Origin: Bryobacterales bacterium
Lineage (GTDB): Bacteria > Acidobacteriota > Terriglobia > Bryobacterales > Bryobacteraceae
Assembly: GCA_003164035.1 (NCBI GenBank)
Contig: PLRS01000155.1
Coordinates: 10,987-74,986 of the forward strand
Reading direction: 5' to 3'
DNA length: 64,000 bases
Made by a program: the position numbers and the translations under genes. Under the pieces are notes generated by a model, which was given only the letters and a program-made list of their open reading frames with translations, had not been told where the DNA came from and made no database searches. Positions 1-64,000 of this stretch are shown here, in pieces (the first letter of the stretch is position 1; the number at the start of each line of letters is the position of its first letter).

Positions 1-76
1 GCCGCCTAAAAAGGCGGCTGCGGGCAGAATTGCCCGCCCCTTACGCAGGCGGGCGGCGGCTGGAAAAGTATGATGT

Positions 77-224
77 GGGCGCTTAACCGATTCGGGCAAC
101 CGCTCCCTCGCGGTCGCGGCTCGGTAAGTGACTGAAAACACGCGGCACTCGAAACCGAGCCGCGACCGGGAGGGAGCGGTTGCCGCGCCTAAACCGTGAA
201 ATCCCCAGATCAGTTAAGCACCCT
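77..224. repeat. Long palindromic repeat, copy A (LP family)
   Basis: The ends are inverted copies of GCTTAACC / GGTTAAGCACCC. Inside them two arms reading CAACCGCTCCCTCGCGGTCG and its near-complement (CGAGCCGCGACC...GGGAGCGG) can fold into a long stem with a loop of about 25 nt. The same unit recurs at 826-974, 19627-19760, 36822-37284 (interrupted), 49760-49890 and 58355-58437. There is no open reading frame inside, so it resembles a non-autonomous MITE or a large REP-like element. Bases 1-76 hold two further small hairpins (GCCGCC/GGCGGC and GCGGGC/GCCCGC) and no gene. Confidence 0.8.
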
Positions 225-253
225 CCGAAACCCATCCGGTGCAGCCGACGCCC

Positions 254-793
254 CTATCCGGCCGCGCAAACGGTTCCCAGTCCCCTCACCTGCGCATACA
301 AAAATTGGTCCAGTATCCGGCCATCCTTGATCGCACTGCTGCGTAGCCGGCCTTCCAAAACATACCCGGCCTTTTCCAATACCCGGCACGACGCGGAATT
401 GTGGGCATACGGTTCGGCATAGATCCGCACCAGCCGAAACTGCGCAAAGGCGTAATCGGTAAACCGGGCGACCGTCTCCGTCATGATCCCCTTGCCCCAA
501 TACGGCTCGGCCAGCCAGTAGCCCATCTCCGCCGTCAAACGATAAACGTCTGGTTTGGGCCCAATTCCTATGCCGCCGATGGCTTCTTCCCGAGTTGCAA
601 TGGCAAAGTAGGTTGTGGGGCTTTGACGTTCCACCATCGCCAGGAACGCCGCCGCGCTGGCCTCATTATAGGGATGCGGAAAGGCATCGGTCAGGTTTAG
701 CCACACCTTTCGGTTATTGGCGTATTTCACCAGCGCGTCCACATCGTGGTTGCTCCACGAGCGAATCTCTCCGTAGGAAGTCGAAACCGGCAT
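254..793 (-). CDS. GNAT family N-acetyltransferase (RimJ/RimL type)
   Basis: This is a cytoplasmic acetyl-CoA-dependent N-acetyltransferase; the substrate cannot be told from sequence. The acetyl-CoA loop reads EPYWGKGIMTE near residue 100, and the late motif NSASCRVLEKAGY near residue 130 is typical of the RimJ/RimL subfamily that modifies ribosomal protein N-termini or small molecules. The length of 179 residues is normal. An in-frame ATG nine codons upstream (820) exists but lies against palindromic repeat B. The inner ATG has a purine-rich AGAGGG stretch upstream and gives the usual family N-terminus, so I prefer it. The gene stands alone between two LP repeats. Confidence 0.85.
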   Translation of the reverse strand: MPVSTSYGEIRSWSNHDVDALVKYANNRKVWLNLTDAFPHPYNEASAAAFLAMVERQSPTTYFAIATREEAIGGIGIGPKPDVYRLTAEMGYWLAEPYWGKGIMTETVARFTDYAFAQFRLVRIYAEPYAHNSASCRVLEKAGYVLEGRLRSSAIKDGRILDQFLYAQVRGLGTVCAAG

Positions 794-825
794 CGGTAGC
801 TTCACCCTCTCACAATACATCCGCG

Positions 826-974
826 GGGGTGCTTAACCGGTCTGACAACCGCTCCCTCGCGGTCGCGGCTCGGTAAGTAACTGCCAACACGCGACGTCCG
901 AAACCGAGCCGCGACCGCCAGGGAGCGGTTGCCGGGCCCAAACTGCGAAATCCCCAAATCGGTTAAGCACCCCT
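826..974. repeat. Long palindromic repeat, copy B (LP family)
   Basis: This copy is nearly identical in plan to copy A. It runs from GGGTGCTTAACCGG at the left to GGTTAAGCACCCC at the right, with the same two CCGCTCCCTCGCGGTCG arms. It occupies almost the whole gap between the GNAT gene and valS, so the two genes are bracketed by LP copies at 77-224 and 826-974. It has no coding capacity. Confidence 0.85.
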
Positions 975-1028
975 TGCGATCCGCCCCTAAATCCCATTGC
1001 CGCCTCGCGTTATAGTGGTTATTTCCCC

Positions 1029-3695
1029 ATGCAAATTGAGAAAGTCTACGAGCCCCAGCGGTTCGAACCACAGTGGGCTCAGTGGTGGATCGATTCCGGT
1101 ATCTTCCGTGCCTCCTCACGGGCGGGCGGGCGGGTATTCTCGCTCGTCATTCCTCCGCCCAACGTGACCGGAGTGCTGCACATCGGCCACATGCTGGAAC
1201 ACACCGAAATCGATGTCACCGTCCGCTGGCATCGCATGCTGGGCCACAACACGCTCTGGCTGCCCGGCACCGATCACGCCGGTATCGCCACCCAGATGGT
1301 GGTGGAGCGCAAACTGGCTGAAGAGGGCGTCAATCGTCTCGACCTGGGCCGCGAAGCCTTCGAGAAGCGCGTCTGGGAGTGGAAAGCGCAATACGGCGAC
1401 ACCATCAAGAGCCAGATGATCCGCCTGGGCGCGAGCTGCGATTGGAGCCGTGAGCGCTTCACCCTCGATCCCGGCCTGAGCCGCGCGGTGCGCGAAGTGT
1501 TCGTGCAACTGTACGAAAAAGGGCTGATCTATCGCGGCGAGTACATGGTCAACTGGTGCCCGCGCTGCCAGACCGCGCTCTCCGATCTGGAAGTGAGTCA
1601 CACCGAAGCCGCCGGCCACCTGTGGCACCTGCGCTATCCGGTCAACGGATTGAAAGACCGGTACCTGGTAGTCGCCACCACGCGCCCGGAAACCATGCTG
1701 GGCGATACCGCCGTAGCCGTCAATCCCACCGATCCGCGCTACGCGGACCTGCACGGCCGCACCGTACAGTTGCCGCTGATGGATCGCGAGATCCCCATCA
1801 TCGCCGACGAGCTGGCCGATCCCGAATTCGGCACCGGCGTGGTAAAGGTCACGCCCGCTCACGACCCCAACGATTTCGAAGCCGGCCGCCGTCACAACCT
1901 TCCCAAGATCCAGGTGATCGACGAGCACGCCGCCATGACCGCGGCCGCCGGCCCGTACGCCGGCCTGGACCGCTTCGAAGCCCGCAAACGCGTCCTGGCC
2001 GATCTGGAAAAACTGGGCGCGCTGGTCAAGATCGAAGAGTACAAGCTCAACCTGGGCAAGTGCGACCGCTGCAAGACCGTGGTCGAGCCGCTGGTTTCCA
2101 CGCAATGGTTCGTCAAGACCAAACCGCTGGCGGAGAAAGCTATCCAAGCCGTCGAAAGCGGCCGCATCGCCTTCATCCCGGCCAATTGGTCGAAGACCTA
2201 TTTCGAGTGGATGTACAACATCCGCGACTGGTGCATTTCGCGCCAGCTCTGGTGGGGGCACCGCATTCCCGCCTGGCACTGCGGGACGTGCAAACAGATT
2301 ACCGTGGCGCGGGAAGCGCCGGCGGCCTGCGCGCATTGCGGCTCCGCGGAAATCCGGCAGGATACCGACGTGCTCGATACCTGGTTCAGCTCCGGGTTGT
2401 GGCCGTTCTCCACTCTCGGCTGGCCGGAACAGACCGAAGACCTGGCCGTCTACTACCCCACTTCGCTGCTCATCACCGGCTTCGACATCCTGTTCTTCTG
2501 GGTGGCGCGCATGGCCATGCTGGGCATCGAATTCATGGGCGACGTGCCGTTTCGCGAAGTCTACATCCACGGCCTGGTGCGCGACGCCGAACGCCAGAAA
2601 ATGTCCAAGACTCGGGGCAATACCATCGATCCGCTGGTGGTGACGGAAAAATATGGCACCGACGCGGTGCGCATGGCGCTGCTGCAGGGCGCCGCGCCGG
2701 GCACCGATATCGTCCTGACCGAAGAGCGCATGGAAAGCTCGCGCGCCTTCGCCAATAAGATCTGGAACGCGGCCAGGTTCCTGTTCCTTCACATGGAGCG
2801 CTCCGGCGTGGAGCCCTGGGTCCCGGCCAGCCTGGAAGAGTTCCGGCCCGAAGCGGACCCGGTCACCCTGGCCGTTCCCATCGAGGACCGCTGGATCTTC
2901 AGCCGCCTGAACAGTTGCGCCGAACAAGCCAACCATGCCATCGAAACCTATCGCTACCACGAAGCCGCGCAGGTGCTGTGGCACTTCTTCTGGCACGAAT
3001 TCTGCGACTGGTACCTGGAGCTGAAAAAGCAGCGCTTCGAAGAGAACAGCGGACTCACCCCCGCGTGGCGAAACACGCTGGCGGCGTTTGAAACCGCGCT
3101 GCGCCTGCTCCATCCCGCCATGCCGTTCCTCACCGAGGAGCTTTGGCAGCGGCTGGCCAAAGGCGCCGAACGGCCGGCTTCCATCGCCCTGGCCCCTTAC
3201 CCGCAATACAGCCAGCAGGGCGCGGACCACCGGGCCGAACGGGAAATCGAAGTGTTGCAGGAGGTGGTGACGCTGGCGCGAACGTTGCGCACCGAGGCCA
3301 AGCTCGATCCCAAACTGCAGCTCTCCGGGACGCTCTATTCGCGCAACGCCGGCCTCGGGATCGCCGAGCGTCACACCGCGGCCATTCAGAAACTGGCCAA
3401 TGTGGCGCTGGAATTCCGCGCCGGGGAGGCCCCCAAAGCGGCGGTCGCCAAGCGCTCCACCGCCGAATTCGACCTGGTGCTGAACGTTCCCCAATCGCAG
3501 CAGGAGGCGCTCCGAAAACGTCTCGACAAAGACAGGGCCCAGCTTCAGAAAAACGTCGCCAGCGGCACCAGGCAGTTGAACGATCCGGTATTTCTAGGCA
3601 AAGCCCCCGCTCACGTAGTCGAAACCATCCGGCAGAAACTGGCCGAATACGAAGCCCAGTTGCGAAAGATAGACGACGAGCTGGCCGGCCTATGA
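1029..3695 (+). CDS. valS: valyl-tRNA synthetase
   Basis: The protein charges tRNA-Val with valine in the cytoplasm. Class I signatures are complete: HIGH at residues 51-54 and KMSKT at 524-528. Between them lies the large CP1 editing domain with [15 protein letters not shown]. Cysteine pairs (CPRC, CDRC, CGTC/CAHC) look like structural zinc sites. The last ~70 residues form the charged coiled-coil arm characteristic of ValRS. The length of 888 residues is normal. The ATG at 1029 gives the usual [11 protein letters not shown]-terminus. The stop codon overlaps the nadC start (ATGA), so the two genes are probably translationally coupled. Confidence 0.98.
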
Positions 3696-4492
3696 GCCTC
3701 GCCATCGTCCGCCTGGCTCTGGAAGAAGACATCGGCACTGGCGACGTCACCAGCCGCGCGTGCGTGCCCGCGTCGCGGCAGGCCAGCGGCCGCTTCCTGG
3801 CGCGCCAGAGTCTGATCGTTGCGGGTCTGGAGGTGCTGGAGGAGATTTACCCGGAAGGCCTGGAAATTCGCAAGCGGAACGGCGACCGCTGCGCCGATGG
3901 CGAAATCGTGGCGACAGTTTCCGGCAATGCGCGGGAATTGCTCGAGCGCGAACGCGTGGCTCTTAATTTTCTGCAGCGGCTGAGCGGGGTGGCAACTCTG
4001 GCCCGGCGCTACGCCGATGCCGTAGCCGGTACCCGGTGCCGCGTTCTCGATACGCGCAAGACCACCCCCGGCATGCGCATGCTGGAAAAAGCCGCGGCCC
4101 ACGCCGGCGGCGTCACCAATCACCGCTTCGGGCTGTGGGACGCCGTCCTCATCAAGAACAACCACATCGCCGCCGCCGGGGGCGTTCGCCAGGCGATGGA
4201 AGGCGCGCGGGCGCGCGGCCTCGAAATCGAAATCGAAGTGCGCACCCGCGCCGAGCTGGCCGAGGCTCTGGCGTGCGGAGCGGGCCATCTGCTGCTGGAC
4301 AATCTCACCCCCTCCGAAGCTAGCCGGTGGATTCGAGAGATCGCAGGCCGCGCCACGGTGGAACTTTCCGGCGGCATCACGCTCGATAACGTGCGCTCCT
4401 ACGCGGAGACCGGCGCCGATTTCGTCTCCTGCGGCGCCATCACCCATTCCGCCCCGGCCGCAGACCTGAGCTTTCGGTTGGAACTGGCGTGA
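3692..4492 (+). CDS. nadC: nicotinate-nucleotide pyrophosphorylase (quinolinate phosphoribosyltransferase)
   Basis: This enzyme converts quinolinate and PRPP to nicotinate mononucleotide in de novo NAD synthesis. It starts [11 protein letters not shown] near the N-terminus and carries the family signature [12 protein letters not shown], then [15 protein letters not shown] and the late LDN.T..E and ELSGGI segments that line the PRPP/quinolinate site. It has 266 residues, usual for NadC. I chose the ATG that overlaps the valS stop. nadA and nadB are not in the window. The following gene birA is separated by a palindromic repeat. Confidence 0.96.
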
Positions 4493-4538
4493 GGCGGGAA
4501 TGCACTTCTTTGCAGGCTGTGTGGAGCAGCCTGCCTCT

Positions 4539-4621
4539 GTGGGGCAGACCATCGTTTTTTGTGGTCTGCCAGCAGGATGTTCTTTGCAGGGCAGACCACA
4601 AGAAACGATGGTCTGCCCCAC
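4539..4621. repeat. GTGGGRCA-capped double hairpin, complete copy
   Basis: There are two adjacent perfect 8-bp hairpins, GCAGACCA/TGGTCTGC at 4544-4569 and again at 4591-4616. They are arranged head to head so that the whole unit is also an inverted repeat beginning GTGGGGCA and ending TGCCCCAC. It ends one base before the birA start codon. A small extra hairpin GGCTG/CAGCC lies just upstream at 4515-4531. A related double hairpin with compensating changes lies at 46387-46478. Confidence 0.85.
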
Positions 4622-4622
4622 T

Positions 4623-5351
4623 ATGACCTCCTTCGACATCGACCTTCTCCGCCGCGCATTCCCCGATCGGCGCATCGACTACTACCCCTCCATCGCCTCC
4701 ACCATGGCCGCGGCCGCTGGGTTGGATCTCCGCTCGATCGTGCTGGCCGATGAGCAGACCGCCGGCCAGGGCCGTCATGGACACGCCTGGCACTCGGAAC
4801 CTTGCGCCGGCATCTACTGCTCCATGGTGCTGCCGCCCACCCCGCTGCTGACGCTCGCGCTGGGGCTGGCCACCGCCGAGGCAATCGCTTCCGCCGCCGG
4901 CATCGCCTGCGACCTGCGCTGGCCCAACGACGTCATGCTGGGCGGCCGAAAGCTGGCCGGCATCCTGGTGCAGTTGGTCGATGGGCGCGCCATTGCCGGC
5001 ATCGGCATCAACGTCGCCCACCGCCGGTTTCCGCCGGAGCTCGAAACCGAAGCTACCTCCCTCGCCCTCGCCTGGAAGGGTTCCGCACCGCTCCCTTCGC
5101 GGGAGGAAATCCTGCTGGCCCTGGTCCGCGCGGTGGACGAATTCACCGGCGAAGACGCGCCCACCATCGTGCGGCTGTTTACGCACGCCTCCAGCTACGC
5201 TTCCGGCCGGCGCGTGGTGGTAAACTTGCCGGACGGGACCATCGCCGGCACTACCTGCGGTCTGGACGATGCGGGTTTTCTCCGGCTTCGGCGGGACGAC
5301 GGAACGGTTACCTTGATCCTGGCGGGAGGGGTGCGTGCTTCTGGCACTTGA
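4623..5351 (+). CDS. birA: biotin--[acetyl-CoA-carboxylase] ligase, without regulatory domain
   Basis: The enzyme activates biotin as biotinyl-AMP and attaches it to the biotin carboxyl carrier protein. Visible motifs are DEQTAGQGRHGHAW (biotinyl-AMP loop), LRWPNDVMLGGRKLAGIL, and a C-terminal SH3-like part. At 242 residues it lacks the N-terminal winged helix of E. coli BirA, so it is a monofunctional ligase. A longer frame from 4500 would translate through the repeat and gives no family sequence, so the ATG at 4623 is preferred. No Shine-Dalgarno is visible because the repeat abuts the start. It overlaps coaX by 17 nt. Confidence 0.94.
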   Translation: MTSFDIDLLRRAFPDRRIDYYPSIASTMAAAAGLDLRSIVLADEQTAGQGRHGHAWHSEPCAGIYCSMVLPPTPLLTLALGLATAEAIASAAGIACDLRWPNDVMLGGRKLAGILVQLVDGRAIAGIGINVAHRRFPPELETEATSLALAWKGSAPLPSREEILLALVRAVDEFTGEDAPTIVRLFTHASSYASGRRVVVNLPDGTIAGTTCGLDDAGFLRLRRDDGTVTLILAGGVRASGT

Positions 5352-6120
5352 CGCGGGCAACAGCAATATCACCATCGGCGCTTTCGAGGGCCAGCGGCTG
5401 CTGAGCCAGTGGCGGCTGCGCACGGTTCACGAGCAGACCGCCGACGAGTGGGGCATCCTGCTGCGCAACCTGTTCTCGCCGGCCGGCCTCGAAATCGGCG
5501 CCATCGACGGCATCATTATTGCGAGCGTGGTCCCGCCCATCGATTCCACCCTGGCCTTCATGACCGAACGGTATTTCGGTACCGCGGCGATGTTTGTCAC
5601 GCCGCGCACCGATATCGGCCTGGCCATCCGCTACGACAACCCCAACGAAGTGGGCGCCGACCGGCTGTGCAACGGCGTGGCCGGGTTCTACAAATATGGC
5701 GGCCCGTGCATTGTGGTGGACATGGGCACCACCATCAATTTCGACGTGATTTCGCGCGACGGCGAATACCTGGGCGGAGCCATCGCCGTGGGCATCGGCA
5801 TCGCCATCGAAGCCCTGTTCGCCCGCACCGCGCGGCTGCCGCTGGTCGATTTCGGCGCCCCCAAACAAGTGATCGGAACCAACACCGTCGCCAGCATGCA
5901 ATCGGGTTTGTACTATGGTGCCATCGGCATGATCGACGGCATCGTGGAGCGCATCGTGGCGGAGTTGGGCGCCGATACCAAGGTCATCGCCACCGGCGGC
6001 CAGGCCCGCATGATCGTCAGCGGCTCGCGCTATCTGAAGATCGTCGACGACCACCTGACGCTCGAAGGCCTGCGCATGATCTGGGATCGCAACCAGGGCA
6101 AAAAAGCCGACGGGCAGTGA
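5335..6120 (+). CDS. coaX: type III pantothenate kinase
   Basis: CoaX phosphorylates pantothenate in the first step of coenzyme A synthesis and is not feedback-inhibited by CoA. The ASKHA-fold signatures are present: the opening LALDAGNSNITIGAF phosphate loop, NEVGADRLCN around residue 105, VVDMGTTINFDV with the catalytic Asp, and a late ATGGQA. The length of 261 residues is typical. The start is a GTG inside the end of birA; birA-coaX is a common gene pair. Translation is probably coupled to birA. Confidence 0.96.
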   Translation: MLLALDAGNSNITIGAFEGQRLLSQWRLRTVHEQTADEWGILLRNLFSPAGLEIGAIDGIIIASVVPPIDSTLAFMTERYFGTAAMFVTPRTDIGLAIRYDNPNEVGADRLCNGVAGFYKYGGPCIVVDMGTTINFDVISRDGEYLGGAIAVGIGIAIEALFARTARLPLVDFGAPKQVIGTNTVASMQSGLYYGAIGMIDGIVERIVAELGADTKVIATGGQARMIVSGSRYLKIVDDHLTLEGLRMIWDRNQGKKADGQ

Positions 6121-6183
6121 ACTACGTTACGCAAGGGTGCGCAAGTCTCATGGCGGCGACGGCCCGTGCCATAATTGTCACGT

Positions 6184-6669
6184 ATGGAGACGGCCTCGAC
6201 ATCCGTTGCCGAATATCTCTCTTCCGTCTATGATCCCGACATGGATTTTGTGGATGGGGAGCTTGAGGACCGCAATGTGGGCGAAAAAGACCATGCGAAG
6301 CTGCAATTCAAGTTAGCGAAACTGCTGGAAGCTTCCGGAAACTATTTCGTGGCCATCGAAACGCGAATTCAGGTGTCGTCTACGCGTTTTCGTATCCCCG
6401 ACGTTTGTGTTTACGAGGAGGAGCCGGAAGAACAGATTTTCACCACGCCACCATTGCTGGTTGCGGAAATTCTCTCGCCGGAAGACCGCATGAGCCGGAT
6501 GCAGCGAAAGATCGAGGACTACCGCGCGATGGGCTGTCCCGACATTTGGATCCTGGACCCCTGGCGCCGTAAGGCCTACCGGTTCGACGGCGCCTCCACG
6601 GTCGAAGTGCAAGACGAGCTTTCTACGCACGATTCCGGCATCCGCATTCTCCTTTCCGAACTTTTCTGA
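6184..6669 (+). CDS. Uma2 family (DUF820) PD-(D/E)XK nuclease-fold protein
   Basis: The family is a restriction-endonuclease-fold group expanded in cyanobacteria and acidobacteria, with unknown cellular role. The nuclease core is visible: FRIPDVCVYEEE supplies the Asp, and LLVAEILSPEDR followed by KIEDYRAMGCPDIWILDP supplies the Glu and the lysine-bearing helix. It has 161 residues from ATG 6184; a TTG three codons earlier is possible. It lies 63 bp after coaX and 2 bp before the next gene, on the same strand, so it may be read from the same transcript. A function in DNA repair or mobile-element biology is only a guess. Confidence 0.85.
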   Translation: METASTSVAEYLSSVYDPDMDFVDGELEDRNVGEKDHAKLQFKLAKLLEASGNYFVAIETRIQVSSTRFRIPDVCVYEEEPEEQIFTTPPLLVAEILSPEDRMSRMQRKIEDYRAMGCPDIWILDPWRRKAYRFDGASTVEVQDELSTHDSGIRILLSELF

Positions 6670-6671
6670 GT

Positions 6672-7325
6672 TTGAACTACTTCAACTATTTCACCGAAAT
6701 CGAAGAGCACTTTCAGCGGGCGCGCGGCACCAGCCTGTTCTTGCTGTCGCCGCTCGATTGGGCGCTGGCGGAAAGCTGGAAGAACCAGGAGGTGCCTCTC
6801 GAAGCGGTGCTGCGCGGCATCGAGATCGCTTTCGAAAAATGGCGATCGCGCAAGGTCAAGACCCAACTGGTGAACTCGCTCGCCTTCTGCGCCCAGTCCG
6901 TGCTCACCGAGGCCCAGAAAATGGCCGGCGGCGATACCCGTCCGGAACGCGCCGCCGCCCCGGCATTTGCCACCGAAGAACTGCGCGCGTATCTTTCGGC
7001 CAACGCGCGCGCCCTGCCGCCCGGCTACGAGGAGATTGCCGCCTCACTCGACAGCCTGGCGAAAGATGTCGAACGGCTGGCCACCGACCTGGAAGCCCTG
7101 GAACAGCGCCTGACCGTGCTGGAAGAGAAAATGATCGCCCATGCGCGCGCCCGCCAATCCGAAGAACAGGCGCTGGCCTCGCGCCGGGAACTGGACCGCC
7201 AGTTGCGCCCCTATCGTTCGAAGATGACCGCGCCGCAGTTGGGGTTGCTCGAAAAGCAGTACCTGGAACGCAACCTGCTCGAACAGGCCGGCCTGCCTCG
7301 TCTGAGCTTGTTCTACATGCGGTAG
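6672..7325 (+). CDS. hypothetical coiled-coil protein
   Basis: I do not recognise this 217-residue protein. It has no signal peptide. Residues 1-75 are a helical, aromatic-rich part (NYFNYFTEIEEHF; LLSPLDWALAESW) and residues ~115-190 form a strong heptad coiled coil (LAKDVERLATDLEALEQRL). The start is an inferred TTG two bases after the Uma2 stop. A GTGGGRCA-type hairpin begins 3 nt after the stop codon. The tight spacing suggests co-expression with the upstream gene. The N-terminal half recalls acidobacterial proteins annotated only as hypothetical. Confidence 0.7.
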   Translation: MNYFNYFTEIEEHFQRARGTSLFLLSPLDWALAESWKNQEVPLEAVLRGIEIAFEKWRSRKVKTQLVNSLAFCAQSVLTEAQKMAGGDTRPERAAAPAFATEELRAYLSANARALPPGYEEIAASLDSLAKDVERLATDLEALEQRLTVLEEKMIAHARARQSEEQALASRRELDRQLRPYRSKMTAPQLGLLEKQYLERNLLEQAGLPRLSLFYMR

Positions 7326-7328
7326 AAC

Positions 7329-7362
7329 GTGGGGTATACCATCGTTCTTTGTGGTGCCCTGC
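7329..7362. repeat. GTGGGRCA-capped hairpin, half copy
   Basis: The sequence opens GTGGGGTATACCATCG and closes TGTGGTGCCCTGC. It is a diverged single half of the unit at 4539-4621. It starts 3 nt after the stop codon of the preceding gene. Confidence 0.6.
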
Positions 7363-7407
7363 AATTGGTCATAGGCCACTACTACCACTCTTCGTTAGCG
7401 AGACACT

Positions 7408-8892
7408 ATGAGAATGACCAATCCCTCGTTCGTATTGTTGCTGTGCGCCGCCGCTCTGCCGGCGTTCGGCCAAAAGGTCGCGGTTTCCTGGGACAACGTT
7501 CAAAGCGTTTCCAAAACTACAGCGACCTTGCAGGTGGTGGTGAACCCTCCCCTGCGGCCCGGGTCCGCCGTTCGCGACCGGGCCTATGCCGCCGTCCGCG
7601 GGCTGGGCGCCGACTACGTGCGATACGTACCCTGGCTGCCGTATCCCAGGCTGGGCGTGGCGGAATTGGAGCCGCCCGCCGGTGGCCGCACGTCGTGGGA
7701 TTTTTCGTCGATCGACCCCATGACGGAGGATTTCCTGAATGCCACCGCCGGCCACTCCGCTATCCTGAATTTCAGCACGACGCCGCAGTGGATGTGGGTC
7801 ACGCCGCAGCCCGTCGCGTATCCGGCCGACCCCGACCAGGCGATTTGGAATTACACCCAGGGCACGCGCTTGCGCGATCCATCCGGCAAAGAGTTGGGCG
7901 CCTACTATGCCCGGCTCGTGAGCTGGTATGTGAACGGCGGATTCACCGACGAGTATGGCAAGCGGCATGAATCCGGGCATCACTTTAAAATCCCGTATTG
8001 GGAAGTGCTGAACGAGGCCGACTTCGAACACAAAATGACCCCGGAGCAATATACGCTTTGTTACGACGCCATTGTTTCCGCGATCAAGGCCGTGGCGCCG
8101 CAAATGAAGTTTGTCGGGCTCGCGCTGGCGGGGCCTTCCGCTAACCCCCGCATGTTCGAATATTTCCTGAACCGGGCCAACCATAAACCCGGCATTCCCC
8201 TGGATATGATCTCGTATCACTTCTACGCCACGCCCGGCGCCGACCAGACTCCGGAGGTCCAGCAGTTTACATTTTTCGAGCAGGCCGACCATTTCCTGAC
8301 TACCGTGAGGTTCGTCGAGGCAATCCGCAAGCGCCTCGCTCCCGCCACGCGAACCACCGTGAATGAAATCGGATCCATTTCAGCCGACGATGGCTTGCAG
8401 GACAAGCCCGGCCACGTCACGGCACCGATCCCGGATTCGTATTGGGCACTTTCCGGGGCCACCTACGCTTACGTCTTCGGGCAGCTTGCCACGCTCGGTA
8501 TCGACGTCGCCGGCGAATCCCAACTCGTGGGTTACCCCACCCAGTTTCCCAGCGTTTCCATGGTGGACTGGAACACCGGCGAGCCCAATCCCCGCTTTCG
8601 CGTGCTCGAATTGTTGAAGAATAATTTCGGTCCCGGCGACAAGATCGTAGGCACCTCCTCCGGTACGTCCGCCGTCTACGCGCTCGGCTTTATCGGGCGT
8701 AGCGGCGGGGAGCACAAGCTCCTGCTGGTGAACAAGCGGGATCGCAGCGTCGAATTGACTCTGCCTCAGCGCGCCAAGAAAGTGGAGTTTGTCGACCAGA
8801 CCACGAAAAGCAATCCGCCCGCCTCGCGGGAGTTGTCGGAAGACAAGTACACGCTGGGCGGCTTGGGCGTCGCGGTTGTCACCCTGCAATAG
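7408..8892 (+). CDS. exported glycoside hydrolase, GH39/clan A-like (beta-xylosidase-type)
   Basis: A Sec signal peptide (residues 1-21, cut near AFG-Q) precedes a (beta/alpha)8 retaining-glycosidase domain. The acid/base is probably E203 in YWEVLNEAD and the nucleophile E320 in TTVNEIG, the spacing expected for clan GH-A. MISYHFYA at ~268 matches the strand-7 region. The C-terminal ~90 residues form a beta domain. The protein should act outside the cytoplasmic membrane on plant or microbial polysaccharide fragments; the true substrate (xylosides versus others) is not determined by the motifs. The next gene, gmd, follows after 24 bp and may be unrelated in function. Confidence 0.8.
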   Translation: MRMTNPSFVLLLCAAALPAFGQKVAVSWDNVQSVSKTTATLQVVVNPPLRPGSAVRDRAYAAVRGLGADYVRYVPWLPYPRLGVAELEPPAGGRTSWDFSSIDPMTEDFLNATAGHSAILNFSTTPQWMWVTPQPVAYPADPDQAIWNYTQGTRLRDPSGKELGAYYARLVSWYVNGGFTDEYGKRHESGHHFKIPYWEVLNEADFEHKMTPEQYTLCYDAIVSAIKAVAPQMKFVGLALAGPSANPRMFEYFLNRANHKPGIPLDMISYHFYATPGADQTPEVQQFTFFEQADHFLTTVRFVEAIRKRLAPATRTTVNEIGSISADDGLQDKPGHVTAPIPDSYWALSGATYAYVFGQLATLGIDVAGESQLVGYPTQFPSVSMVDWNTGEPNPRFRVLELLKNNFGPGDKIVGTSSGTSAVYALGFIGRSGGEHKLLLVNKRDRSVELTLPQRAKKVEFVDQTTKSNPPASRELSEDKYTLGGLGVAVVTLQ

Positions 8893-8916
8893 GCGTGATG
8901 CTACCATCAGTAGCTC

Positions 8917-9924
8917 ATGGCGGCGAAACGCGCTCTGATTACCGGTATCACCGGGCAGGACGGATCTTACCTCTCGGAGCTGCTTCTCGACAAAGGTTAC
9001 GAAGTACACGGCATCGTGCGCCGCGTGGCGCTCGAGGATCCGGAGAACCGCCTCCGCCGGCTCGCCGGCATTCGCGACCGCATCCAGTTCCACGCGGCCT
9101 CGCTCGAAAGCTACGCCAGCCTGCACCAGGTGGTCGACAAAGTGCGTCCCGACGAATGCTATCACCTGGCCGCCCAGAGTTTCGTCAGTTATTCGTTCGA
9201 CGACGAATTCTCCACCCTGCAGACCAATATCAACGGCACCCATTACCTGCTATCCACCCTCAAGAACCTGGCTCCCCAATGCCATTTTTACTTTTCCGGA
9301 TCGAGCGAGATGTTCGGCAAGGCCGAGCACGTTCCGCAGAATGAGCGTACTCCGTTTCACCCCCGCTCCACTTACGGAATCAGCAAGGTGGCGGGCTTCG
9401 AGCTGACGCGGAATTATCGCGAAGCGTATGGCATGCACGCTTCGAGCGGCATCATGTTCAACCACGAATCCCCGCGGCGCGGCTACGAATTCGTCACCCG
9501 CAAGATTACCTCCGGCGCGGCGCGAATCGCGGCTGGCAAAGCCGATAAGCTCGCCTTGGGCAACCTGGACGCCAAGCGCGACTGGGGCCACGCCAAGGAG
9601 TATGTTCGGGCCATGTGGCAAATGTTGCAGCAGCCCGAACCCGACGATTATGTCGTCGCCACCGGCGAAACCCATTCCGTCCGCGAGTTCGTCGAGCTGG
9701 CTTTCCGCCTCGCCGGTCTGGATTACCGGAAATATGTGACCACCGATCCGCAGTTGTACCGCCCGGCGGAAGTGAACATTCTGCAAGGCGACGCTTCCAA
9801 AGCGCTACGCGTCTTCGGATGGAAATTTCAGACCGGGTTTGAAGGAATTGTGCGCGAGATGGTGGCCAACGATTGCCGCGCGCTGGGCGTCGAAATCGGC
9901 GACCGGCCTGATCTGCTGCCGTGA
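8917..9924 (+). CDS. gmd: GDP-mannose 4,6-dehydratase
   Basis: The enzyme converts GDP-D-mannose to GDP-4-keto-6-deoxy-mannose, the precursor of GDP-fucose, GDP-rhamnose and related sugars. This is an extended SDR: the Rossmann motif GITGQDGSY at residues 10-18 binds NADP, Y153 and K157 form the YxxxK pair, and S129 with E131 in SGSSEMFG complete the dehydratase site. NHESPRRG at ~182 is typical of Gmd. It has 335 residues. The usual partners (GDP-fucose synthase or rmd) are not adjacent. It may feed the glycosyltransferases elsewhere in the window. Confidence 0.93.
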   Translation: MAAKRALITGITGQDGSYLSELLLDKGYEVHGIVRRVALEDPENRLRRLAGIRDRIQFHAASLESYASLHQVVDKVRPDECYHLAAQSFVSYSFDDEFSTLQTNINGTHYLLSTLKNLAPQCHFYFSGSSEMFGKAEHVPQNERTPFHPRSTYGISKVAGFELTRNYREAYGMHASSGIMFNHESPRRGYEFVTRKITSGAARIAAGKADKLALGNLDAKRDWGHAKEYVRAMWQMLQQPEPDDYVVATGETHSVREFVELAFRLAGLDYRKYVTTDPQLYRPAEVNILQGDASKALRVFGWKFQTGFEGIVREMVANDCRALGVEIGDRPDLLP

Positions 9925-9937
9925 GCGCACGATCCTT

Positions 9938-9969
9938 CGGCGGGGCAGTCGGTTCCGCCTGGCAGCCGA
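9938..9969. repeat. GGTTCCGCC-core hairpin of the GTGGGRCA set, diverged
   Basis: CGGGGCAGTCGGTTCCGCC followed by TGGCAGCC resembles the perfect hairpin at 27053-27080 but with mismatches. It lies in the gmd 3' region, 13 nt after the stop. Confidence 0.5.
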
Positions 9970-10015
9970 TTCTTACGTTACCGAACTTTCGAAGCGCTGT
10001 ACTAACATAGCCTCC

Positions 10016-11155
10016 GTGGACCCAATCCTTCGTCACCTCCAGCGCCAGCGGGAATCTTTCATCGCTCTACTGGCCGCGCTCGTGGAAGTGGAGTCGCCGT
10101 CGGGCGATGCCGCCGCGGTCGGCCGTTTCGTGGAACTCGTCTCCGATACGCTGGCCCCGCTGGGCCGCGTTCGCAAGCACGCCGGCGGCATGTTCGGCCC
10201 GCACCTGACCTGTGAAATGCGTCTGCCCGGGCGCCGCAAAAACGGGCAGGTGCTGGTGCTGGGGCACAGCGATACGGTCTGGCCGCTGGGCACGCTGCGG
10301 AGCATGCCGTTTCGCCGCGCCCGCGGCCGTCTGTGGGGGCCGGGCGTGCTCGATATGAAAGCCGGCATCGCGTCGTTTGTCTTTGCCGTCCGCGCGCTCG
10401 CGGAGCTGGATATTCCGGTGCCTTCGCGCGTCCTGCTGCAGCTCAATTCGGACGAAGAGGTGGGCAGCCCAAGCTCTCGCGCCCTCACCGAATCGAACGC
10501 CCGCTTGAGCCGCGCCGTGCTGGTTCTGGAGCCCGGCACCGGCCTCGCCGGCAAGCTCAAGACCGCGCGCAAAGGCGTGGGCGTGTTCACCGTCGCGGTG
10601 CATGGCAAGGCCGCGCACGCGGGCGTCGATTTTTCGGCCGGCGCCAGCGCCATATTGGAACTGGCGCGCCAGCTCGAGCGTATCGCCGGCTTCACCAATC
10701 TGGCGCGCGGCATCACGGTGAATCCCGGTGTGATTGCCGGCGGAACGCGCTCCAACGTAATTGCCGAATCCGCCCATGCCGAAGTCGACGTGCGCGTGCC
10801 GCGCCTGGGCGATGCCGCTTCCCTCGAGCGCAAGTTCCACCGTCTCGCCGCTTTCGACAAGCGCTGCCGCATCCAGGTGAGCGGCGGCTTGAACCGTCCC
10901 CCCATGGAGCGCACGCCGGGCACCGTGCGCCTGTTTCGGCTGGCGCAAAAGCTGGGGTCCGAAATGGGAGTGACGGTGGAGGAGTCGCACACCGGCGGCG
11001 GCTCCGACGGCAACTTCACCGCGGCGATGGGGGTCCCGACCTTGGACGGTCTGGGAGCGGCCGGCGAGGGTGCGCACGCCGCCAACGAGAGCATCCTGAT
11101 GAACCGCATCGCCGACCGCACCGCCCTGCTGGCCAAGCTCCTGGCTGGCGTTTGA
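10016..11155 (+). CDS. M20 family metallopeptidase (glutamate carboxypeptidase-like)
   Basis: This is a di-zinc amidohydrolase of the CPG2/ArgE/DapE group; the substrate is unknown but the subfamily removes C-terminal glutamate or splits N-acyl amino acids. With a GTG start the ligands are H84 and D86 (LVLGHSDTVW), D113 (LWGPGVLDMKAG), the E147-E148 pair (NSDEEVGS), E172 (VLEPG) and a late His in HAANESI. The dimerisation lid lies in the middle (KGVGVFTVAVHGKAAHAG). It has 379 residues, no signal peptide. The upstream in-frame extension crosses the gmd end and a repeat and is not family-like. Confidence 0.88.
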   Translation: MDPILRHLQRQRESFIALLAALVEVESPSGDAAAVGRFVELVSDTLAPLGRVRKHAGGMFGPHLTCEMRLPGRRKNGQVLVLGHSDTVWPLGTLRSMPFRRARGRLWGPGVLDMKAGIASFVFAVRALAELDIPVPSRVLLQLNSDEEVGSPSSRALTESNARLSRAVLVLEPGTGLAGKLKTARKGVGVFTVAVHGKAAHAGVDFSAGASAILELARQLERIAGFTNLARGITVNPGVIAGGTRSNVIAESAHAEVDVRVPRLGDAASLERKFHRLAAFDKRCRIQVSGGLNRPPMERTPGTVRLFRLAQKLGSEMGVTVEESHTGGGSDGNFTAAMGVPTLDGLGAAGEGAHAANESILMNRIADRTALLAKLLAGV

Positions 11156-11204
11156 GTTGCCGGCGCCGGCCCGGCAGTATTTCTGAACCCCGTAAATGAG
11201 GGTA

Positions 11205-11234
11205 TTGGCAACCACGATAAAGTGGTGCTAAACT
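11205..11234 (+). promoter_or_regulatory. candidate sigma-70-type promoter with palindrome in the spacer
   Basis: TTGGCA at 11205-11210 and TAAACT at 11229-11234 are spaced by 18 bp. The spacer contains the inverted repeat ACCAC-GATAAA-GTGGT (11211-11226), placed where a repressor would block polymerase. AGGAG at 11241-11245 then gives a good ribosome binding site for the ATG at 11252. Confidence 0.45.
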
Positions 11235-11251
11235 CCGTTTAGGAGTTGCTT

Positions 11252-11596
11252 ATGGTTAAGAAAATTGTCCTGATCTTTGCCGTCCTGGCGATCGCAGTGT
11301 CGGTCGCGGGAACTCTGCCCACCGGGCATTCCAATTACAAGATCACCCTGTTCCGGCCCGCCGTGCTCAATGGCACCGAATTCAAAGCGGGCGACTGCGT
11401 CCTCAGCCTCGACATGGTGGATTCCAAAGCCACCCTCACGCAAGGCAAGGTGTCGGTCGTTGTACCGGCCAAAATCGAAAGCGCGGACCAGAAATTCGAT
11501 ATCACCGCGGTGCGGTTGACACGCGATGGAGACAAACAGAACATCAGCGAAATCGAAGTCGGCGGCACCAAGACCAAAGTTACGCTGAATCCGTAA
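11252..11596 (+). CDS. small exported protein of unknown function
   Basis: The protein has 114 residues. A hydrophobic N-terminal segment (KKIVLIFAVLAIAVSVAG) is a Sec signal peptide or membrane anchor. The mature part is a compact beta-rich domain opening TGHSNYKITLFRPAVLNG. Proteins of this look are common and multi-copy in acidobacteria and are annotated as hypothetical. The start is set by an AGGAG site 6 nt upstream. It has its own candidate promoter. The converging GT gene ends about 95 bp downstream; a 7-bp hairpin CGCCATG/CATGGCG lies at 11608-11626. Confidence 0.75.
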   Translation: MVKKIVLIFAVLAIAVSVAGTLPTGHSNYKITLFRPAVLNGTEFKAGDCVLSLDMVDSKATLTQGKVSVVVPAKIESADQKFDITAVRLTRDGDKQNISEIEVGGTKTKVTLNP

Positions 11597-11692
11597 AAGT
11601 AGCGAATCGCCATGCTCTCCATGGCGGATGAAGATTGCCTCAGGGGCTTGTGCTCGGGGGCCGGGAAAATCCGGTCCCCGGGCCGACCTATC

Positions 11693-12967
11693 TCATTTTC
11701 CCAAGAAACCCGCGATCAGCCACAGATTCCGCAGTTGCCGGTATCCCAAGCCTTCCAGCATGGCCGCGGCAAATAGCTTCACCAGTTCGCTCGGATCCGA
11801 CGCTTCATACTGAGCCAGTTCCCGCAGCACCACGGCCGCCATCGATACCAGCGCTCCCGTCCCCAACGTGGCCATAAGCACCAGCCTGATCGCCGTGCCG
11901 CTGGCGTGACCCGTGAACACCGCCGCCGCCAACACCAGATAGGCGCCGGTTTCGATCACCGGCAGCAGCAGCCTCCAGCCCACCAAACCAGGCAGAACCC
12001 ATCCCATTCCACCCAACCCTTCCATGCGCACCGCGTGCGCCAGCGCGTGCTGATCGCGGCTGACCGTGCGATGCAATTCCGCTACGCTCCGCGGCGAGCG
12101 GCAGTAGCCGACCGGATCCGGCACCAGCGCCACGTGCGCCGGTTTGCCGGCGGCCGGCCGACGCTTCCGCACCGCCAGGACTGTATCGAGCGAACCGTCG
12201 CGAAAGCCGCCGGCTTCCTCGATCGCATCCTTGCGCACCAGCAACGCGCTGCCTGGAAACGGCCCCAGCCGGTCCCATCCGGCGGCCGCGGCCGCGCGTC
12301 CCAGCCAGATCCGGATCTCTTCCAACCCCCAAAAGCGGGCCGGCCAGGATTCGCCGAGCGGGCCCGGACCGCCTCCGCAAACCGCCACCGTGCCGGCCGG
12401 ATCCTCCAGCATGGGCCGGATGAGGGTGAGCAGCGCATCCTGCGGGAACTCGCTGGCCGGGTCGAACAGCGCCAGCAGGGGCGACTGGGCCGCATTCGCC
12501 GCCGCGTTCCAGGCCTCCGACGGCCTCCCGCCTTCGGTTTCCACCACCACCATCCGCACCGGATCGAGCGATTGATAGACGGCGCGAACCTTGGCGGACG
12601 CGAGCGTTCCTCCCACGCGCGAGGAGCGCCGCAGGCGAAATTCGCTGGACCACGTCTCCCTCTCCGCCTCGTCCGGGTTCTCCAGCACCAGCACCGTTTC
12701 CGAGCGGCCGAAATCCAGGCACAGCAGCCGGCGCACAAAAGCCCGCGCGGCCGGCGACGCGTCGCGGCAGACCGCCAGTACCGACACCGCCGGCACCAGC
12801 GGGGATTTCAGCAGCACGTTGCCGCTCTCGTCCGGATTGCGCCGCCGCAACCGCCGCAACACCATACAGCCCTTGAGGAGGATCCCAAAAGCCGCCACCC
12901 CGGCCAGTGTCAGCACCAATGCAGCCGCGGTCAGGACGGTGGCTGCCCAGTCCGCGGGCGGGTTCAT
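11693..12967 (-). CDS. membrane-bound family 2-like glycosyltransferase, degenerate catalytic core
   Basis: The protein has 424 residues: an N-terminal membrane helix (10-32), a cytoplasmic GT-A-like domain (55-310) and two C-terminal membrane helices (about 320-385), the plan of PgaC/IcaA-type polysaccharide synthases. VLENPDEAERETW and LFDPASEFPQDAL occupy the places of the nucleotide-binding and DxD motifs, and SRDQHALAHA sits where QxxRW is expected, so the key residues look substituted. It may be a pseudo-synthase or a divergent enzyme. Its start overlaps the HEAT-repeat gene stop by 4 bp (ATGA), placing it last in a regulator-HEAT-GT operon. Confidence 0.75.
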   Translation of the reverse strand: MNPPADWAATVLTAAALVLTLAGVAAFGILLKGCMVLRRLRRRNPDESGNVLLKSPLVPAVSVLAVCRDASPAARAFVRRLLCLDFGRSETVLVLENPDEAERETWSSEFRLRRSSRVGGTLASAKVRAVYQSLDPVRMVVVETEGGRPSEAWNAAANAAQSPLLALFDPASEFPQDALLTLIRPMLEDPAGTVAVCGGGPGPLGESWPARFWGLEEIRIWLGRAAAAAGWDRLGPFPGSALLVRKDAIEEAGGFRDGSLDTVLAVRKRRPAAGKPAHVALVPDPVGYCRSPRSVAELHRTVSRDQHALAHAVRMEGLGGMGWVLPGLVGWRLLLPVIETGAYLVLAAAVFTGHASGTAIRLVLMATLGTGALVSMAAVVLRELAQYEASDPSELVKLFAAAMLEGLGYRQLRNLWLIAGFLGK

Positions 12968-14043
12968 CCGAGCCTCGCTCCGTGTGCGAACCGTTCCAGG
13001 GCTTCGGCGGCCGCCGCGGCCGTGGCTTCGTTTTCGCTGGACGCCAGATCGCTCAACGCGCTCAGTCCCATGGGAGGCAACTCGGCCAGGGCCGCCGCCG
13101 CCGCGCGCAGTTGCCCGGCGTTCCCCAGCCTCATGCCGCGAGCCAGCAGCGGAATGGCATTGGCCAGTTTCATGCGCGCCGCGGCGTGGGCGGCGGCACA
13201 GAACACTTCCGGCTGGGCGGCGTCGCGGAGGGAATCGAGGATGGCCGCTTCATGATCCGCCGACGGCGGAAGCAGCGGCGCCAGACCCAATGCGCTCGCC
13301 CGGATGCGCGCGTCCCGGTGCTCCAGCAAACGGTGCAGGTCTTCGAAGGGCAGGGCCCGCTCCCAGGCAACCAGCAACTGCAGCGCCACCAGCGTCCGCT
13401 CCGGGTCTTTTCCGTTCAGCTCCCGGGGAATCGCGCCCTCGCAGAGCGCGAGCGCCCGGCGGCGCAACTCTTCGGTGAGGCGGATCCGCGAGAGCAGGTT
13501 GTTCTCCATCGCCATGGCGAAGACCCGTTCGAATTGTTCCGGAACCTCCGAATGCAGCACGGCGCGCGCCGCGGCCACCCGCACCTCCCGGTCGGCGTCG
13601 TCCAAGGCCAGCAGGGGAATCTCGCCGCTCAGCCGCCGGCACGGCTCGAACGAAGTCACAAACGCCAGGCCCTTGAACGCTCTGCGCCGCTCCATCGGTT
13701 CGCGCGAACGCGTGTCGTGAACCCAGCCCTGCACCAGCCCCAGGCCGATCGCGGCCTCGCACAACCGGTCGCGGGCGGCGCCGGCCACCTTCCCTTCGAA
13801 TTCCGTCAGCACCCGGCCGGCGGCGGCGTGGTCCGGCCCCACCAGCTTACGAATCTGCTCCACGTTGTCGCTGCCCGCGATGCTCTCGATCAGCAACTGG
13901 CGAATCCGCGGCTCGATCTCCGCCTCGCGCCGTTTCCGCGTCCGGGATTTCGCGGCCCGGGCCAGCGACACACCGAACATCCCCGCCACCCATAGCGCGT
14001 AGAAGCCCAGCAGGGCGGAGACGATGCGCAGAGCGGCGGTCAT
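12964..14043 (-). CDS. membrane-anchored HEAT-repeat protein
   Basis: There are 359 residues with one N-terminal membrane helix (5-27) followed by basic KSRTRKRREAE and then alpha-alpha repeats of about 30-35 residues to the end. Recurring units such as DADREVRVAAARAVL and HRDARIRASALGLAPLL are HEAT-like. Such proteins act as protein-binding scaffolds. It overlaps the upstream regulator stop (ATGA) and the downstream GT start (ATGA), so the three products are probably made in fixed ratio. HEAT-repeat proteins beside family-2 synthases and response regulators occur in exopolysaccharide loci of other bacteria (family knowledge); a scaffold role here is inference. Confidence 0.8.
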   Translation of the reverse strand: MTAALRIVSALLGFYALWVAGMFGVSLARAAKSRTRKRREAEIEPRIRQLLIESIAGSDNVEQIRKLVGPDHAAAGRVLTEFEGKVAGAARDRLCEAAIGLGLVQGWVHDTRSREPMERRRAFKGLAFVTSFEPCRRLSGEIPLLALDDADREVRVAAARAVLHSEVPEQFERVFAMAMENNLLSRIRLTEELRRRALALCEGAIPRELNGKDPERTLVALQLLVAWERALPFEDLHRLLEHRDARIRASALGLAPLLPPSADHEAAILDSLRDAAQPEVFCAAAHAAARMKLANAIPLLARGMRLGNAGQLRAAAAALAELPPMGLSALSDLASSENEATAAAAAEALERFAHGARLG

Positions 14044-15542
14044 CGCGAAGCGAGTCGTTTCAGACGGGCAACCAGTTCCATCGGGCTGAACGGCTTGACC
14101 ACGTAGTCGTCGGCTCCCAACGAAAAACCGCGAATGACGTCGCTTTCCTGCTGCCGCGCCGTCAGCAGCATCACGCGCACGGGTAGCGATTCCTTGCGCA
14201 ACGCCGCCAGCACTTCGTAGCCGTCCATCCCCGGCATGCTTACGTCCAAAACCGCGATATCGGGCTTGAGGCGGCGGATGGTTTCGAGCGCCGTCGTGCC
14301 GTCCGGCACGGTCTCGATATCGAAACCGAAGTTCTTTAGCGTGGTGCTCACCAGTGCCCGCACCGTGGGGTCGTCGTCGGCGATGACCACCCGCGCCCGC
14401 GCGCCTGTCCCCAGGGGAGATAACGGAATGGGCCGTGCGCCCCCGGCCGGCTTTTCGATCTGCGCCAGGCTCAACCGTACCAGCGCTTCCTCCGGCTGCC
14501 AGGCGTCCATCAGAAATTCCCGCGCCAGCGCTTGCACCTTCGGGTCCAACGCCAACAGGTGATCCCGGCTCCCCACCAGCACCACCGGCATCCGCTTCCA
14601 TACCGGCGCGCTCGCCTCCAGCCATGCGTCCGTATTCACTTCCGGCGCCACGAAGACTACTGCCAGGTCGGCCGATAGCGCCTCCTCGCCGGTGGGATTC
14701 GAACCCGCTTCGAAAAACGTCACCGTTCCATGGGCGCGCTCCAAAGCGATGCCCAGACGCTCCTCCTCGGCGGCGGGCAAACCCACGGCCGTGATCCGCT
14801 TCCCGGTAAACGCCTGCGAAACGTACTCCGGAATCGGCATATCGCGCGCCTCGCGCGGGCTGGAAAAAGCCAGTGCCAAGGCGGTAAGCGATTCCCGCAA
14901 CTGGGCGTTGTCCAGCGGCCGGTCCAGCAGAATCGCTTCCGCTTCCCGCGCCAGCCGGCTGATGGCCGTGTAGCCCAGCAGGCCCCCGGTTCCCACCCAC
15001 TGGTGAACCAGTTTGGCCGCGTCGTTGGCGCTGAAATGACCGTCCAGGTCCAGCAGCAGTTGGCGCGATTTCTCCCGGCCCTCGGCCAGAAAAACGCGCC
15101 GCAGCGCCTGCAGGTCCGCTTCGGGAATGGCCGCCACTTCACCCGCCGGCGGCGCCGCCGCGGCTTCGTTGCGCCGGGCCAGGTGCTCCCGCAACCGGCT
15201 GCCCAGCGTGCGCGTATCGATGGGCTTGGTGATGTAACCGTCGCAACCGGCGTCGATGGCCTTCTGCTCGTCGCCTTTCATGGCGAAAGCCGTCAGCGCC
15301 ACCACCACCAGGTCTTTCAGGTTCGGATCTTTGCGGATGCGCCGCGTCAACTCCAGGCCGTCCATCCCTGGAAGTTGGATATCGGTCAGCACCAGGTAGG
15401 GATGAAAACTTTTCAGTAGCTCCAGCGCCTCTTCCGCCGTAGTGGCGGTCATCACCTTGTATCCCTCGTTGACAAGCAGTATACGGGTGAGTTTCAGGTT
15501 TACCGGAGTATCGTCGACAACCAATATCGGCTCGCCAGCCAT
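14040..15542 (-). CDS. multi-domain response regulator: REC - Hpt-like - degenerate REC - REC
   Basis: The protein has 500 residues. The first receiver (1-120) has VVDD (D10, D11), phospho-acceptor D54 in TDIQLPGMDG, T84 and K106. Residues ~135-235 are helical with KLVHQWVGTGGLLG, where H180 sits as in histidine phosphotransfer domains. Residues ~245-365 look like a receiver without acidic pocket. The last receiver (~378-500) is intact (IADDDP, acceptor near D433 in LDVSMPGMDG, K483). There is no output domain, so it works through phosphotransfer or protein contact. The sensor kinase lies 44 bp upstream, and the HEAT gene overlaps its stop. Confidence 0.9.
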   Translation of the reverse strand: MAGEPILVVDDTPVNLKLTRILLVNEGYKVMTATTAEEALELLKSFHPYLVLTDIQLPGMDGLELTRRIRKDPNLKDLVVVALTAFAMKGDEQKAIDAGCDGYITKPIDTRTLGSRLREHLARRNEAAAAPPAGEVAAIPEADLQALRRVFLAEGREKSRQLLLDLDGHFSANDAAKLVHQWVGTGGLLGYTAISRLAREAEAILLDRPLDNAQLRESLTALALAFSSPREARDMPIPEYVSQAFTGKRITAVGLPAAEEERLGIALERAHGTVTFFEAGSNPTGEEALSADLAVVFVAPEVNTDAWLEASAPVWKRMPVVLVGSRDHLLALDPKVQALAREFLMDAWQPEEALVRLSLAQIEKPAGGARPIPLSPLGTGARARVVIADDDPTVRALVSTTLKNFGFDIETVPDGTTALETIRRLKPDIAVLDVSMPGMDGYEVLAALRKESLPVRVMLLTARQQESDVIRGFSLGADDYVVKPFSPMELVARLKRLASR

Positions 15543-15586
15543 GTTGAGTTTATTCTAGCTTAGGCCGTGCCCGCTGGATACAATTA

Positions 15587-17545
15587 CTAAGCGGCTGTAG
15601 TTATCCCTGTCGAACGATAATGTAATGGGAATATTGCAGAAAACACGCTCCCTTTGCCCGGCGTGCTGCGCACGGCGACGGTTCCACCCTGGGCCTCCAC
15701 GATGTGCCGCGTCAACGCCAGGCCCAGCCCGGTGCCTTGCCCCGCTTTCTTACTGTTGGGGATCTGCTGAAACTCCTGGAACAGGCGAGCCACTTCCTCG
15801 GCCGGAATGCCGATCCCGGTGTCTTCCACCTCCAGCCGAAAGGCGTCGTTGCCTTCCATCCCCACCCGCACCGTGACTACGCCCCCAGCCGGAGTGAACT
15901 TGACCGCGTTGGAAAGGTAGTTGTATAAAACCTGTTTGAATCGCGCCGGATCGAGAAATGCCGTCAGCCCCGGAATTACGTCCAGCACCAACTGCTGCCC
16001 GCCTTTTTCCGACAGCGGCCGGATCACGTCGCGCACTTCCTCCACCAGCAGAGTGATCTTCGAAATCTCCGGCCGGAATTCCATCTTGCCCGCCTCCACC
16101 TTGGCCAGATCCAGAATGTCGTTGATGAGCTGCAACAGGTGGCGCGCGCTCACCAGAATGTCGCTCAGACACTCCTTGTGATCTTCGGAAACTTCTCCCA
16201 CCCTGCCGTCGTAAAGAATTTCGGCAAAGCCGATGATGGCGTTCAGCGGCGTGCGCAGTTCGTGAGAGACGCCGGCCAGGAACCGTCCCTTGGCGGCCAC
16301 CGCGTTGCGCGCCGCTTCCAGAGCGTGGCCCAACTGCTCATTGCGATTGCGCAATTCCAGGGCGTATTGCTCCACTTTGCGCGCCGCCATGGCGGCGATG
16401 TTCCGCTCGGTGACGTCGGTCAGCGAGCGCAGCACCGCGGTTACATGCCCGTTATCGTCGCGGATGAACGTCTCCCGGATTTCCACCCCGATGCGGCTGC
16501 CGTCCTCCAGCAACAGGTCGCAGTTGAAGTTGCCGCCTTCTTCTCCGCGCGCGATCCGTTCGAGCATGGCGGCGCGGAAACTCTCCTGTTGATCGGGAGC
16601 CACGAAATCCCACGCGCGATAGCCCAGCAATTGGTCGGGAGCCGTCTTGAGCAGGTTGCTCACGGCCTGATTGAAACGCCGCACTACCCCCTCGCGATCG
16701 GTTTCCTCGTAAGGAATCGGAGCCTGATCGAAGAAATTGCGGTACCGGCTTTCGCTGTCGCGCATCTCTTTTTCGCGGCTGCGCAGCAGGTGCGAAGCTT
16801 CCTCCAGGCGCCGCGCCAGGTCGGCGATTTCGTCGGTTCCGCGAGGCAGTCCCTCCAGCGGCAAGCCGTGCGCCAGCCGCCGCGCGTTCTCCTCCAGAGC
16901 GCGCATCCGCCGCAACACGCGCCCGGCCAGCAGCAGGTGGATGAAGAGCGCCCCCATCGGTCCGCCTACGCCGCACACCACCACGATCCGGAACTGGCGC
17001 CGGCGCGTCTCGTCGCGCGCGGCTCTGGCGGCGGCCGATATCCGCTCCTGGGCGTCGGCCAGCCTCGCCAGCCGGGCCTCGACGTCGCCTACCACCCGAA
17101 TCTGGTTGCCCGACCCGGCTCCCGCCACGCGCTGCGCGAATAGAGACAGTGCCTGCGACGTCAGCCGGCGAATCCCGGCGGCGTCGGCGTCGTTCTCCCC
17201 CAGAAGCGCCCTCAGATCCGCCATCGCCCGGCCCGCTTCCCCGCGCGCCGCCGCATACGCCGCGCGATACGTCTCCTGGTGGGTCGCCGCGTAGGCATCG
17301 GCCGCGTTCTCTCCGTCCGCCAGCGCGCCGCGCAGCCGCAATACAGCCACCCGGACGTCGTAGGAGTGGCTCACCAGCGCTTCGGTATACCGCCCGTTCT
17401 CATCCGCCCAGTACACCGAAAACAACGCCACGAACAGCGCCGCGATCGGAAACGTGAGTACGGCGACACCCTGCGCCCGCAGGGAAACCCGAGTCCAGCG
17501 GGCCAGGCCGTCGTGCGGATCGCGTTTTTCTGCCGGCTTGGCCAT
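15587..17545 (-). CDS. sensor histidine kinase with periplasmic CHASE3-like, HAMP and PAS domains
   Basis: There are 652 residues. Two membrane helices (28-46 and 187-208) bracket a helical periplasmic sensor (47-186). A HAMP-like linker (209-260), a PAS domain (262-380), the dimerisation/phosphoacceptor domain with H428 (GVSHELRTPLNA) and a HATPase domain follow (N box LYNYLSNAVKF; VEDTGIGIP; GQGTGLGLAL). It is the first gene of the minus-strand set with the multi-receiver regulator, HEAT protein and GT. The gap to the regulator is 44 bp. The promoter region (17546-17621) is shared with the divergent Ser/Thr kinase. Confidence 0.93.
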   Translation of the reverse strand: MAKPAEKRDPHDGLARWTRVSLRAQGVAVLTFPIAALFVALFSVYWADENGRYTEALVSHSYDVRVAVLRLRGALADGENAADAYAATHQETYRAAYAAARGEAGRAMADLRALLGENDADAAGIRRLTSQALSLFAQRVAGAGSGNQIRVVGDVEARLARLADAQERISAAARAARDETRRRQFRIVVVCGVGGPMGALFIHLLLAGRVLRRMRALEENARRLAHGLPLEGLPRGTDEIADLARRLEEASHLLRSREKEMRDSESRYRNFFDQAPIPYEETDREGVVRRFNQAVSNLLKTAPDQLLGYRAWDFVAPDQQESFRAAMLERIARGEEGGNFNCDLLLEDGSRIGVEIRETFIRDDNGHVTAVLRSLTDVTERNIAAMAARKVEQYALELRNRNEQLGHALEAARNAVAAKGRFLAGVSHELRTPLNAIIGFAEILYDGRVGEVSEDHKECLSDILVSARHLLQLINDILDLAKVEAGKMEFRPEISKITLLVEEVRDVIRPLSEKGGQQLVLDVIPGLTAFLDPARFKQVLYNYLSNAVKFTPAGGVVTVRVGMEGNDAFRLEVEDTGIGIPAEEVARLFQEFQQIPNSKKAGQGTGLGLALTRHIVEAQGGTVAVRSTPGKGSVFSAIFPLHYRSTGITTAA

Positions 17546-17621
17546 TAATTGACCATTGTAAGATACCGCACACCAAACTCGCCCAGCCTTTCTCCGCTGG
17601 CTGTGCTATCTGTAGACAGTA

Positions 17622-19454
17622 ATGGATCGCATCGGGCGATACAAAATCGTCAGGGAGTTGGGCCGCGGCGCTATGGGCGTGGTCTACCATGCCATCGATC
17701 CCAACATCGGCCGCCCGGTGGCCATCAAAACCATCCAACTGACCGGTGCGCGGACGCCGGACGAGCAGGCCCGCCTGCGCGAGCGCCTGTTCCGCGAAGC
17801 CCGCTCGGCCGGCATCCTTTCGCACCCCGGCATCGTCACCGTCTACGACGTGGAACAGCAGGGCGACCTGGCCTACATCGCCATGGAATTCGTGGACGGC
17901 CCCACGCTCGATCAATTGCTGAGCGCTCCGGAACCTCTCCCGCCCGCGCGCATGTTCGCCATCCTCGGCCAGACCGCCGCGGCCCTCGATTACGCCCACC
18001 AGAAAGGCATCGTCCATCGCGACATCAAGCCCGCCAATATCATGATTGCCGCCGATGGCACCGCCAAAATCAGCGATTTCGGCATCGCCAAGGTCACCGC
18101 CTCCGAGCAGTTCACCATGACCGGCTCGATCGTCGGCACGCCCCATTACATGTCGCCCGAGCAGGTGCAGGGTCTCAGCCTGGACGGCCGCTCCGACCAG
18201 TTCTCGCTGGCGGTGATGGCCTTTGAGATCCTGACCGGCGAAAAGCCCTACACCGGCGAGCATCTGACTACGGTGGTCTACAAGATCGTGGCCGAAGAGC
18301 CGGAGTCGCCCCACCGCTTGAACCCGTCCCTCAACGGCGCCATCGAGAGCGTCATGAAGAAAGGGCTGGCCAAAAAGCCCGAGGGCCGCTATCGCACCTG
18401 CCAGGAATTTGTCGAGGCGCTGGAGAAGGCCTGCGCCGGCGTCAAGAATTTCAAAACCATGCCCCGCGGCGGCAGCCTGAACGAGCCCACCATGGGGGAC
18501 GCCGCCGCCCCGGCCGCGCCCGGCGCGATTCCACCTCTGCCGCCGCCCCGCCGTCCGCGGCGCGGCGAAACCACCGTCACCCGCGACCGCGAGCCGCCGC
18601 GCAAATCTAGGTTTCTGCCGTTTCTGGCGGCCGTTTTGCTGGCAGCCGCGCTGTTGGCTCTCATTGGCTGGCAGGCGTCGCCATGGCATGGGCGTCCGAG
18701 TGTTCCCGAGTCCGACAACGCCGGCAGCCCCGGCCCCGCGGGGCCAGCCCAGTCGCCTCAGCCGGCCAACCCCTCCGCGCAGAAGCCCAGCCCCATGCCT
18801 GCCTCGGCCGCGCCCTCGGCTCCGGCCGCGCCCGCTGCATCCGCGGCAACCCAGCCGACGGCCTCCGACGCTTCCGCCCCGCCCCCGTCGCCGTCCACCG
18901 CCGCCAGCACCGAGCCGGTACCTAAACCCGCCAGCGAACCTGGTGACACGGCCGCGGCCGCCAAACCCGCGCCCGCCGCGACCCATCCCGCCCACCCGGC
19001 TCCGGCCTCCGCTTCGTCGCGCACTCCACCAGGGCCCCAACCGGTCACCGTGATCAGCAGCCCCGCCGGCGCCACCGCAACCCTCGATGGGCGCTCCGAG
19101 ACGGCCTGCAAGACTCCCTGCGAACTCGACGCCCCGCCCGGCCAGCATTCCATCTACATCTCCATGCCCGGCTACCAGATCGAACGCCGCGAAACCACCG
19201 TCGGCAATAGCCCGCTCGAACTGGAAGCCGTCATCCTGCACGCCTACGCCGGAACCCTGATGCTAAGCAGCGCCCCGCCCGGCGCCACCATCCGCATCAA
19301 CGGAAAAGATATCGGAAGGCGCACCCCCGCCCAGCTTTCGCTCGCGCCCGGCACCTACAAAGTCACGGTGGAAAAAGACGGCGCCGCCAAAACCACCGAC
19401 GTCGACATCCGCAACGACGAAACCAAGTTGCTGCGGGTTCTGCTGGGTCAGTAA
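17622..19454 (+). CDS. Ser/Thr protein kinase, transmembrane, with two PEGA domains
   Basis: The protein has 610 residues. The PknB-type kinase domain (1-270) is complete: ELGRGAMGVVY loop, K36, HRDIKPAN with D134, DFG at 152-154, GTPHYMSPEQ. One membrane helix follows near residues 328-347, then a long Ala/Pro/Ser-rich linker (~355-470), which should span the periplasm, and two C-terminal PEGA beta domains (about 472-540 and 545-610). PEGA domains are thought to contact cell-wall or surface material. It diverges from the histidine kinase with only 76 bp between, so the two signalling branches may share regulation. A 45-bp double hairpin starts 7 nt after the stop. Confidence 0.95.
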   Translation: MDRIGRYKIVRELGRGAMGVVYHAIDPNIGRPVAIKTIQLTGARTPDEQARLRERLFREARSAGILSHPGIVTVYDVEQQGDLAYIAMEFVDGPTLDQLLSAPEPLPPARMFAILGQTAAALDYAHQKGIVHRDIKPANIMIAADGTAKISDFGIAKVTASEQFTMTGSIVGTPHYMSPEQVQGLSLDGRSDQFSLAVMAFEILTGEKPYTGEHLTTVVYKIVAEEPESPHRLNPSLNGAIESVMKKGLAKKPEGRYRTCQEFVEALEKACAGVKNFKTMPRGGSLNEPTMGDAAAPAAPGAIPPLPPPRRPRRGETTVTRDREPPRKSRFLPFLAAVLLAAALLALIGWQASPWHGRPSVPESDNAGSPGPAGPAQSPQPANPSAQKPSPMPASAAPSAPAAPAASAATQPTASDASAPPPSPSTAASTEPVPKPASEPGDTAAAAKPAPAATHPAHPAPASASSRTPPGPQPVTVISSPAGATATLDGRSETACKTPCELDAPPGQHSIYISMPGYQIERRETTVGNSPLELEAVILHAYAGTLMLSSAPPGATIRINGKDIGRRTPAQLSLAPGTYKVTVEKDGAAKTTDVDIRNDETKLLRVLLGQ

Positions 19455-19461
19455 GGACGCA

Positions 19462-19506
19462 CGTGGCGCGGACCTCCGGTCTGCCGCGTCGGCTTTCCAG
19501 CCGACG
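19462..19506 (+). repeat. 45-bp double hairpin after a stop codon, copy 1 (diverged, covarying)
   Basis: The first hairpin reads CGTGGCGCGGACC-TCC-GGTCTGCCGCG and the second CGTCGGCT-TTCC-AGCCGACG. Compared with the other four copies, both stems have different bases on both arms yet remain paired. A third hairpin (AGCGCCGGCGA/TCGCCGGTGCT, 19520-19548) follows. A terminator or RNA-stability role is possible, though no T-run follows directly. Confidence 0.75.
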
Positions 19507-19626
19507 TTCTTTGCTTCGGTAGCGCCGGCGATCTTGTCGCCGGTGCTTTTGGCAGAGAGCGTCTTCAACCGACCGGTCGAACGGGAAGGAACTGGGAATC
19601 TGACTCGATGCGTAACCCGGCACCTG

Positions 19627-19760
19627 GGGGTGCTTAACCGATCTCGGATTTCACGATTTAGACGCGGAAACCGCTTCCTTGCGGTCGCGGCTCGGTTACG
19701 GGCGTAGCTTGTTTTCAATCACTTACCGAGCCGCGACCGTCAGGGAGCGGTCGCCGGGGA
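19627..19760. repeat. Long palindromic repeat, copy C (LP family, reversed)
   Basis: It begins GGGTGCTTAACCGATCT and continues with the complement of the usual right end, so it lies in the opposite orientation to copies A and B. The arms CCGCTTCCTTGCGGTCG and CCGCGACCGTCAGGGAGCGG remain. The right terminus is lost. It fills the gap between the kinase and aldehyde dehydrogenase genes. Confidence 0.75.
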
Positions 19761-19822
19761 CGAATTTTCCCGGATGTGAAACTCGCACAAAAGCGCGGCA
19801 AGGACATGGCGCTTTCTCGGCC

Positions 19823-21373
19823 CTACACGTACTTCCCGTCCACCATTCGCCGCACCCCCGTAGTCCCTTCCCGCAACTCTTCCGGCAACAGCCCCTCCGG
19901 CGTATCTTGGTAACAAACCGGCCGCGCGAAGCGCTCGATGGCGCGGCCGCCGACCGACGTAGTCCGCCCGTCCGACGTCGCTGGATACGGCCCTCCATGC
20001 ACCATGGCTTGGCAGACTTCCACTCCGGTGGGGTATCCATTAAAAACAATGCGCCCCACCCGCGTTTCGAGCGCGGCGACCAGGCCGGCGGCTTCGCCTT
20101 CGTCGCCGGCCGCCATCTGAATCGTGGCCGTCAGGTTGCCTTCCATGGTGTGCGCGATGGCCAGGGCTTCTTCAAACTTGCCGTAGCGCACCAGCACGGA
20201 GGACGGTCCGAAAACTTCTTCGCCTAAATCCGGCTCCGCCAGGAACGCTTCGACGGTAGCTTCGAACAGGGAAGGGGCCGAGCCTTTGCCGCACGCCAGC
20301 GTCCGCAAGCGCGGGTCGGCGCTACGCGCGGCGACCTTGCCCGCATAGTTTTCGAAAATGCCGGCATTCAGCATGGGAGCTTCCGGCGTGGCGGCCAGTT
20401 TTCCCGCTAGCGCCGCCACCACTCGGTCCCCCGCGGCGCCGGCGGGCGCGGCAATCACACCCGGATTGGTGCAGAATTGGCCCACCCCGGCGGTGATGGA
20501 AGCGTGCAATCCGGCCGCCAGCGCGTCGCTGCGCTCCCCCAGCGCATGGGACAAAATGAATACCGGGTTGACGCTGCTCATTTCGGCATAGAACGGAACC
20601 GGCTCGGGCCGCGCCTGGGCTATGGCGGCCAGCGCCAGTCCGCCCTTGCGCGACCCGGTAAACGCCGCGGCCTGGATCGACGGATGCGCCACCAGCGCCT
20701 GGCCGATTTCGCGTCCCACCGTAAACAGCAAGGAAAAAACACCCTCCGGCATGCCTGTTTTCAGAGCCGCCGCCACGATTGCACCGCCGCACATCTCCGC
20801 CGTTCCGGGATGCGAGAAATGCGCATTCACGACCACCGGATTGCCGGCCGCCAGGGCCGAAGCCGTGTCGCCGCCGGCCACCGAAAACGCCAGTGGAAAA
20901 TTGGAGGCGCAGAACACCGCCACCGGTCCCAGCGGCCGCAGCATCGAGCGCACGTCCGGCTTGGGCAGCGGCTTGCGGCCAGCGTCGCCGCTATCGATCC
21001 GCGCGTCCACCCATGAGCCCTCTTCCACGATAGCGGCGAAAAAGCGAAGCTGGCCCGTGGTGCGCGCCAGTTCGCCCCTCAGGCGCGCCTCCGGCAGCGC
21101 CGATTCGGTCACCACGCGTTCTATCAGCGCATCCCCCAGGGCCTCCAGTTCGGTGGCCATGGCGCGCAGAAACTCCGCGCGCCGCCTGCGGGGCAGTGCG
21201 CGATAAGCCGGCAAAGCGCTGGCGGCCAGATTCGCCGCCCGATCCATTATCTCCGCCGTGGCGCCGCCGTAGGCCGGCTCCAAACGCTCTCCGGTGCCCG
21301 CGTTGTACCCGTGTAGCGTCCCTTCGCCGCCCGCGGCGCGGCTCCATCCAACCAGCGATCTTCCTTGCAGCAT
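19823..21373 (-). CDS. aldehyde dehydrogenase, 2,5-dioxovalerate (ketoglutarate semialdehyde) type
   Basis: The protein has 516 residues. It is the NADP-dependent family that oxidises 2,5-dioxopentanoate to 2-oxoglutarate in pentose and uronate catabolism. The subfamily is recognised by VAVFCASNFPLAFSVAGGDTASALAAG, AAFTGSRKGG, the general base Glu in YAEMSSVNPVF, and nucleophile Cys in GVGQFCTNPG. The late NGYPTGVEV with HGGPYPATS is typical of this group. The ATG at 21373 yields MLQGRSLVG, the usual opening; a GTG eight codons earlier is less likely. No other pentose-oxidation genes are adjacent. Confidence 0.87.
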   Translation of the reverse strand: MLQGRSLVGWSRAAGGEGTLHGYNAGTGERLEPAYGGATAEIMDRAANLAASALPAYRALPRRRRAEFLRAMATELEALGDALIERVVTESALPEARLRGELARTTGQLRFFAAIVEEGSWVDARIDSGDAGRKPLPKPDVRSMLRPLGPVAVFCASNFPLAFSVAGGDTASALAAGNPVVVNAHFSHPGTAEMCGGAIVAAALKTGMPEGVFSLLFTVGREIGQALVAHPSIQAAAFTGSRKGGLALAAIAQARPEPVPFYAEMSSVNPVFILSHALGERSDALAAGLHASITAGVGQFCTNPGVIAAPAGAAGDRVVAALAGKLAATPEAPMLNAGIFENYAGKVAARSADPRLRTLACGKGSAPSLFEATVEAFLAEPDLGEEVFGPSSVLVRYGKFEEALAIAHTMEGNLTATIQMAAGDEGEAAGLVAALETRVGRIVFNGYPTGVEVCQAMVHGGPYPATSDGRTTSVGGRAIERFARPVCYQDTPEGLLPEELREGTTGVRRMVDGKYV

Positions 21374-21475
21374 ATTCAATCCGCAATTCTTACACACTTT
21401 TCCCTATACCACCCGGTGGCCGAAACGGCGTCCGGAGCCGTACAATGGACTATACCGGAGACGCGATTTAACGGC

Positions 21476-22021
21476 ATGGCAAATCCTATCGGCAACGTGT
21501 TTCAATCGCTCCGCGCGAGGCTGGATAAGTTTCTGTCGGGCGGCGCCAGAGACGATCCCTTCTATCTCTCCAACCGTACCATCGGGCAGAAAATGAAAAG
21601 CTGGCTGTTGATCGCCATCCCGTGCCTGGTGGTGATTGGCCTGGTAGTTTTCGCCCTCTCCCGGCGCAGCGCTGCCAAGGACGTCCGCACGGACCTGACG
21701 CCGGCGCAGCTTGCCGCCAAAATGCTGCCGGATTACAGCAAAACCGTGCACCTGGAGGCGAGCGATGGCGTGAACGTGGACGAAGTGCAGGTGCAGCACT
21801 CGGATCCTCCCAAGCTGATCGGCGTGGCGCGGAACAATACCGGACACGTGGTGAATTCCGCCGACGTTCTGTGCGAGCTGTTGAACCGTCGCGGCTCGCG
21901 TTTGGGGGCCGCAACCGGCCACGTAGGCCAAATCCCGCCGCACATGACCGCCAGGTTCGAAATCGTGATCGCGCAGGATACCGCCACGAGCGCCATCGTA
22001 AGGGAAATCCGCGTACATTGA
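21476..22021 (+). CDS. single-pass membrane protein with FxLYD-like domain
   Basis: The protein has 181 residues: a cytoplasmic N-terminal tail of about 40 residues, one membrane helix (LLIAIPCLVVIGLVVFAL, ~43-61) and an extracytoplasmic beta domain. The domain (KLIGVARNNTGHVVNSADVLCELLNRRG ... PPHMTARFEI) has the pattern of FxLYD-type beta-sandwiches, which describe how residues differ from an unmodified state but have no known catalytic role. It diverges from the aldehyde dehydrogenase with about 100 bp between. A 45-bp double hairpin begins 6 nt after its stop. Confidence 0.75.
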   Translation: MANPIGNVFQSLRARLDKFLSGGARDDPFYLSNRTIGQKMKSWLLIAIPCLVVIGLVVFALSRRSAAKDVRTDLTPAQLAAKMLPDYSKTVHLEASDGVNVDEVQVQHSDPPKLIGVARNNTGHVVNSADVLCELLNRRGSRLGAATGHVGQIPPHMTARFEIVIAQDTATSAIVREIRVH

Positions 22022-22027
22022 ACCATT

Positions 22028-22072
22028 CGTGGAGCGGACTCTTAGTCTGCCACGCCGGGACTTATCCCGGCG
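22028..22072 (+). repeat. 45-bp double hairpin after a stop codon, copy 2
   Basis: Hairpin 1 is CGTGG...GACT-CTT-AGTC...CCACG and hairpin 2 is CGCCGGGA-CTTA-TCCCGGCG. The conserved tail CTTGTCTCGC follows. It begins 6 nt after the stop of the membrane-protein gene. Confidence 0.8.
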
Positions 22073-22146
22073 CTTGTCTCGCTTGACCCACCATGCTTCC
22101 CCCCCCGAATGCCGCATTCCGCGCGCCGGTTGCGAGACAGTCCTGA

Positions 22147-22390
22147 ACCTAAGTACACCGCCTTCATAGGTTCGCCAACGTATTTCCGGGCAACGGCTCC
22201 CGCACGGTCGCGAAAACTCGGAAACCGCGACCGTCAGAACCCGTGAAAAATCAAAACTTCGAGCCACGGATGAACACCGATGAACGCCGATAAAGCCTTT
22301 GTTTTCCTTATCCGCGTTCATCTGTGTTCATCTGTGGCTATATTTCTTCACGCTTTCTCAGGGAGCGGTTAAACGCAAATACTTTAGCGA
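22147..22390. repeat. Nested repeat: broken LP palindrome containing a second inverted repeat
   Basis: The left flank CTTCATAGGTTCGCCAACG and right flank ACTTTAGCGAAC form an outer inverted repeat; the same left flank recurs at 58330-58360. Within it, LP arms (GCACGGTCGCG, CAGGGAGCGG) are separated by an insert at about 22255-22355. That insert is itself palindromic: GAGCCACGGATGAACACCG against CGTTCATCTGTGTTCATCTG. No gene is present between 22022 and 22404. Confidence 0.65.
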
Positions 22391-22404
22391 ACTTCGAAGC
22401 GGTG

Positions 22405-23190
22405 CTATGGCAGCACCGGTTGAAAAAAATCCGCCGGCTCGAAGCTTTCGATCCGCCACTTCTTTCCTATCCTGGCTACGCGGAAGGTGATGCGGTCGTT
22501 CTTGCGGACTTTCACGACGCCGCTCCCATTGCCGTTCGTTTCGACCAGATCCATGGCCCAATCGATACCCACCGTGCGCACGCGGTCGTCGCCTTCGTTG
22601 GTTACCAGGTCCAGTGACGGCTGCAACTCGCCGCTAGCCATGGCGCCGCGGACGGCCTGTTCCAGGTGCGCCTTGGCGGCGAAAGCGGGATCGAAGAAGC
22701 TGAGAAATTGGGGCACATAGTCGCGGCCATTATTTAGCGCGCTGGCGACCTCGTGGAACATGTCCCACAAGGCGCCCATATCCGGCGGCGGCGCGAAAAA
22801 ATCGGCCGGTTCGAAGGAGGCGATAACCCATCGTCCGCCGCGGTCCGCCAGGCGGCAACGAACCTTGGCGGCGCGATGCGTGAGGCCCGGAATCCCGCCG
22901 CGCTGGGTGATATCGAGCGCCCAATCCAGCTCCAGCAGCCGCTCGGCGCCTTCCCCGGACATCCGGTCGAACCCGATCCGGGACTCCGCCTGGGCTTGCG
23001 CAATCAGGGCCCCGGCGCCGCGCTGGAGCGCCTTGAGTCCGGGCATGGCCGGGTCGAAGGCTTCCCGAAAGGCCGCCGCGTCGCCGGTCGAAAGGGTTTT
23101 GGCCACCCCCAAAACGAAATCGGCGGGCGGCGCGCCAGCGCCCAGAAGCGGCCAGGCGGCGAGTACGGTCACACCCAAAGCCTTGCGCAT
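22405..23190 (-). CDS. exported protein with two tandem NTF2/SnoaL-like domains
   Basis: I cannot assign a function. The protein has 261 residues from the ATG at 23190; a GTG two codons earlier overlaps the argJ stop. It has a Sec signal peptide (about 1-22). The mature part is two copies of the same ~110-residue domain: each has a helical start and ends with the same phrase, W(V/R)I(A/E)SFEPADFF, at about residues 121-133 and 246-258. This resembles NTF2-like cone folds, which bind small ligands. It is last in the aroC-def-fmt-argJ run and overlaps or abuts argJ. Confidence 0.75.
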   Translation of the reverse strand: MRKALGVTVLAAWPLLGAGAPPADFVLGVAKTLSTGDAAAFREAFDPAMPGLKALQRGAGALIAQAQAESRIGFDRMSGEGAERLLELDWALDITQRGGIPGLTHRAAKVRCRLADRGGRWVIASFEPADFFAPPPDMGALWDMFHEVASALNNGRDYVPQFLSFFDPAFAAKAHLEQAVRGAMASGELQPSLDLVTNEGDDRVRTVGIDWAMDLVETNGNGSGVVKVRKNDRITFRVARIGKKWRIESFEPADFFQPVLP

Positions 23191-23192
23191 CT

Positions 23193-24374
23193 TCACGTCC
23201 TGTAGCTGGCGTTAATTCGAATATAGCCTTCGGTGAAGTCGCACGTCCAGAAGCGCGCCTTGCCCCTGCCCTTGCCGCGAAACTTCACCCGGATCTCGCA
23301 TTCGGGCGCGTTCAGCTTGCCTGTCAGTTCCTTCTCCGAAAACGGCGCGGCCAATCCCCGCTCGCACACCGCCACTCCTTGCAGATAGATATCGGTCTTG
23401 GACGGTTGGAACGGTACGCCGGCATTGCCCGCCGCGCAAATGATCCGGCCCCAGTTGGGATCCGAGCCGGCCACGGCGGTTTTCACCAATGGAGAATTGG
23501 CGATGGCGCGGGCAATCCGCACAGCCGCGTCGTCCGATGCCGCGCCGTCGATTTCAATGGTGATCAGCTTCGTCGCGCCTTCGCCGTCGCGCGCGATGGC
23601 CTTCGCCAGTTCCTCCATCACGGCCGCGGCGGCTTCTTCCACCTTGCGCAGTTCCGCGCCCTCCGGCTTGATGCCGGAAGCGCCGTTGGCCAGCAGCAAT
23701 AACGTGTCGTTGGTCGAGGTGTCGCCATCCACCGACAGGCGATTGTAGCTGCGCTCCACCCCGCGCTTCAAAATGGCTCGCAAGGGCGCCGCCGAAATGC
23801 GGGCGTCGGTCATGACGAAACCGAGCGTGGTGGCCATTTGCGGATGGATCATGCCGGAGCCCTTGGTCATGCCCGCCACGTGTACAGGTCCGCGCCGCAG
23901 CTTCACCTGGGTGGAGGCGGTCTTCGGCCGGAGATCCGTGGTCAGGATCGCGCGGGAAACGTCGTCGAACCGGGCGGGCGAAAGACCTTCCACCAGCCGG
24001 GGCAGGGCACTGGTGATCTTCGCCGGATCCAGTTCCACGCCGATCACCCCGGTGGAAGCCACCAGCACCTCGGTCGCGGGCATCCGAAGATGGCGAGCCG
24101 CTTGTTTGGCGGTCTCGAGCGCCACCGCGTCGCCGGTCCGCGTGGCGCAGTTGGCGTTGCCGGCATTGATCAGGATGGCGCTGGCGGCGCCGTGGCTGCG
24201 CTCGAGCGACCGCCGCGACAGCCGTACCGGCGCGGCTTGGACGCGATTCTGGGTGAACACGCCCGCGGCCGACGCGGCCATGCCGGTCACGATCAGCGCC
24301 AGGTCGTCCTTTTCCACGTTACGGATGCCGGCGTAGGTGGCGGAATATGCAAATCCGAGCGGTAGGTTGTTCAA
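23193..24374 (-). CDS. argJ: bifunctional ornithine acetyltransferase / N-acetylglutamate synthase
   Basis: ArgJ recycles the acetyl group from N-acetylornithine to glutamate in arginine synthesis. The precursor cuts itself between A181 and T182 in HPQMATTLGF; T182 becomes the nucleophile of the beta chain. Other family phrases are SIVNAGNANCATR-like LINAGNANCAT, VASTGVIG, and SVDGDTSTND, DPNWGRI. It has 393 residues, normal. Whether it also uses acetyl-CoA (bifunctional) cannot be judged from sequence. Its ATG overlaps the fmt stop (ATGA). Other arg genes are absent from the window. Confidence 0.95.
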   Translation of the reverse strand: MNNLPLGFAYSATYAGIRNVEKDDLALIVTGMAASAAGVFTQNRVQAAPVRLSRRSLERSHGAASAILINAGNANCATRTGDAVALETAKQAARHLRMPATEVLVASTGVIGVELDPAKITSALPRLVEGLSPARFDDVSRAILTTDLRPKTASTQVKLRRGPVHVAGMTKGSGMIHPQMATTLGFVMTDARISAAPLRAILKRGVERSYNRLSVDGDTSTNDTLLLLANGASGIKPEGAELRKVEEAAAAVMEELAKAIARDGEGATKLITIEIDGAASDDAAVRIARAIANSPLVKTAVAGSDPNWGRIICAAGNAGVPFQPSKTDIYLQGVAVCERGLAAPFSEKELTGKLNAPECEIRVKFRGKGRGKARFWTCDFTEGYIRINASYRT

Positions 24375-25309
24375 ACCGGTATCTCTCCCAAGGGTTCATT
24401 CTCGGCCGGACGATGGCCGTTGGCGAAATCGGCCGCCGGCATGCGCTTGCGGCCTTCCTGCTGCACTTCGAGAAGTTCCAGGCCGCCATCCCCGGTGCGC
24501 ACTGCCAGCGGGCGCACCGAGGCCAGCGTGCCGGTCGCGCCGGTATCGGCCGCCAGCCGGATCGGCCGGCTGCGCCAAATATGCAGCGCGTGGCCGCGCC
24601 AGGCGGTCGAAGCGCCCGGCCACGGCTGCAGGCCGCGCACCCGGTTGTCAATCGCGATGGCTGGCTGCCGCCAGTCGATACGCCCGTCATCTTTGGTCAG
24701 TAGCGGCGCGTAGCTCGCCTGGGCGCTGTCCTGCTCTTGCGGCGTAATCGTGCCCGCTTCCGTCCCGGCCAGCGCTTCGATCAGCAGGCCCGCTCCCATC
24801 GTCGATAGGCGGCCGCCCAGTTCCACGGCGTTCTCTTCCACGCCGATTTCGGTCTCCGCCTTCAACAGCACATCGCCCGTATCCAGGCCCGCGTCGATCC
24901 GCATGATGGTGACCCCGGTGCGCGTCTCGCCGTTCGCGATGGCCCACTGGATGGGCGCCGCGCCGCGATATTTGGGCAGCAGCGAAGCGTGAACATTGAG
25001 AATCCCCAACGGCGCCAGGTCGATAATCGATTGGGGAATGATCTGGCCGTAGCCTACCACCACCATGGCCCGCGGCGCCAATGCCGCTAGATACTGCTGC
25101 GCCTCCGGACGCCGAATGCGTTCGGGCTGGTATACGGGCAATCCGAGCCGGAGCGCGGCTTCTTTTACCGGCGGAAACCCGGCTTGCTGGCCCCGCCCGC
25201 GTGGCCGGTCCGGCTGCGTCACCACGGCCGCCACCTCGTGACCGGCGGCCGCCAACCGGTTCAGCGTGGGAACCGCGAATGCGGGCGTGCCTAGAAATAC
25301 GACCCGCAC
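24371..25309 (-). CDS. fmt: methionyl-tRNA formyltransferase
   Basis: Fmt formylates initiator Met-tRNA using 10-formyl-tetrahydrofolate. The catalytic triad N105-H107-D143 is in LNVHASLLPKYRGAAPI and IDAGLDTGD. The opening VRVVFLGTPAFAVP and the C-terminal OB-like domain (DDGRIDW, NRVRGLQPWPGA) are complete. The 312-residue start is a GTG at 25309; the longer in-frame reading overlaps def and is not family-like. The def-fmt pair is a classical arrangement because the deformylase later removes the group that Fmt adds. Confidence 0.96.
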   Translation of the reverse strand: MRVVFLGTPAFAVPTLNRLAAAGHEVAAVVTQPDRPRGRGQQAGFPPVKEAALRLGLPVYQPERIRRPEAQQYLAALAPRAMVVVGYGQIIPQSIIDLAPLGILNVHASLLPKYRGAAPIQWAIANGETRTGVTIMRIDAGLDTGDVLLKAETEIGVEENAVELGGRLSTMGAGLLIEALAGTEAGTITPQEQDSAQASYAPLLTKDDGRIDWRQPAIAIDNRVRGLQPWPGASTAWRGHALHIWRSRPIRLAADTGATGTLASVRPLAVRTGDGGLELLEVQQEGRKRMPAADFANGHRPAENEPLGEIPV

Positions 25310-25317
25310 CGCCGCGC

Positions 25318-25833
25318 CTATCCCCACTCCCCGGCGCGCTGCATCTTCTTGATCTTGCGCTTCATCAGATCGCGCTTCAGGGGACTGATATGGGTGATGT
25401 AGAGCCGGCCGTAGAGGTGGTCGATTTCGTGAACCAGGGCGCGCGCCAGCAGGTCTTCGCCCGTGATTTCGATTTCCACTCCCTTCACGTTCTGCGCGCT
25501 GGCGGTAACCCGCTTTCCGCGGCGAACCTGCTCGCGAAAGCCGGGTATACTCAGGCAACCCTCCTCGCCCACCTGCTTGCCCTCGATTTTGAGGATCTTC
25601 GGGTTCACCAGCACGAGCTTGTCTTCGGGCCGTTCGCCGTTGGAGATATCGATCACAGAGATTTTCTTGCCGATGCCGATTTGCGGCGCCGCCAGCCCTA
25701 CGCCTTTGGCCGCGTACATGGATTCGAACATGTCCGCCACCAGCTTTTCCAGTTCCTCCGTATCGAAATCCGTGATGATCCCGGCTTCGCGCTCCAGCAC
25801 CGGGTCGCCAAATTTTACAATGGGGTAGACCAT
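25318..25833 (-). CDS. def: peptide deformylase
   Basis: The metalloenzyme removes the N-formyl group from nascent proteins. All three motifs are present: GVGLAAPQ (ending Q51), EGCLS with metal ligand C93, and HEIDH at 135-139 with catalytic E136. The 171 residues fit a type 1 enzyme; the basic C-terminal tail (KRKIKKMQRAGEWG) may lie along the ribosome. It lies 8 bp upstream of fmt and 5 bp after aroC, in one operon. Confidence 0.97.
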   Translation of the reverse strand: MVYPIVKFGDPVLEREAGIITDFDTEELEKLVADMFESMYAAKGVGLAAPQIGIGKKISVIDISNGERPEDKLVLVNPKILKIEGKQVGEEGCLSIPGFREQVRRGKRVTASAQNVKGVEIEITGEDLLARALVHEIDHLYGRLYITHISPLKRDLMKRKIKKMQRAGEWG

Positions 25834-25838
25834 AGCGA

Positions 25839-27011
25839 TCAGAAGTTCTTCACCTGTTCGAGATAACCATCATAGTTGCGCCGCGTCTCGGCCAGCGAGT
25901 CGCCGCCGAATTTTTCCAGTAGCGCCTGGGCCAGCACCAGCGCGACCATGGCTTCGCCGATCACGCCCGCGGCGGGCACCACTGCCACGTCCGAGCGCTC
26001 ATAAGCCGCCAGCGCCGGCTCGCGCGTGGCCAGGTCCACCGATTCCAGCGGCCGCCTCAAAGTGGAAATGGGCTTGAGCATGCCTCGCACCAGGATATCC
26101 TGGCCGTTGCTGATGCCGCCTTCGAGTCCGCCGGCCCGGTTGGCGCCGCGCGTGAAGCGCCGGCCCTCGATGTCGTACCGGATCGTGTCCTGCACCTCGG
26201 AACCGAAGCTGGCCGCGCCCTCCGCGGCAAACCCCACTTCCACGCCTTTCACCGCCTGTATCGAAACGATGGCCTGCGCCAGCCGTCCATCCAGGCGCGC
26301 ATCCCAGGTCGTGTGCGACCCCAGGCCAACCGGCACGCCGTGCGCCACCACTTCGAAAACGCCGCCCACCGTGTCGCCGGTTCGATAAGCCTGGTCCACC
26401 ACTTCCTTCATGCGGCCTTCGGTTTCCCCGTCCACGCAGCCCAGCAGCACGTCGTCCTTCTTACTAAGCGCAACCAGTTCGTCCCAATCCGCGCGCCGTT
26501 CCAGCCGCACCCCGCCGACGGCGATCACGTGGCTCAGCACTTCCATGCCGAACTCGGCCAGCAGCGCCTTGGCGACGGCGCCCACAGCCACGCGCGCGGT
26601 GGTTTCCCGTGCGCTGGCCCGCTCCAGAATATAGCGCGCGTCGTGGAAATCGTACTTGATGGCGCCGGCCAGATCCGCATGTCCCGGCCGCGGCCGGGTG
26701 ACGGCCTTCCAGTGGGCCTCCGAACCGGCGAAATCCTCCACCGGCAGCGACTCCGTCCAATTGGCCCAATCCCGATTGCGAATCATGATGGCGACCGGAG
26801 AACCGATCGTCCGCGAGTGCCGCACCCCGGCCACGATTTCAGCCCGGTCGGTTTCGATCTTCATCCGCCCGCCGCGGCCGAACCCCTGCTGCCGCCGCCA
26901 CAACTCGCGGTTGACCGTTTCCGAATGTACGGGTACGCCGGCCGGAAGCCCCGTGAGGGTCGCTACCAGGCATTCCCCATGGGACTCTCCGGCGGTCTCG
27001 AATCGCAACAT
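25839..27011 (-). CDS. aroC: chorismate synthase
   Basis: AroC converts 5-enolpyruvylshikimate-3-phosphate to chorismate using reduced FMN. Signatures are ETAGESHGECL at the N-terminus, QQGFGRGGRMKIE, ASARETTARVA, LGSHTTWDAR and the late TRGANRAGGLEGGISNG. There are 390 residues. The ATG at 27011 begins MLRFETAGESHG; an upstream reading extends through palindromic repeats and is rejected. It is the first gene of the aroC-def-fmt-argJ run. Confidence 0.97.
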   Translation of the reverse strand: MLRFETAGESHGECLVATLTGLPAGVPVHSETVNRELWRRQQGFGRGGRMKIETDRAEIVAGVRHSRTIGSPVAIMIRNRDWANWTESLPVEDFAGSEAHWKAVTRPRPGHADLAGAIKYDFHDARYILERASARETTARVAVGAVAKALLAEFGMEVLSHVIAVGGVRLERRADWDELVALSKKDDVLLGCVDGETEGRMKEVVDQAYRTGDTVGGVFEVVAHGVPVGLGSHTTWDARLDGRLAQAIVSIQAVKGVEVGFAAEGAASFGSEVQDTIRYDIEGRRFTRGANRAGGLEGGISNGQDILVRGMLKPISTLRRPLESVDLATREPALAAYERSDVAVVPAAGVIGEAMVALVLAQALLEKFGGDSLAETRRNYDGYLEQVKNF

Positions 27012-27052
27012 TCTATTAGAAAATCGTGACGAAGCTTTCATGGTAGCAGAGG

Positions 27053-27151
27053 GTGGGGCAGGCGGTTCCGCCTGCCAGCCAATTCCCTCACGGCATCTCA
27101 GGGAGCGGTTTCCGGGAACGGATTTCCCCAAATCGATTAAGCACCCGTTAA
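27053..27151. repeat. GTGGGRCA-capped hairpin followed by LP right end
   Basis: GTGGGGCA (27053) leads into a perfect 9-bp hairpin GGCAGGCGG-TT-CCGCCTGCC. About 20 bp later the LP right end begins: CAGGGAGCGG, then CCCCAAATCG and ATTAAGCACCC. The left half of the LP unit is missing, as if the hairpin had replaced it. It fills the aroC upstream region. Confidence 0.7.
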
Positions 27152-27208
27152 ACACCCCAGACGACGCATCCGCCTGAATAATCGCTATGCTATGGAAAGG
27201 GGGTGCCA

Positions 27209-27412
27209 ATGGTCAGAATTACCGGGCGACACATTCAACGCAATATGCGGGCCGTCGCCCATGCGATAGCGCAGCAAGAGCTTGAAGGTCTGAAGGTGCC
27301 CGAATCCACCATCGCCGACCTAAACCGCGTCGCGCGGGGCGAGATCGGCACCGACGAAGTGATCCGGAACATTTACCGCCGGTCAAAGAATGTCCCGATA
27401 CTCGTCCGATGA
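27209..27412 (+). CDS. VbhA-like antitoxin of a Fic toxin module
   Basis: The 67-residue protein matches the antitoxin_VbhA plan: an inhibitory first helix (AHAIAQQELEGLKV), then two short helices ending RGEIGTDEVIRNIYRR. In VbhA the helix carries an (S/T)xxxE(G/N) motif whose Glu blocks ATP binding in the Fic toxin; here the E-G pair is present, but the Ser/Thr position is Gln. Its 3' end overlaps the next frame by 23 nt, the usual coupling of vbhA and vbhT. A GTG two codons upstream is an alternative start. The toxin partner appears broken. Confidence 0.75.
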   Translation: MVRITGRHIQRNMRAVAHAIAQQELEGLKVPESTIADLNRVARGEIGTDEVIRNIYRRSKNVPILVR

Positions 27413-27575
27413 TCATTACCTTGACCCGGCCTCGGGTGTCCTGAAGAATCGTCCTGGTATTACGGACGACTTGCTACAAGCCTCGATAGATTCGTTCAAA
27501 GGTAACATCACGAAACTCACGGCACTCATTCGTGACAACCTGAGCACTCTTGAAGGCGACGCTCCCGTCCTCTAG
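27390..27575 (+). pseudogene. Fic-family toxin relic (N-terminus only)
   Basis: Only 61 codons remain. Residues 5-30 (DDHYLDPASGVLKNRPGITD) match the usual N-terminus of bacterial Fic AMP-transferases. The catalytic HPFxxGNG loop is absent. The last ~28 residues (ASIDSFKGNITKLTALIRDNL) could be the normal C-terminal helix joined by an internal deletion. It overlaps the antitoxin gene. The 258 bp that follow (27576-27833) show no gene. Confidence 0.65.
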
Positions 27576-27833
27576 CCGCTCAAGAAGTGTCTGTGGCCGA
27601 GGGAGACGAACGGCGCAAACACCACGACCCCACTCCCTCGAAGCGGCCCTCGCCTAGAGGCTGCCCCACCTTCGTCACCGTGATCTCCGTTGCACCCGTG
27701 CCACCCCCTCGGTCACAAACTTTTCAAAATATTTCTTACCCCTTCCGTCCCAGCCCCTTACCGCCATTCCACGGCTTCCCCACCCCCCGTTTTTTCCCGC
27801 TCGCCCGCTATCGTGTAATCGCAAGCGATCTTT

Positions 27834-28418
27834 ATGTATATTCTGAATCCCCCACAACTCCACGTCATCGACGCCCTGTCCAATGGCGCCTCCTTGACCG
27901 ACGCCGCCGCCCAAGCCGGCATCCACCGCAATACCATCGCTAACTGGCAACGCAATTCCCCCGATTTCCGCGACGCATTAGCCGTCACCCGCCACGACCG
28001 TGCCCTCCTCTACCGCGACCGCGCCGTCGAACTGGCCGATCTCGCCTTCGAAGCCCTCCGCGCAGTCCTCACCGACCCCAAATCCTCCCCTTCCACCCGC
28101 CTCCGCGCCGCCCTCTACATCATCGATAAAGTCTCCACCCCGCCCAAGTTCGAAGAAGAAGAACCCGCCAACCTGGACGACATGTTGGCCGCCATGGAGG
28201 AAGCCGCCCACGCGCAGTCCCCCGAATCGCCCGCCGATGCACAAAATTGCACAACCGTGCCCAACGAACCCGTCTCCCAGATGCACAATTTTGCACAAAA
28301 GCCCGAAACCTACCGCCGTCCCGAACCCAAAATCGGCCGCAACGACCCCTGCCCCTGTGGTAGCGGCAAAAAGTACAAAATTTGCTGCCTCGGCAAGTCC
28401 TCCGCAGCCGCCGCCTGA
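27834..28418 (+). CDS. HTH protein with C-terminal SEC-C zinc motif
   Basis: There are 194 residues. The N-terminal helix-turn-helix ([20 protein letters not shown], ~22-41) resembles terminase-small-subunit or phBC6A51-type domains. A helical middle part follows, then a low-complexity linker, and at the end [21 protein letters not shown], the metal-binding SEC-C motif. DNA binding is likely; the biological role is unknown. The linker is encoded by TGCACAA direct repeats (28241-28257 and 28282-28299), and a decayed copy of the linker and stop region lies at 57959-58025. The 45-bp double hairpin begins 10 nt after the stop. It looks like part of a dispersed gene family. Confidence 0.8.
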
Positions 28419-28428
28419 CGAACCCTTT

Positions 28429-28473
28429 CGTGGAGCGGACTCTCAGTCTGCCACGCCGGGACTCATCCCGGCG
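28429..28473 (+). repeat. 45-bp double hairpin after a stop codon, copy 3
   Basis: Hairpin 1 is CGTGG...GACT-CTC-AGTC...CCACG; hairpin 2 is CGCCGGGA-CTCA-TCCCGGCG. The tail is CTTGTCTCGC. It starts 10 nt after the HTH/SEC-C gene. The following 28505-28560 (ATTCCGCGACCTCAGGAG) is a fragment of the large inverted repeat seen complete at 46272-46644; the rest of the gap to 28677 holds nothing I recognise. Confidence 0.82.
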
Positions 28474-28677
28474 CTTGTCTCGCATAGCCTGTTATGCAAC
28501 GGGAACGGCCCGATTCCGCGACCTCAGGAGAGTTCGGAGAGTCGTCTCGACATTTCTTCCAGCCGGCACAGTGTCGTTGGCAACATCGGCATGCCTGCCC
28601 AATGCCGCCAGCCCCGGTTCGGTGGGGCGCCCCTCTCGTCCGCGCATCGCTGGGTTTACTTACCGTTAAAATAGGGC

Positions 28678-29109
28678 GTGAACTTTCGCCGCGAGCATCT
28701 TCTTCGTACATATTTATTGGTCTTGCTGTTCGTCGCCCTGCGGAGCTTTGGCAACCTGGCGCTGGCCTGGGGCACCAAGCGTCTGCCGCAAACTCTATCG
28801 GTCCACGCCTCAGCCTATCTGTGGTCCATGCTCGACCCGTTTGTGGCCGCCGGCATCGTCTTGCTGATTCTTTCCCTCTTCACCCGCATGGCGCTGCTCA
28901 GCGTGGCGGACCTGAGCTTCGTTCTGCCCACTACCGCGGTCGGATATCCGCTGGCGGCCGTGCTCGGCTGGTTCTTTTTGAAGGAGCAGGTTTCGCCCGC
29001 GCATTGGATCGCCACCCTGCTGATCTTCGCCGGCACCGCGCTGGTCGGCACCACCCCGCGCAGCACCACGCCGGTCGGGCCCCAAGGCGCCACGGAGCCC
29101 TCGAAATGA
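28678..29109 (+). CDS. EamA/SMR-like small membrane transporter, subunit 1
   Basis: There are 143 residues with four membrane helices; the end reads LPTTAVGYPLAAVLGWFFLKEQVSPAHWIATLLIFAG, the typical last two helices of EamA/EmrE-type carriers. This is half the size of a normal DMT carrier. The start is GTG at 28678. The stop overlaps the next gene (ATGA), whose product has the same fold, so the two probably form a heterodimer, as in ArnE/ArnF lipid-carrier flippases. The substrate is unknown. Confidence 0.78.
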   Translation: MNFRREHLLRTYLLVLLFVALRSFGNLALAWGTKRLPQTLSVHASAYLWSMLDPFVAAGIVLLILSLFTRMALLSVADLSFVLPTTAVGYPLAAVLGWFFLKEQVSPAHWIATLLIFAGTALVGTTPRSTTPVGPQGATEPSK

Positions 29110-29465
29110 AGTGGGCACTGGTCGGGATTAACATCCTGGCAACGGTGGTGAGCGACTTGCTCCAGAGCCACGAACTGAAACAGGCCGGCGCGCAGTCGGT
29201 GGATGCGCGCGGGCTGGTGCGCCTGCTGCGGATCATTGCCGCTCGCCGCTACCTGATTCTTTCGATCGTCTTCCTGGCGGTCTCGTTCTTCGCGTTTATG
29301 GCCCTGGTGCAGAGCGCTCCGCTCAGTTTCGCCGTGCCGGCGTCGGCCGGCAGCTTCCTCCTCGAAACGGTCCTGGCGCGCCTCGTGCTGAAGGAGCGCA
29401 TCGGAGGCCGCCGCGCCGCCGGCAACCTGCTGGTGCTGGCCGGCATCCTTCTGCTGGCCCGCTAG
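29106..29465 (+). CDS. EamA/SMR-like small membrane transporter, subunit 2
   Basis: There are 119 residues with four predicted helices and the same closing pattern as subunit 1 (SAGSFLLETVLARLVLKERIGGRRAAGNLLVLAGILLLAR). It starts at the ATG that overlaps the stop of subunit 1. Residues 1-60 carry the polar loop, SHELKQAGAQSVDARGLVRL. A GTGGGGCA hairpin begins 2 nt after the stop, and the group II intron relic follows directly. Confidence 0.78.
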   Translation: MKWALVGINILATVVSDLLQSHELKQAGAQSVDARGLVRLLRIIAARRYLILSIVFLAVSFFAFMALVQSAPLSFAVPASAGSFLLETVLARLVLKERIGGRRAAGNLLVLAGILLLAR

Positions 29466-29467
29466 CT

Positions 29468-29490
29468 GTGGGGCAGCCAATCGTGGCTGG
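29468..29490. repeat. GTGGGRCA-capped hairpin at the intron edge
   Basis: GTGGGGCAGCCA-ATCG-TGGCTGG contains the perfect 6-bp stem CAGCCA/TGGCTG. It sits between the transporter stop codon and the left edge of the intron relic, the position in which class C group II introns insert (after a hairpin). Confidence 0.65.
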
Positions 29491-29836
29491 ATAGCGTCGG
29501 GATAAACCGGCGTGGAGTAGGGAATGCAAGAGTCACACAGGAAAGGAGTAGCGAACCATCCTGACCCCGAGCCATGCGAGGGCAGTCGCGAGGCTGCACT
29601 GGAAGCGTTGGACAGGGGCATATGTGGGCTGGGAAATTGAGCTCCGAAAACGGCAATACAGGGAGCCGACGGCGTCAGCCAGTACGGAAGGCAATAGAGC
29701 GGTGCGCGATAGCGCGAGCGTGCCGTGCCCTGCGGAGTCGAAGACCCCATGCACGCATAGAAACTCCATGCGCGAGAACCGAGAGACCCCGTGGCCGCCC
29801 GTGGCCGAAAGGCGGCGGGCCGGGTGGAGAAAGCGA

Positions 29837-30426
29837 TGAGCCATAAGACCATCATGCACGGCGGCGGGGAGTCGTACGGCGGCATAGTACCAGCGAAGCA
29901 GCCGAACAAGAGCGGGAAACCGCGGGCGGAGGTTGTGGAGGAAAGGCCGCCGGCCAAGGAGAACACGGAACGGTCTAACCAGTGCCGGACGCAGAGTCGG
30001 GAAAGCGGGTCAAACGGGCTGGAACGTGTGCGGGAAGTTGCGAGGAAGGACAAGGAGGTGCGGTTCACGGCCCTGCTGCACCATGTGACGGTCGATCTGC
30101 TCCGGGACAGTTACCGCAGCCTGAAGAAAAAGGCGGCGCCGGGAGTGGACGGAGTGACATGGCATGAGTATGGAGAAGGCCTAGAGGCGCGAATCGGCGA
30201 CCTGAAGGGGCGAATCCATCGCGGGGCATATCAAGCGCAGCCGTCGAGGCGAGTCTGGATCCCGAAAACCGATGGGAGGCAACGACCATTGGGGATCGCG
30301 GCGCTGGAGGACAAAATCGTTCAGCACGCGAGCGGAAGGGTACTCAACCAGATAGGGGAAGAGGACTCCCAGGGCTTCTCGTACGGATTCCGCCGGGGGC
30401 GCAGCCAGCAGGGGTCCCCGCCGAGA
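29837..30426 (+). pseudogene. ltrA: Group II intron reverse transcriptase/maturase, N-terminal fragment
   Basis: The frame reads through RT motifs 0 to 2: RFTALLHHVTVDLLRDSY, KKKAAPGVDGVTW, RRVWIPKTDGRQRPLGIAALEDKIVQ and GFSYGFRRGRS. Right after this last motif the sequence leaves the family frame. The palm with the catalytic Y-A-D-D is missing. Compare intron relic 2, where only the first two motifs survive. Confidence 0.85.
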
Positions 30427-30458
30427 ACATCCGGGGAACTCTGGAATGGCGGCAAGCG

Positions 30459-30701
30459 GTGGCGAGGGGGTATTTCCTCTACCATGCGATTCCCGGCAAC
30501 GAGCGGCGACTGAGAGCGTTTCTACACGCAGCGCGGCGAAGCTGGCTCCGGATGCTACGGCGACGAAGCCAGCGGACCCACTGGACGTGGGCGCGATTCA
30601 TGGAGCGGCTCGGTGTCTTGCTACCCGCGGTAGAAATCCAACATCCATATCCGACGGAGCGCTTCGACGCCAGACATCCAAGGCAGGAACCGTGTGCGTG
30701 A
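30459..30701 (+). pseudogene. ltrA: Group II intron maturase, C-terminal fragment
   Basis: This fragment is in another frame: GYFLYHAIPGNERRLRAFL, WLRMLRRRSQRTHWTW and IQHPYPTERFDARHP are the thumb/maturase (domain X) end of intron-encoded proteins. About 200 codons that should lie between it and the N-terminal fragment are gone, so the deletion removed the polymerase core. Confidence 0.85.
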
Positions 30702-30865
30702 GTCGCGCCAGCACGGGACTGTGCGGGGGGTGCCGGGTAACCGGCATCCCTACCGCGACCAGCCGCCTTTCCAGGCGGCTCTTCCCTTCACGCACCTGCC
30801 CACCCATTTCGTGGCACCCCGCTACGAAGCCTTCCGTCGGTTTGGCGTACAATTGAACCAGACGC

Positions 30866-30955
30866 GGAACGGTGGCCGAGCGGTTGAAGGCAGCGGTCTT
30901 GAAAACCGCCATACCTGTGAGGGTATCGTGAGTTCGAATCTCACCCGTTCCGCCA
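30866..30955 (+). tRNA. tRNA-Ser, anticodon TGA
   Basis: The acceptor stem GGAACGG/CCGTTCC closes with discriminator G and an encoded CCA (30953-30955). The D arm reads GCCGAG...TTGAAGGC; the anticodon loop CTTGAAA has TGA in the middle on the stem GCGGT/ACCGC. The long variable arm ATACCTGTGAGGGTATC marks a class II serine tRNA. The T arm is GTGAG-TTCGAAT-CTCAC. It lies ~105 bp after the intron relic; a hairpin AGCCGCC/GGCGGCT lies between (30761-30780). Confidence 0.97.
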
Positions 30956-30989
30956 GAATTCAAAATCGCCGCCCGGGAAAGGTCGATTC

Positions 30990-31685
30990 ATGCATTCTCT
31001 GCTCGCGTTCCTGCTGTTTCTGGCCGCCGCCGATCCCGCCGCCGTGCTCGAAAGCGCCTTCTCCAGCCGCGATTTCGAGCCCGCCGCCGACCCGAATTCG
31101 CAACTGTGGTCTACCGCCCCGCGGGTCTCGGCGGACCGCGACTATCTGGGTCAACCCATTCCCGGCGCGCCCACCGAAATCCGCTCGCGCTGGAGCGATC
31201 GATATCTCTACCTGCTTTTCCTCTGTCCCTACGACGAACTCAATCTGAAGCCCGATCCCAACCCCGCCGCCGAAACCCCCTCGTTATGGAGCTGGGACGT
31301 CGCCGAAGCCTTCATCGGCTCCGATTTCGAGCACATCGGCCGCTACAAGGAACTCCAGGTCTCGCCGCGTGGCGAATGGGTGGACCTGGACATCGATCGC
31401 GACAGCCCCAAAACCCAGCAGGGAATGGCCTGGAATTCCGGCTACACCGTCAAGGGCCGCATCGACGCGCCCCACAAGGTCTGGTTTGGGGAGATGCGCA
31501 TCCCATTTTCCGCCATTCTTACCAAGGACCCGCCCTCGCCGCGGGAGGGCCTGGAACTGCGCATCGGCCTGTTCCGCATTGCCGGCGCCGGCCAGCAGCG
31601 CGTCTTCTACGCCTGGCGTCCTCCGGCGGCAAAATCCTTTCACGTTCCCCAGGCCTTTGGCATCCTCCGCTTGCGTAATCGGTAG
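30990..31685 (+). CDS. exported carbohydrate-binding family 9-like protein
   Basis: There are 231 residues with a short Sec signal peptide (1-15, LLAFLLFLAAA). The rest is a beta-sandwich of the CBM9/DOMON type: SQLWSTAPRV, RSRWSDRYLYLLFLCPYDEL, LWSWDVAEAFIGSD, YKELQVSPRGEWVDLDID, GWNSGYTVKG-like, and a final RIGLFRIAG...YAWRPP. These domains bind xylan, cellooligosaccharide or heme-like ligands. No catalytic domain is attached. It follows the tRNA by 34 bp, but no joint function is likely. The 45-bp double hairpin starts 10 nt after its stop. Confidence 0.8.
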   Translation: MHSLLAFLLFLAAADPAAVLESAFSSRDFEPAADPNSQLWSTAPRVSADRDYLGQPIPGAPTEIRSRWSDRYLYLLFLCPYDELNLKPDPNPAAETPSLWSWDVAEAFIGSDFEHIGRYKELQVSPRGEWVDLDIDRDSPKTQQGMAWNSGYTVKGRIDAPHKVWFGEMRIPFSAILTKDPPSPREGLELRIGLFRIAGAGQQRVFYAWRPPAAKSFHVPQAFGILRLRNR

Positions 31686-31695
31686 CCGGGTTGCA

Positions 31696-31740
31696 CGTGG
31701 AGCGGACCCTCGGTCTGCCACGCCGGGACTTATCCCGGCG
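31696..31740 (+). repeat. 45-bp double hairpin after a stop codon, copy 4 (covarying)
   Basis: Hairpin 1 uses GACC-CTC-GGTC instead of GACT/AGTC; hairpin 2 is CGCCGGGA-CTTA-TCCCGGCG. The tail is CTTCTCTCGC. The remaining gap to 31965 holds two more hairpins (GGCCGGTT/AACCGGCC at ~31853 and GCGGG/CCCGC at ~31881), and a good AGGAG ribosome site before the next gene. Confidence 0.8.
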
Positions 31741-31965
31741 CTTCTCTCGCATAGCCGGCCATGCTCCCGCGAACGCCGAGATGGCCCGCGCCTTTGTTCG
31801 CGGCTACGTCGCACGCCGCGGAGCCGGCCGCCGCAGCTATAATACCGGTGATGGCCGGTTTTGCAACCGGCCGGCGGACAACGCGGGAATTCGCCCGCGA
31901 GGGGATGGCGGCATGCCGCGTAGAAGCGCCGTACCAGCTTCGTCAAGGAGAGGAAAATAGGAGCT

Positions 31966-33597
31966 ATGTCACAAACGTTCTGGAAAGACATCAAACAGCC
32001 TTGGGCTGGTCACAGCCGCCGGGACCTGTTCCGGCAGGGCGGATTGCTGGCGGCCATGCAGGCGTTGGGCGGAAGCGTGCGGCGGGTGGTGGCGGCGCCC
32101 CTGATTATTGGCGCCGATATGTACCGCTCCATCGGCGTGCGGCCCATCATCAATGCCCGTGGCACCTTCACCATCATTACCGGTTCCGAGACACTTCCCG
32201 AAGTCAAGCGCGCCATGGATCAGGCGTCGCGCAGCTTCGTCAACATGGATGAGCTGATGGATGGCGTCGGCGCGCGCCTGGCCGAGTTGAGCGGCGCCGA
32301 GTGGGGAATCGTGACCGCCGGTTGTTGCGCCGCCATCACCCACTTCACCTCTTCCTGTATCGCCGGCGGCAATCCGGAGCGCATGCAGCGGCTTCCCACC
32401 CTTGCCGGGCTCAAGAACGAAGCGATCCTGCCCGCCTATTCGCACAATGTCTACGACCACGCCATCCGCATGCTGGGCGTGAAACTGGTGATCGTACACG
32501 ACAAAGCCGAACTCGAAGCCGCCTTCAACGAACGCACGGCCCTGGTCTACATCCTCGGCGGACCGGGCGACGACGGGCCGCTCGGAACCCGCGTGGTGGC
32601 CGAGGTGGCCAGGCGCAAGAATGTCCCCGTGCTGGTGGATGCCGCGGCCGAGATTCTCACCCTCAAGCCGAACGTTCACCTCGATCGCGGCGCGAGTGCC
32701 GTGGCCTATAGCGGCGGCAAGTGCATCCGCGGTCCCCAGGCCGCCGGTCTTCTGCTGGGCGACAAAAGCCTGCTCCAGGGGGCCTGGATCAACAGTGCGC
32801 CCCACCACGCTTTCGGCCGGTCGCTCAAAGCCGGCAAGGAAGAAATCATGGGGATGTTGGCTGCTGTGGAGATGTGGGTCAAGCGCGATCATAAGGCCGA
32901 ATGGGCCCAGTGGGAAGCCTGGCTCGACCATATCGCCACCAGCGTGAAGCGGGTTGACGGCGTCACCACCAACGTTCGCCAGCCTTCGGCGGACCTTTCC
33001 AACCGCACCCCGGAATTGCGCATCGAGTGGGACGGAGCCAAGCTCGGCATCACCGGCCAGGAAGTCGCCAAGATCGTGCTCGATACCGACCCGCGTATTG
33101 TGGTCGCCGGGGCCCGCGGTGCGCGCCCGGCGAATATGGCCAGTTCGGTTTCCATCGTTCCCTACCAGATGATGCCCGGCGAGGAAAAGGTGGTGGCCGA
33201 TCGTCTCTACGCGCTGCTGGCCAATCCGCCGAAAATGGAGAATCCTCCGTCCCCGCCGTCGGGCCCGCCCGCGGCCCTCGCCGGTCAGTGGGAGTTACAT
33301 CTGGACTTCGTTCACGGTTCGGCCAGCCACATCTTGATGCTGGAGCAGGACGGCGCCAAACTGATGGGGACGCACCAGGGCGAGTTCGCTTCCGGAGAAC
33401 TCACCGGCACGGTGGCCACCAATACCGTGCGCTTCCGGAGCTCCCTCCCGACCGATGGCACGCGCGTCTTTTTCGAGTTTTCGGGCGCCGCCGAGGGCGG
33501 CAGGATGTCGGGAACCGTGGAGCTGGGCGAATATGGCCAAGCCCGCTGGACCGCGGAAAAGCACCAGTACCGGACGAGCGCCGAACGGCGCGGGTAA
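31966..33597 (+). CDS. exported SelA-like PLP-fold protein with C-terminal beta domain
   Basis: There are 543 residues. The N-terminus carries a Tat-like signal (HSRRDLFRQGG). The main domain (~55-425) is a fold-type I PLP enzyme of the SelA / D-glucosaminate-6-phosphate ammonia-lyase group: INARGTFTIITGS, VTAGCCAAITHFTSS, VLVDAAAE with the ring-binding Asp, and lysine in YSGGKCIRGPQAAG. The last ~110 residues form an extra beta domain (LAGQWELHLDFVHGSASHILMLEQDG) usually seen in acidobacterial secreted proteins. A PLP enzyme outside the cytoplasm is unusual; the Tat route would export it folded with cofactor. It lies 16 bp before a Tat-signal RidA protein. Confidence 0.8.
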   Translation: MSQTFWKDIKQPWAGHSRRDLFRQGGLLAAMQALGGSVRRVVAAPLIIGADMYRSIGVRPIINARGTFTIITGSETLPEVKRAMDQASRSFVNMDELMDGVGARLAELSGAEWGIVTAGCCAAITHFTSSCIAGGNPERMQRLPTLAGLKNEAILPAYSHNVYDHAIRMLGVKLVIVHDKAELEAAFNERTALVYILGGPGDDGPLGTRVVAEVARRKNVPVLVDAAAEILTLKPNVHLDRGASAVAYSGGKCIRGPQAAGLLLGDKSLLQGAWINSAPHHAFGRSLKAGKEEIMGMLAAVEMWVKRDHKAEWAQWEAWLDHIATSVKRVDGVTTNVRQPSADLSNRTPELRIEWDGAKLGITGQEVAKIVLDTDPRIVVAGARGARPANMASSVSIVPYQMMPGEEKVVADRLYALLANPPKMENPPSPPSGPPAALAGQWELHLDFVHGSASHILMLEQDGAKLMGTHQGEFASGELTGTVATNTVRFRSSLPTDGTRVFFEFSGAAEGGRMSGTVELGEYGQARWTAEKHQYRTSAERRG

Positions 33598-33613
33598 AGG
33601 AAGGGAGACGCTT

Positions 33614-34081
33614 ATGAAACAGACGAATCGACGAAGTTTCCTGGGACGTGGGGTCGCCACCACTGCGGCGGCGGCCGTGGCCGTCGCCGGGCCCGCCGCG
33701 GCTCAGACCGAAAAACCCACCAAGCGGGTCATATATAGGAATGGGAAGAAGCCGGAAAAGACGCCGCTGTTCAACGGCACGGTCGCCTATGGGAATCTGC
33801 TCTTCATCGCCGGTGTCGGAGCGCATTTCGAAGGCGATATCAAGGCCCATACCAAGCACGTGCTCGATTCCATCCAGGAGCAACTGGAGAGCGCCGGCTC
33901 CTCCATGGACAAAGTCCTGAAGTGCAGCGTTTTTCTGAACGACTTGAAAGACTACGCCGGCATGAACGAAACCTTTCAAGGCCGCTTCGGCTCGGAACCG
34001 CCGGTGCGTACCACGATTGCCGCGGCTGGCGGAATTCCAGGCAATTCGCTGGTAGAGATCGACGTCATCGCTTACATCTAA
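33614..34081 (+). CDS. exported RidA family (YjgF) enamine/imine deaminase
   Basis: There are 155 residues with a Tat signal (NRRSFLGRGVATTAAAA). The RidA core follows: TPLFNGTVAYGNLLFIAG, a helix QEQLESAGSSMDKVLKCSVFL, and PPVRTTIAAAG with the arginine that binds the substrate carboxylate. RidA hydrolyses reactive 2-aminoacrylate released by PLP enzymes. The upstream gene encodes an exported PLP-fold protein only 16 bp away, so the pairing of lyase and imine-deaminase, both with Tat signals, makes functional sense (inference). An upstream in-frame reading overlaps the previous gene and is rejected. Confidence 0.88.
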   Translation: MKQTNRRSFLGRGVATTAAAAVAVAGPAAAQTEKPTKRVIYRNGKKPEKTPLFNGTVAYGNLLFIAGVGAHFEGDIKAHTKHVLDSIQEQLESAGSSMDKVLKCSVFLNDLKDYAGMNETFQGRFGSEPPVRTTIAAAGGIPGNSLVEIDVIAYI

Positions 34082-34083
34082 GG

Positions 34084-34154
34084 ACCGGCGGAACCGCCTG
34101 CCCCACCATTGAAAACAATGCACCCGCTTTGGTGGCGCAGGCGGTTCCGCCTGC
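34084..34154. repeat. GGTTCCGCC-core inverted pair (GTGGGRCA set)
   Basis: The left half GGCGGAACCGCCTGCCCCACC and right half GGTGGCGCAGGCGGTTCCGCC are inverted copies about 20 bp apart; each contains the hairpin of 27053. It begins 2 nt after the RidA stop. A short LP fragment (CTGAGGGAGCGGTTG) follows at 34174-34190, just inside the end of the converging gene. Confidence 0.75.
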
Positions 34155-34192
34155 GATTTGTGATTTTTCACAGTCCTGAGGGAGCGGTTGCT

Positions 34193-35479
34193 TTAAACCT
34201 TGTGTTTGTCGTAGTCGAACGGCTCATTCACCAGGTGCAGATCCGCTTCGCCTTTGCGCGTCAGGTAGATGGTCTTGAGCTCGGTGCGCGGAAAGTCGCT
34301 CAGCTTCCGTTCCACCGGGCCCTGGTCGGTCCACTCGAAGATCTGGATCTCCCAGGGATTGAACGTGGCGGTTAAGCCGCGCTCCTTGGCGATGCGGTAC
34401 AGGTGAACGTTCCCCGGTTCGTGCCCGCCTAGATACAGTCCGACCACGTCCAGCAGGAAGGGATGTTTGCTGAACATGACCATGTTGGCCATATGGTCGT
34501 TGCCGATGTTGAAGCCGTCGCCGTCGCGTCCGAAAATAGCCTCGATCATGGCCAGCCCCGGCCACACCGTGCTCAGGTTGTCGCAAGTCTTGTGTGCCCA
34601 AATCTCCTGGTCCATGGGGCTCAGGCCGCGGTCGCCGGCGGTGGCTACGGTTTCGTACCGGTTGAAATTCGCCTTCACGTGGCGGGCGAAAAAGTCGTTC
34701 ACCAGGGGCTGGACCCGCGGGTTCACATCGGCCGTCACCAGCGGGTTGGTCTGGATACTGGGCCAGCCGCCGCAGAATTGTGTGAACGGGTGCACCACCA
34801 GGCCCTGCATGTTCTTGACCGATTGCGTCAGGCACATGGCGTGAGCCTTCCATTTGGCAATGTCCAGAATCCAGGTATCGGGCTCGCCCACCGGCGCGTA
34901 GTGCGGAATGCGCTGGAACACCACGCCGTCCGGCACTTTAGCCCAATTGACGGCGTAGCCGTCGCGCAGGTGTTTGGGACGCCGCTGCGGCTCGCCGATC
35001 TCCACACCCAGCCGTTCGTTGATATCGTTGAAGCCGCGAATCTCCCAGGTGTCGTAGCCGGTCGATTCCACGAAGTGAAACCGCTTGAGGCCCAGTTCCT
35101 GCAGCCCCGTGACCATGCCTTCGTAGAACTGCGGGTCCGTGCCCACGCCCCAGTTATCGGCCAGCGCGCGCCGCCGGTCGTAGACGCCGGTGGCATTCGG
35201 CTTCAGCACGATCCGGTGCGTGAGCGGGATGCCCGGCTTGTCCATCGGCACGAAAATCTGGCGCGAAAGGGCAAGCCCCTCGCGGAGTTTGGCCGGCCCG
35301 TCCATCTTGTTCGCCACGTGGGTGCGCCGGATGAAAACGGCCTTGGGGTTCCGCTCGATCAGGGGATGCAGTCCGAAATAGGCGTGGCTCACCGGCGCGG
35401 CCTCGGCCAGTCTCAGTCCGGGAACCGTCCCGCACGCGGCCAAAGCGCCAAAACGAAGAAAATCTCTCCTGTTCACCAT
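34193..35479 (-). CDS. Tat-exported DUF362-type protein
   Basis: There are 428 residues with a twin-arginine signal (NRRDFLRFGALAACG, ~3-26). The mature part resembles acidobacterial proteins with a DUF362-like domain: RIVLKPNATG, GTDPQFYEGMVTGLQELG, DTWILDIAKWKAHAM, NMQGLVVHPFTQFCGGWPS and FNIGNDHMANMVMFS. DUF362 members are often tied to iron-sulfur or sulfonate chemistry, but no CxxC ferredoxin motif is seen here. It converges on the RidA gene and its start lies 29 bp after the stop of the upstream gene, so those two may form an operon. Confidence 0.7.
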   Translation of the reverse strand: MVNRRDFLRFGALAACGTVPGLRLAEAAPVSHAYFGLHPLIERNPKAVFIRRTHVANKMDGPAKLREGLALSRQIFVPMDKPGIPLTHRIVLKPNATGVYDRRRALADNWGVGTDPQFYEGMVTGLQELGLKRFHFVESTGYDTWEIRGFNDINERLGVEIGEPQRRPKHLRDGYAVNWAKVPDGVVFQRIPHYAPVGEPDTWILDIAKWKAHAMCLTQSVKNMQGLVVHPFTQFCGGWPSIQTNPLVTADVNPRVQPLVNDFFARHVKANFNRYETVATAGDRGLSPMDQEIWAHKTCDNLSTVWPGLAMIEAIFGRDGDGFNIGNDHMANMVMFSKHPFLLDVVGLYLGGHEPGNVHLYRIAKERGLTATFNPWEIQIFEWTDQGPVERKLSDFPRTELKTIYLTRKGEADLHLVNEPFDYDKHKV

Positions 35480-35508
35480 TGGAATCCCTCCTTGCTCTTA
35501 TGCCGATC

Positions 35509-36753
35509 TTACCCGAAAATCACGGCGGCCGCACGCTCCAGTTGGGGAAGCGTGACCTCGGAACTGGTGCCCCGCCGGGCTATCTTCACGGTTTGTGGCG
35601 CGGCTTCGGGCCGCAGCAGTGTCGCCTTGGTGAAACTGCCCTGAATGCGGGCCAATACCGGCAGCTCCTGGGGCCGCCCATAGTTGAGAAGGTAGAGGAC
35701 AGCGCCGCCGGCCATCGCCACCGCGGCGTTGCCGTTGAAGACGCGCGTAGCCCGTCGTTTCTCCGTGACGTAATCGATCATGTCGAAAGCCAGGTCGGAC
35801 GGATCGAGCACGGGCTCCTTATAAGCCACCACCTGCCCCTTGCCCAGCGAATAGTAGTCGCGGTCGGGATCTTCTCTCAGATGCTTCAACCCCGCCGCGC
35901 GCCACCAGGCCTGGGCGCCCGGCGCGTCCACCACCAGGGTCGTTCCCGCCTCGGCATTGGCCAGAATGCGGCGCCGCGCGTCCGCCGCGGGTGTTTCAAT
36001 CCCCACGGCCACCAGCTCCAGGCACCGCGCCGGTTCGGGCGCCGGCGGTTCGGCCGCCGCCACCACCGCTGGTGACACGTTGTGCCGGTAAGCCAGGTTG
36101 GCGATCTCGAGGAGATCGTCCTTGTTTTCGATCAGCACGGTGATATTACGCTGCAGCGGCTGGCCGAACACCGCCGCGTTCTCCCGCAGCCAGGCCGCCG
36201 TCCGCCCCATTTTGCGCCAAGCCGCCAGGGCGTCGTCTGCGCCTTTCAACAGCGACTTTCGGAACCACTCCTCCAGCGCCATCACGAAGTTGCCGCCGCA
36301 CATCCAGGCTTCGGCCAGCGCCAGTTCCAGCGTATGGAACGGCACCGAGCGCTCCGGCGGTACACCGGCTTCCTTGTTCGGCAGGTACCCCAACACCGGC
36401 GGCACCTTCGGATACAATGCCCGCAGGCATTCGACCAGGTAGCAGTTCTGATCGATCCACACGCCGCGCGTGGCCGAGGCTTCCGTCGGATCCCCCGGGT
36501 GCACGCCCGGCCACAACCCGGTGCGAAAGACCACGGCCCGGCTGGAGTCCGCCTTCGAGGCGTCGGCAAGGCTTACAAACCGCACCTCGTCCTCATGAAC
36601 CACCTGGATGTGCGCCGCCGCGCAGGCCTTCTCGAAATCCTCGTCAGGAGAAGTCAGAACTGCCGTGATGCCACCCTCGCGGAGCAATGGCACATACTTG
36701 GGATCCGGATCGTTCCACCGAATCGCGGTTTGATGCAAGAGATCGACCGGCAT
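35509..36753 (-). CDS. hypothetical protein, possible TIM-barrel / amidotransferase-like fold
   Basis: I do not recognise this 414-residue protein. The first half looks like a (beta/alpha) barrel: HQTAIRWNDPDPKYVPLLREGGITAVL, HEDEVRFVSL, SVPFHTLELALAEAWMCGGNFVMALEEWF. The centre reads ENAAVFGQPLQRNITVLIENKDDLLEIANLAYRHNVSP, and the end is a beta domain resembling the tails of family 42-type glycosidases. No signal peptide is seen from the preferred ATG (36753); an ATG 15 codons upstream is possible. It lies just before the DUF362-type gene on the same strand. Confidence 0.6.
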   Translation of the reverse strand: MPVDLLHQTAIRWNDPDPKYVPLLREGGITAVLTSPDEDFEKACAAAHIQVVHEDEVRFVSLADASKADSSRAVVFRTGLWPGVHPGDPTEASATRGVWIDQNCYLVECLRALYPKVPPVLGYLPNKEAGVPPERSVPFHTLELALAEAWMCGGNFVMALEEWFRKSLLKGADDALAAWRKMGRTAAWLRENAAVFGQPLQRNITVLIENKDDLLEIANLAYRHNVSPAVVAAAEPPAPEPARCLELVAVGIETPAADARRRILANAEAGTTLVVDAPGAQAWWRAAGLKHLREDPDRDYYSLGKGQVVAYKEPVLDPSDLAFDMIDYVTEKRRATRVFNGNAAVAMAGGAVLYLLNYGRPQELPVLARIQGSFTKATLLRPEAAPQTVKIARRGTSSEVTLPQLERAAAVIFG

Positions 36754-36821
36754 GGGCACGAGACGTCTGCCGTTTATTTTCTCACACGGTGGTGGCAAAC
36801 CGGGACTTTGTCCCGATTCTT

Positions 36822-37284
36822 GGGTGCTTAGTTAGTCGATCCGGGCAACCGCTCCCTGGCGGCCGCGGCTCGGAAACAAGCGAAACCGAGCCGCGACCGC
36901 GAGGGAGCGCAAGCGTCGGGATAAACCGGCGTGCAGTCGGGGATGGAAGAGCCCCACGAGAAAGGAGTAGCGAACCATCTTGACCTCAAGTCTTGCGCCG
37001 GGTGCCGCGAGGTGCCGGGTGAAGCGTAGACAGAGGCCGACCCAGAGCGGGGAGAGGGTGTCCCAGGGATTCGATGGTGTGCGGGAGAGAGCACGGAAGA
37101 ACAAGCAGGAGCGGTTCACCGCTTTGCTCCATCATGTGACGCCGGGCCTGCTCCGGGAAAGCTTTTACGCCCTGAAGCGAAATGCCGCGCCGGGAGTGGA
37201 CGGAGTGACGTGGGTGGCTGGTAACGGCCATCCCTACCGCGACGGTTGACGGGAACGGATTTTCCCCAGATCGGTTGGGCACCC
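36822..37284. repeat. Long palindromic repeat, copy D (LP family), split by an intron relic
   Basis: The left end GGGTGCTTAGTTAGTCGA and both arms to GCGAGGGAGCG (36909) are present. The sequence is then interrupted by 36911-37243 and resumes as GGTTGACGGGAACGG, then CCCCAGATCGG and TTGGGCACCC. Joined together, the two flanks rebuild the normal LP right end (AGGGAGCGGTTG.CGGGAACGG). No gene exists between 36799 and 37317. Confidence 0.8.
36911..37243 (+). mobile_element. Group II intron relic 2, inserted in an LP palindrome
   Basis: It shares its first ~65 bp (AAGCGTCGGGATAAACCGGC, GAAAGGAGTAGCGAACCAT) and last ~24 bp (CATCCCTACCGCGAC) with relic 1. Within it a reverse-transcriptase start survives (ERFTALLHHVTPGLLRESFY, APGVDGVTW), then the sequence jumps straight to the domain VI-like end. 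Only about 330 bp remain of an element normally near 2 kb. Confidence 0.82.
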
Positions 37285-37317
37285 TACTGCCCTTCGCGAT
37301 CGCGGTAATCTCTAGGT

Positions 37318-38553
37318 GTGCGTACCTACTTCCATGTCGACATGGACGCGTTTTTCGTGTCGGTGGAAGAGCTGTTCGACTCTACGCTGAAGGGCAAACC
37401 GGTGGTGGTGGGCGGCCGTCCGGACGCGCGCGGGGTGGTATCGGCGGCCTCTTACGCGGCGCGCAAGTTCGGAGTGCATTCGGCCATGCCGCTGCGCACG
37501 GCGGCGAAGCTCTGCCCGCAGGCGATTTTTCTGGACGGGCACCCGGAACGCTATCGGGAGTATTCCGAGCGCGTGTACGAAGTGCTGCACCGGTTTTCGC
37601 CGCTGGTGGAAATGGCGTCGATCGACGAAGCGTATCTCGACATGACCGGAACCGCCCGCCTGCATGGGCCGCCGCTCGAAGCCGCTCACCGGCTGCACGC
37701 GCGCATGAAGGCCGACACGCAATTGAACTGCTCCATCGGCATCGCAAGCTCCCGCCTGGTGGCGAAAATCTGTTCCGACCAAGCCAAGCCGAATGGGGTG
37801 TTGTGGGTGATTCCCGGGTGCGAAGCCGCCTTTCTGGCGCCGCTCGACGTACGCAAGGTGCCGGGCGTGGGGAAAGTCACCGACGAACGCCTTCACGCGC
37901 TGGGCATCCGCAAGGTGGGCGACCTGGCGCGGCTGGAGGAAGACTTCCTGGAACGCCGCTTTGGCAAGTGGGGGCTGGCGCTGGCGGGCAAATCGCGAGG
38001 CCTGGACGCGGGCGGCTGGTTCGATACCGGGATTGGCGAAGACACGGGCCCGAAATCCATCAGCCACGAACACACTTTTTCCGAAGACACGGCCGTGGTG
38101 GCGCAACTGGAGGCGACGCTGGCGCGACTGTGCGAGAAAGTGGGCCGGCGGTTGCGCGAGCACGGCCTGCGTGCGCGCACCGTGCAGCTCAAGCTGCGCT
38201 ATCGCGATTTCACCACCATCACCCGGGCCGAGACGCTGGAACGCCCCACCGATCTCGATATCGAGCTCTTCGAAGAAGCCCGTGCGCTGTTCCGCCGCAA
38301 CTGGAAGGCCGGCGCCCAGGTTCGGCTGTTGGGGGTACACGCCTCCGGTTGGAGCCAGGAAGCGGCGCAGATGGACCTGATCGACGACGGCCGCCACCAG
38401 CGCTGGCAGCAGGCCACGGCCGCCGCCGATAAACTGCGCGACCGTTACGGCGAGAGCGCCGTCTCGCTGGCGGCCAGTTTGCGCGGCCAATTCCGCGAGC
38501 GGATCCACGAGAACCCGGTTGGGTTGCCGGGCAAGAGCGAAAAAAAGCCCTGA
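37318..38553 (+). CDS. dinB: DNA polymerase IV (Y-family translesion polymerase)
   Basis: The enzyme copies damaged DNA with low fidelity. There are 411 residues from a GTG start. The catalytic acids are D8 (FHVDMDAFF) and D103-E104 (SIDEAYLDM); F13 is the steric gate. The thumb with GIASSRLVAKICSDQAKPNG, a helix-hairpin-helix (KVPGVGKVTDERL) and the little-finger domain are complete. QMDLI near residue 352 is a candidate beta-clamp contact. No LexA box is evident upstream, but only the LP repeat and 33 bp precede it. It converges with glgX; a hairpin covers both stop codons. Confidence 0.96.
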   Translation: MRTYFHVDMDAFFVSVEELFDSTLKGKPVVVGGRPDARGVVSAASYAARKFGVHSAMPLRTAAKLCPQAIFLDGHPERYREYSERVYEVLHRFSPLVEMASIDEAYLDMTGTARLHGPPLEAAHRLHARMKADTQLNCSIGIASSRLVAKICSDQAKPNGVLWVIPGCEAAFLAPLDVRKVPGVGKVTDERLHALGIRKVGDLARLEEDFLERRFGKWGLALAGKSRGLDAGGWFDTGIGEDTGPKSISHEHTFSEDTAVVAQLEATLARLCEKVGRRLREHGLRARTVQLKLRYRDFTTITRAETLERPTDLDIELFEEARALFRRNWKAGAQVRLLGVHASGWSQEAAQMDLIDDGRHQRWQQATAAADKLRDRYGESAVSLAASLRGQFRERIHENPVGLPGKSEKKP

Positions 38554-38580
38554 CCGCCGGTCTGGGTCGCGGTCAGGCTT
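38546..38580. terminator. bidirectional hairpin between dinB and glgX
   Basis: AAGCCCTGACCGC and GCGGTCAGGCTT are inverted (one bulged C) around an 11-nt loop. The stem includes the stop codons of both converging genes. A run of seven A (38540-38546) precedes it, a T-run on the minus strand, so it should stop glgX transcripts well. Confidence 0.65.
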
Positions 38581-40729
38581 GCCGGGGCCGTTCGCAGAGC
38601 AGTGCCGTGGAGCGCGGCTGCAACTCGTATAATTCGCCGGCGGGTACGATCCGTTTGCCGTCCGGCTCGGGCGCGGCGGTGTCGAAAACCACCTCCCAGC
38701 TTACGCTCGCGTCCGGCGGCAGGCGAAACTCGACGGCTTCCACGTGGGCGTTAAGCAAAATCAGAAAGGTATCGTCGCGAATGGCTCCGCCGAAGGCATT
38801 CACGTCCTCCAGCGTGCGTCCGTTCAACATCAGCCCGATGCAGCGCATCCAACCCGCGTTCCACTGATCGGCGGACATTTCGCCCCCATCCGAGCCGAGC
38901 CAGGTGATGTCCTTTTCGGTGTGACCATCCACCTGGCGCAGCGGCGTGCCGGGATCGATGGGACGGTCCTGGAAGAATTTGCGGCGGTGCAGATTGGGAT
39001 GGCTGCGGCGGATGTTCACCAGCTTGCGGGTGAATTCCAGCAGCGATTTCTGGCGTTGGTCCAGGTCCCAGCTATACCAACTGGTTGCATTGTCCTGGGC
39101 ATACGCGTTGTTGTTGCCGTTCTGGGTGCGGCCGATTTCGTCGCCGCCGGAGATCATGGGAACGCCTTGGGAAAGCAGCAGGGTCGCCAGGAAATTGCGC
39201 TTCTGGCGTTCGCGCACCGCCACGATGGCGGGGTCGTCGCTGGGCCCTTCCACCCCGTAGTTATAGGAATAATTCTCGTTGCTGCCGTCGCGGCCGTCTT
39301 CGCCGTTGGCCTCATTGTGCTTGTGGTCGTAACTCACCAGGTCGTTCAAGGTGAAGCCGTCGTGGGCCACGATAAAGTTGACGCTGGCGGTGGGGTGGCG
39401 GCCGTCGTGCTGATAGAGGTCGCTCGAGCCCGTGAGGCGGTAGCCCAATTCGGCCAGGATGCCGTGGTCCCCCTTCCAGAAGCGGCGCATGGAGTCGCGG
39501 TACTTGCCGTTCCACTCGGCCCACAAGCTGGGAAACTTGCCCACCTGGTATCCGCCTTCGCCCACGTCCCACGGCTCGGCGATCAGCTTCACCTGGGAGA
39601 TTACCGGGTCCTGATTGATGATGTCGAAGAAGGCGGATAGGCGGTCGACGGCGTGGAGTTCGCGCGCCAGGGAAGCGGCCAGGTCGAAACGGAAACCGTC
39701 AACGTGCATTTCCTGCACCCAGTAGCGCAGGCTGTCCATGATGAGCTTGAGCACCTGCGGATGGCGCACGTTGAGGGTATTGCCGGTGCCGGTAAAATCC
39801 ATGTAGAAACGCTGATTGCCCGGGATGAGGCGATAATAGGTGGCGTTATCGATGCCCTTGAAGCTGAGGGTCGGCCCGAGGTTGTTGCCTTCGGCGGTGT
39901 GGTTGTAGACCACGTCGAGGATGACTTCGATGCCGGCGCGGTGCAGCGCCTTGACCATGGCCTTGAATTCGCCGATCTGCTCGCCGTGGTAGCCGGAGGC
40001 GTAGCGCGCGTCGGGGGCGAAAAAGTTAATGGAATTGTAGCCCCAGTAATTGCGCAGGCCCAGATCCACCAGGTGCTTGTCGTCGACGAATTCATGCACC
40101 GGCATCAGCTCGACCGCCGTAATGCCGAGCTTCTTCAGATATTCGATGGCGACTGGATGGGCCAGGCCGGCGTAGGTGCCCCGCAGTTCGGCGGGGATGT
40201 CCCGGTGCAAGGCGGTGAAGCCCTTGACGTGCAGCTCGTAAATGACCGAATCGTGGAAGGGGGTGAGGGGCGGCCGGTCGTTTTCCCAATCGAAATGGGA
40301 GGTGGTGACGACGCATTTGGGCATGCCCCAGGCATCGTCGTTATGGTCGGCGGCCAGATCGGCTTCGGCGCCATCGGGAGTATAGCCGAAGACGGGCGCG
40401 TCCCAGTTGATGGGGCCGGCGATCGCCTTGGCATACGGATCCAGCAACAGCTTGGCGGGATTGAAGCGGTTCCCGCGGGCCGGATCGTAGCTACCGAACA
40501 CGCGGTAGCCGTAGAGTTGGCCCAGCTTAATGCCGGGCAGATAGCCGTGCCACACGTAGCCGGTGCATTCGCGGATGGAAACCGTCTCCGCGGCGGCCGA
40601 CCCGACGTCGTCGAAAAGGCATAAATCCACGCCGGCGGCGTGCTCCGAATACAAGGAGAAATTGACGCCGGTACCATCCCACGTGGCACCTTGGGGATAG
40701 GGCTTTCCAGGAAGAATCGTGCGCGACAT
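38573..40729 (-). CDS. glgX: glycogen debranching enzyme (isoamylase type)
   Basis: GlgX hydrolyses alpha-1,6 branches of glycogen limit dextrins. There are 718 residues: an N-terminal CBM48 domain (1-~130; PYPQGATWDGTGVNFSLYS), the GH13_11 barrel with DVVYNHTAEG, nucleophile Asp in DGFRFDLAAS, acid Glu in LIAEPWDVG, and VAHDGFTLNDL, then a C-terminal beta domain. The run SYDHKHNEANGEDGRDGSNE is typical of GlgX. It is single here; other glycogen genes are not in the window. The upstream gene lies 83 bp away on the same strand. Confidence 0.96.
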   Translation of the reverse strand: MSRTILPGKPYPQGATWDGTGVNFSLYSEHAAGVDLCLFDDVGSAAAETVSIRECTGYVWHGYLPGIKLGQLYGYRVFGSYDPARGNRFNPAKLLLDPYAKAIAGPINWDAPVFGYTPDGAEADLAADHNDDAWGMPKCVVTTSHFDWENDRPPLTPFHDSVIYELHVKGFTALHRDIPAELRGTYAGLAHPVAIEYLKKLGITAVELMPVHEFVDDKHLVDLGLRNYWGYNSINFFAPDARYASGYHGEQIGEFKAMVKALHRAGIEVILDVVYNHTAEGNNLGPTLSFKGIDNATYYRLIPGNQRFYMDFTGTGNTLNVRHPQVLKLIMDSLRYWVQEMHVDGFRFDLAASLARELHAVDRLSAFFDIINQDPVISQVKLIAEPWDVGEGGYQVGKFPSLWAEWNGKYRDSMRRFWKGDHGILAELGYRLTGSSDLYQHDGRHPTASVNFIVAHDGFTLNDLVSYDHKHNEANGEDGRDGSNENYSYNYGVEGPSDDPAIVAVRERQKRNFLATLLLSQGVPMISGGDEIGRTQNGNNNAYAQDNATSWYSWDLDQRQKSLLEFTRKLVNIRRSHPNLHRRKFFQDRPIDPGTPLRQVDGHTEKDITWLGSDGGEMSADQWNAGWMRCIGLMLNGRTLEDVNAFGGAIRDDTFLILLNAHVEAVEFRLPPDASVSWEVVFDTAAPEPDGKRIVPAGELYELQPRSTALLCERPRQA

Positions 40730-40812
40730 GTCCCGCCTCTACTGTAACAGGGGCCGGGCCGGTTTCAGGGAAAAAGGGCGCCGGGGGGGTGGACTGAAGC
40801 CCCGCACCAGGT

Positions 40813-43389
40813 TCAGAAGGGCAGATCGGGAACCGCCCCGGCGACGGTCGCGGCAAGTGTCGGCGAAGCCGCCAGAGTGCGAAGCGCGGCTTGTTGGACC
40901 AGCGCGCGGTAGCTGCGTTCCGCTTCGGTGGCGATGGCGGACCAGGAGTATCGCCGCTCGGCGGTGCGCCGGGCCGCTCCCGCCAACCGCTCGCTCAGGG
41001 AGGGGGAACCCAGCACTTCGCACAACCCCGCGGCGAACTCGGCGTGGCCGGTCCGAATCAGCGCTTCCCGTCCATCCGTGAGGCCCAACCCGGCGCAGCC
41101 CACCGGAGTGGTGACGATGGCCTTGCCGCACGCCATGGCTTCCAATACCTTGATATTGGTGCCGGCCGAAACCGCCAGCGGAATGGCGGCCGCGGTGGCC
41201 CCGGCGTAGAGCGGGCGCAAGTCGGAGACAAAGCCGTGAACCCGAATCCGCCGGTCGAGACCGGCTAAAGCCCCGCCCGGAGCGAAGCGGTTCCAGAAGC
41301 TTTCATGGTCGGGACCGGCCACCACGCGCAAGCGGGCCTCGGGGAAGCGCTGCCAGACCAGCGGCATCACCTCGCGGCGCAGGTTTTCGAAACCCAGGAT
41401 GTTAGGCAGGTGGCGGAAGGAACCGACGTAAAGGATCTCGGGCGCGGCGTCCTGGGGCGAAGCCGGCGGCTTCCGGCGCGGCACGAAGCGGCCAATATCC
41501 ACACCATTGGCGATCGCGAACACGGCGGACGGACGAGCGCCCTCGGCGACGGCGGCCCGGCGGTCTTCTTCCGACACGGTCCAAACACCGTCAAAGGCTC
41601 GCAGCCAGCGGCTTTCGTAGGCGCGCCACCCCTCGTATTCGCGGCGGGCCTCGCGGCTGGGCCGGGTTTCATGCAACTGGCGATAGAGCTGAAAGGTAAT
41701 GTCGTGCTCCACCAGCAGGGCCGGTACCTGGGGCGCGGCGTCGCGGAAGTGGGCCAGGTGGGTGTATTCGATCTGCAGCAGGTCGGGCTGAAAGGTGCCG
41801 GCCAGATGGGCGATCAAGGCGCGCAGGCTGCGCGACTGGTGGTGCCGGACCTGGCGCGGCAGGCCGCGGCCCCCGGAGGCCGCTTCGTCCATGTCCACTA
41901 CGTAGACCTGGCGGAAGATCTCGTGCAGCTTCGGGTAGTCGACAAACTCGCCCTGCTCGCGGATGGCGGCCAGCACGAAGTCCACGCGGCCGGCCAGTTC
42001 GCGGCAAAGATTATAGATGCGCACCGCACCGCCATGAGCCAGCGGGTAGGGCAGGAAGGGCGTCACCAGCAGGACCTTGGGACGGCCGTCGGTAGGCTCG
42101 ACTCTCACCGGCAATCCATGGTTCGTGGCTATCGTGCCGCGAGCGAGAGCTCCATCGCGCGGGCCAAGACGCCGCAGACTACGGCTTGCCAGAATGCGCG
42201 CCGCGCAGGCGGTTTCCTCCATCGGAAGATCCGGCTGCTGGGCGGAGCCGCCATCGCCGCCTAAGCTGTAAGAAGACCAGCCGGCGGCGGCCGCCTTCCA
42301 GAACAAAGTCAGCCAGGTGGTGCCGCCAAGACTGCACCTCGGGATGCCGAGCGCCAGCAGTTTCCGCCGGTCCACCAGCATGGTTCCGGCCAGCGGTGCC
42401 AGCACGCGCGAGCGTTCGCCCGGCTGCAGCCTGCGAAACGGCGCCATGGGCAGCAGGGAGAGTTTCCAGCCGCGATGATGGGTCTGGAGGGAAACCGCAA
42501 AAGTCCCCGGATCGGCGGCCACCCGCAACAGGGCATCGCAATCCGGCGCCGGTTCCCCATCCTGCCGCCACAGCAGCCAGCGCCCGGTGGAGGCGCGCAC
42601 GAACTGCTCGAAACGGACCGCGTTCCATTCGGCCGGCACCGGAAAGACGTCTATGCCATCGCCGGATTCCGGGTCGCAATCCCGCGGAACCGCGACGCGC
42701 AGCCGGCCGCGCCCATCGAGCAGCCCAAAAACCCGGCGCTGCGGATACCCGCACCATTTCAGCACCGAGGAAGCCGCCCGGAGCGCCACGGCGACCGCTA
42801 CGTCCTTGACGCGCACAACCGGGCCGGAGCGCCAGACATGCACCGTCGCCAAAGCCCAGTAATCCACCATGCGCTGCCAGACGGACTCACGCCAACGCTG
42901 CCAGCCGGAGTGAACGGCCTCGCGCCAATGCTGCCAGCCGGAATCGAGAGCCTCTCGCAAGCTGTGCCGCAGATGGCAGGCAATCGCGGCCCCCGATGCC
43001 GGAAAGAAATCTCCGTGGCCATTCAGAATCACGCCCCGGAAGGGCGGGACGACGAGCGGCGCCAGCTTCAGAGGCCATTGGCCGCGCCGGCCGTTCCACG
43101 CCCCCGCCGTCAGAGCTACCCAGCAGGCCCACAGATGGCACTGGGCCTTCAGCAGCAGCGCCAGCGAACCACGCTCCACAAGCACCCGTTCGCACAGCGC
43201 CGAAGTCTCGTCAGTCGGAGTTGAAGTAGTGAACAGCCAGATGGGAATGCCCCGGCTTCCCTGCCGGACGTGTTGAACGAGGGATTGACAACTTGCCGGG
43301 TCCGGCCCGAACACCGCAACCACTTTCCGATCGCCCTTACCGCTAAGCCGGACGAGCCGTTTGAGCCCGCCTTTCACCTGATGCAGCAC
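40813..43389 (-). CDS. two-part glycosyltransferase: degenerate GT2-like N-terminus fused to GT4
   Basis: There are 858 residues. Residues ~438-850 are a complete GT-B, family 4 enzyme: KVLLVTPFLPYPLAHGGAVRIYN, VEHDITFQLYRQL, ILYVGSFRHLPN and the donor site SAGTNIKVLEAMACGKAIVTT. Residues 1-430 are unusual: an initial Rossmann-like stretch, two neighbouring copies of SGWQ(H/R)WRE near 165-185, and a part (EQFVRASTGRWLLWRQDGE; MLVDRRKLLALGI) that recalls GT2 cores without a clear DxD. It could add two sugars in succession or use the front half as a regulator. No signal peptide or membrane helix is seen. Confidence 0.8.
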   Translation of the reverse strand: MLHQVKGGLKRLVRLSGKGDRKVVAVFGPDPASCQSLVQHVRQGSRGIPIWLFTTSTPTDETSALCERVLVERGSLALLLKAQCHLWACWVALTAGAWNGRRGQWPLKLAPLVVPPFRGVILNGHGDFFPASGAAIACHLRHSLREALDSGWQHWREAVHSGWQRWRESVWQRMVDYWALATVHVWRSGPVVRVKDVAVAVALRAASSVLKWCGYPQRRVFGLLDGRGRLRVAVPRDCDPESGDGIDVFPVPAEWNAVRFEQFVRASTGRWLLWRQDGEPAPDCDALLRVAADPGTFAVSLQTHHRGWKLSLLPMAPFRRLQPGERSRVLAPLAGTMLVDRRKLLALGIPRCSLGGTTWLTLFWKAAAAGWSSYSLGGDGGSAQQPDLPMEETACAARILASRSLRRLGPRDGALARGTIATNHGLPVRVEPTDGRPKVLLVTPFLPYPLAHGGAVRIYNLCRELAGRVDFVLAAIREQGEFVDYPKLHEIFRQVYVVDMDEAASGGRGLPRQVRHHQSRSLRALIAHLAGTFQPDLLQIEYTHLAHFRDAAPQVPALLVEHDITFQLYRQLHETRPSREARREYEGWRAYESRWLRAFDGVWTVSEEDRRAAVAEGARPSAVFAIANGVDIGRFVPRRKPPASPQDAAPEILYVGSFRHLPNILGFENLRREVMPLVWQRFPEARLRVVAGPDHESFWNRFAPGGALAGLDRRIRVHGFVSDLRPLYAGATAAAIPLAVSAGTNIKVLEAMACGKAIVTTPVGCAGLGLTDGREALIRTGHAEFAAGLCEVLGSPSLSERLAGAARRTAERRYSWSAIATEAERSYRALVQQAALRTLAASPTLAATVAGAVPDLPF

Positions 43390-44051
43390 AAAATATCCGT
43401 GTTACTAGCTCACACACCACACCTTCTACGCTTCTCCGCCTCGGCCCAACGTGTGATTATCCAACATAGTAACCGCATTAAGGGTCGTGTGGGTGTTAAA
43501 TCATACAATTTTTGGTCCTGGTACTGATGCCCCACTTTCCCCGGCTGTCCCCACTGTCTTCTGTTTCCGTCCCCTGTTTCCCCCGCCGCCGCTTCCGCCA
43601 GCCTGCAGGCCCGGTGATGCGCCAGCGCCTCGTCCGGATCGTCTGTTTCCGTTTCCACTTAACCCCGCCCAGGAATGACACCTGTAGCTCACTACGGAGC
43701 CGCGCCCAGAGGGAGCGGTTCTTGCCAGCGGCTTCAGTTGTGCATGATTGTGCATTCTGTGCGCCGCCCGGGCGTGAAAAAACAAATAAGCCATTTACTT
43801 TCTTCACTGGCGCTTACCGGGGGCTTTTTTCGATTGTGCACGCTTGCGCATTTTTGTGCATGCCGGCCAACCGAGCCGCGACCAACCGCCGGGGATCGTC
43901 GGCCAGCTTTTGTGCATTTTTGTGCATGGATTGACGCCCATCCGAGGAGCGGCATTACCGCCTCGCCAGGCAGGTTCGATGAATGGCCAAGCAGGTGACC
44001 TGCCGGTTTCCCCGGCTGAGACGTCCCGTCATCGCTATAGAATCGGATCAG
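43390..44051. other. Decayed intergenic region with TGCACAA-type repeats
   Basis: No intact gene is credible here. On the minus strand 43814-43927 reads a 37-residue relic with two MHKNAQ units 22 residues apart, like the Met-His-x-x-Ala-Gln in the linker of the HTH/SEC-C protein at 27834. TTGTGCAT-type pairs recur at 43738-43762, 43831-43861 and 43909-43930. LP fragments lie at 43702-43722 and 43866-43880. An 82-codon minus frame (43410-43658) is low-complexity and unsupported. Confidence 0.55.
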
Positions 44052-46214
44052 ATGTCCAAACGTAGACCTCCGAGCCTCGACCAGAGCGCTGGCGCAAGCC
44101 CGAAGAGAACCGAACTGTGGAATCTCGGCGCCTTTGGGCTGCTGCTGTGCGCCACTGTGGTCGCTTACCTGCCGGCGCTTACCGGGAGCCTCGTTTGGGA
44201 CGACACCCGTCACGTGACACGCCCGGATCTTCGCTCTCTTCACGGCCTTTGGCGGATCTGGTTCGAGCCGGGAGCCACCCAGCAATATTATCCCCTGCTG
44301 CACAGCGCATTCTGGTTGGAGCATTCGATCTGGGGCGATTCCGTCCTTGGGTACCACTTGTTGAATGTGGCGCTGCACGCGGCCGCGGCGTGCCTTGTGG
44401 TGAAGATCGCGCGGCGTTTGCGTCTGCCCGGAGCATGGTTTGCGGGCGCGTGCTTCGCGGTGCACCCGATGCTGGTGGAATCGGTCGCCTGGATCTCCGA
44501 GCAGAAGAGCACGCTCTCCGGCTTCTTCTACCTGGCCGCGGCGCTGGTCTATCTTGACTTCGACGAATCCCGGCGGCCTTCGCGATATTGGGCTGCGTCG
44601 GGTCTGTTCGCGCTCGCGCTGATGTCGAAGACGGTGACCGCGACCTTGCCGGCCGCTCTGTTGGTAGTTCTGTGGTGGCGGCGCGGAAGACTCGCCTGGG
44701 AGCGCGACACGCGGCCGCTCGTACCGTGGTTCGCGATAGGTGCGTCGGCGGGGCTTTTCACGGCGTGGGTAGAGAGGACGCTTGTCGGCGCGACTGGCGC
44801 GGATTTCACCCTGACGCCGGTCCAGCGCGTTCTGATTGCCGGCCGCGTCATCTGCTTCTACGCAGCCAAACTGATTTGGCCGGTCAACCTGACGTTTGTC
44901 TATCCGCACTGGAGCGTCGATGCCGGCGAGTGGTGGCAGTACCTGTTTCCGGCCGGTGCGGCGGCGGTCGGAGTCGCGTTCTGGCTCCTGGCGAGGCGCA
45001 ATCGTGGGCCCCTGGCCGGTTTTCTGATTTTCGCGGGCACGCTGTTTCCGGTGCTCGGCTTTCTCAATGTGTACCCGTTCCGATATTCCTACGTCGCCGA
45101 CCACTTCGCCTACCTGGCCAGCCTGGGGATTCTGGTCCCGGCGGCGTCGGCAATCGCCATCGGCATGGCGAAATTCGGGCGGGGAAACGCCGTCCAGGTA
45201 ATCGTTCCGGCAATCCTGCTGGCCGCCATGGGCGTTTTGACGTGGCGCCAGGCCGGCATCTACCGGGACGACGAAAACTTGTTCCGCGCCACCATTGCAC
45301 GCAATCCGGATGCCTGGCTGGCGCACGATAATTTGGGCAATATTCTGTTTCGGATTCCCGGCCGCCGGGCTGAAGCCGTGGCCCATTTCGAGGCCGCGCT
45401 GCGCGCCAATCCGAATTACTGGGAAGCCCACCTCAGCATGGGAAACGCGCTGCTGGAAACCCCCGGCCGGCTGGACGGCGCCATCGCCGAATACCAGACC
45501 GCGGTTCGTCTCGCCCCCGAGGCCGAGCGGGCCCATACCAACCTCGGCAACGCCTTCCTCGCGGCCGGGCGAACCCAGGAGGCGATTGCCCAGTTCGAAA
45601 TCGCCCTGCGGATTCAGCCCGCCAGCGCGGCTGCGCGCAGCAACCTGGCCAACGCGCTTACCCGCATCCCCGGCCGGTTGCCGGACGCCATTGCCGAATA
45701 CGAAGCCGCCCTGCGCGCGAAGCCGGACTTCGCCGAGGCCCACAACGACCTGGGTCATATTCTGGCGCTGGTGCCCGGCCGCATGCCCGAGGCCATTGCC
45801 CAATTTGAGGAGGCGATTCGAATCAGGCCGGATTATTGGGGGGCGCACAGCAACCTCGGTACGGCTCTGTCGCAGATCCCCGGCCGCCTCCCGGCCGCCA
45901 TCGCCGAATACGAAACGGCCTTGCGCCTTCGTCCCGATCTGGCGAAATCGCACACCGATTTGGGCAATGCCCTCTCGCGCATGCCGGATCGGCTGCCCGA
46001 TGCCATCGCCGAGTATCACCGAGCCTTGGAATTGGACTCCGATGACGCGGACGCGCACTATAACCTGGCCTGCCTCCTGATTCGGATGCCTGGCGGGCAG
46101 GCGGAAGCACTGGCCGAGAGCGAGGCCGCCCTGCGGCTGAAACCGAGTCCGCAACTCCAGCAGGTTGTCGAGCGTCTGCGTGCCTGGATGAAGACCCAAT
46201 CCCCGCGTCCCTGA
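44052..46214 (+). CDS. polytopic membrane protein with C-terminal TPRs (TMTC-like)
   Basis: There are 720 residues from ATG 44052 (a further in-frame ATG at 43983 is less likely). The first ~400 residues have about ten membrane helices with PALTGSLVWDDTRHV, FWLEHSIWGDSVLGYHLLNV and FAVHPMLVESVAWISEQKSTLS, the plan of GT-C/TMTC O-mannosyltransferase-like proteins; the early DD is the likely catalytic spot. Residues ~415-715 are eight TPR units. Most are 35 rather than 34 residues long, with a PGR insert in the first turn (xIPGRLPDAIAEYEAAL). The protein may glycosylate or organise surface proteins; this is inferred. Confidence 0.85.
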   Translation: MSKRRPPSLDQSAGASPKRTELWNLGAFGLLLCATVVAYLPALTGSLVWDDTRHVTRPDLRSLHGLWRIWFEPGATQQYYPLLHSAFWLEHSIWGDSVLGYHLLNVALHAAAACLVVKIARRLRLPGAWFAGACFAVHPMLVESVAWISEQKSTLSGFFYLAAALVYLDFDESRRPSRYWAASGLFALALMSKTVTATLPAALLVVLWWRRGRLAWERDTRPLVPWFAIGASAGLFTAWVERTLVGATGADFTLTPVQRVLIAGRVICFYAAKLIWPVNLTFVYPHWSVDAGEWWQYLFPAGAAAVGVAFWLLARRNRGPLAGFLIFAGTLFPVLGFLNVYPFRYSYVADHFAYLASLGILVPAASAIAIGMAKFGRGNAVQVIVPAILLAAMGVLTWRQAGIYRDDENLFRATIARNPDAWLAHDNLGNILFRIPGRRAEAVAHFEAALRANPNYWEAHLSMGNALLETPGRLDGAIAEYQTAVRLAPEAERAHTNLGNAFLAAGRTQEAIAQFEIALRIQPASAAARSNLANALTRIPGRLPDAIAEYEAALRAKPDFAEAHNDLGHILALVPGRMPEAIAQFEEAIRIRPDYWGAHSNLGTALSQIPGRLPAAIAEYETALRLRPDLAKSHTDLGNALSRMPDRLPDAIAEYHRALELDSDDADAHYNLACLLIRMPGGQAEALAESEAALRLKPSPQLQQVVERLRAWMKTQSPRP

Positions 46215-46271
46215 CAAGGGTTTCTCCCGCCACGTGCGAACCGCGTTGTTCGCGCTTAGGAATCATCATGA

Positions 46272-46644
46272 AATAACCATGCCAAATCCCGAGCGCGACG
46301 TGGCGCACGCACTCGTGCGTGCCGTGTCGAGACTCCGAACTCCTGAAGTCGCGGAATTTGGGTTGAGTCAGCTTCGGCAGCGAGAGGGTGGGACAGACCA
46401 TCGTTTTTCGTGGTCTGTCGGGCCCTCGCCAGGCCCTAACAGCCTGACAGACGACAAAAAACGATCGTCTGTCCCACCTTCTGGGTCGGGTCATTTTCCC
46501 TTGGCCGCTCAAAATGCCGGGGGCGACTTCAGGACTTCGGAGACTCTTCTCGACACCCGCTTGCGTAGGGTGCGCCGAGCGTCGGCAAAAGTGCCGACGC
46601 GGCACGCACGAGTGCGTGCGCCACGTCGAAATGGCATAGTTATC
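46272..46644. repeat. Composite long inverted repeat with an internal GTGGGRCA double hairpin
   Basis: The outer arms are 46272-46352 and 46523-46644. Left, ATAACCATGCC then CGACGTGGCGCACGCACTCG and TCCGAACTCCTGAAGTCGC; the right arm is its inverse with a ~40-bp insert (including GTCGGC-AAAA-GCCGAC). Centre: 46387-46478 has two hairpins, GACAGACCA/TGGTCTGTC and GACAGACGA/TCGTCTGTC. Parts of the outer arm recur at 28505-28560 and 58137-58190. No coding capacity is seen from 46215 to 46674. Confidence 0.8.
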
Positions 46645-46674
46645 TCTTGACGGGCGCTTACTGTTGCACTGCCG

Positions 46675-49362
46675 TTATTCCGCCCGAAGCATCGTCACCG
46701 GGTCGATTCGCACGGCGCGAATCACCGCCGGCAGTGCGGCCAGCATGGTCGCCGCCAGAACAGTCAGCCATGGTAGCACCAGCATTCCCGGATCGGTAGC
46801 ATGAACCTCCCAGAGCAGGCTCGAAAGGTACGGCACCGACGCCATACCGAGCGCGAATCCCACCGCCGCACCCACCGCCACCATTCCAAAAGCTTCGGCC
46901 GTCACCCGCCGCGCGATGTCGCCGGCTTGCGCGCCAATTGCCATTCGGATGCCGATTTCGCGGCGCCGCTCCACCACCGAGTAGTCCAGCACGCCATACA
47001 ACCCGATTCCCGCCAGCAACAGCGCCACCACCGCGAAAAACATCGCCAGCATGGCCAGCAGCCGCTCCCGGATGGTCTGCGCCTGGACCAGTTCCGCCTG
47101 TGTGCGGATGTTGCCGACGCGGAACTCCGGCCGCGCCCGCGCAACTTCCCGGCGCAATATCGACGCCAGCGCGAGCGGGTTCGCATCGGATGTGCGCACG
47201 ACGAACGTCCCCTGATCGACGGGCTGCAGTTCGCCCCTGGCGCCGACCGAAGCAAACGGATAATATGCCTGGGGCACGATCGGATCGTGGATATCGCGGT
47301 AGACGGCATCGCCGACCAATCCCACTACCCGACACGGAACGCGCCTGCCCTGAAAGATTATCATGTCGAAAGACTTTCCAACCGGGTCCTCGCCGTGGAA
47401 GAACTCCTTGGCGAAGGTTTCGTTAACGATTGCCGCGCCCGGATACGTATCGCCGGGGCGGAAATCCCTGCCCGCGATAAGAGGAATCTTCATCGCCTCC
47501 GCCCATCCGGGCGAGACACTCAGAAAGAAGGCCAGAACCCCGTTTGGCGCGGCGCCGTTGACCGAGACCCAGTTGTTCCACGATCCTCCGCCGAGCAGCG
47601 CCCAACGAGCCAGCCCGACCTTCTCCACGCCAGGCAGCGTTCGCAGATGTTCGGCTACCTGGTCCCAGAAGGCCGGAGGCTCAGGCTGTTGCGCCACGGT
47701 ATCGAGCGTGAGCACCCGTTCGGCCGAGAAGCCGGTGGGCCGGTGGGAAAGGCGATCGAACGTAGCCACGAAGAGCCCGGCTACGAAGAGCACCAGAAAG
47801 CAGAAAGCCACCTGGACGGCGATCAGCCCGTGCATCAGGCGCCGCCGCGCGTGCGGGTCCGACCCGCCCCGCAGCGTCGTGATGGGCTTCATTCCCGAGG
47901 CTCGCAATGCCGGCGCCAACCCGAACAGCAGCGTCACGCCCAGCGTCAGCGCCAGCCCGAATCCCAGCACCCGCCAATCCGCCGGCAGTGCCAGCCGCGC
48001 CGGGTTATCCGGCGGATTGATCCGGCTCACCACGAACGGCGCCGACCACCACGCGAATAGCGCACCCGCCGCGGCCGCGAAGAACCCAAGCACCGCGCTT
48101 TCCACCAGCACCAGTTGCACCAGCCGCCATCGCCCCGCTCCGATCGATACGCGCAGCGCCATCTCCCGCGCCCGAGCCGCCGCCTGCGCCGTCATCAGGT
48201 TGGCTACATTGGCGCACGCAATCAACAGCACCAGCCCCACCAGCACGCCCAAAGCCGCCAGCCCGCGGCGGTAATCGGCCTGCAAACCGGAAGCACCCGC
48301 CGCGGCCGGATCGAGCACCACTTTCTGGGCCAGGAATTTCGCAATGTCCTGTTTGCTCCAGCGGACTAAGCCCTTCATCCGGTTCGCTTCGAAGGCATAA
48401 GATGTCGCGTTCAGTTTGGCGCGAACCGGTTCCACGGCAACCCCGGGATTCAGCGACGCCAATGTGCGCATCCAGGTCCAATCGTCGTGGACGGCCCCTG
48501 GATGCATCATGGTGGGCAGGAAGATGTCGGTGACCGTGCCCGTTTCGGTGCCAGTGAACGGCCGCGGCGCGATTCCCACAATTTCGTAAACGTTGTCGCC
48601 CGCACCCGGTCCCGCAAACAGCTCTTTGCTGCCCAACCGAAACTTGCGGCCGATCGCGTTCGGGTCCGCGCCGAAGCGCCGCTTCCAATAGTCGTAGGAA
48701 ATCACGGCGTAGGGATGCGCGCCCGGTTTGAGATCGTCGTTTTCGGTGAACAGGCGCCCCAGCGCCGGCCGCAGCCCGAACGCGCCAAACATCCACCCCG
48801 AAACGTATTGCAGGTGCGCTTTCTCCATTTCCAGATCGGTCCGGTAGGTCACGTCCACCCGCTCCGCGTAGGAAACGGCAATCAGTTCGGCCTGCCCTTT
48901 CACGGCGGCGCGCATCTGGCGGAACGACGGATAGGCCCAACCGTCGAAGCTCCCGGGCTTGCCGTCGGGGAGATTTACGTGGCGTGAGAGGCCGTACAGC
49001 CTTTCCGCATTGGCCACCGGCAAAGGCCGCAGCAGCAGGGCGTCGATCAGCCGGAATGCCGCCGTGGAGGCCCCAATCGCCAGGCCCAGCGACAGGATCG
49101 CCGCCGCCGAAGTCACTTTCTTCTTCTTGAGCTGCCGCCAGCCGAAGACGACATCGGCGCGCAACGAATCGAGCCACGGCACCAGGCGAATATCGCGGCT
49201 CTCTTCTCTCCGCCGCAGCCGGGACCCGAACGCCCGGCGCGCTTCCACCGGGTCGCGGCCCCGCTCCACTGCTTCCGCCAGGTGAGTTTCGATCTCTTCG
49301 TCGATCTCGCGGCTCAATTCATCGCCGCGCCATACGTTTGCAACTCGCGACCATAAAGACAT
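46675..49362 (-). CDS. MacB/FtsX-like permease, acidobacterial duplicated orphan permease type
   Basis: There are 895 residues. The N-terminal tail (LSREIDEEIETHLAEAVERGRDPVEARRAFG) is the family hallmark. The first membrane helix follows at about 85-110, then a large MacB-type periplasmic domain, three helices with MTAQAAARAREMALRVSIGAGRWRLVQ (FtsX motif), a second periplasmic domain, and three final helices with VVERRREIGIRMAIGAQAGDIARR. No ATPase gene is adjacent, hence 'orphan'. These proteins are highly multiplied in Solibacter-like genomes; the exported substrate is unknown. The PadR regulator lies 1 bp upstream and probably controls it. Confidence 0.92.
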   Translation of the reverse strand: MSLWSRVANVWRGDELSREIDEEIETHLAEAVERGRDPVEARRAFGSRLRRREESRDIRLVPWLDSLRADVVFGWRQLKKKKVTSAAAILSLGLAIGASTAAFRLIDALLLRPLPVANAERLYGLSRHVNLPDGKPGSFDGWAYPSFRQMRAAVKGQAELIAVSYAERVDVTYRTDLEMEKAHLQYVSGWMFGAFGLRPALGRLFTENDDLKPGAHPYAVISYDYWKRRFGADPNAIGRKFRLGSKELFAGPGAGDNVYEIVGIAPRPFTGTETGTVTDIFLPTMMHPGAVHDDWTWMRTLASLNPGVAVEPVRAKLNATSYAFEANRMKGLVRWSKQDIAKFLAQKVVLDPAAAGASGLQADYRRGLAALGVLVGLVLLIACANVANLMTAQAAARAREMALRVSIGAGRWRLVQLVLVESAVLGFFAAAAGALFAWWSAPFVVSRINPPDNPARLALPADWRVLGFGLALTLGVTLLFGLAPALRASGMKPITTLRGGSDPHARRRLMHGLIAVQVAFCFLVLFVAGLFVATFDRLSHRPTGFSAERVLTLDTVAQQPEPPAFWDQVAEHLRTLPGVEKVGLARWALLGGGSWNNWVSVNGAAPNGVLAFFLSVSPGWAEAMKIPLIAGRDFRPGDTYPGAAIVNETFAKEFFHGEDPVGKSFDMIIFQGRRVPCRVVGLVGDAVYRDIHDPIVPQAYYPFASVGARGELQPVDQGTFVVRTSDANPLALASILRREVARARPEFRVGNIRTQAELVQAQTIRERLLAMLAMFFAVVALLLAGIGLYGVLDYSVVERRREIGIRMAIGAQAGDIARRVTAEAFGMVAVGAAVGFALGMASVPYLSSLLWEVHATDPGMLVLPWLTVLAATMLAALPAVIRAVRIDPVTMLRAE

Positions 49363-49363
49363 G

Positions 49364-49693
49364 TCAAGCCATCCTCAGCACGCGGTTCACCGCCGAAGTC
49401 ACCGTCCGCCAGCGCGATTCCTCCGCCTCCAGTTGCTTCGCGCCCGCCGCCGTCACTTGGTAGATCCGTGCCCGCCGCCCGGTCTCTTTGGTGATCCATT
49501 CGGCGGAAATCCAGCCGGCCTCCTCCATCCGGTGCAGCGCCGGATAGAGCGAGCCTTCCTCCGCCCGCAACACTTCGCCGGACATGGCCTCGATCGCCGA
49601 CATGATGGCGTAGCCATGCAGGCCGGGCCGGCGCGAGAGGATTTTCAGAACGAGAAGATCGAGCGATCCCTGCAGCGAGTCGGTTTTGGGCAT
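49364..49693 (-). CDS. PadR family transcriptional regulator
   Basis: There are 109 residues forming a winged helix with a C-terminal dimerisation helix: QGSLDLLVLKILSRRPGLHGYAI, RAEEGSLYPALHRMEEAGWI and GRRARIYQVTAAGAKQLEAEE are the standard PadR-s1 phrases. It is separated from the permease start by one base, the regular acidobacterial arrangement. Regulators of this type usually repress their own operon. The upstream 49694-49745 includes ACTTCAGAGTATACAGACGTCTGAGT, with a small palindrome CAGACGTCTG (49713-49722) that could be its operator. Confidence 0.92.
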   Translation of the reverse strand: MPKTDSLQGSLDLLVLKILSRRPGLHGYAIMSAIEAMSGEVLRAEEGSLYPALHRMEEAGWISAEWITKETGRRARIYQVTAAGAKQLEAEESRWRTVTSAVNRVLRMA

Positions 49694-49712
49694 ATTCAGA
49701 CTTCAGAGTATA

Positions 49713-49722
49713 CAGACGTCTG
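49713..49722. promoter_or_regulatory. candidate PadR operator palindrome
   Basis: CAGACGTCTG is a perfect 10-bp palindrome, 20 bp upstream of the padR start, flanked by two ATACT/AGTAT-like pentamers (AGAGTATACAG to the left, CTGAGTATCG to the right). This dyad spacing suits a PadR dimer; no binding data are available. Confidence 0.35.
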
Positions 49723-49759
49723 AGTATCGAAATGGTGAGCCCAGCGTTCCGGGGAAGTT

Positions 49760-49890
49760 AGTTCCCGGCAACCGCTCCCTTGCGGTCGCGGCTCGGTAAG
49801 TCACTGCAAACACGCGGCGCCCGTAACCGAGCCGCGACCGCAAGGGAGCGGTTGCCGCGACCAAACTGCGAGATCCCCAGATCGGTCAAC
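49760..49890. repeat. Long palindromic repeat, copy E (LP family)
   Basis: Both arms are well preserved (CAACCGCTCCCTTGCGGTCG / CGCGACCGCAAGGGAGCGG): at the position where copies A and B have C/G, this copy has T/A on the two arms, so pairing is kept. The right end CCCCAGATCGGTCAACCG is slightly changed. It separates padR from the response regulator. Confidence 0.8.
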
Positions 49891-49920
49891 CGCGCTCGGG
49901 AAAAGGAGCGGACGCGGCCT

Positions 49921-50598
49921 TCACCCCGCCTGGTCGACGTCCGGTTTGTTCCATTGCGTGATCCCGGTCGCCAGCGCAAGCTGGGTCAGGCCGGCCACGT
50001 TGTTGACCCCCAGTTTCTTCATCATGGTCTTGCGGTAGCTGCGTACGGTTTGCAGGCCCAGGTCCAGCATCACGGCGATATCCTTGCTCGTCTTGCCCTC
50101 GGCCACCAGCCGCAGCACCTGCAGCTCGCGCGGCGAAAGCGATTCCAGCGGCCCGCGGTCGTGCGTCTCCAGGTCGCCGCGCTGAATTCGCAGCAGCAGA
50201 CGGTCCGACACCGACGAACTCAGATAAGAGCCGCCCCGCGCCACCGTCCGCAACGCGTCCAGCAACTCGGCCGAGGAAGCCGTTTTCAGCACGAACGCCC
50301 GCGCCCCGCCCCGAATCGCGCTCACCACCGAGTTCTCGTCGTCGTACATGGAAAGGATTACGATCTTCACGCCGGGACAATGCCGCAGCAATTCGGTGGT
50401 GGCTTCGATCCCGTTCATTCCCGGCAGCCCGATATCCATCAGCACCATGTGCGGCTGGGCCTTGCGGCAAAGCTGCACCGCATCGGATCCGTTCTCGGCT
50501 TCGCCCACTACCCGAAACTCCGCCCCGCGCTCCAGGATGGTCTTGATTCCGTCGCGAACCAGCTTGTGATCATCGACAAGGACAATGTCGAATGTCAT
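49921..50598 (-). CDS. NarL/FixJ family response regulator
   Basis: There are 225 residues: a receiver (1-120) with D10, phospho-acceptor D55 in MDIGLPGMNG and a Lys in RAFVLKTASS, and a LuxR-type HTH near 150-200 (LSPRELQVLRLVAEGKTSKDIA, TVRSYRKTMMKKLGV). It binds DNA after phosphorylation; the target genes are not known. Its ATG overlaps the stop of the histidine kinase (4 bp), so the pair is cotranscribed, kinase first. Confidence 0.94.
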   Translation of the reverse strand: MTFDIVLVDDHKLVRDGIKTILERGAEFRVVGEAENGSDAVQLCRKAQPHMVLMDIGLPGMNGIEATTELLRHCPGVKIVILSMYDDENSVVSAIRGGARAFVLKTASSAELLDALRTVARGGSYLSSSVSDRLLLRIQRGDLETHDRGPLESLSPRELQVLRLVAEGKTSKDIAVMLDLGLQTVRSYRKTMMKKLGVNNVAGLTQLALATGITQWNKPDVDQAG

Positions 50599-51608
50599 TT
50601 CTTTCCCCCGCGGTCTTTGCTATAGAATGCGCTGATGCTCGTTCCCGTGGCTCGGCTGCTCTGGATCTCCAGTTCCAGCCCGGCTTCGGCGGCGTGATGT
50701 TCCATGCTCAGCAGCCCCAGCCCGCGGCTGCCGTTCTGTAAGTCGGAAGGATCGAATCCCCGGCCATTGTCGCGTACCTCTAAAGTCGCCCCGTTACGTG
50801 TGGACTTTACCGCGATTTCGATCGAAGAGCAACCGGCGTGCTGCACCGCGTTGTCCACGGCTTCCTCCGCGATATGGTACAGCGCCGAAGCGATGTGCGG
50901 CTCGATCCTCAACGACGGATCTACGTTGATCCGCAGCGTGCCGGGTATCCGGTCGCGCAGCCGCGCCCCCATCCGGTCCAGGGCCGCGCGCAGGCCGGCC
51001 CGTTCCACCGCCGACGGATTCAGCGCGTAGCTGTAATCGCGCACTTCCGCCATGATCTGCTCCAGCAGCTTCTGCACCTCCCGCAGCCGCGCCATCGGCT
51101 CCGTGCTGGAATCGGGAACGTCCATCCGTATCAGGTCGATCTGCAGCCCCAGCGCCGTCAGGTTCTGCCCCACCGAGTCGTGCAGAAAACGCGCGATCGA
51201 GGTGCGCTCGAACTGCTGCTGGCGCAGCGACCCCAAAACCGTGTTCCGCAACTCCTGTTCGGCCGTGGCCAGCGCCGTCACTTCGCGCCCGGTCGCTCCC
51301 GCATAGCAAATCTCGCCGCCCACCCGGACGGGAAAGCAGAAAACGTACCAGACCCTGTCGCCGCGCCGTTCCCTCAGTTGCAGACACTCCCCGCCCAGGA
51401 TCTTGGCCAGGCGCTCGCGCCAGATCCCGGCGGCCTCCGCGTCGAGCGCTTCCCCTATCTCCCGCCCCGCCAGTTCCACCGCCGGTTTGCCGAATAACGG
51501 CACCGCGTCGCCAAGCACAAATTGGAAGACGGCGCCCGAATCCAGCGCCCAGTGGCACCCCTGCGACTGTTCCAGAAACCCTACTAGTAAATCGTGGGAA
51601 ACGGGCAT
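50595..51608 (-). CDS. cytosolic sensor histidine kinase, NarX/DesK-type
   Basis: There are 337 residues without a membrane helix. A PAS domain (about 10-120) precedes a HisKA_3 dimerisation domain with H143 in RFLHDSVGQNLTALG. The HATPase_c domain ends the protein: ASALYHIAEEAVDNAVQHA and VRDNGRGFDPSDLQNGSRGLGLLSM. The lack of transmembrane parts suggests an internal cue (redox or ligand bound to PAS). It is followed directly by its NarL-type regulator. Confidence 0.93.
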   Translation of the reverse strand: MPVSHDLLVGFLEQSQGCHWALDSGAVFQFVLGDAVPLFGKPAVELAGREIGEALDAEAAGIWRERLAKILGGECLQLRERRGDRVWYVFCFPVRVGGEICYAGATGREVTALATAEQELRNTVLGSLRQQQFERTSIARFLHDSVGQNLTALGLQIDLIRMDVPDSSTEPMARLREVQKLLEQIMAEVRDYSYALNPSAVERAGLRAALDRMGARLRDRIPGTLRINVDPSLRIEPHIASALYHIAEEAVDNAVQHAGCSSIEIAVKSTRNGATLEVRDNGRGFDPSDLQNGSRGLGLLSMEHHAAEAGLELEIQSSRATGTSISAFYSKDRGGKK

Positions 51609-51620
51609 GGGGCGGCTTCT

Positions 51621-52604
51621 TCAGCCCAGCAGCCTAGCCGCCGGCTTGGCAAAGTAGGTCAGAATAATCGAGGCGCCGGCGCGGGCAATCCCCGTCAGGC
51701 TCTCCATCATGGCGCGATCGTGGTCCAGCCAGCCGTTCCGTGCCGCGGCCACGATCATCGAGTACTCGCCGCTTACCTGGTAGGCCGCGATGGGCACGTC
51801 CCAGCGGCGCCGCGCCGCCGCGATCAGATCGAGATAAGGCATGGCCGGCTTCACCATGATGATGTCCGCCCCCTCTTCCAGGTCGAGCGCGATCTCGTGC
51901 ATGGCCTCGCGCCCGTTGGCCGGATCCATTTGATAGCTGCGCCGGTCGCCGAACTGGGGCGTCGATTCGGCCGCCTCTCGAAATGGTCCGTAGAACACCG
52001 AGGCGAACTTGGCGGCGTAACTCATGATGGGAACGTTCGAAAAACCGTTGCCATCGAGGGCCCGGCGAATGGCCGCCACGCGGCCGTCCATCATGTCGGA
52101 AGGCGCCACCATGTCGGCGCCGGCGCGCGCGTGCGATACCGCCGTCTTCGCCAGCCAATCGAGAGTAACGTCGTTATCCACCACGCCATCCCGATCTCCC
52201 GGCCGGATATAGCCGCAATGGCCGTGGCTGGTGTACTCGCAGTTGCACACGTCGGTCACCACCAGCAGCCCCGGCACTTCCCGGCGAATGGCGCCAATGG
52301 CCCGCTGCACGATGCCGTCGTCGGCGTATGCCCCCGAAGCCTGGTCGTCTTTCGATTCCGGCAGCCCGAACAGGATCGTGCCGCCGATCCCCAGCCGCTT
52401 CAGCTCGGCGCATTCGGTTACGATTTCGTCCACCGACAACTGGTAATTGCCCGGCATGGCACCGATCTCCCGACGCACTCCCTCCCCCGGGCACGCAAAC
52501 AACGGAAGTATGAATTGGGCCGGATCGAGGCGCGTCTCCCGCACCAGGCTGCGCAACCGCTCGCTGGCCCGCAATCGGCGAGGGCGGTGAATCGGAAAAG
52601 GCAT
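51621..52604 (-). CDS. hemB: delta-aminolevulinic acid dehydratase (porphobilinogen synthase)
   Basis: HemB joins two 5-aminolevulinate molecules to porphobilinogen in heme synthesis. There are 327 residues with the family phrases [49 protein letters not shown] and [17 protein letters not shown], which holds the Schiff-base lysine; the other lysine is in [29 protein letters not shown] has the cysteines of the zinc site. It is preceded 49 bp upstream by plsC, followed 12 bp downstream by the histidine kinase. Confidence 0.96.
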
Positions 52605-52653
52605 CTCTAGAGGATTGTAGCGCGCGCCGCCAAAACCCCGCCCCTCGGATGCC

Positions 52654-53433
52654 TCAATCTTCCCGACCCGCCCCGCGCCGCCTTTCGAGCTCGTCCACGA
52701 TTCTCTGCCGAACCCTGGCGCCCAGAGCCGCGGCTTGCTTCACGTTCCAGCCGTCGACGGAAACCGCCTCCAGTATCCCCAGATGGATGTCCCGAGCCTT
52801 TCCAAAAACCCACGAGTTTCGCGCCAGTGCCGCGCCCGTGCCCTCCACCACCAGCGGCAGTATGGGGACTCGCTCCCGAATAGCCAACTGGAACGGACCA
52901 TCGTTGAACGGCAGCACCCGCCCGTCGGGCGACCGCGTTCCTTCGGGGAAGAAAACCACCGAACACCGCTGGCGCAAGTATCGCGCGCACCGCATCATGG
53001 CGATGGCGCCCTTGCGCCGGTCGCTCCGCTCGATCGGTACATCGCCCGCCATCCGCATCATCCACCCCGCCACCGGCAACCGGAACAGCTCCGCCTTGGC
53101 GAGCCACTTCGTATCCAGCTTCAAATGCGCGATCACCGGGATATCCGCTACCGACTGATGATTGCTGACGACGACATATACCTGGTTCGCGTTCACGTTC
53201 TCCCCGCCGGAGACGCGGATTCGCCAGGGGCTGACTCGTGCAATCACCCTTCCAAGGCGCCGGAACCAGCGTCCCGTTCGCAGTCGCGGGGGCCTAAAAT
53301 CGAAAAGCCTGATCGCGCCCAGCAGTGGCGTCCAAAGTAAGATCAGAGCCGCGCTCGCGGCCCAGATCCACGCCGACCGCAGGATCGAGGTCATCTGAAG
53401 CAGCCGGCTGGGCGGTGTGGTCACCTCTTCCAT
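52654..53433 (-). CDS. plsC: 1-acyl-sn-glycerol-3-phosphate acyltransferase
   Basis: The enzyme makes phosphatidic acid for membrane lipids. There are 259 residues: one or two N-terminal membrane helices (22-42), the NHxxxxD motif at N91-D97 (NHQSVAD), and FFPEGTR at 161-167, which binds the glycerol-phosphate. APIERSDRR-like [12 protein letters not shown] fits block II. The acceptor specificity is assumed from the closeness to PlsC. The upstream 53434-53609 shows no gene. Confidence 0.92.
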
Positions 53434-53609
53434 GCGCCCCGATCTACAGCGGGGCAGCGTCGAAACCGGGAATGATGGGCAAGGGGCATAGGAGGAGCGT
53501 AGCGGCTTCCCGGGCGGAAAGCCATAGTCGATGAGCTACTGCTTTGAATTCTAGCGAACTGTCCGTATCCGCCGCAATCCGGTTACGCGGCCCGGCTCGG
53601 CTCGCATCC

Positions 53610-55034
53610 TCACCGCTCCCCGCCCACCATCGCCGCCAGCCGCTCCACGATCTCCCGCAACCCCGCCGATTGCGCGTTCAACATTTCAGCCGCGGCCGCG
53701 CCTTCTTCCGCGTTGGCCGCCGTCCGCTGCGTCACTTGCTCCATCTGCGCGATCGCCCTGGCAACCTGCTCGGTCCCCACCGTCTGCTCCTGGCCCCCCC
53801 GGCTCACCTCCTCCACCAGCGATTTCACCTTTGCCGTTTCCTCCGTCACGCCCCGGACCGCCTCCGCGACCTGGTCCACTTTCGCCTGGCCGTCGTCGGA
53901 CTTGGCGATCGATTCCGCGATCAGCGCCGAAGTATCGCGAGCCGCCTGGGCGCAGCGCTGCGACAGGTTGCGCACCTCGTCGGCCACAACCGCAAACCCC
54001 AGCCCGGCCTCGCCCGCGCGCGCCGCCTCCACCGAGGCGTTCAGCGCCAGGATGTTGGTCTGAAAAGCGACATCGTCGATCACCTTGATGATTTTGGCGA
54101 TCTTCCCGCTTTGCGCCTTGATCTCGCCCATGGCCGCCAACATCTGCTCCAACGACCGGCTGGTCCGGGCGCACTTTTGTTGCGACTCGCTCACCAGCTC
54201 GGCCGCGGCCCGCGAGTTCTCCGTATTCCTGCGAGCCATCGAGTTGATCTCTTCGCTCGAAGCCGAGGTCTCCTCGATCGACGCCGCCTGCTCGGAGGAT
54301 CCCTGGGCCAGCGACTGGCTCGCCGAAGAGATCTGACCGGCCACCAACGCCACTTGGGCGGCGCCTTTCGAAATCTCGCCGACGGCCGTCGCCAACGTCC
54401 GGCTGACGCGCCGCACCTGGCAGGCGCCCAAAATGACGATGGCGACCAGCACGGAGCTCATGCAGATACTGACCAGCGTACTTTGTGAACCCAGCGAATC
54501 CGAGCGTGCCTGCGCCTCCTTGAGTAGCCGCCGCTGCTCGTTCTTAAGCAAGGTGAGGGTCTGGTCCGACCGACTCGTGAAAGCTTCCACTTGGGGCACC
54601 AGGCCGCGTAGTTTCTCGAACTCGTGCGCCCGGCACAGGCCCGTGTACTCGAGCGTAACCTGCCGGAATTCGCTCACGTCGGACTCGAATTTGGCCAGAT
54701 TCGTCTTGCCTTCTCCGGTCGTCAGCAGCGGCCTGATCTGACCGATCTGCTCTCCCACCCGCCCGAGCGCCGCATCCAACTGCCGCGCGCTTGCCTCAAA
54801 GTGCCTTTGGTCGTTGAGATTCGCGAAAACGTACAGTCCCCGGAGGGCCGCTACCATCTCCCAGGCTCGGGCTCGGGCGGCATTCACCAGGTCGAGCTTG
54901 ACCGCCGTGCTTCCGGTGGCGAGATTCAACTCCCCGCCCAGTTTCCGCAGATACCAGATACCGGTGCCCGCGACGACTATTCCCGTCAGCGCCAGCGTTC
55001 CCACAATGCCGTATAACTTCGAAGATAGTTTCAC
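53610..55034 (-). CDS. methyl-accepting chemotaxis protein
   Basis: There are 474 residues: TM1 (8-30), a four-helix-bundle-type periplasmic sensor (~31-190; [26 protein letters not shown]), TM2 (~195-217), a short linker and the cytoplasmic signalling domain. Its tip has [42 protein letters not shown]. Ligand is unknown. No che genes or flagellar genes are in the window. The porin gene lies 34 bp upstream on the same strand, so ligand uptake and sensing may be linked. Confidence 0.94.
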
Positions 55035-55068
55035 TTCAAGACCGCCCTCGTACGACGAATCGTTGCAC

Positions 55069-56538
55069 TTACCTGTGTCTGTCTGTTCCGGCGTCCTTGA
55101 AGTTGATGGCGAAATACGGGTAGTTGTAACTCGGACCTTTGGTCGTCCTCTCCAGGAACTGTCCTCCCATGAAATGGCCCACTCCCGCGCCCAGATTGAG
55201 GTGGCGGTTCAGCTCGAACCAGGAGTAAACGTCGGCCTCTTGGCCGATGTGTGTCCCTGAATTCCCCGTCGTGTCGCGAACGATCGTTCCACCCGACGTG
55301 TTGTACAGCGCATCGGTGGCGCTGGCAAGCCGGAAATTCAGATATTGCCCGGTCACAGTCCAGCGCCGGTGGGGTTCGATGGTCAGGCCGGCGCGTTCGG
55401 CGACTATATTCTGCCAGCCAAACTGGTCGCTGATGCCGAAGCGGTCGTGAGCCGTAGGATACATGGTGTCGAACGTGCCGTGCTCGCCGTCGTTGGGGTT
55501 CTTATCCCCGCTGGCGTAGTCGGCTTGCCAGAAGGCCCGCGGCTTGAACCGCAGCCGGTCGATTCGATATCCGGCGCCAAAGGTCGTCGCCCAGGCCCGG
55601 ACGCCGTTGGGGCCGTCGGAGCCGCGCTCGCCGATCCACTCCGCCGAGTAATCGAGATGTGTCACGACCACCCCCTTGAAGCGCACCCCGTAAGCCTTTT
55701 CGTCCTGCCTGCCGGTCTTGATCTTGGCCGTGGTTTCGATGGCCACGCTCGGCTGAACCCGCCAGAGGACGAATGGCTCCAGCACCGAATCGGGAATCAG
55801 ACGGTCGATCCCGCCGTAGGCCCCATAGATGTCGTTTCCCTCCTGGTGATGGCTGACGCCCTCCGCCAGCGGAATCACCACCGAGGCCGCGAACAGGCCC
55901 AGACGGTAGCGATCGTAGTGAAGATTCGTCACCACGGCGTCGTAGGATCGCCCCTGATCGCGCCATTCCGAATTCGCGATAATCGTATTGTTGTAGTTGA
56001 TGAGCTGCCGCCCCACTCGTACGCTGATCCATTGTGTTTCCGGATCGCCGAATTCGGCGTAAGCCAGCTTCAGGTCCCACGCGTTCAGGTTCGGAGGGCC
56101 CCACGGCGGTTTTTGCATGAACGGGCGCGCATCCTGCACTTGCGTCGCCAGCTTGAACCAGGTCGTGGGCTCAAGATTCATCTGCAGCCGCGAGCGTAGA
56201 AGGAGGTAGGAGTCGTCGTTGTTCAACTTGAAGCCGCTGTTGTGGTAACCCTCGTACCGGAACCTTTCTTCCCACCCGAAGCTGATCCAGTCCGGCAGTT
56301 GCCGGTCGAGCAGCGCCGCCGGGTTCGAGTCCGAAAATAGATACGGGGAAGTCGAACCGAAGGTCCGGTAAGCATATCCATTCAAGAAACTGAGCGGGTT
56401 GGAAGCCGGACCGGTGAGGAAGCTGCCGTCATAGCCGCTTGGCCCGTTCCGGGTGGTTACGTCGTCCTGCGCCCTCGCGGGGATTACAGCGGCCGCGAAA
56501 TAGGCCGCCAAGGTAAGTATGATGCCCTTGGTATTCAT
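55069..56538 (-). CDS. outer-membrane beta-barrel porin (alginate-export type)
   Basis: There are 489 residues with a Sec signal peptide (1-23, ending IPARAQ). The body is built of alternating strands with many aromatic girdle residues: [63 protein letters not shown]. This pattern is the alginate_exp barrel. The longer reading to 56652 goes through the operator-like repeats and is rejected. A TGGAGCAAG ribosome site precedes the ATG at 56538. The next gene downstream is the chemoreceptor. Confidence 0.85.
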
Positions 56539-56551
56539 AACTTGCTCCAGG

Positions 56552-56599
56552 TACCGGTTGAATCGGTTCCTGTAACAACATATCGGTTGAACCGGTTGT
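56552..56599 (-). promoter_or_regulatory. tandem operator-like repeats upstream of the porin gene
   Basis: Two 17-bp copies of YCGGTTGAAYCGGTT lie at 56553-56568 and 56582-56597, 29 bp apart (about three helical turns). Read on the coding strand, they are AACCGRTTCAACCGRTA. The core AACCGGTT is palindromic. The arrangement in front of a sugar-porin gene suggests a LacI-type repressor, none of which is encoded nearby. Confidence 0.6.
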
Positions 56600-56807
56600 G
56601 GTAGTAGGTGGAAAAGTCTCCGATAAGGCAATCGTGAGACCCGCGCCGGCAATCGCAGACTCTCGAAATTCCCATCTCGCTCATTCCGGGTGACCTACCC
56701 CGCCCCAAAATCCCAGGGAGACTTCTAAAGGAGCGGTTGCCGGCGATGGCCAATTCCGGCGCAAGATTCGGATAGTTCCGGCGCGCGGCCGCTGCTACGA
56801 TTCTTGC

Positions 56808-57908
56808 ATGGGCACAATCACGAAACCGGCCGCGGATAATACGACCATGTTCCCGGCGGAACAGTGCTGGGCAGCCGTGCAGGCGCGCGACCGAAGCTGC
56901 GACGGCAAATTTTACTACGGCGTGATCACCACCGGCGTGTACTGCCGGCCCTCATGTGCCGCACGCCTGCCGTTGCGCAAGAACGTCCGGTTTTACGCGA
57001 CCCCGGCCGAAGCCGAGCGGGCTGGGCTTCGCCCGTGCCTGCGATGTCACCCCATCGGCGCCGATCCGGACGCGGTGCGCCTGAGCGAGATCTGCCGCTA
57101 CATCCAGTCCCACGCCACCGAGCCACTGGCGCTGGCGGATCTGGCGGCGCGGGCCGGTCTCAGCCGATTTCATTTTCAACGAACCTTCAAAGCCGCCGTC
57201 GGAACCACGCCGAAGCAATACCAGGAGGCTTTCCGGCTCGGGCAGCTCAAAAACGGGCTGCGCGGCGCCGGCGACGTCACCGAAGCGGTATACCAAGCCG
57301 GCTACGGTTCTTCCAGCCGCGTCTATGAGCGGGCCGATGCGCGCCTCGGCATGACGCCGAATCAATATCGCCGGCAGGGCGGCGGCGTCACCATCGCCTA
57401 CGCCACCGCCGAATCTCCAGCCGGCCCCATGATGATCGGCGCGACCGATCGCGGGGTGTGCTTCGTCCAATTCGCCGACTCGGCCGAAGATTTGTTGGCG
57501 ATGCTCCGAAAGGAGTACCCGAAGGCCCGGCTCGAACCCATGCGCGAGCCGGCCGATCCGGAATTCCGGCGTTGGATCCGCGCGCTCACCGATCACCTGA
57601 ACGGGGAACAACCGCGCCTCGATCTTCCTCTGGACATCCGCGCCACCGCCTTTCAGATGCGCGTCTGGAAGTATCTGCAATCGATTCCCTACGGGGAAGT
57701 GAAATCGTATACCGAAGTGGCGGCGGCGATCGGACAGCCGAAGGCCGTCAGGGCCGTGGCCAACGCCTGCGCCAACAACCGTGTAGCCCTGTTGATTCCC
57801 TGTCACCGCGTGATTCGCGGCACGGGAGAACCGGGAGAATACCGCTGGGGATTGGAGCGCAAGCGAGCGTTTCTGGAGCGGGAGGGAGCCAGGCGAATGC
57901 GGCCTTAG
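56808..57908 (+). CDS. ada: Ada: bifunctional methylphosphotriester/O6-methylguanine DNA methyltransferase and regulator
   Basis: There are 366 residues in three domains: the N-terminal zinc domain with C46, C50, C77, C80 (VYCRPSC and PCLRCHP; C46 should accept the methyl group), an AraC-type HTH (LADLAARAGLSRFHFQRTFK, ~110-200), and the C-terminal transferase with the reactive C332 (IPCHRVIR) and helix AVRAVANACANN. Methylated Ada activates its own transcription in E. coli. It starts 36 bp after an LP fragment; no alkB or alkA follows. Confidence 0.96.
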   Translation: MGTITKPAADNTTMFPAEQCWAAVQARDRSCDGKFYYGVITTGVYCRPSCAARLPLRKNVRFYATPAEAERAGLRPCLRCHPIGADPDAVRLSEICRYIQSHATEPLALADLAARAGLSRFHFQRTFKAAVGTTPKQYQEAFRLGQLKNGLRGAGDVTEAVYQAGYGSSSRVYERADARLGMTPNQYRRQGGGVTIAYATAESPAGPMMIGATDRGVCFVQFADSAEDLLAMLRKEYPKARLEPMREPADPEFRRWIRALTDHLNGEQPRLDLPLDIRATAFQMRVWKYLQSIPYGEVKSYTEVAAAIGQPKAVRAVANACANNRVALLIPCHRVIRGTGEPGEYRWGLERKRAFLEREGARRMRP

Positions 57909-57958
57909 CCCGTGCCCGTTAATTTGATTTTTCCGATTCGACGATCATGCGCCCGATT

Positions 57959-58025
57959 CCCAACGAACCTGACTTCCAGATGCACAATTCTGCACAAATG
58001 CCCGAACCCTACCGCCGCCGCCTGA
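57959..58025 (+). pseudogene. relic of an HTH/SEC-C gene 3' end
   Basis: CCCAACGAACCTG...CCAGATGCACAATTCTGC...CCGAACCCTACCGCCG matches 28257-28316 in the intact HTH/SEC-C gene, then jumps to GCCGCCTGA of its stop (28408-28418). About 90 bp coding for the SEC-C motif are deleted, apparently between GCCGCC repeats. The 45-bp double hairpin follows 3 nt later, as after the intact gene. Confidence 0.7.
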
Positions 58026-58028
58026 AGT

Positions 58029-58073
58029 CGTGGAGCGGACTCTCAGTCTGCCACGCGGGGACTCCTCCCGGCG
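58029..58073 (+). repeat. 45-bp double hairpin after a stop codon, copy 5
   Basis: Hairpin 1 is intact (GACT-CTC-AGTC inside CGTGG/CCACG). Hairpin 2 has one mismatch (CGCGGGGA against TCCCGGCG). The tail is CTTATCTCGC. It follows a gene relic, so selection may be relaxed. Confidence 0.78.
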
Positions 58074-58105
58074 CTTATCTCGCATAGCCCGTCAAGCTCA
58101 ACCAG

Positions 58106-58284
58106 GTGGGGCAGGCGGTTCCGCCCATATGCGCTGACTTTCCTCCGACGCGGCGCGCAAAGTGCGTGCGCCAGGTCGGGGCGACCGCGACGTATTCCGT
58201 TGCCGAGTGGGACAGGCCTCCTGGCCTGTCGCTGGCTGGAAGAGCCGCTTCGCGGCTACGACGGGCTGGGAGGCCTGTCCCACC
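58106..58284. repeat. Cluster of GTGGGRCA-capped hairpins
   Basis: At 58106-58125 GGTGGGGCAGGCGGTTCCGCC repeats the hairpin of 27053, cut short. At 58137-58190 is a fragment of the large inverted repeat of 46272-46644 (GACGCGGCGCGC...GTGCGTGCGCC). At 58207-58284 GTGGGACAGGCC-TCCT-GGCCTGTC and GGAGGCCTGTCCCACC form an inverted pair around a third hairpin (GAGCCGCTTCGCGGCT). Confidence 0.75.
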
Positions 58285-58314
58285 AAATACGTCACCGTAA
58301 TTCCGAACGCGAGC

Positions 58315-58460
58315 ACTAAGTACACGGCTTCATAAGTTCGCTAACGTATTTCCAGACGACCGCTCCCTAACGGTCGCGGCTCGGAAACGCGCTAAACCGA
58401 GCCGCGACCGTTAGGGAGCGGTCGTCTGATATGTGGCCGTAATTCCGAAATGGTGTACTA
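58315..58460. repeat. Long palindromic repeat, copy F (LP family, alternate ends)
   Basis: The left flank CTAAGTACACGGCTTCATAAG, GTTCGCTAACGTATTTCC is shared with the broken copy at 22147. The arms CGACCGCTCCCTAACGGTCG and CGACCGTTAGGGAGCGGTCG are a perfect inverted pair, with AAC/GTT where other copies have TCG/CGA or TGC/GCA. From 57909 to 58510 no gene is seen apart from the relic. Confidence 0.78.
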
Positions 58461-58510
58461 AGTTAGGCCTATGGGCGGTTCCGCCGGCGGTTTGCGATTT
58501 CTTGAGGGTC

Positions 58511-61500
58511 TTACGGTCGCGGCTCCGACTTGGTTTCCTCTTTGGTTGGCACCAGCTCTTTCAAGCCCTTTTCAGCGAGCAGCTTATTGACCGGGGGCAA
58601 GCCGGTCTTCAATTCGTTGTCCAGGAGGTTCTGCTGGACGGCCAGTTTTTCCGAAAGCAGCTTGAACACTTCGTAGGAGGATTCGGTGGGTTTACCGTCG
58701 CCATGCTGCAGGCTGGAAGCCAGCGCGGCGATTTTGTTATTGAGCTTGATGGGAAAGTTCAGCGGGTCCTGGTTGCTGCGGTTTTGCACCTGGTAGACCG
58801 CTTCTTCGATGGCGCTCAGGCGGCCGCGAAAATCGTCGAGCGACTGCTTCAATCGCGGGTCGGCATTTTGCTTCAGGCGGTCGTCCATTTGTTTTTTCAA
58901 CTCCCGCACCTGGATCACTATCTCATTGGCCTCGCTGGTTTTATCGCGCACCTTCAAGGCCAGGTCAAATTGCGCGGCCAGGTCGGCGATGGTGACGCTA
59001 TCCAGTCGCGGGTCTTTCCGAACTTCGAACTTTTCGGTCAAGCTCTGGCCATTGGCGGTAAGCCGCACGGAATAACTGCCGGGAACGGCCACCGGCCCCT
59101 GCGTGTTGCCGCTCCAGAGGATCATGCCGGTGAACGTCTTGGCGCCGGGGTAGCGCAGGTCCCAGCTAAACCGGTTGAGGCCGGCTTTGTCCGGCGGAGG
59201 CGCGCTGCCGCGTCCGCGTCCGAAGCCGCCTTCTTCATCGTCCGCGGCGCCATCCGCGCTGTCGCCGCCGCGTCCGCCTCTTCCGCCCCTTCCGGCCTTG
59301 GCGGGCGTTCCAGTGAAGCTTTGCACCACCTGGCCTTTGGCATCCAGAATGTCGATGGTCACTTTGTCGGCCGGTTTGGCCAGGTAGTAGTCGATGCGCC
59401 CTTGCGACAGGTTGCGCTCGGCGGCGGGCGGCTGGAACAGGTGCAGGTTCCGGCTGGTGACGGTGGGCGAGAGTTGACGTAGCGGCGAGATATCGTCCAT
59501 CACGTAGAAGGAGCGTCCGTGGGTGGCGATCACCAGGTCGTTGCCTTCGATCACGAGGTCCGAAACCTGAGTGTCGGGAAGGTTGCGGCGCAGCGATTGC
59601 CAGTGCGCGCCGTCGTCGAACGAAACATAGATGCCGTGTTCGGTGCCGGCGAACAGCAGTCCGGCGCGCACCGGGTCTTCGCGCACGGCGTGAACAAAGT
59701 CGCTATCCGGAATGCCGTCCACGATGGCGGTCCAGGTTCTGCCGTAGTCGGCGGTCTTGAACAGATACGGCTTGCGGTCGTCGTTCTGATAATTCTTCAC
59801 CGCTACGTAAGCCGTGGCGGCGTTGTGGGGCGAAGCCTCGATCAGGCTGACGCGGCCGAAATCGGGCATGGCCGGCGGCGTGATTTTGGTCCAGGCCTGG
59901 CCGCCATTGCGGGTGATGTACACCACGCCATCGTCCGACCCGGTCCAGATGGTGTTTACCTCCTTGCGCGAGGGCGCGATGGCGAAGATCGTGCCGTAAA
60001 TCTCCGGGCCGTTCTGATCGTGGGTGATCGGACCGCCGGAATCGCCCAGCGTTTTCGGGTCTCCCCGGGTCAGGTCGCCGGAGATGCGTTTCCAACTGTG
60101 GCCCTGGTCGACGGTCTTCCAAAGGTGTTGCGAAGAAGTGTAGATGACGGTGGGGTCGAGCGGCGAAAAGACGATGGGGAAGGTCCATTGCCAGCGCTCG
60201 GGCAGGGAACCGGCGGATTCACCGGAAAAGAAAAGCGGGTAGACCTGGATGTCTTTGCTATAGCCTGTGCGGCGGTCGTAGCGGGTGAGCAGGGCGCCCT
60301 GGCTGCCGGCATAAAAGATGTTGGGGTTGGCGGGGTCGGGAGCGATGTAGCCGCTTTCGCCGCCGCCCACAGAGTAGTTGGTCATGCCGAAACCGCCGCG
60401 GCCGGCGCCGCCAGCCCCGCGGCCCCCGGGAGCGGTCGACGTGACACAGATGGTGGTGTTATCCTGCTGCGCGCCGCACACGTGGTAGGGCTGCTCATGA
60501 GTTACCGCCACGTGATAGAGCTGCGCCGTAGGATACTCTTCGCCGGTAAAGGATTCTCCGCCGTTGATGGAAACCACCCCGCCGCCGTCGTTGGATTCGA
60601 TCATGCGCAGCGGATTGGCGGGGTCGATCCAGAGGTCGTGATTGTCGCCGTGCGGCGGGCGGATCTGGCGGTAAGTCTTGCCGCCGTCGGTCGATTTGAA
60701 GAAGTTCACGTTCAGAACGTAGAGCGCGTCTTTGTCCTTGGGATCGGCGTAAATGCGAGAGTAATAGAAAGCGCGCTGGCGCAGGCGCCGGTCTTCGCTC
60801 ACCTTCTTCCAGGTGTCGCCGCCATCGCCGGAAACGAACACGCCGCCGTTGGTGTTTTCAACGATGGCGAAAATGCGATTCGAATCCCCGCCCGAAACGG
60901 CCACGCCGATCTTGCCGATGATCCCCTCCGGCAGCCCGGGGCTGCGGGTGATCTCCTTCCAGGTGTCGCCGCCGTCGGTGGACTTGAACAAGCCGCTGCC
61001 CGGTCCGCCGCTGGTCAGGCTCCAGGGCGTGCGGTTGGCGTCCCAGAGCGCGGCGAAAATGGTTTTGGAATTGTGCGGATCCAGGCACAGATCGATGGCC
61101 GCGGTGTGGTCGTCGCGATATAGAATGCGCTCCCAGGTCTTGCCGCCGTCTTTCGATCGGAACACGCCGCGCTCGGTATTGCGCCCGTAGGGATGGCCGA
61201 AGGCGGACACATAGACCAGGTCCGGGTTGGCGGGGTCGATGCGGATGCGCGAGATGGCCTGGGTATCGGTCAGGCCCGCGTGCTGCCAGGTCTTGCCGGC
61301 ATCCACCGATTTGTAAATCCCGTCGCCCTGCATGATGTTGCCGCGCAGTTCGGTTTCGCCCATGCCGATGTAGACCACGTCGGGATTGGACTGGGACACG
61401 GCAACCGCGCCCACAGACGAGCTGGCAAGCTGGCCGTCGGTTACGGGGTGCCAGGTGAGGCCGCCATCGGTGGTCCTCCAGAGCCCGCCGCCGGTCGCGC

Positions 61501-61672
61501 CGAAGTAATATTCGTACGGCCGGCTGGAGCTGCCCGCCGAAGTAATGGAACGCCCCCCGCGCATCGGGCCGATACTGCGCCATTCGAGCGCACTGAACCA
61601 GGATTCGTCAATCGTAGCCGCGGCCAAACTTGCCGCCGCGCCCACTAATAGCCAAGAGTGAAGACGCATCAT
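58511..61672 (-). CDS. exported sortilin/BNR-type beta-propeller protein
   Basis: There are 1053 residues with a Sec signal peptide (1-19). About ten Asp-box units SxDxGxTW occur through residues 60-740 (TTDGGLTW, SVDAGKTW, SKDGGKTW, STDGGDTW, SGDGGDTW, TVDQGHSW, TADYGRTW, SFDDGAHW), the basis of a VPS10/sialidase-like propeller. The opening SIGPMRGGRS is shared by a large acidobacterial set. The end has a Gly-Arg-rich stretch (GRGGRGGRGGDS), a beta domain and a helical region (KVRDKTSEANEIVIQVRELKKQMDD). No sialidase catalytic residues are evident; glycosyl hydrolase annotation may be misleading. Confidence 0.88.
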   Translation of the reverse strand: MMRLHSWLLVGAAASLAAATIDESWFSALEWRSIGPMRGGRSITSAGSSSRPYEYYFGATGGGLWRTTDGGLTWHPVTDGQLASSSVGAVAVSQSNPDVVYIGMGETELRGNIMQGDGIYKSVDAGKTWQHAGLTDTQAISRIRIDPANPDLVYVSAFGHPYGRNTERGVFRSKDGGKTWERILYRDDHTAAIDLCLDPHNSKTIFAALWDANRTPWSLTSGGPGSGLFKSTDGGDTWKEITRSPGLPEGIIGKIGVAVSGGDSNRIFAIVENTNGGVFVSGDGGDTWKKVSEDRRLRQRAFYYSRIYADPKDKDALYVLNVNFFKSTDGGKTYRQIRPPHGDNHDLWIDPANPLRMIESNDGGGVVSINGGESFTGEEYPTAQLYHVAVTHEQPYHVCGAQQDNTTICVTSTAPGGRGAGGAGRGGFGMTNYSVGGGESGYIAPDPANPNIFYAGSQGALLTRYDRRTGYSKDIQVYPLFFSGESAGSLPERWQWTFPIVFSPLDPTVIYTSSQHLWKTVDQGHSWKRISGDLTRGDPKTLGDSGGPITHDQNGPEIYGTIFAIAPSRKEVNTIWTGSDDGVVYITRNGGQAWTKITPPAMPDFGRVSLIEASPHNAATAYVAVKNYQNDDRKPYLFKTADYGRTWTAIVDGIPDSDFVHAVREDPVRAGLLFAGTEHGIYVSFDDGAHWQSLRRNLPDTQVSDLVIEGNDLVIATHGRSFYVMDDISPLRQLSPTVTSRNLHLFQPPAAERNLSQGRIDYYLAKPADKVTIDILDAKGQVVQSFTGTPAKAGRGGRGGRGGDSADGAADDEEGGFGRGRGSAPPPDKAGLNRFSWDLRYPGAKTFTGMILWSGNTQGPVAVPGSYSVRLTANGQSLTEKFEVRKDPRLDSVTIADLAAQFDLALKVRDKTSEANEIVIQVRELKKQMDDRLKQNADPRLKQSLDDFRGRLSAIEEAVYQVQNRSNQDPLNFPIKLNNKIAALASSLQHGDGKPTESSYEVFKLLSEKLAVQQNLLDNELKTGLPPVNKLLAEKGLKELVPTKEETKSEPRP

Positions 61673-61817
61673 GGTCAGCCATTATAGCGAAGGAAAGCCG
61701 GCTCGCATCCTGCACCAACCAGCAGGCAGGCGGAGAGAGCAACTTTGCTGCGTATGGAACGGCGCAAGAGAAAGTATAGCGGTTTAGGAATGTTACAAGC
61801 GGACGATCTTTCCCCCC

Positions 61818-61972
61818 GTGCCTCGTACCGCGTGGATTATTGCGCTGCTCGCCACATTATTGGCCGCCGTGCGGATCGGCTCGACGTGGCGGATCTTCAC
61901 CGAGACTAGCGACGAAGGTTACCGCATTGCCTGTGGCATGGAGTGGCTGGCCGCCGGTGGTGCGGAGGAGCC
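61818..61972 (+). pseudogene. 5' fragment of a membrane glycosyltransferase-like gene
   Basis: The first ~48 codons (TAWIIALLATLLAAVRIGSTW, TETSDEGYRIACGMEWLAAGG) look like the first helix and first loop of GT-C/family 39-type proteins, where an acidic pair in this loop is catalytic. The frame then enters the 3' end of the opposite antitoxin gene at 61973, so the rest is lost. A GTG start at 61818 is assumed. Confidence 0.55.
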
Positions 61973-62293
61973 TCATCGCGCCGGACGCGTAGTCTTCTTG
62001 CGGCTCAGTTTCCTGGCTTCTTTGTGGAGTGAGGCGATGAACTCCTTGTGCGTGGAAAACGGACCACGGACGCGGCCGGCGGCGACGTCGGCCAAGCCCT
62101 CGGCAAGCTGAGCATCGATCACGCGGCGCTGCTCGGGCGTGTATTCGTCGTCGGCGACGGAAGGTTTGGGACGGATGGTGATCACTCCACCGGACACCTT
62201 GAATTCGAGTTCCTGTCCGCCTTTCAGGCCGGCTCGCCGGCGGACGGACGGCGGCACCACGAGGGCTTCATTGTCTTTGACGGTGACGGTCAT
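61973..62293 (-). CDS. AbrB/MazE-type DNA-binding protein (orphan antitoxin?)
   Basis: There are 106 residues. The first ~45 are a swapped-hairpin AbrB fold (TVTVKDNEALVVPPSVRRRAGLKGGQELEFKVSGGVITIRPK). The C-terminal half is helical (TPEQRRVIDAQLAEGLADVAAGR; THKEFIASLHKEARKLSRK), as in toxin-binding tails. The usual toxin (PIN or ParE type) would follow downstream, but that side is the broken gene fragment at 61818, so it seems orphaned. The longer minus frame covering the next gene is rejected. Confidence 0.8.
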   Translation of the reverse strand: MTVTVKDNEALVVPPSVRRRAGLKGGQELEFKVSGGVITIRPKPSVADDEYTPEQRRVIDAQLAEGLADVAAGRVRGPFSTHKEFIASLHKEARKLSRKKTTRPAR

Positions 62294-62428
62294 GATCGAT
62301 TGCGCGCCAAGAGACGGCTTCGCTTTCAGTTTAGGTTGGCCGGCGTCCCTCGTCAACGCTTGCCCGCAAAGAGCACTCCTCTTTCCAGCCGCCGTGATAT
62401 TCTGTTTCTTCGCAAAGGAGAGACCCAC

Positions 62429-63388
62429 GTGAGAGTCGGCTGTTTCACTCCCCTGTTGTCCCAGTTGCCCCTGCCGGATGTTCTCAAGAAGCTCAAGTCG
62501 TTGAACATCGATACCGTCGAGCTTGGCACTGGAAACTATCCCGGCGATCCGCATTGCAAGCTCAGTATGCTGGAGCATCCGGCCGAACTGGCGGAATTCC
62601 GCAAGACGCTCGATGGCGAAGGCTTCTCCATCAGCGCGCTGAGCTCCCATGGCAATCCGCTGCACCCCGATCGGGCGCGCGCGGCGCACGATCGCGAGGT
62701 GAGCCGCAAGACCATTCTGCTGGCGGAAAAGCTGGGCGTCCCTGTGGTGGTGGATTTCAGCGGCTGCCCCGGCGACTCCCCGGCCGCCAAGTGGCCCAAT
62801 TGGGTGACCTGTCCGTGGCCGCCCGATTATCTCGAAATCCTGAAGTGGCAGTGGGAGGAAGTGGTGGCGCCGTACTGGATCGAGCACGCCAAATTCGCCT
62901 CCGCTCACGGCGTTCGCGTGGCCATCGAGATGCACCCCGGGTTCGTCGTCTACAGCCCGGAAACCATGCTTAAGCTGCGCGCTATCGCCGGCCCGTCGAT
63001 CGGCTGCAACCTCGATCCCAGCCACATGTTCTGGCAGGGCATCGATCCGGTTGCCGCCATCCGCCTGCTGGGCGATGCCATCTTCTATGTACACGCCAAG
63101 GACACGCAGATTTACCAGCGCAACCTGCCGCTCACCGGCGTGCTCGACACCAAGTCCTACACCGACGAGCGCAACCGCGCCTGGATCTTCCGCACCTGCG
63201 GCTATGGCCACGGGGAAGAATGGTGGCGCGAATTCGTTTCCACCTTGCGCATGTTCGGCTACGACTACGTGCTCTCGATCGAACACGAAGACAGCCTGAT
63301 GTCGCCCGAGGAAGGGCTGACCAAGGCAGCGGCATTCCTGAACGGCCTGATTGTCCGCCAGCCTCCCGCCGCAGCCTGGTGGGTATAA
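62429..63388 (+). CDS. sugar phosphate isomerase/epimerase (xylose isomerase-like TIM barrel)
   Basis: There are 319 residues from a GTG with AAAGGAGAG 7 nt upstream. The AP_endonuc_2 barrel is visible: RVGCFTPLLSQLP, LNIDTVELGTGNYPG, SALSSHGNPLHP, VVDFSGCPG, VAIEMHPGFVVYS with metal Glu, GCNLDPSHMFWQG with metal Asp and His, YVHAKDTQIY, and a last Glu in LSIEHEDSLM. Such enzymes isomerise or epimerise free or phosphorylated sugars and inositols. The substrate is unknown. It overlaps the next gene by 10 nt. Confidence 0.88.
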   Translation: MRVGCFTPLLSQLPLPDVLKKLKSLNIDTVELGTGNYPGDPHCKLSMLEHPAELAEFRKTLDGEGFSISALSSHGNPLHPDRARAAHDREVSRKTILLAEKLGVPVVVDFSGCPGDSPAAKWPNWVTCPWPPDYLEILKWQWEEVVAPYWIEHAKFASAHGVRVAIEMHPGFVVYSPETMLKLRAIAGPSIGCNLDPSHMFWQGIDPVAAIRLLGDAIFYVHAKDTQIYQRNLPLTGVLDTKSYTDERNRAWIFRTCGYGHGEEWWREFVSTLRMFGYDYVLSIEHEDSLMSPEEGLTKAAAFLNGLIVRQPPAAAWWV

Positions 63389-63939
63389 GCCAGGGCGGCC
63401 TGACGGCCGCTGATTCTAACCTGATCCGGATCGTGGATGCGGCGGTCGCCGACGCGGCCCGGCGGGCGGGTTCCTGGCTGCTGTGCCGGCTGGGCTGCAC
63501 CGATTGCTGCATGGGGCCGTTTCCCATCAGCCCGCTCGATGCCGAGCGGCTGCGAAACGGCTTGGCCCAGTTGGCCGCCGGCGATCCGGCCCGTGCCCGC
63601 GAAATCACCGTGCGAGCCCAGGCGGCGGCCGAGCGGCTGCGCACGCTTTCGGAAGAAGCGACCGAAAACGACCCTTGTCCCGTGCTCGACCCGGCCACGG
63701 GCGGCTGTGAACTGTACGCCTCCCGTCCCCTTGTCTGCCGCACCTTCGGTCCACCCCTGCCGATGCCGGAGGGCGGATTTGCGGTCTGCGAGCTGTGCTT
63801 CAACGGCGCGGCGCCGGAAACCGTAGCGGCGTGCGCGGTTGAGGTCGATGCCGATGCGCTCGAAGCGCCGCTGCTCCAGGAGCTCGAAGACCGGGGCGTC
63901 AGTGGAGAAACCACCGTTGCCGGGGCGATAGGTACGTAA
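63379..63939 (+). CDS. YkgJ family cysteine-cluster protein
   Basis: There are 186 residues from a GTG that overlaps the preceding gene. The CxxxC...metal-chelating pattern is LLCRLGCTDCCMGPFPIS near residue 35, then DPCPVLDPATGGCELYASRPLVCRTFG near residue 105 and CELCF: eight conserved cysteines of the YkgJ (zinc or iron-sulfur) family. Function is unknown; coupling to the isomerase suggests co-expression. The last 61 bases of the window hold nothing I recognise. Confidence 0.82.
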   Translation: MGISQGGLTAADSNLIRIVDAAVADAARRAGSWLLCRLGCTDCCMGPFPISPLDAERLRNGLAQLAAGDPARAREITVRAQAAAERLRTLSEEATENDPCPVLDPATGGCELYASRPLVCRTFGPPLPMPEGGFAVCELCFNGAAPETVAACAVEVDADALEAPLLQELEDRGVSGETTVAGAIGT

Positions 63940-64000
63940 ACTCACGCCGCCGCTATTGCCTCGATAGCCCTTTAGAGTAAACCCGACATACCTGGTATCG

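Follow-up and report, generated by a model that had tools for sequence, protein, structure and literature searches.

A four-gene row in a soil Bryobacterales bacterium (contig PLRS01000155.1) places a sensor histidine kinase and a response regulator ahead of a HEAT-repeat protein and a glycosyltransferase-like protein (GT) that has lost the motifs of its relatives. The question raised by this locus is what such a protein might be doing at the end of a signalling cassette. The window (the whole stretch of DNA analysed, 64,000 nt) contains the following features, given with the evidence for each.

15587..17545, minus strand: sensor histidine kinase, CHASE3-HAMP-PAS-HisKA-HATPase (Pfam, homologues in clade loci)
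14040..15542, minus strand: response regulator REC1-Hpt-pseudoREC-REC3, without output domain (Pfam, AlphaFold model, alignment of 11)
15159..15530, minus strand: REC1, residues 5-128, acceptor D54 (alignment, AlphaFold model)
14862..15122, minus strand: Hpt-like helical segment, residues 141-227, H180 (alignment, model, Pfam)
14457..14798, minus strand: degenerate receiver, residues 249-362, no acceptor Asp (alignment, model)
14046..14393, minus strand: REC3, residues 384-499, acceptor D433 (alignment, AlphaFold model)
12964..14043, minus strand: HEAT-repeat protein with N-terminal hydrophobic segment (gene call, Pfam, clade homologues)
11693..12967, minus strand: putative pseudo-glycosyltransferase, predicted processive-GT2 fold, catalytic motifs lost (alignments, model)
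12668..12685, minus strand: GT site that is NDGSxD in intact relatives; LENPDE in the window (alignment)
12452..12466, minus strand: GT site of DxD; FDPAS in the window, followed by E173 (alignment)
12044..12070, minus strand: GT site of QRxRWxRG; RTVSRDQHA in the window (alignment)

The gene row and a candidate phosphorelay

The gene calls agree with the row described in an earlier note on this DNA: all four genes lie on the minus strand, with ATGA overlaps between the regulator and HEAT genes and between the HEAT and GT genes. The proposal that they form one conserved unit was also borne out. The window GT belongs to a clade of 15 loci (hereafter pseudo loci), and in all of them the order regulator-HEAT-GT is kept and the regulator and HEAT genes overlap by ATGA, which indicates an association beyond chance. 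A kinase is adjacent in 11 of the 15: homologues of the window kinase (51-59% identity) precede the regulator in 10 of the remaining 14, none is adjacent in L017, L064 and L087, and L066 is cut by the contig end.

The window kinase contains both HisKA and HATPase domains, a CHASE3 match above its Pfam cut-off and a HAMP match below its cut-off; a receiver domain of its own was looked for with Pfam and not found. In the regulator, Pfam recognized two Response_reg stretches and an Hpt match just under threshold (24.2 bits, cut-off 24.6); a VpsR-domain match overlaps the receivers. The AlphaFold model (pLDDT 79.2) resolved four parts, namely a receiver at residues 5-128, a helical Hpt-like segment at 141-227, a receiver-like fold at 249-362 and a second receiver at 384-499, although with a pTM of 0.35 their mutual placement is loose. 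In an alignment of 11 regulators, D54, H180 and D433 were invariant, and the acceptor Asp of the middle receiver was absent. Pfam, the model and the alignment therefore agree with the architecture read earlier from the sequence: two intact receivers, one degenerate receiver and an Hpt-like segment, with no output domain. Hpt domains usually carry a Lys in the motif HxxKG; the corresponding residue of the window regulator is Val. No Hpt match was obtained for L087, the pseudo locus that diverges most, or for two loci with an intact GT (L078, L085), and some regulators of intact loci have a single receiver only (L019, L023). A Pfam search of the four proteins at E ≤ 1 gave no c-di-GMP control domain (MshEN or PilZ). 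Between them, the two proteins could make up a four-step His-Asp-His-Asp relay, whose last receiver carries no DNA-binding domain. The HEAT protein scored 23.7 bits for HEAT_2, under the Pfam cut-off of 27.7; reading of its sequence located a hydrophobic segment at about residues 5-28, and the protein is probably membrane-anchored.

Motif loss and a retained predicted fold in the GT

The window GT scored 23.6 bits for Glycos_transf_2, barely above the Pfam cut-off of 23.3, against 82 bits for an intact relative. Aligned with relatives from its own family and from other families of the phylum, it was found to have lost the NDGS, DxD and QxxRW motifs, the GED/TED base and a stretch of about 12 inserted residues. 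The absence of DxD and QxxRW noted earlier is thus confirmed, and extends to NDGS and the catalytic base. DxD, TED and QxxRW are described as signatures of processive GTs in the available text of a paper on NfrB (PMC8669469), and when BcsA was aligned with an intact relative its DAD, TED and QxxRW coincided with the motifs of the latter. The loss is shared by the clade: NDGS, TED/GED and QxxRW are each kept in none of 13 full-length pseudo members, and DxD in one (L087). By comparison, 24 of the 25 other full-length rows of the alignment keep the motifs (L022 with DDGS in place of NDGS), the exception being L025. Some residues persist. LDG at the nucleotide loop is kept in nine of the 13 pseudo members, the window not being among them; of 11 aligned pseudo members, 10 have E173, which directly follows the DxD site, and nine have D305; the acid at the LEL site varies (MGL in L065).

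The predicted structure (pLDDT 77.7, pTM 0.74) contains a GT-A domain and long helices at the membrane positions, in the arrangement seen in BcsA and hyaluronan synthase. Its whole-chain fold matches were to PcManGT (Z 22.2), hyaluronan synthase (VIA, Z 21.1, 373 residues aligned) and BcsA (Z 16.8); unlike hyaluronan synthase and BcsA, which it matches over the whole chain at Z 21.1 and 16.8, the window protein lacks the catalytic motifs. By the earlier note, its reading would be refuted by a normal GT-A active site together with a known named system of the same four genes; the model shows a normal fold, the active site is not normal, and the literature searched showed no such system. By alignment and predicted model, then, the window GT is a pseudo-synthase in which a hyaluronan/cellulose synthase fold is kept and the catalytic signatures are lost.

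A conserved cassette and its intact relatives

The 237 genomes of the GTDB family of the window were searched with a profile (E ≤ 1e-10, up to seven candidates per genome scored), and GT-family matches were found in 44. By motif and score, 15 loci in 14 of the 237 genomes were of the pseudo type, all in this one GTDB family; seven hits below 54 bits, and short fragments in genomes G402 and G403, were left unclassified. In a phylum sample of 396 Acidobacteriota genomes (E ≤ 1e-20, up to four candidates per genome scored), 85 had GT-family matches, and the best match outside the family of the window reached 321 bits (genome G069, an intact GT) compared to 627 for the window's own. Named records of these loci are Bryobacterales, Solibacteraceae, Solibacter, Sulfopaludibacter and other Acidobacteriota, mostly titled as MAGs. 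In three of the 15 pseudo loci the GT or the regulator is broken or cut (L066, L071, L072), the GT of L071 being split across two frames. The 13 full-length members have open frames throughout, and the 10 that were aligned are 36-50% identical to the window GT.

The pseudo GTs formed a single clade with 100/100 support in a GT tree that excluded the fragments (two of L071, L072 and L088) and in which L025 carries the canonical label. A single pseudo clade was also recovered in the regulator tree (SH-aLRT 99), from which the cut regulator of L066 was excluded, and in the HEAT tree (SH-aLRT 100), where L066 counts as pseudo. In all three trees the clade sits among intact loci, and its stem branch in the GT tree is long (1.5). 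The dN/dS of the pseudo GTs was 0.28-0.44 in six of six pairs, indicative of purifying selection; values for intact relatives were 0.04-0.21 in five of six pairs, the sixth being saturated. The higher ratios and the long stem indicate that constraint on the GT is relaxed.

To compare gene surroundings, 19 of the 23 intact-type hits were taken with wide flanks (those in G262, G271, G279 and G362 were left out; L073, L075 and L076 are near-copies). A regulator homologue was present in all 19 (a BLAST match of at least 60 bits, which may rest on a receiver alone), a HEAT homologue in 16 (at least 47 bits) and a YaiO-like beta-barrel in 16 (at least 45 bits), of which 13 are clear at over 130 bits and three (L077, L081, L090) scored only 47-56 bits, perhaps through TPRs only. 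Six of the 16 YaiO genes lie on the opposite strand and three are about 7 kb distant. The most complete arrangement was seen in L091, where kinase, regulator, YaiO, HEAT and an intact GT stand in a row, with a CHASE3 kinase 40% identical to that of the window; L078 and L085 each combine a HisKA protein, for which no HATPase match was obtained, with a regulator, a HEAT protein and an intact GT, YaiO not being adjacent. L018 additionally carries a polysaccharide deacetylase.

No YaiO was found in any of the 15 pseudo loci, several of which end at contig ends. It was not found anywhere in the window genome either, in a search whose E. coli control was positive, and among 15 other genomes (the remaining 13 of the pseudo type, together with G402 and G403) it was found only in G343 and G398, each of which holds both a pseudo and an intact GT. 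L069 (pseudo) and L085 (intact), for example, come from a single genome. The window genome has no second close GT of this family, its next match scoring 32.9 bits. The kinship to exopolysaccharide-synthase loci with HEAT and regulator genes, suspected earlier, is thus visible in the intact relatives. Since those loci have a regulator and mostly HEAT and YaiO, the unit has the appearance of a regulated exopolysaccharide locus from which the exporter and catalysis were lost and in which the control module was retained. These comparisons show descent of the GT from processive-type GT2s and its conservation with the regulator and HEAT genes as one cassette. They do not favour the earlier description of the GT as a non-canonical polysaccharide synthase: the clade has lost NDGS and the three signatures of processive GT2 catalysis (DxD persisting in one of 13 members) and has no barrel partner, which makes a dead synthase the better reading.

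A second set of degenerate GTs was found in families f38, f52 and f83, where seven loci (L025 and L125-L130) encode GT2s without an intact DxD, base or QxxRW; the start of the nucleotide loop is kept in six, L128 being the exception. Four of the loci (L025, L128, L129, L130) have an adjacent HEAT gene, and the GT is followed by a radical-SAM gene, which we take to be of the QueE type, in L025 and L129 (Pfam) and in L126 and L130 (by reading). The GT of genome G123 in the alignment is that of L025 (8503-10086). A tree omitting eight further rows and including 13 from the second-set search splits this set from the window clade in its best topology, with weak support for the second set (65/93) and a very long branch for L128; in an AU test, one joint clade of both degenerate sets was not rejected (p 0.147). 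A separate origin of the two sets is favoured.

An NAD-dependent epimerase gene lies downstream, co-directional and 0.4-2.8 kb away, in six of the 14 other pseudo loci (76-93% identical), a count in which L017, L068, L072 and L087 have less than 1.1 kb of downstream sequence, too short to tell. It was rejected as a member of the unit: no homologue was found in the window at E ≤ 1e-10, and it is also missing from L063, L069, L070 and L071, which have 4.4-8.6 kb of downstream sequence.

Possible roles of the cassette

The reading preferred here, with a probability of roughly one half, is that the unit works as a phosphorelay module and that its one-time enzyme has turned into a non-catalytic membrane partner. 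Phosphate from the kinase would pass to D54 of REC1, to H180 of the Hpt segment and finally to D433 of REC3. REC3 might then act through the HEAT protein on the pseudo-synthase by protein contact, the likely output of a regulator without a DNA-binding domain; the HEAT protein and the pseudo-GT, whose genes overlap with that of the regulator, would be its natural targets. The pseudo-synthase could now serve as a membrane-embedded receptor for a ligand, as a scaffold for partners or as a decoy titrating partners such as the regulator; the ligand might, for example, be a nucleotide sugar, or else a lipid or glycan occupying the channel. At loci with an intact GT, this module probably controls an active synthase post-translationally, as c-di-GMP does for NfrB and cellulose synthase. 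The more specific proposal of a new type of membrane receptor or effector, in which a two-protein, four-step phosphorelay has a dead synthase as its target or its sensor by way of a HEAT adaptor and catalysis was lost at least twice among the HEAT-GT2 synthases of Acidobacteriota, is put forward tentatively, with the odds against it.

It is unlikely that the GT has stayed catalytic by way of a rearranged active site and produces a polysaccharide or a lipid-linked sugar. Its GT-A fold is intact in the model, D305 persists in nine of 11 aligned members, and the retention of E173 in 10 of 11 leaves room for a shifted metal site with this residue as ligand. LDG at the nucleotide loop survives in nine of 13 members (not the window), and the downstream epimerase of six other pseudo loci could hint at sugar metabolism. 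Against this, none of the 13 full-length members has TED/GED or QxxRW, L065 shows that the acid at the LEL site can vary, no epimerase homologue was found in the window (E ≤ 1e-10), and YaiO is missing from the window's own genome and occurs, among the other 13 genomes of the clade, only in the two that have an intact synthase. Slightly less probable again is that the cassette is a decaying remnant of a synthase locus on its way out. The raised dN/dS and long stem of the GT would fit such decay, as would the split copy in L071 and the sparse spread of the type (14 of 237 family genomes). But dN/dS stays below 0.5 in all six pairs, frames are open over their full length in 13 members as divergent as 36-50% identity (10 aligned), gene order and the regulator-HEAT overlap are kept in 15 of 15 loci, and in the pair L016/L062 the HEAT gene (0.26) and the regulator gene (0.35) have lower ratios than the GT (0.44). 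No better placed is the idea that only the membrane part of the pseudo-GT is still in use, in a non-catalytic subunit aiding another, active synthase: the whole-chain fold and membrane-position helices are kept in the model, and G343 and G398 hold both types of GT; however, no intact GT of the family was found in 12 of the 14 pseudo genomes (E ≤ 1e-10, up to seven candidates per genome, several genomes incomplete), so that the partner synthase would have to come from another family.

In the literature searched, from which much subscription literature was missing, no named HEAT + GT + regulator, inactive-GT or YaiO system matched the locus. In the yaiO-yaiP region of E. coli a YaiO barrel is encoded near a GT2, as in most of the intact relatives and in contrast to the pseudo cassette, which lacks YaiO; to our knowledge, no HEAT protein or regulator is encoded there. 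NfrB/NfrA of E. coli, like most of the intact relatives, has a membrane GT2 with an outer-membrane partner, a TPR beta-barrel encoded in the same operon, and its synthase is gated by signalling, as is probable for theirs. According to the paper on NfrB, this protein carries DxD, TED and QxxRW, an MshEN domain puts it under c-di-GMP control, and control of processive synthases runs through c-di-GMP (PMC8669469). In the intact acidobacterial relatives, by contrast, the GT lies with a receiver-type regulator and, in most loci, with HEAT; the window protein has neither the motifs nor a barrel. A dead enzyme kept in exopolysaccharide biosynthesis, EcpK, is reported from Myxococcus (PMC12004946); EcpK is a pseudokinase, whereas the window protein would be a pseudo-synthase. 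The acidobacterial family thus offers a natural separation of signalling from catalysis, in which one clade kept the regulator-HEAT module after loss of the active site and intact and dead versions occur side by side, even within one genome (G398). If pseudo-synthases are signalling parts, the list of bacterial pseudoenzymes widens.

A role in anti-phage defence was considered and rejected: PADLOC gave no matches for the GT and HEAT proteins, and those for the regulator and the kinase fell on the receivers and the ATPase domain, respectively. The PEGA Ser/Thr kinase encoded next door (17622-19454), proposed earlier as another input, was likewise discarded as a member of the unit, as it recurs within 9 kb of the GT in one of the 15 loci only, that of the window itself. 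A homologue (60%) starts about 8.5 kb past the GT in L065, and the intact locus L085 contains a weak Ser/Thr kinase match (168 bits, 35%).

Residue E173 and variants of the GT locus

Directly past the site of the catalytic DxD motif, the window's pseudo-GT (the GT2-like protein lacking catalytic motifs) has a glutamate, E173, which in the alignment was present in 10 of 11 pseudo members and could be a shifted metal ligand.

Window 12449-12451, minus strand: E173 of the pseudo-GT

In two genomes a GT locus with an intact GT coexisted with one whose GT is dead (G398, L069 and L085; G343, L064 and L086). In G317 the pseudo-GT (L071:7068-8281) was split into two overlapping frames, reflecting either an assembly error or true decay.

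Genes flanking the pseudo loci

A co-directional NAD-dependent epimerase gene lay downstream in six pseudo loci (those of the pseudo-GT clade); the products were 76–93% identical to the L016 copy, used as reference. It was absent from the window and from every intact locus among those compared.

L016:9286-10398, NAD-dependent epimerase
L062:10690-11724, NAD-dependent epimerase
L064:3569-4861, NAD-dependent epimerase
L065:8470-9573, NAD-dependent epimerase
L066:3498-4436, NAD-dependent epimerase
L067:11290-12231, NAD-dependent epimerase

The PEGA kinase adjoining the cassette was not conserved at this neighbouring position in the 14 other pseudo loci.

Window 17622-19454, divergent to the cassette: Ser/Thr kinase with PEGA domains

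Related operons and degenerate GT2s

One locus, L018, contained an operon encoding a four-part regulator, a TPR-YaiO protein, HEAT, an intact GT2, a further protein and a polysaccharide deacetylase; the literature searched did not describe this operon.

L018:3715-12225, exopolysaccharide-type operon

A second set of degenerate GT2s was found in other Acidobacteriota families (L025 and L125-L130). A HEAT gene adjoined the degenerate GT in four of these loci (L025, L128, L129 and L130), none being found beside those of L125-L127, and in four loci of the set a QueE-like radical-SAM gene lay 3′ of the GT2.
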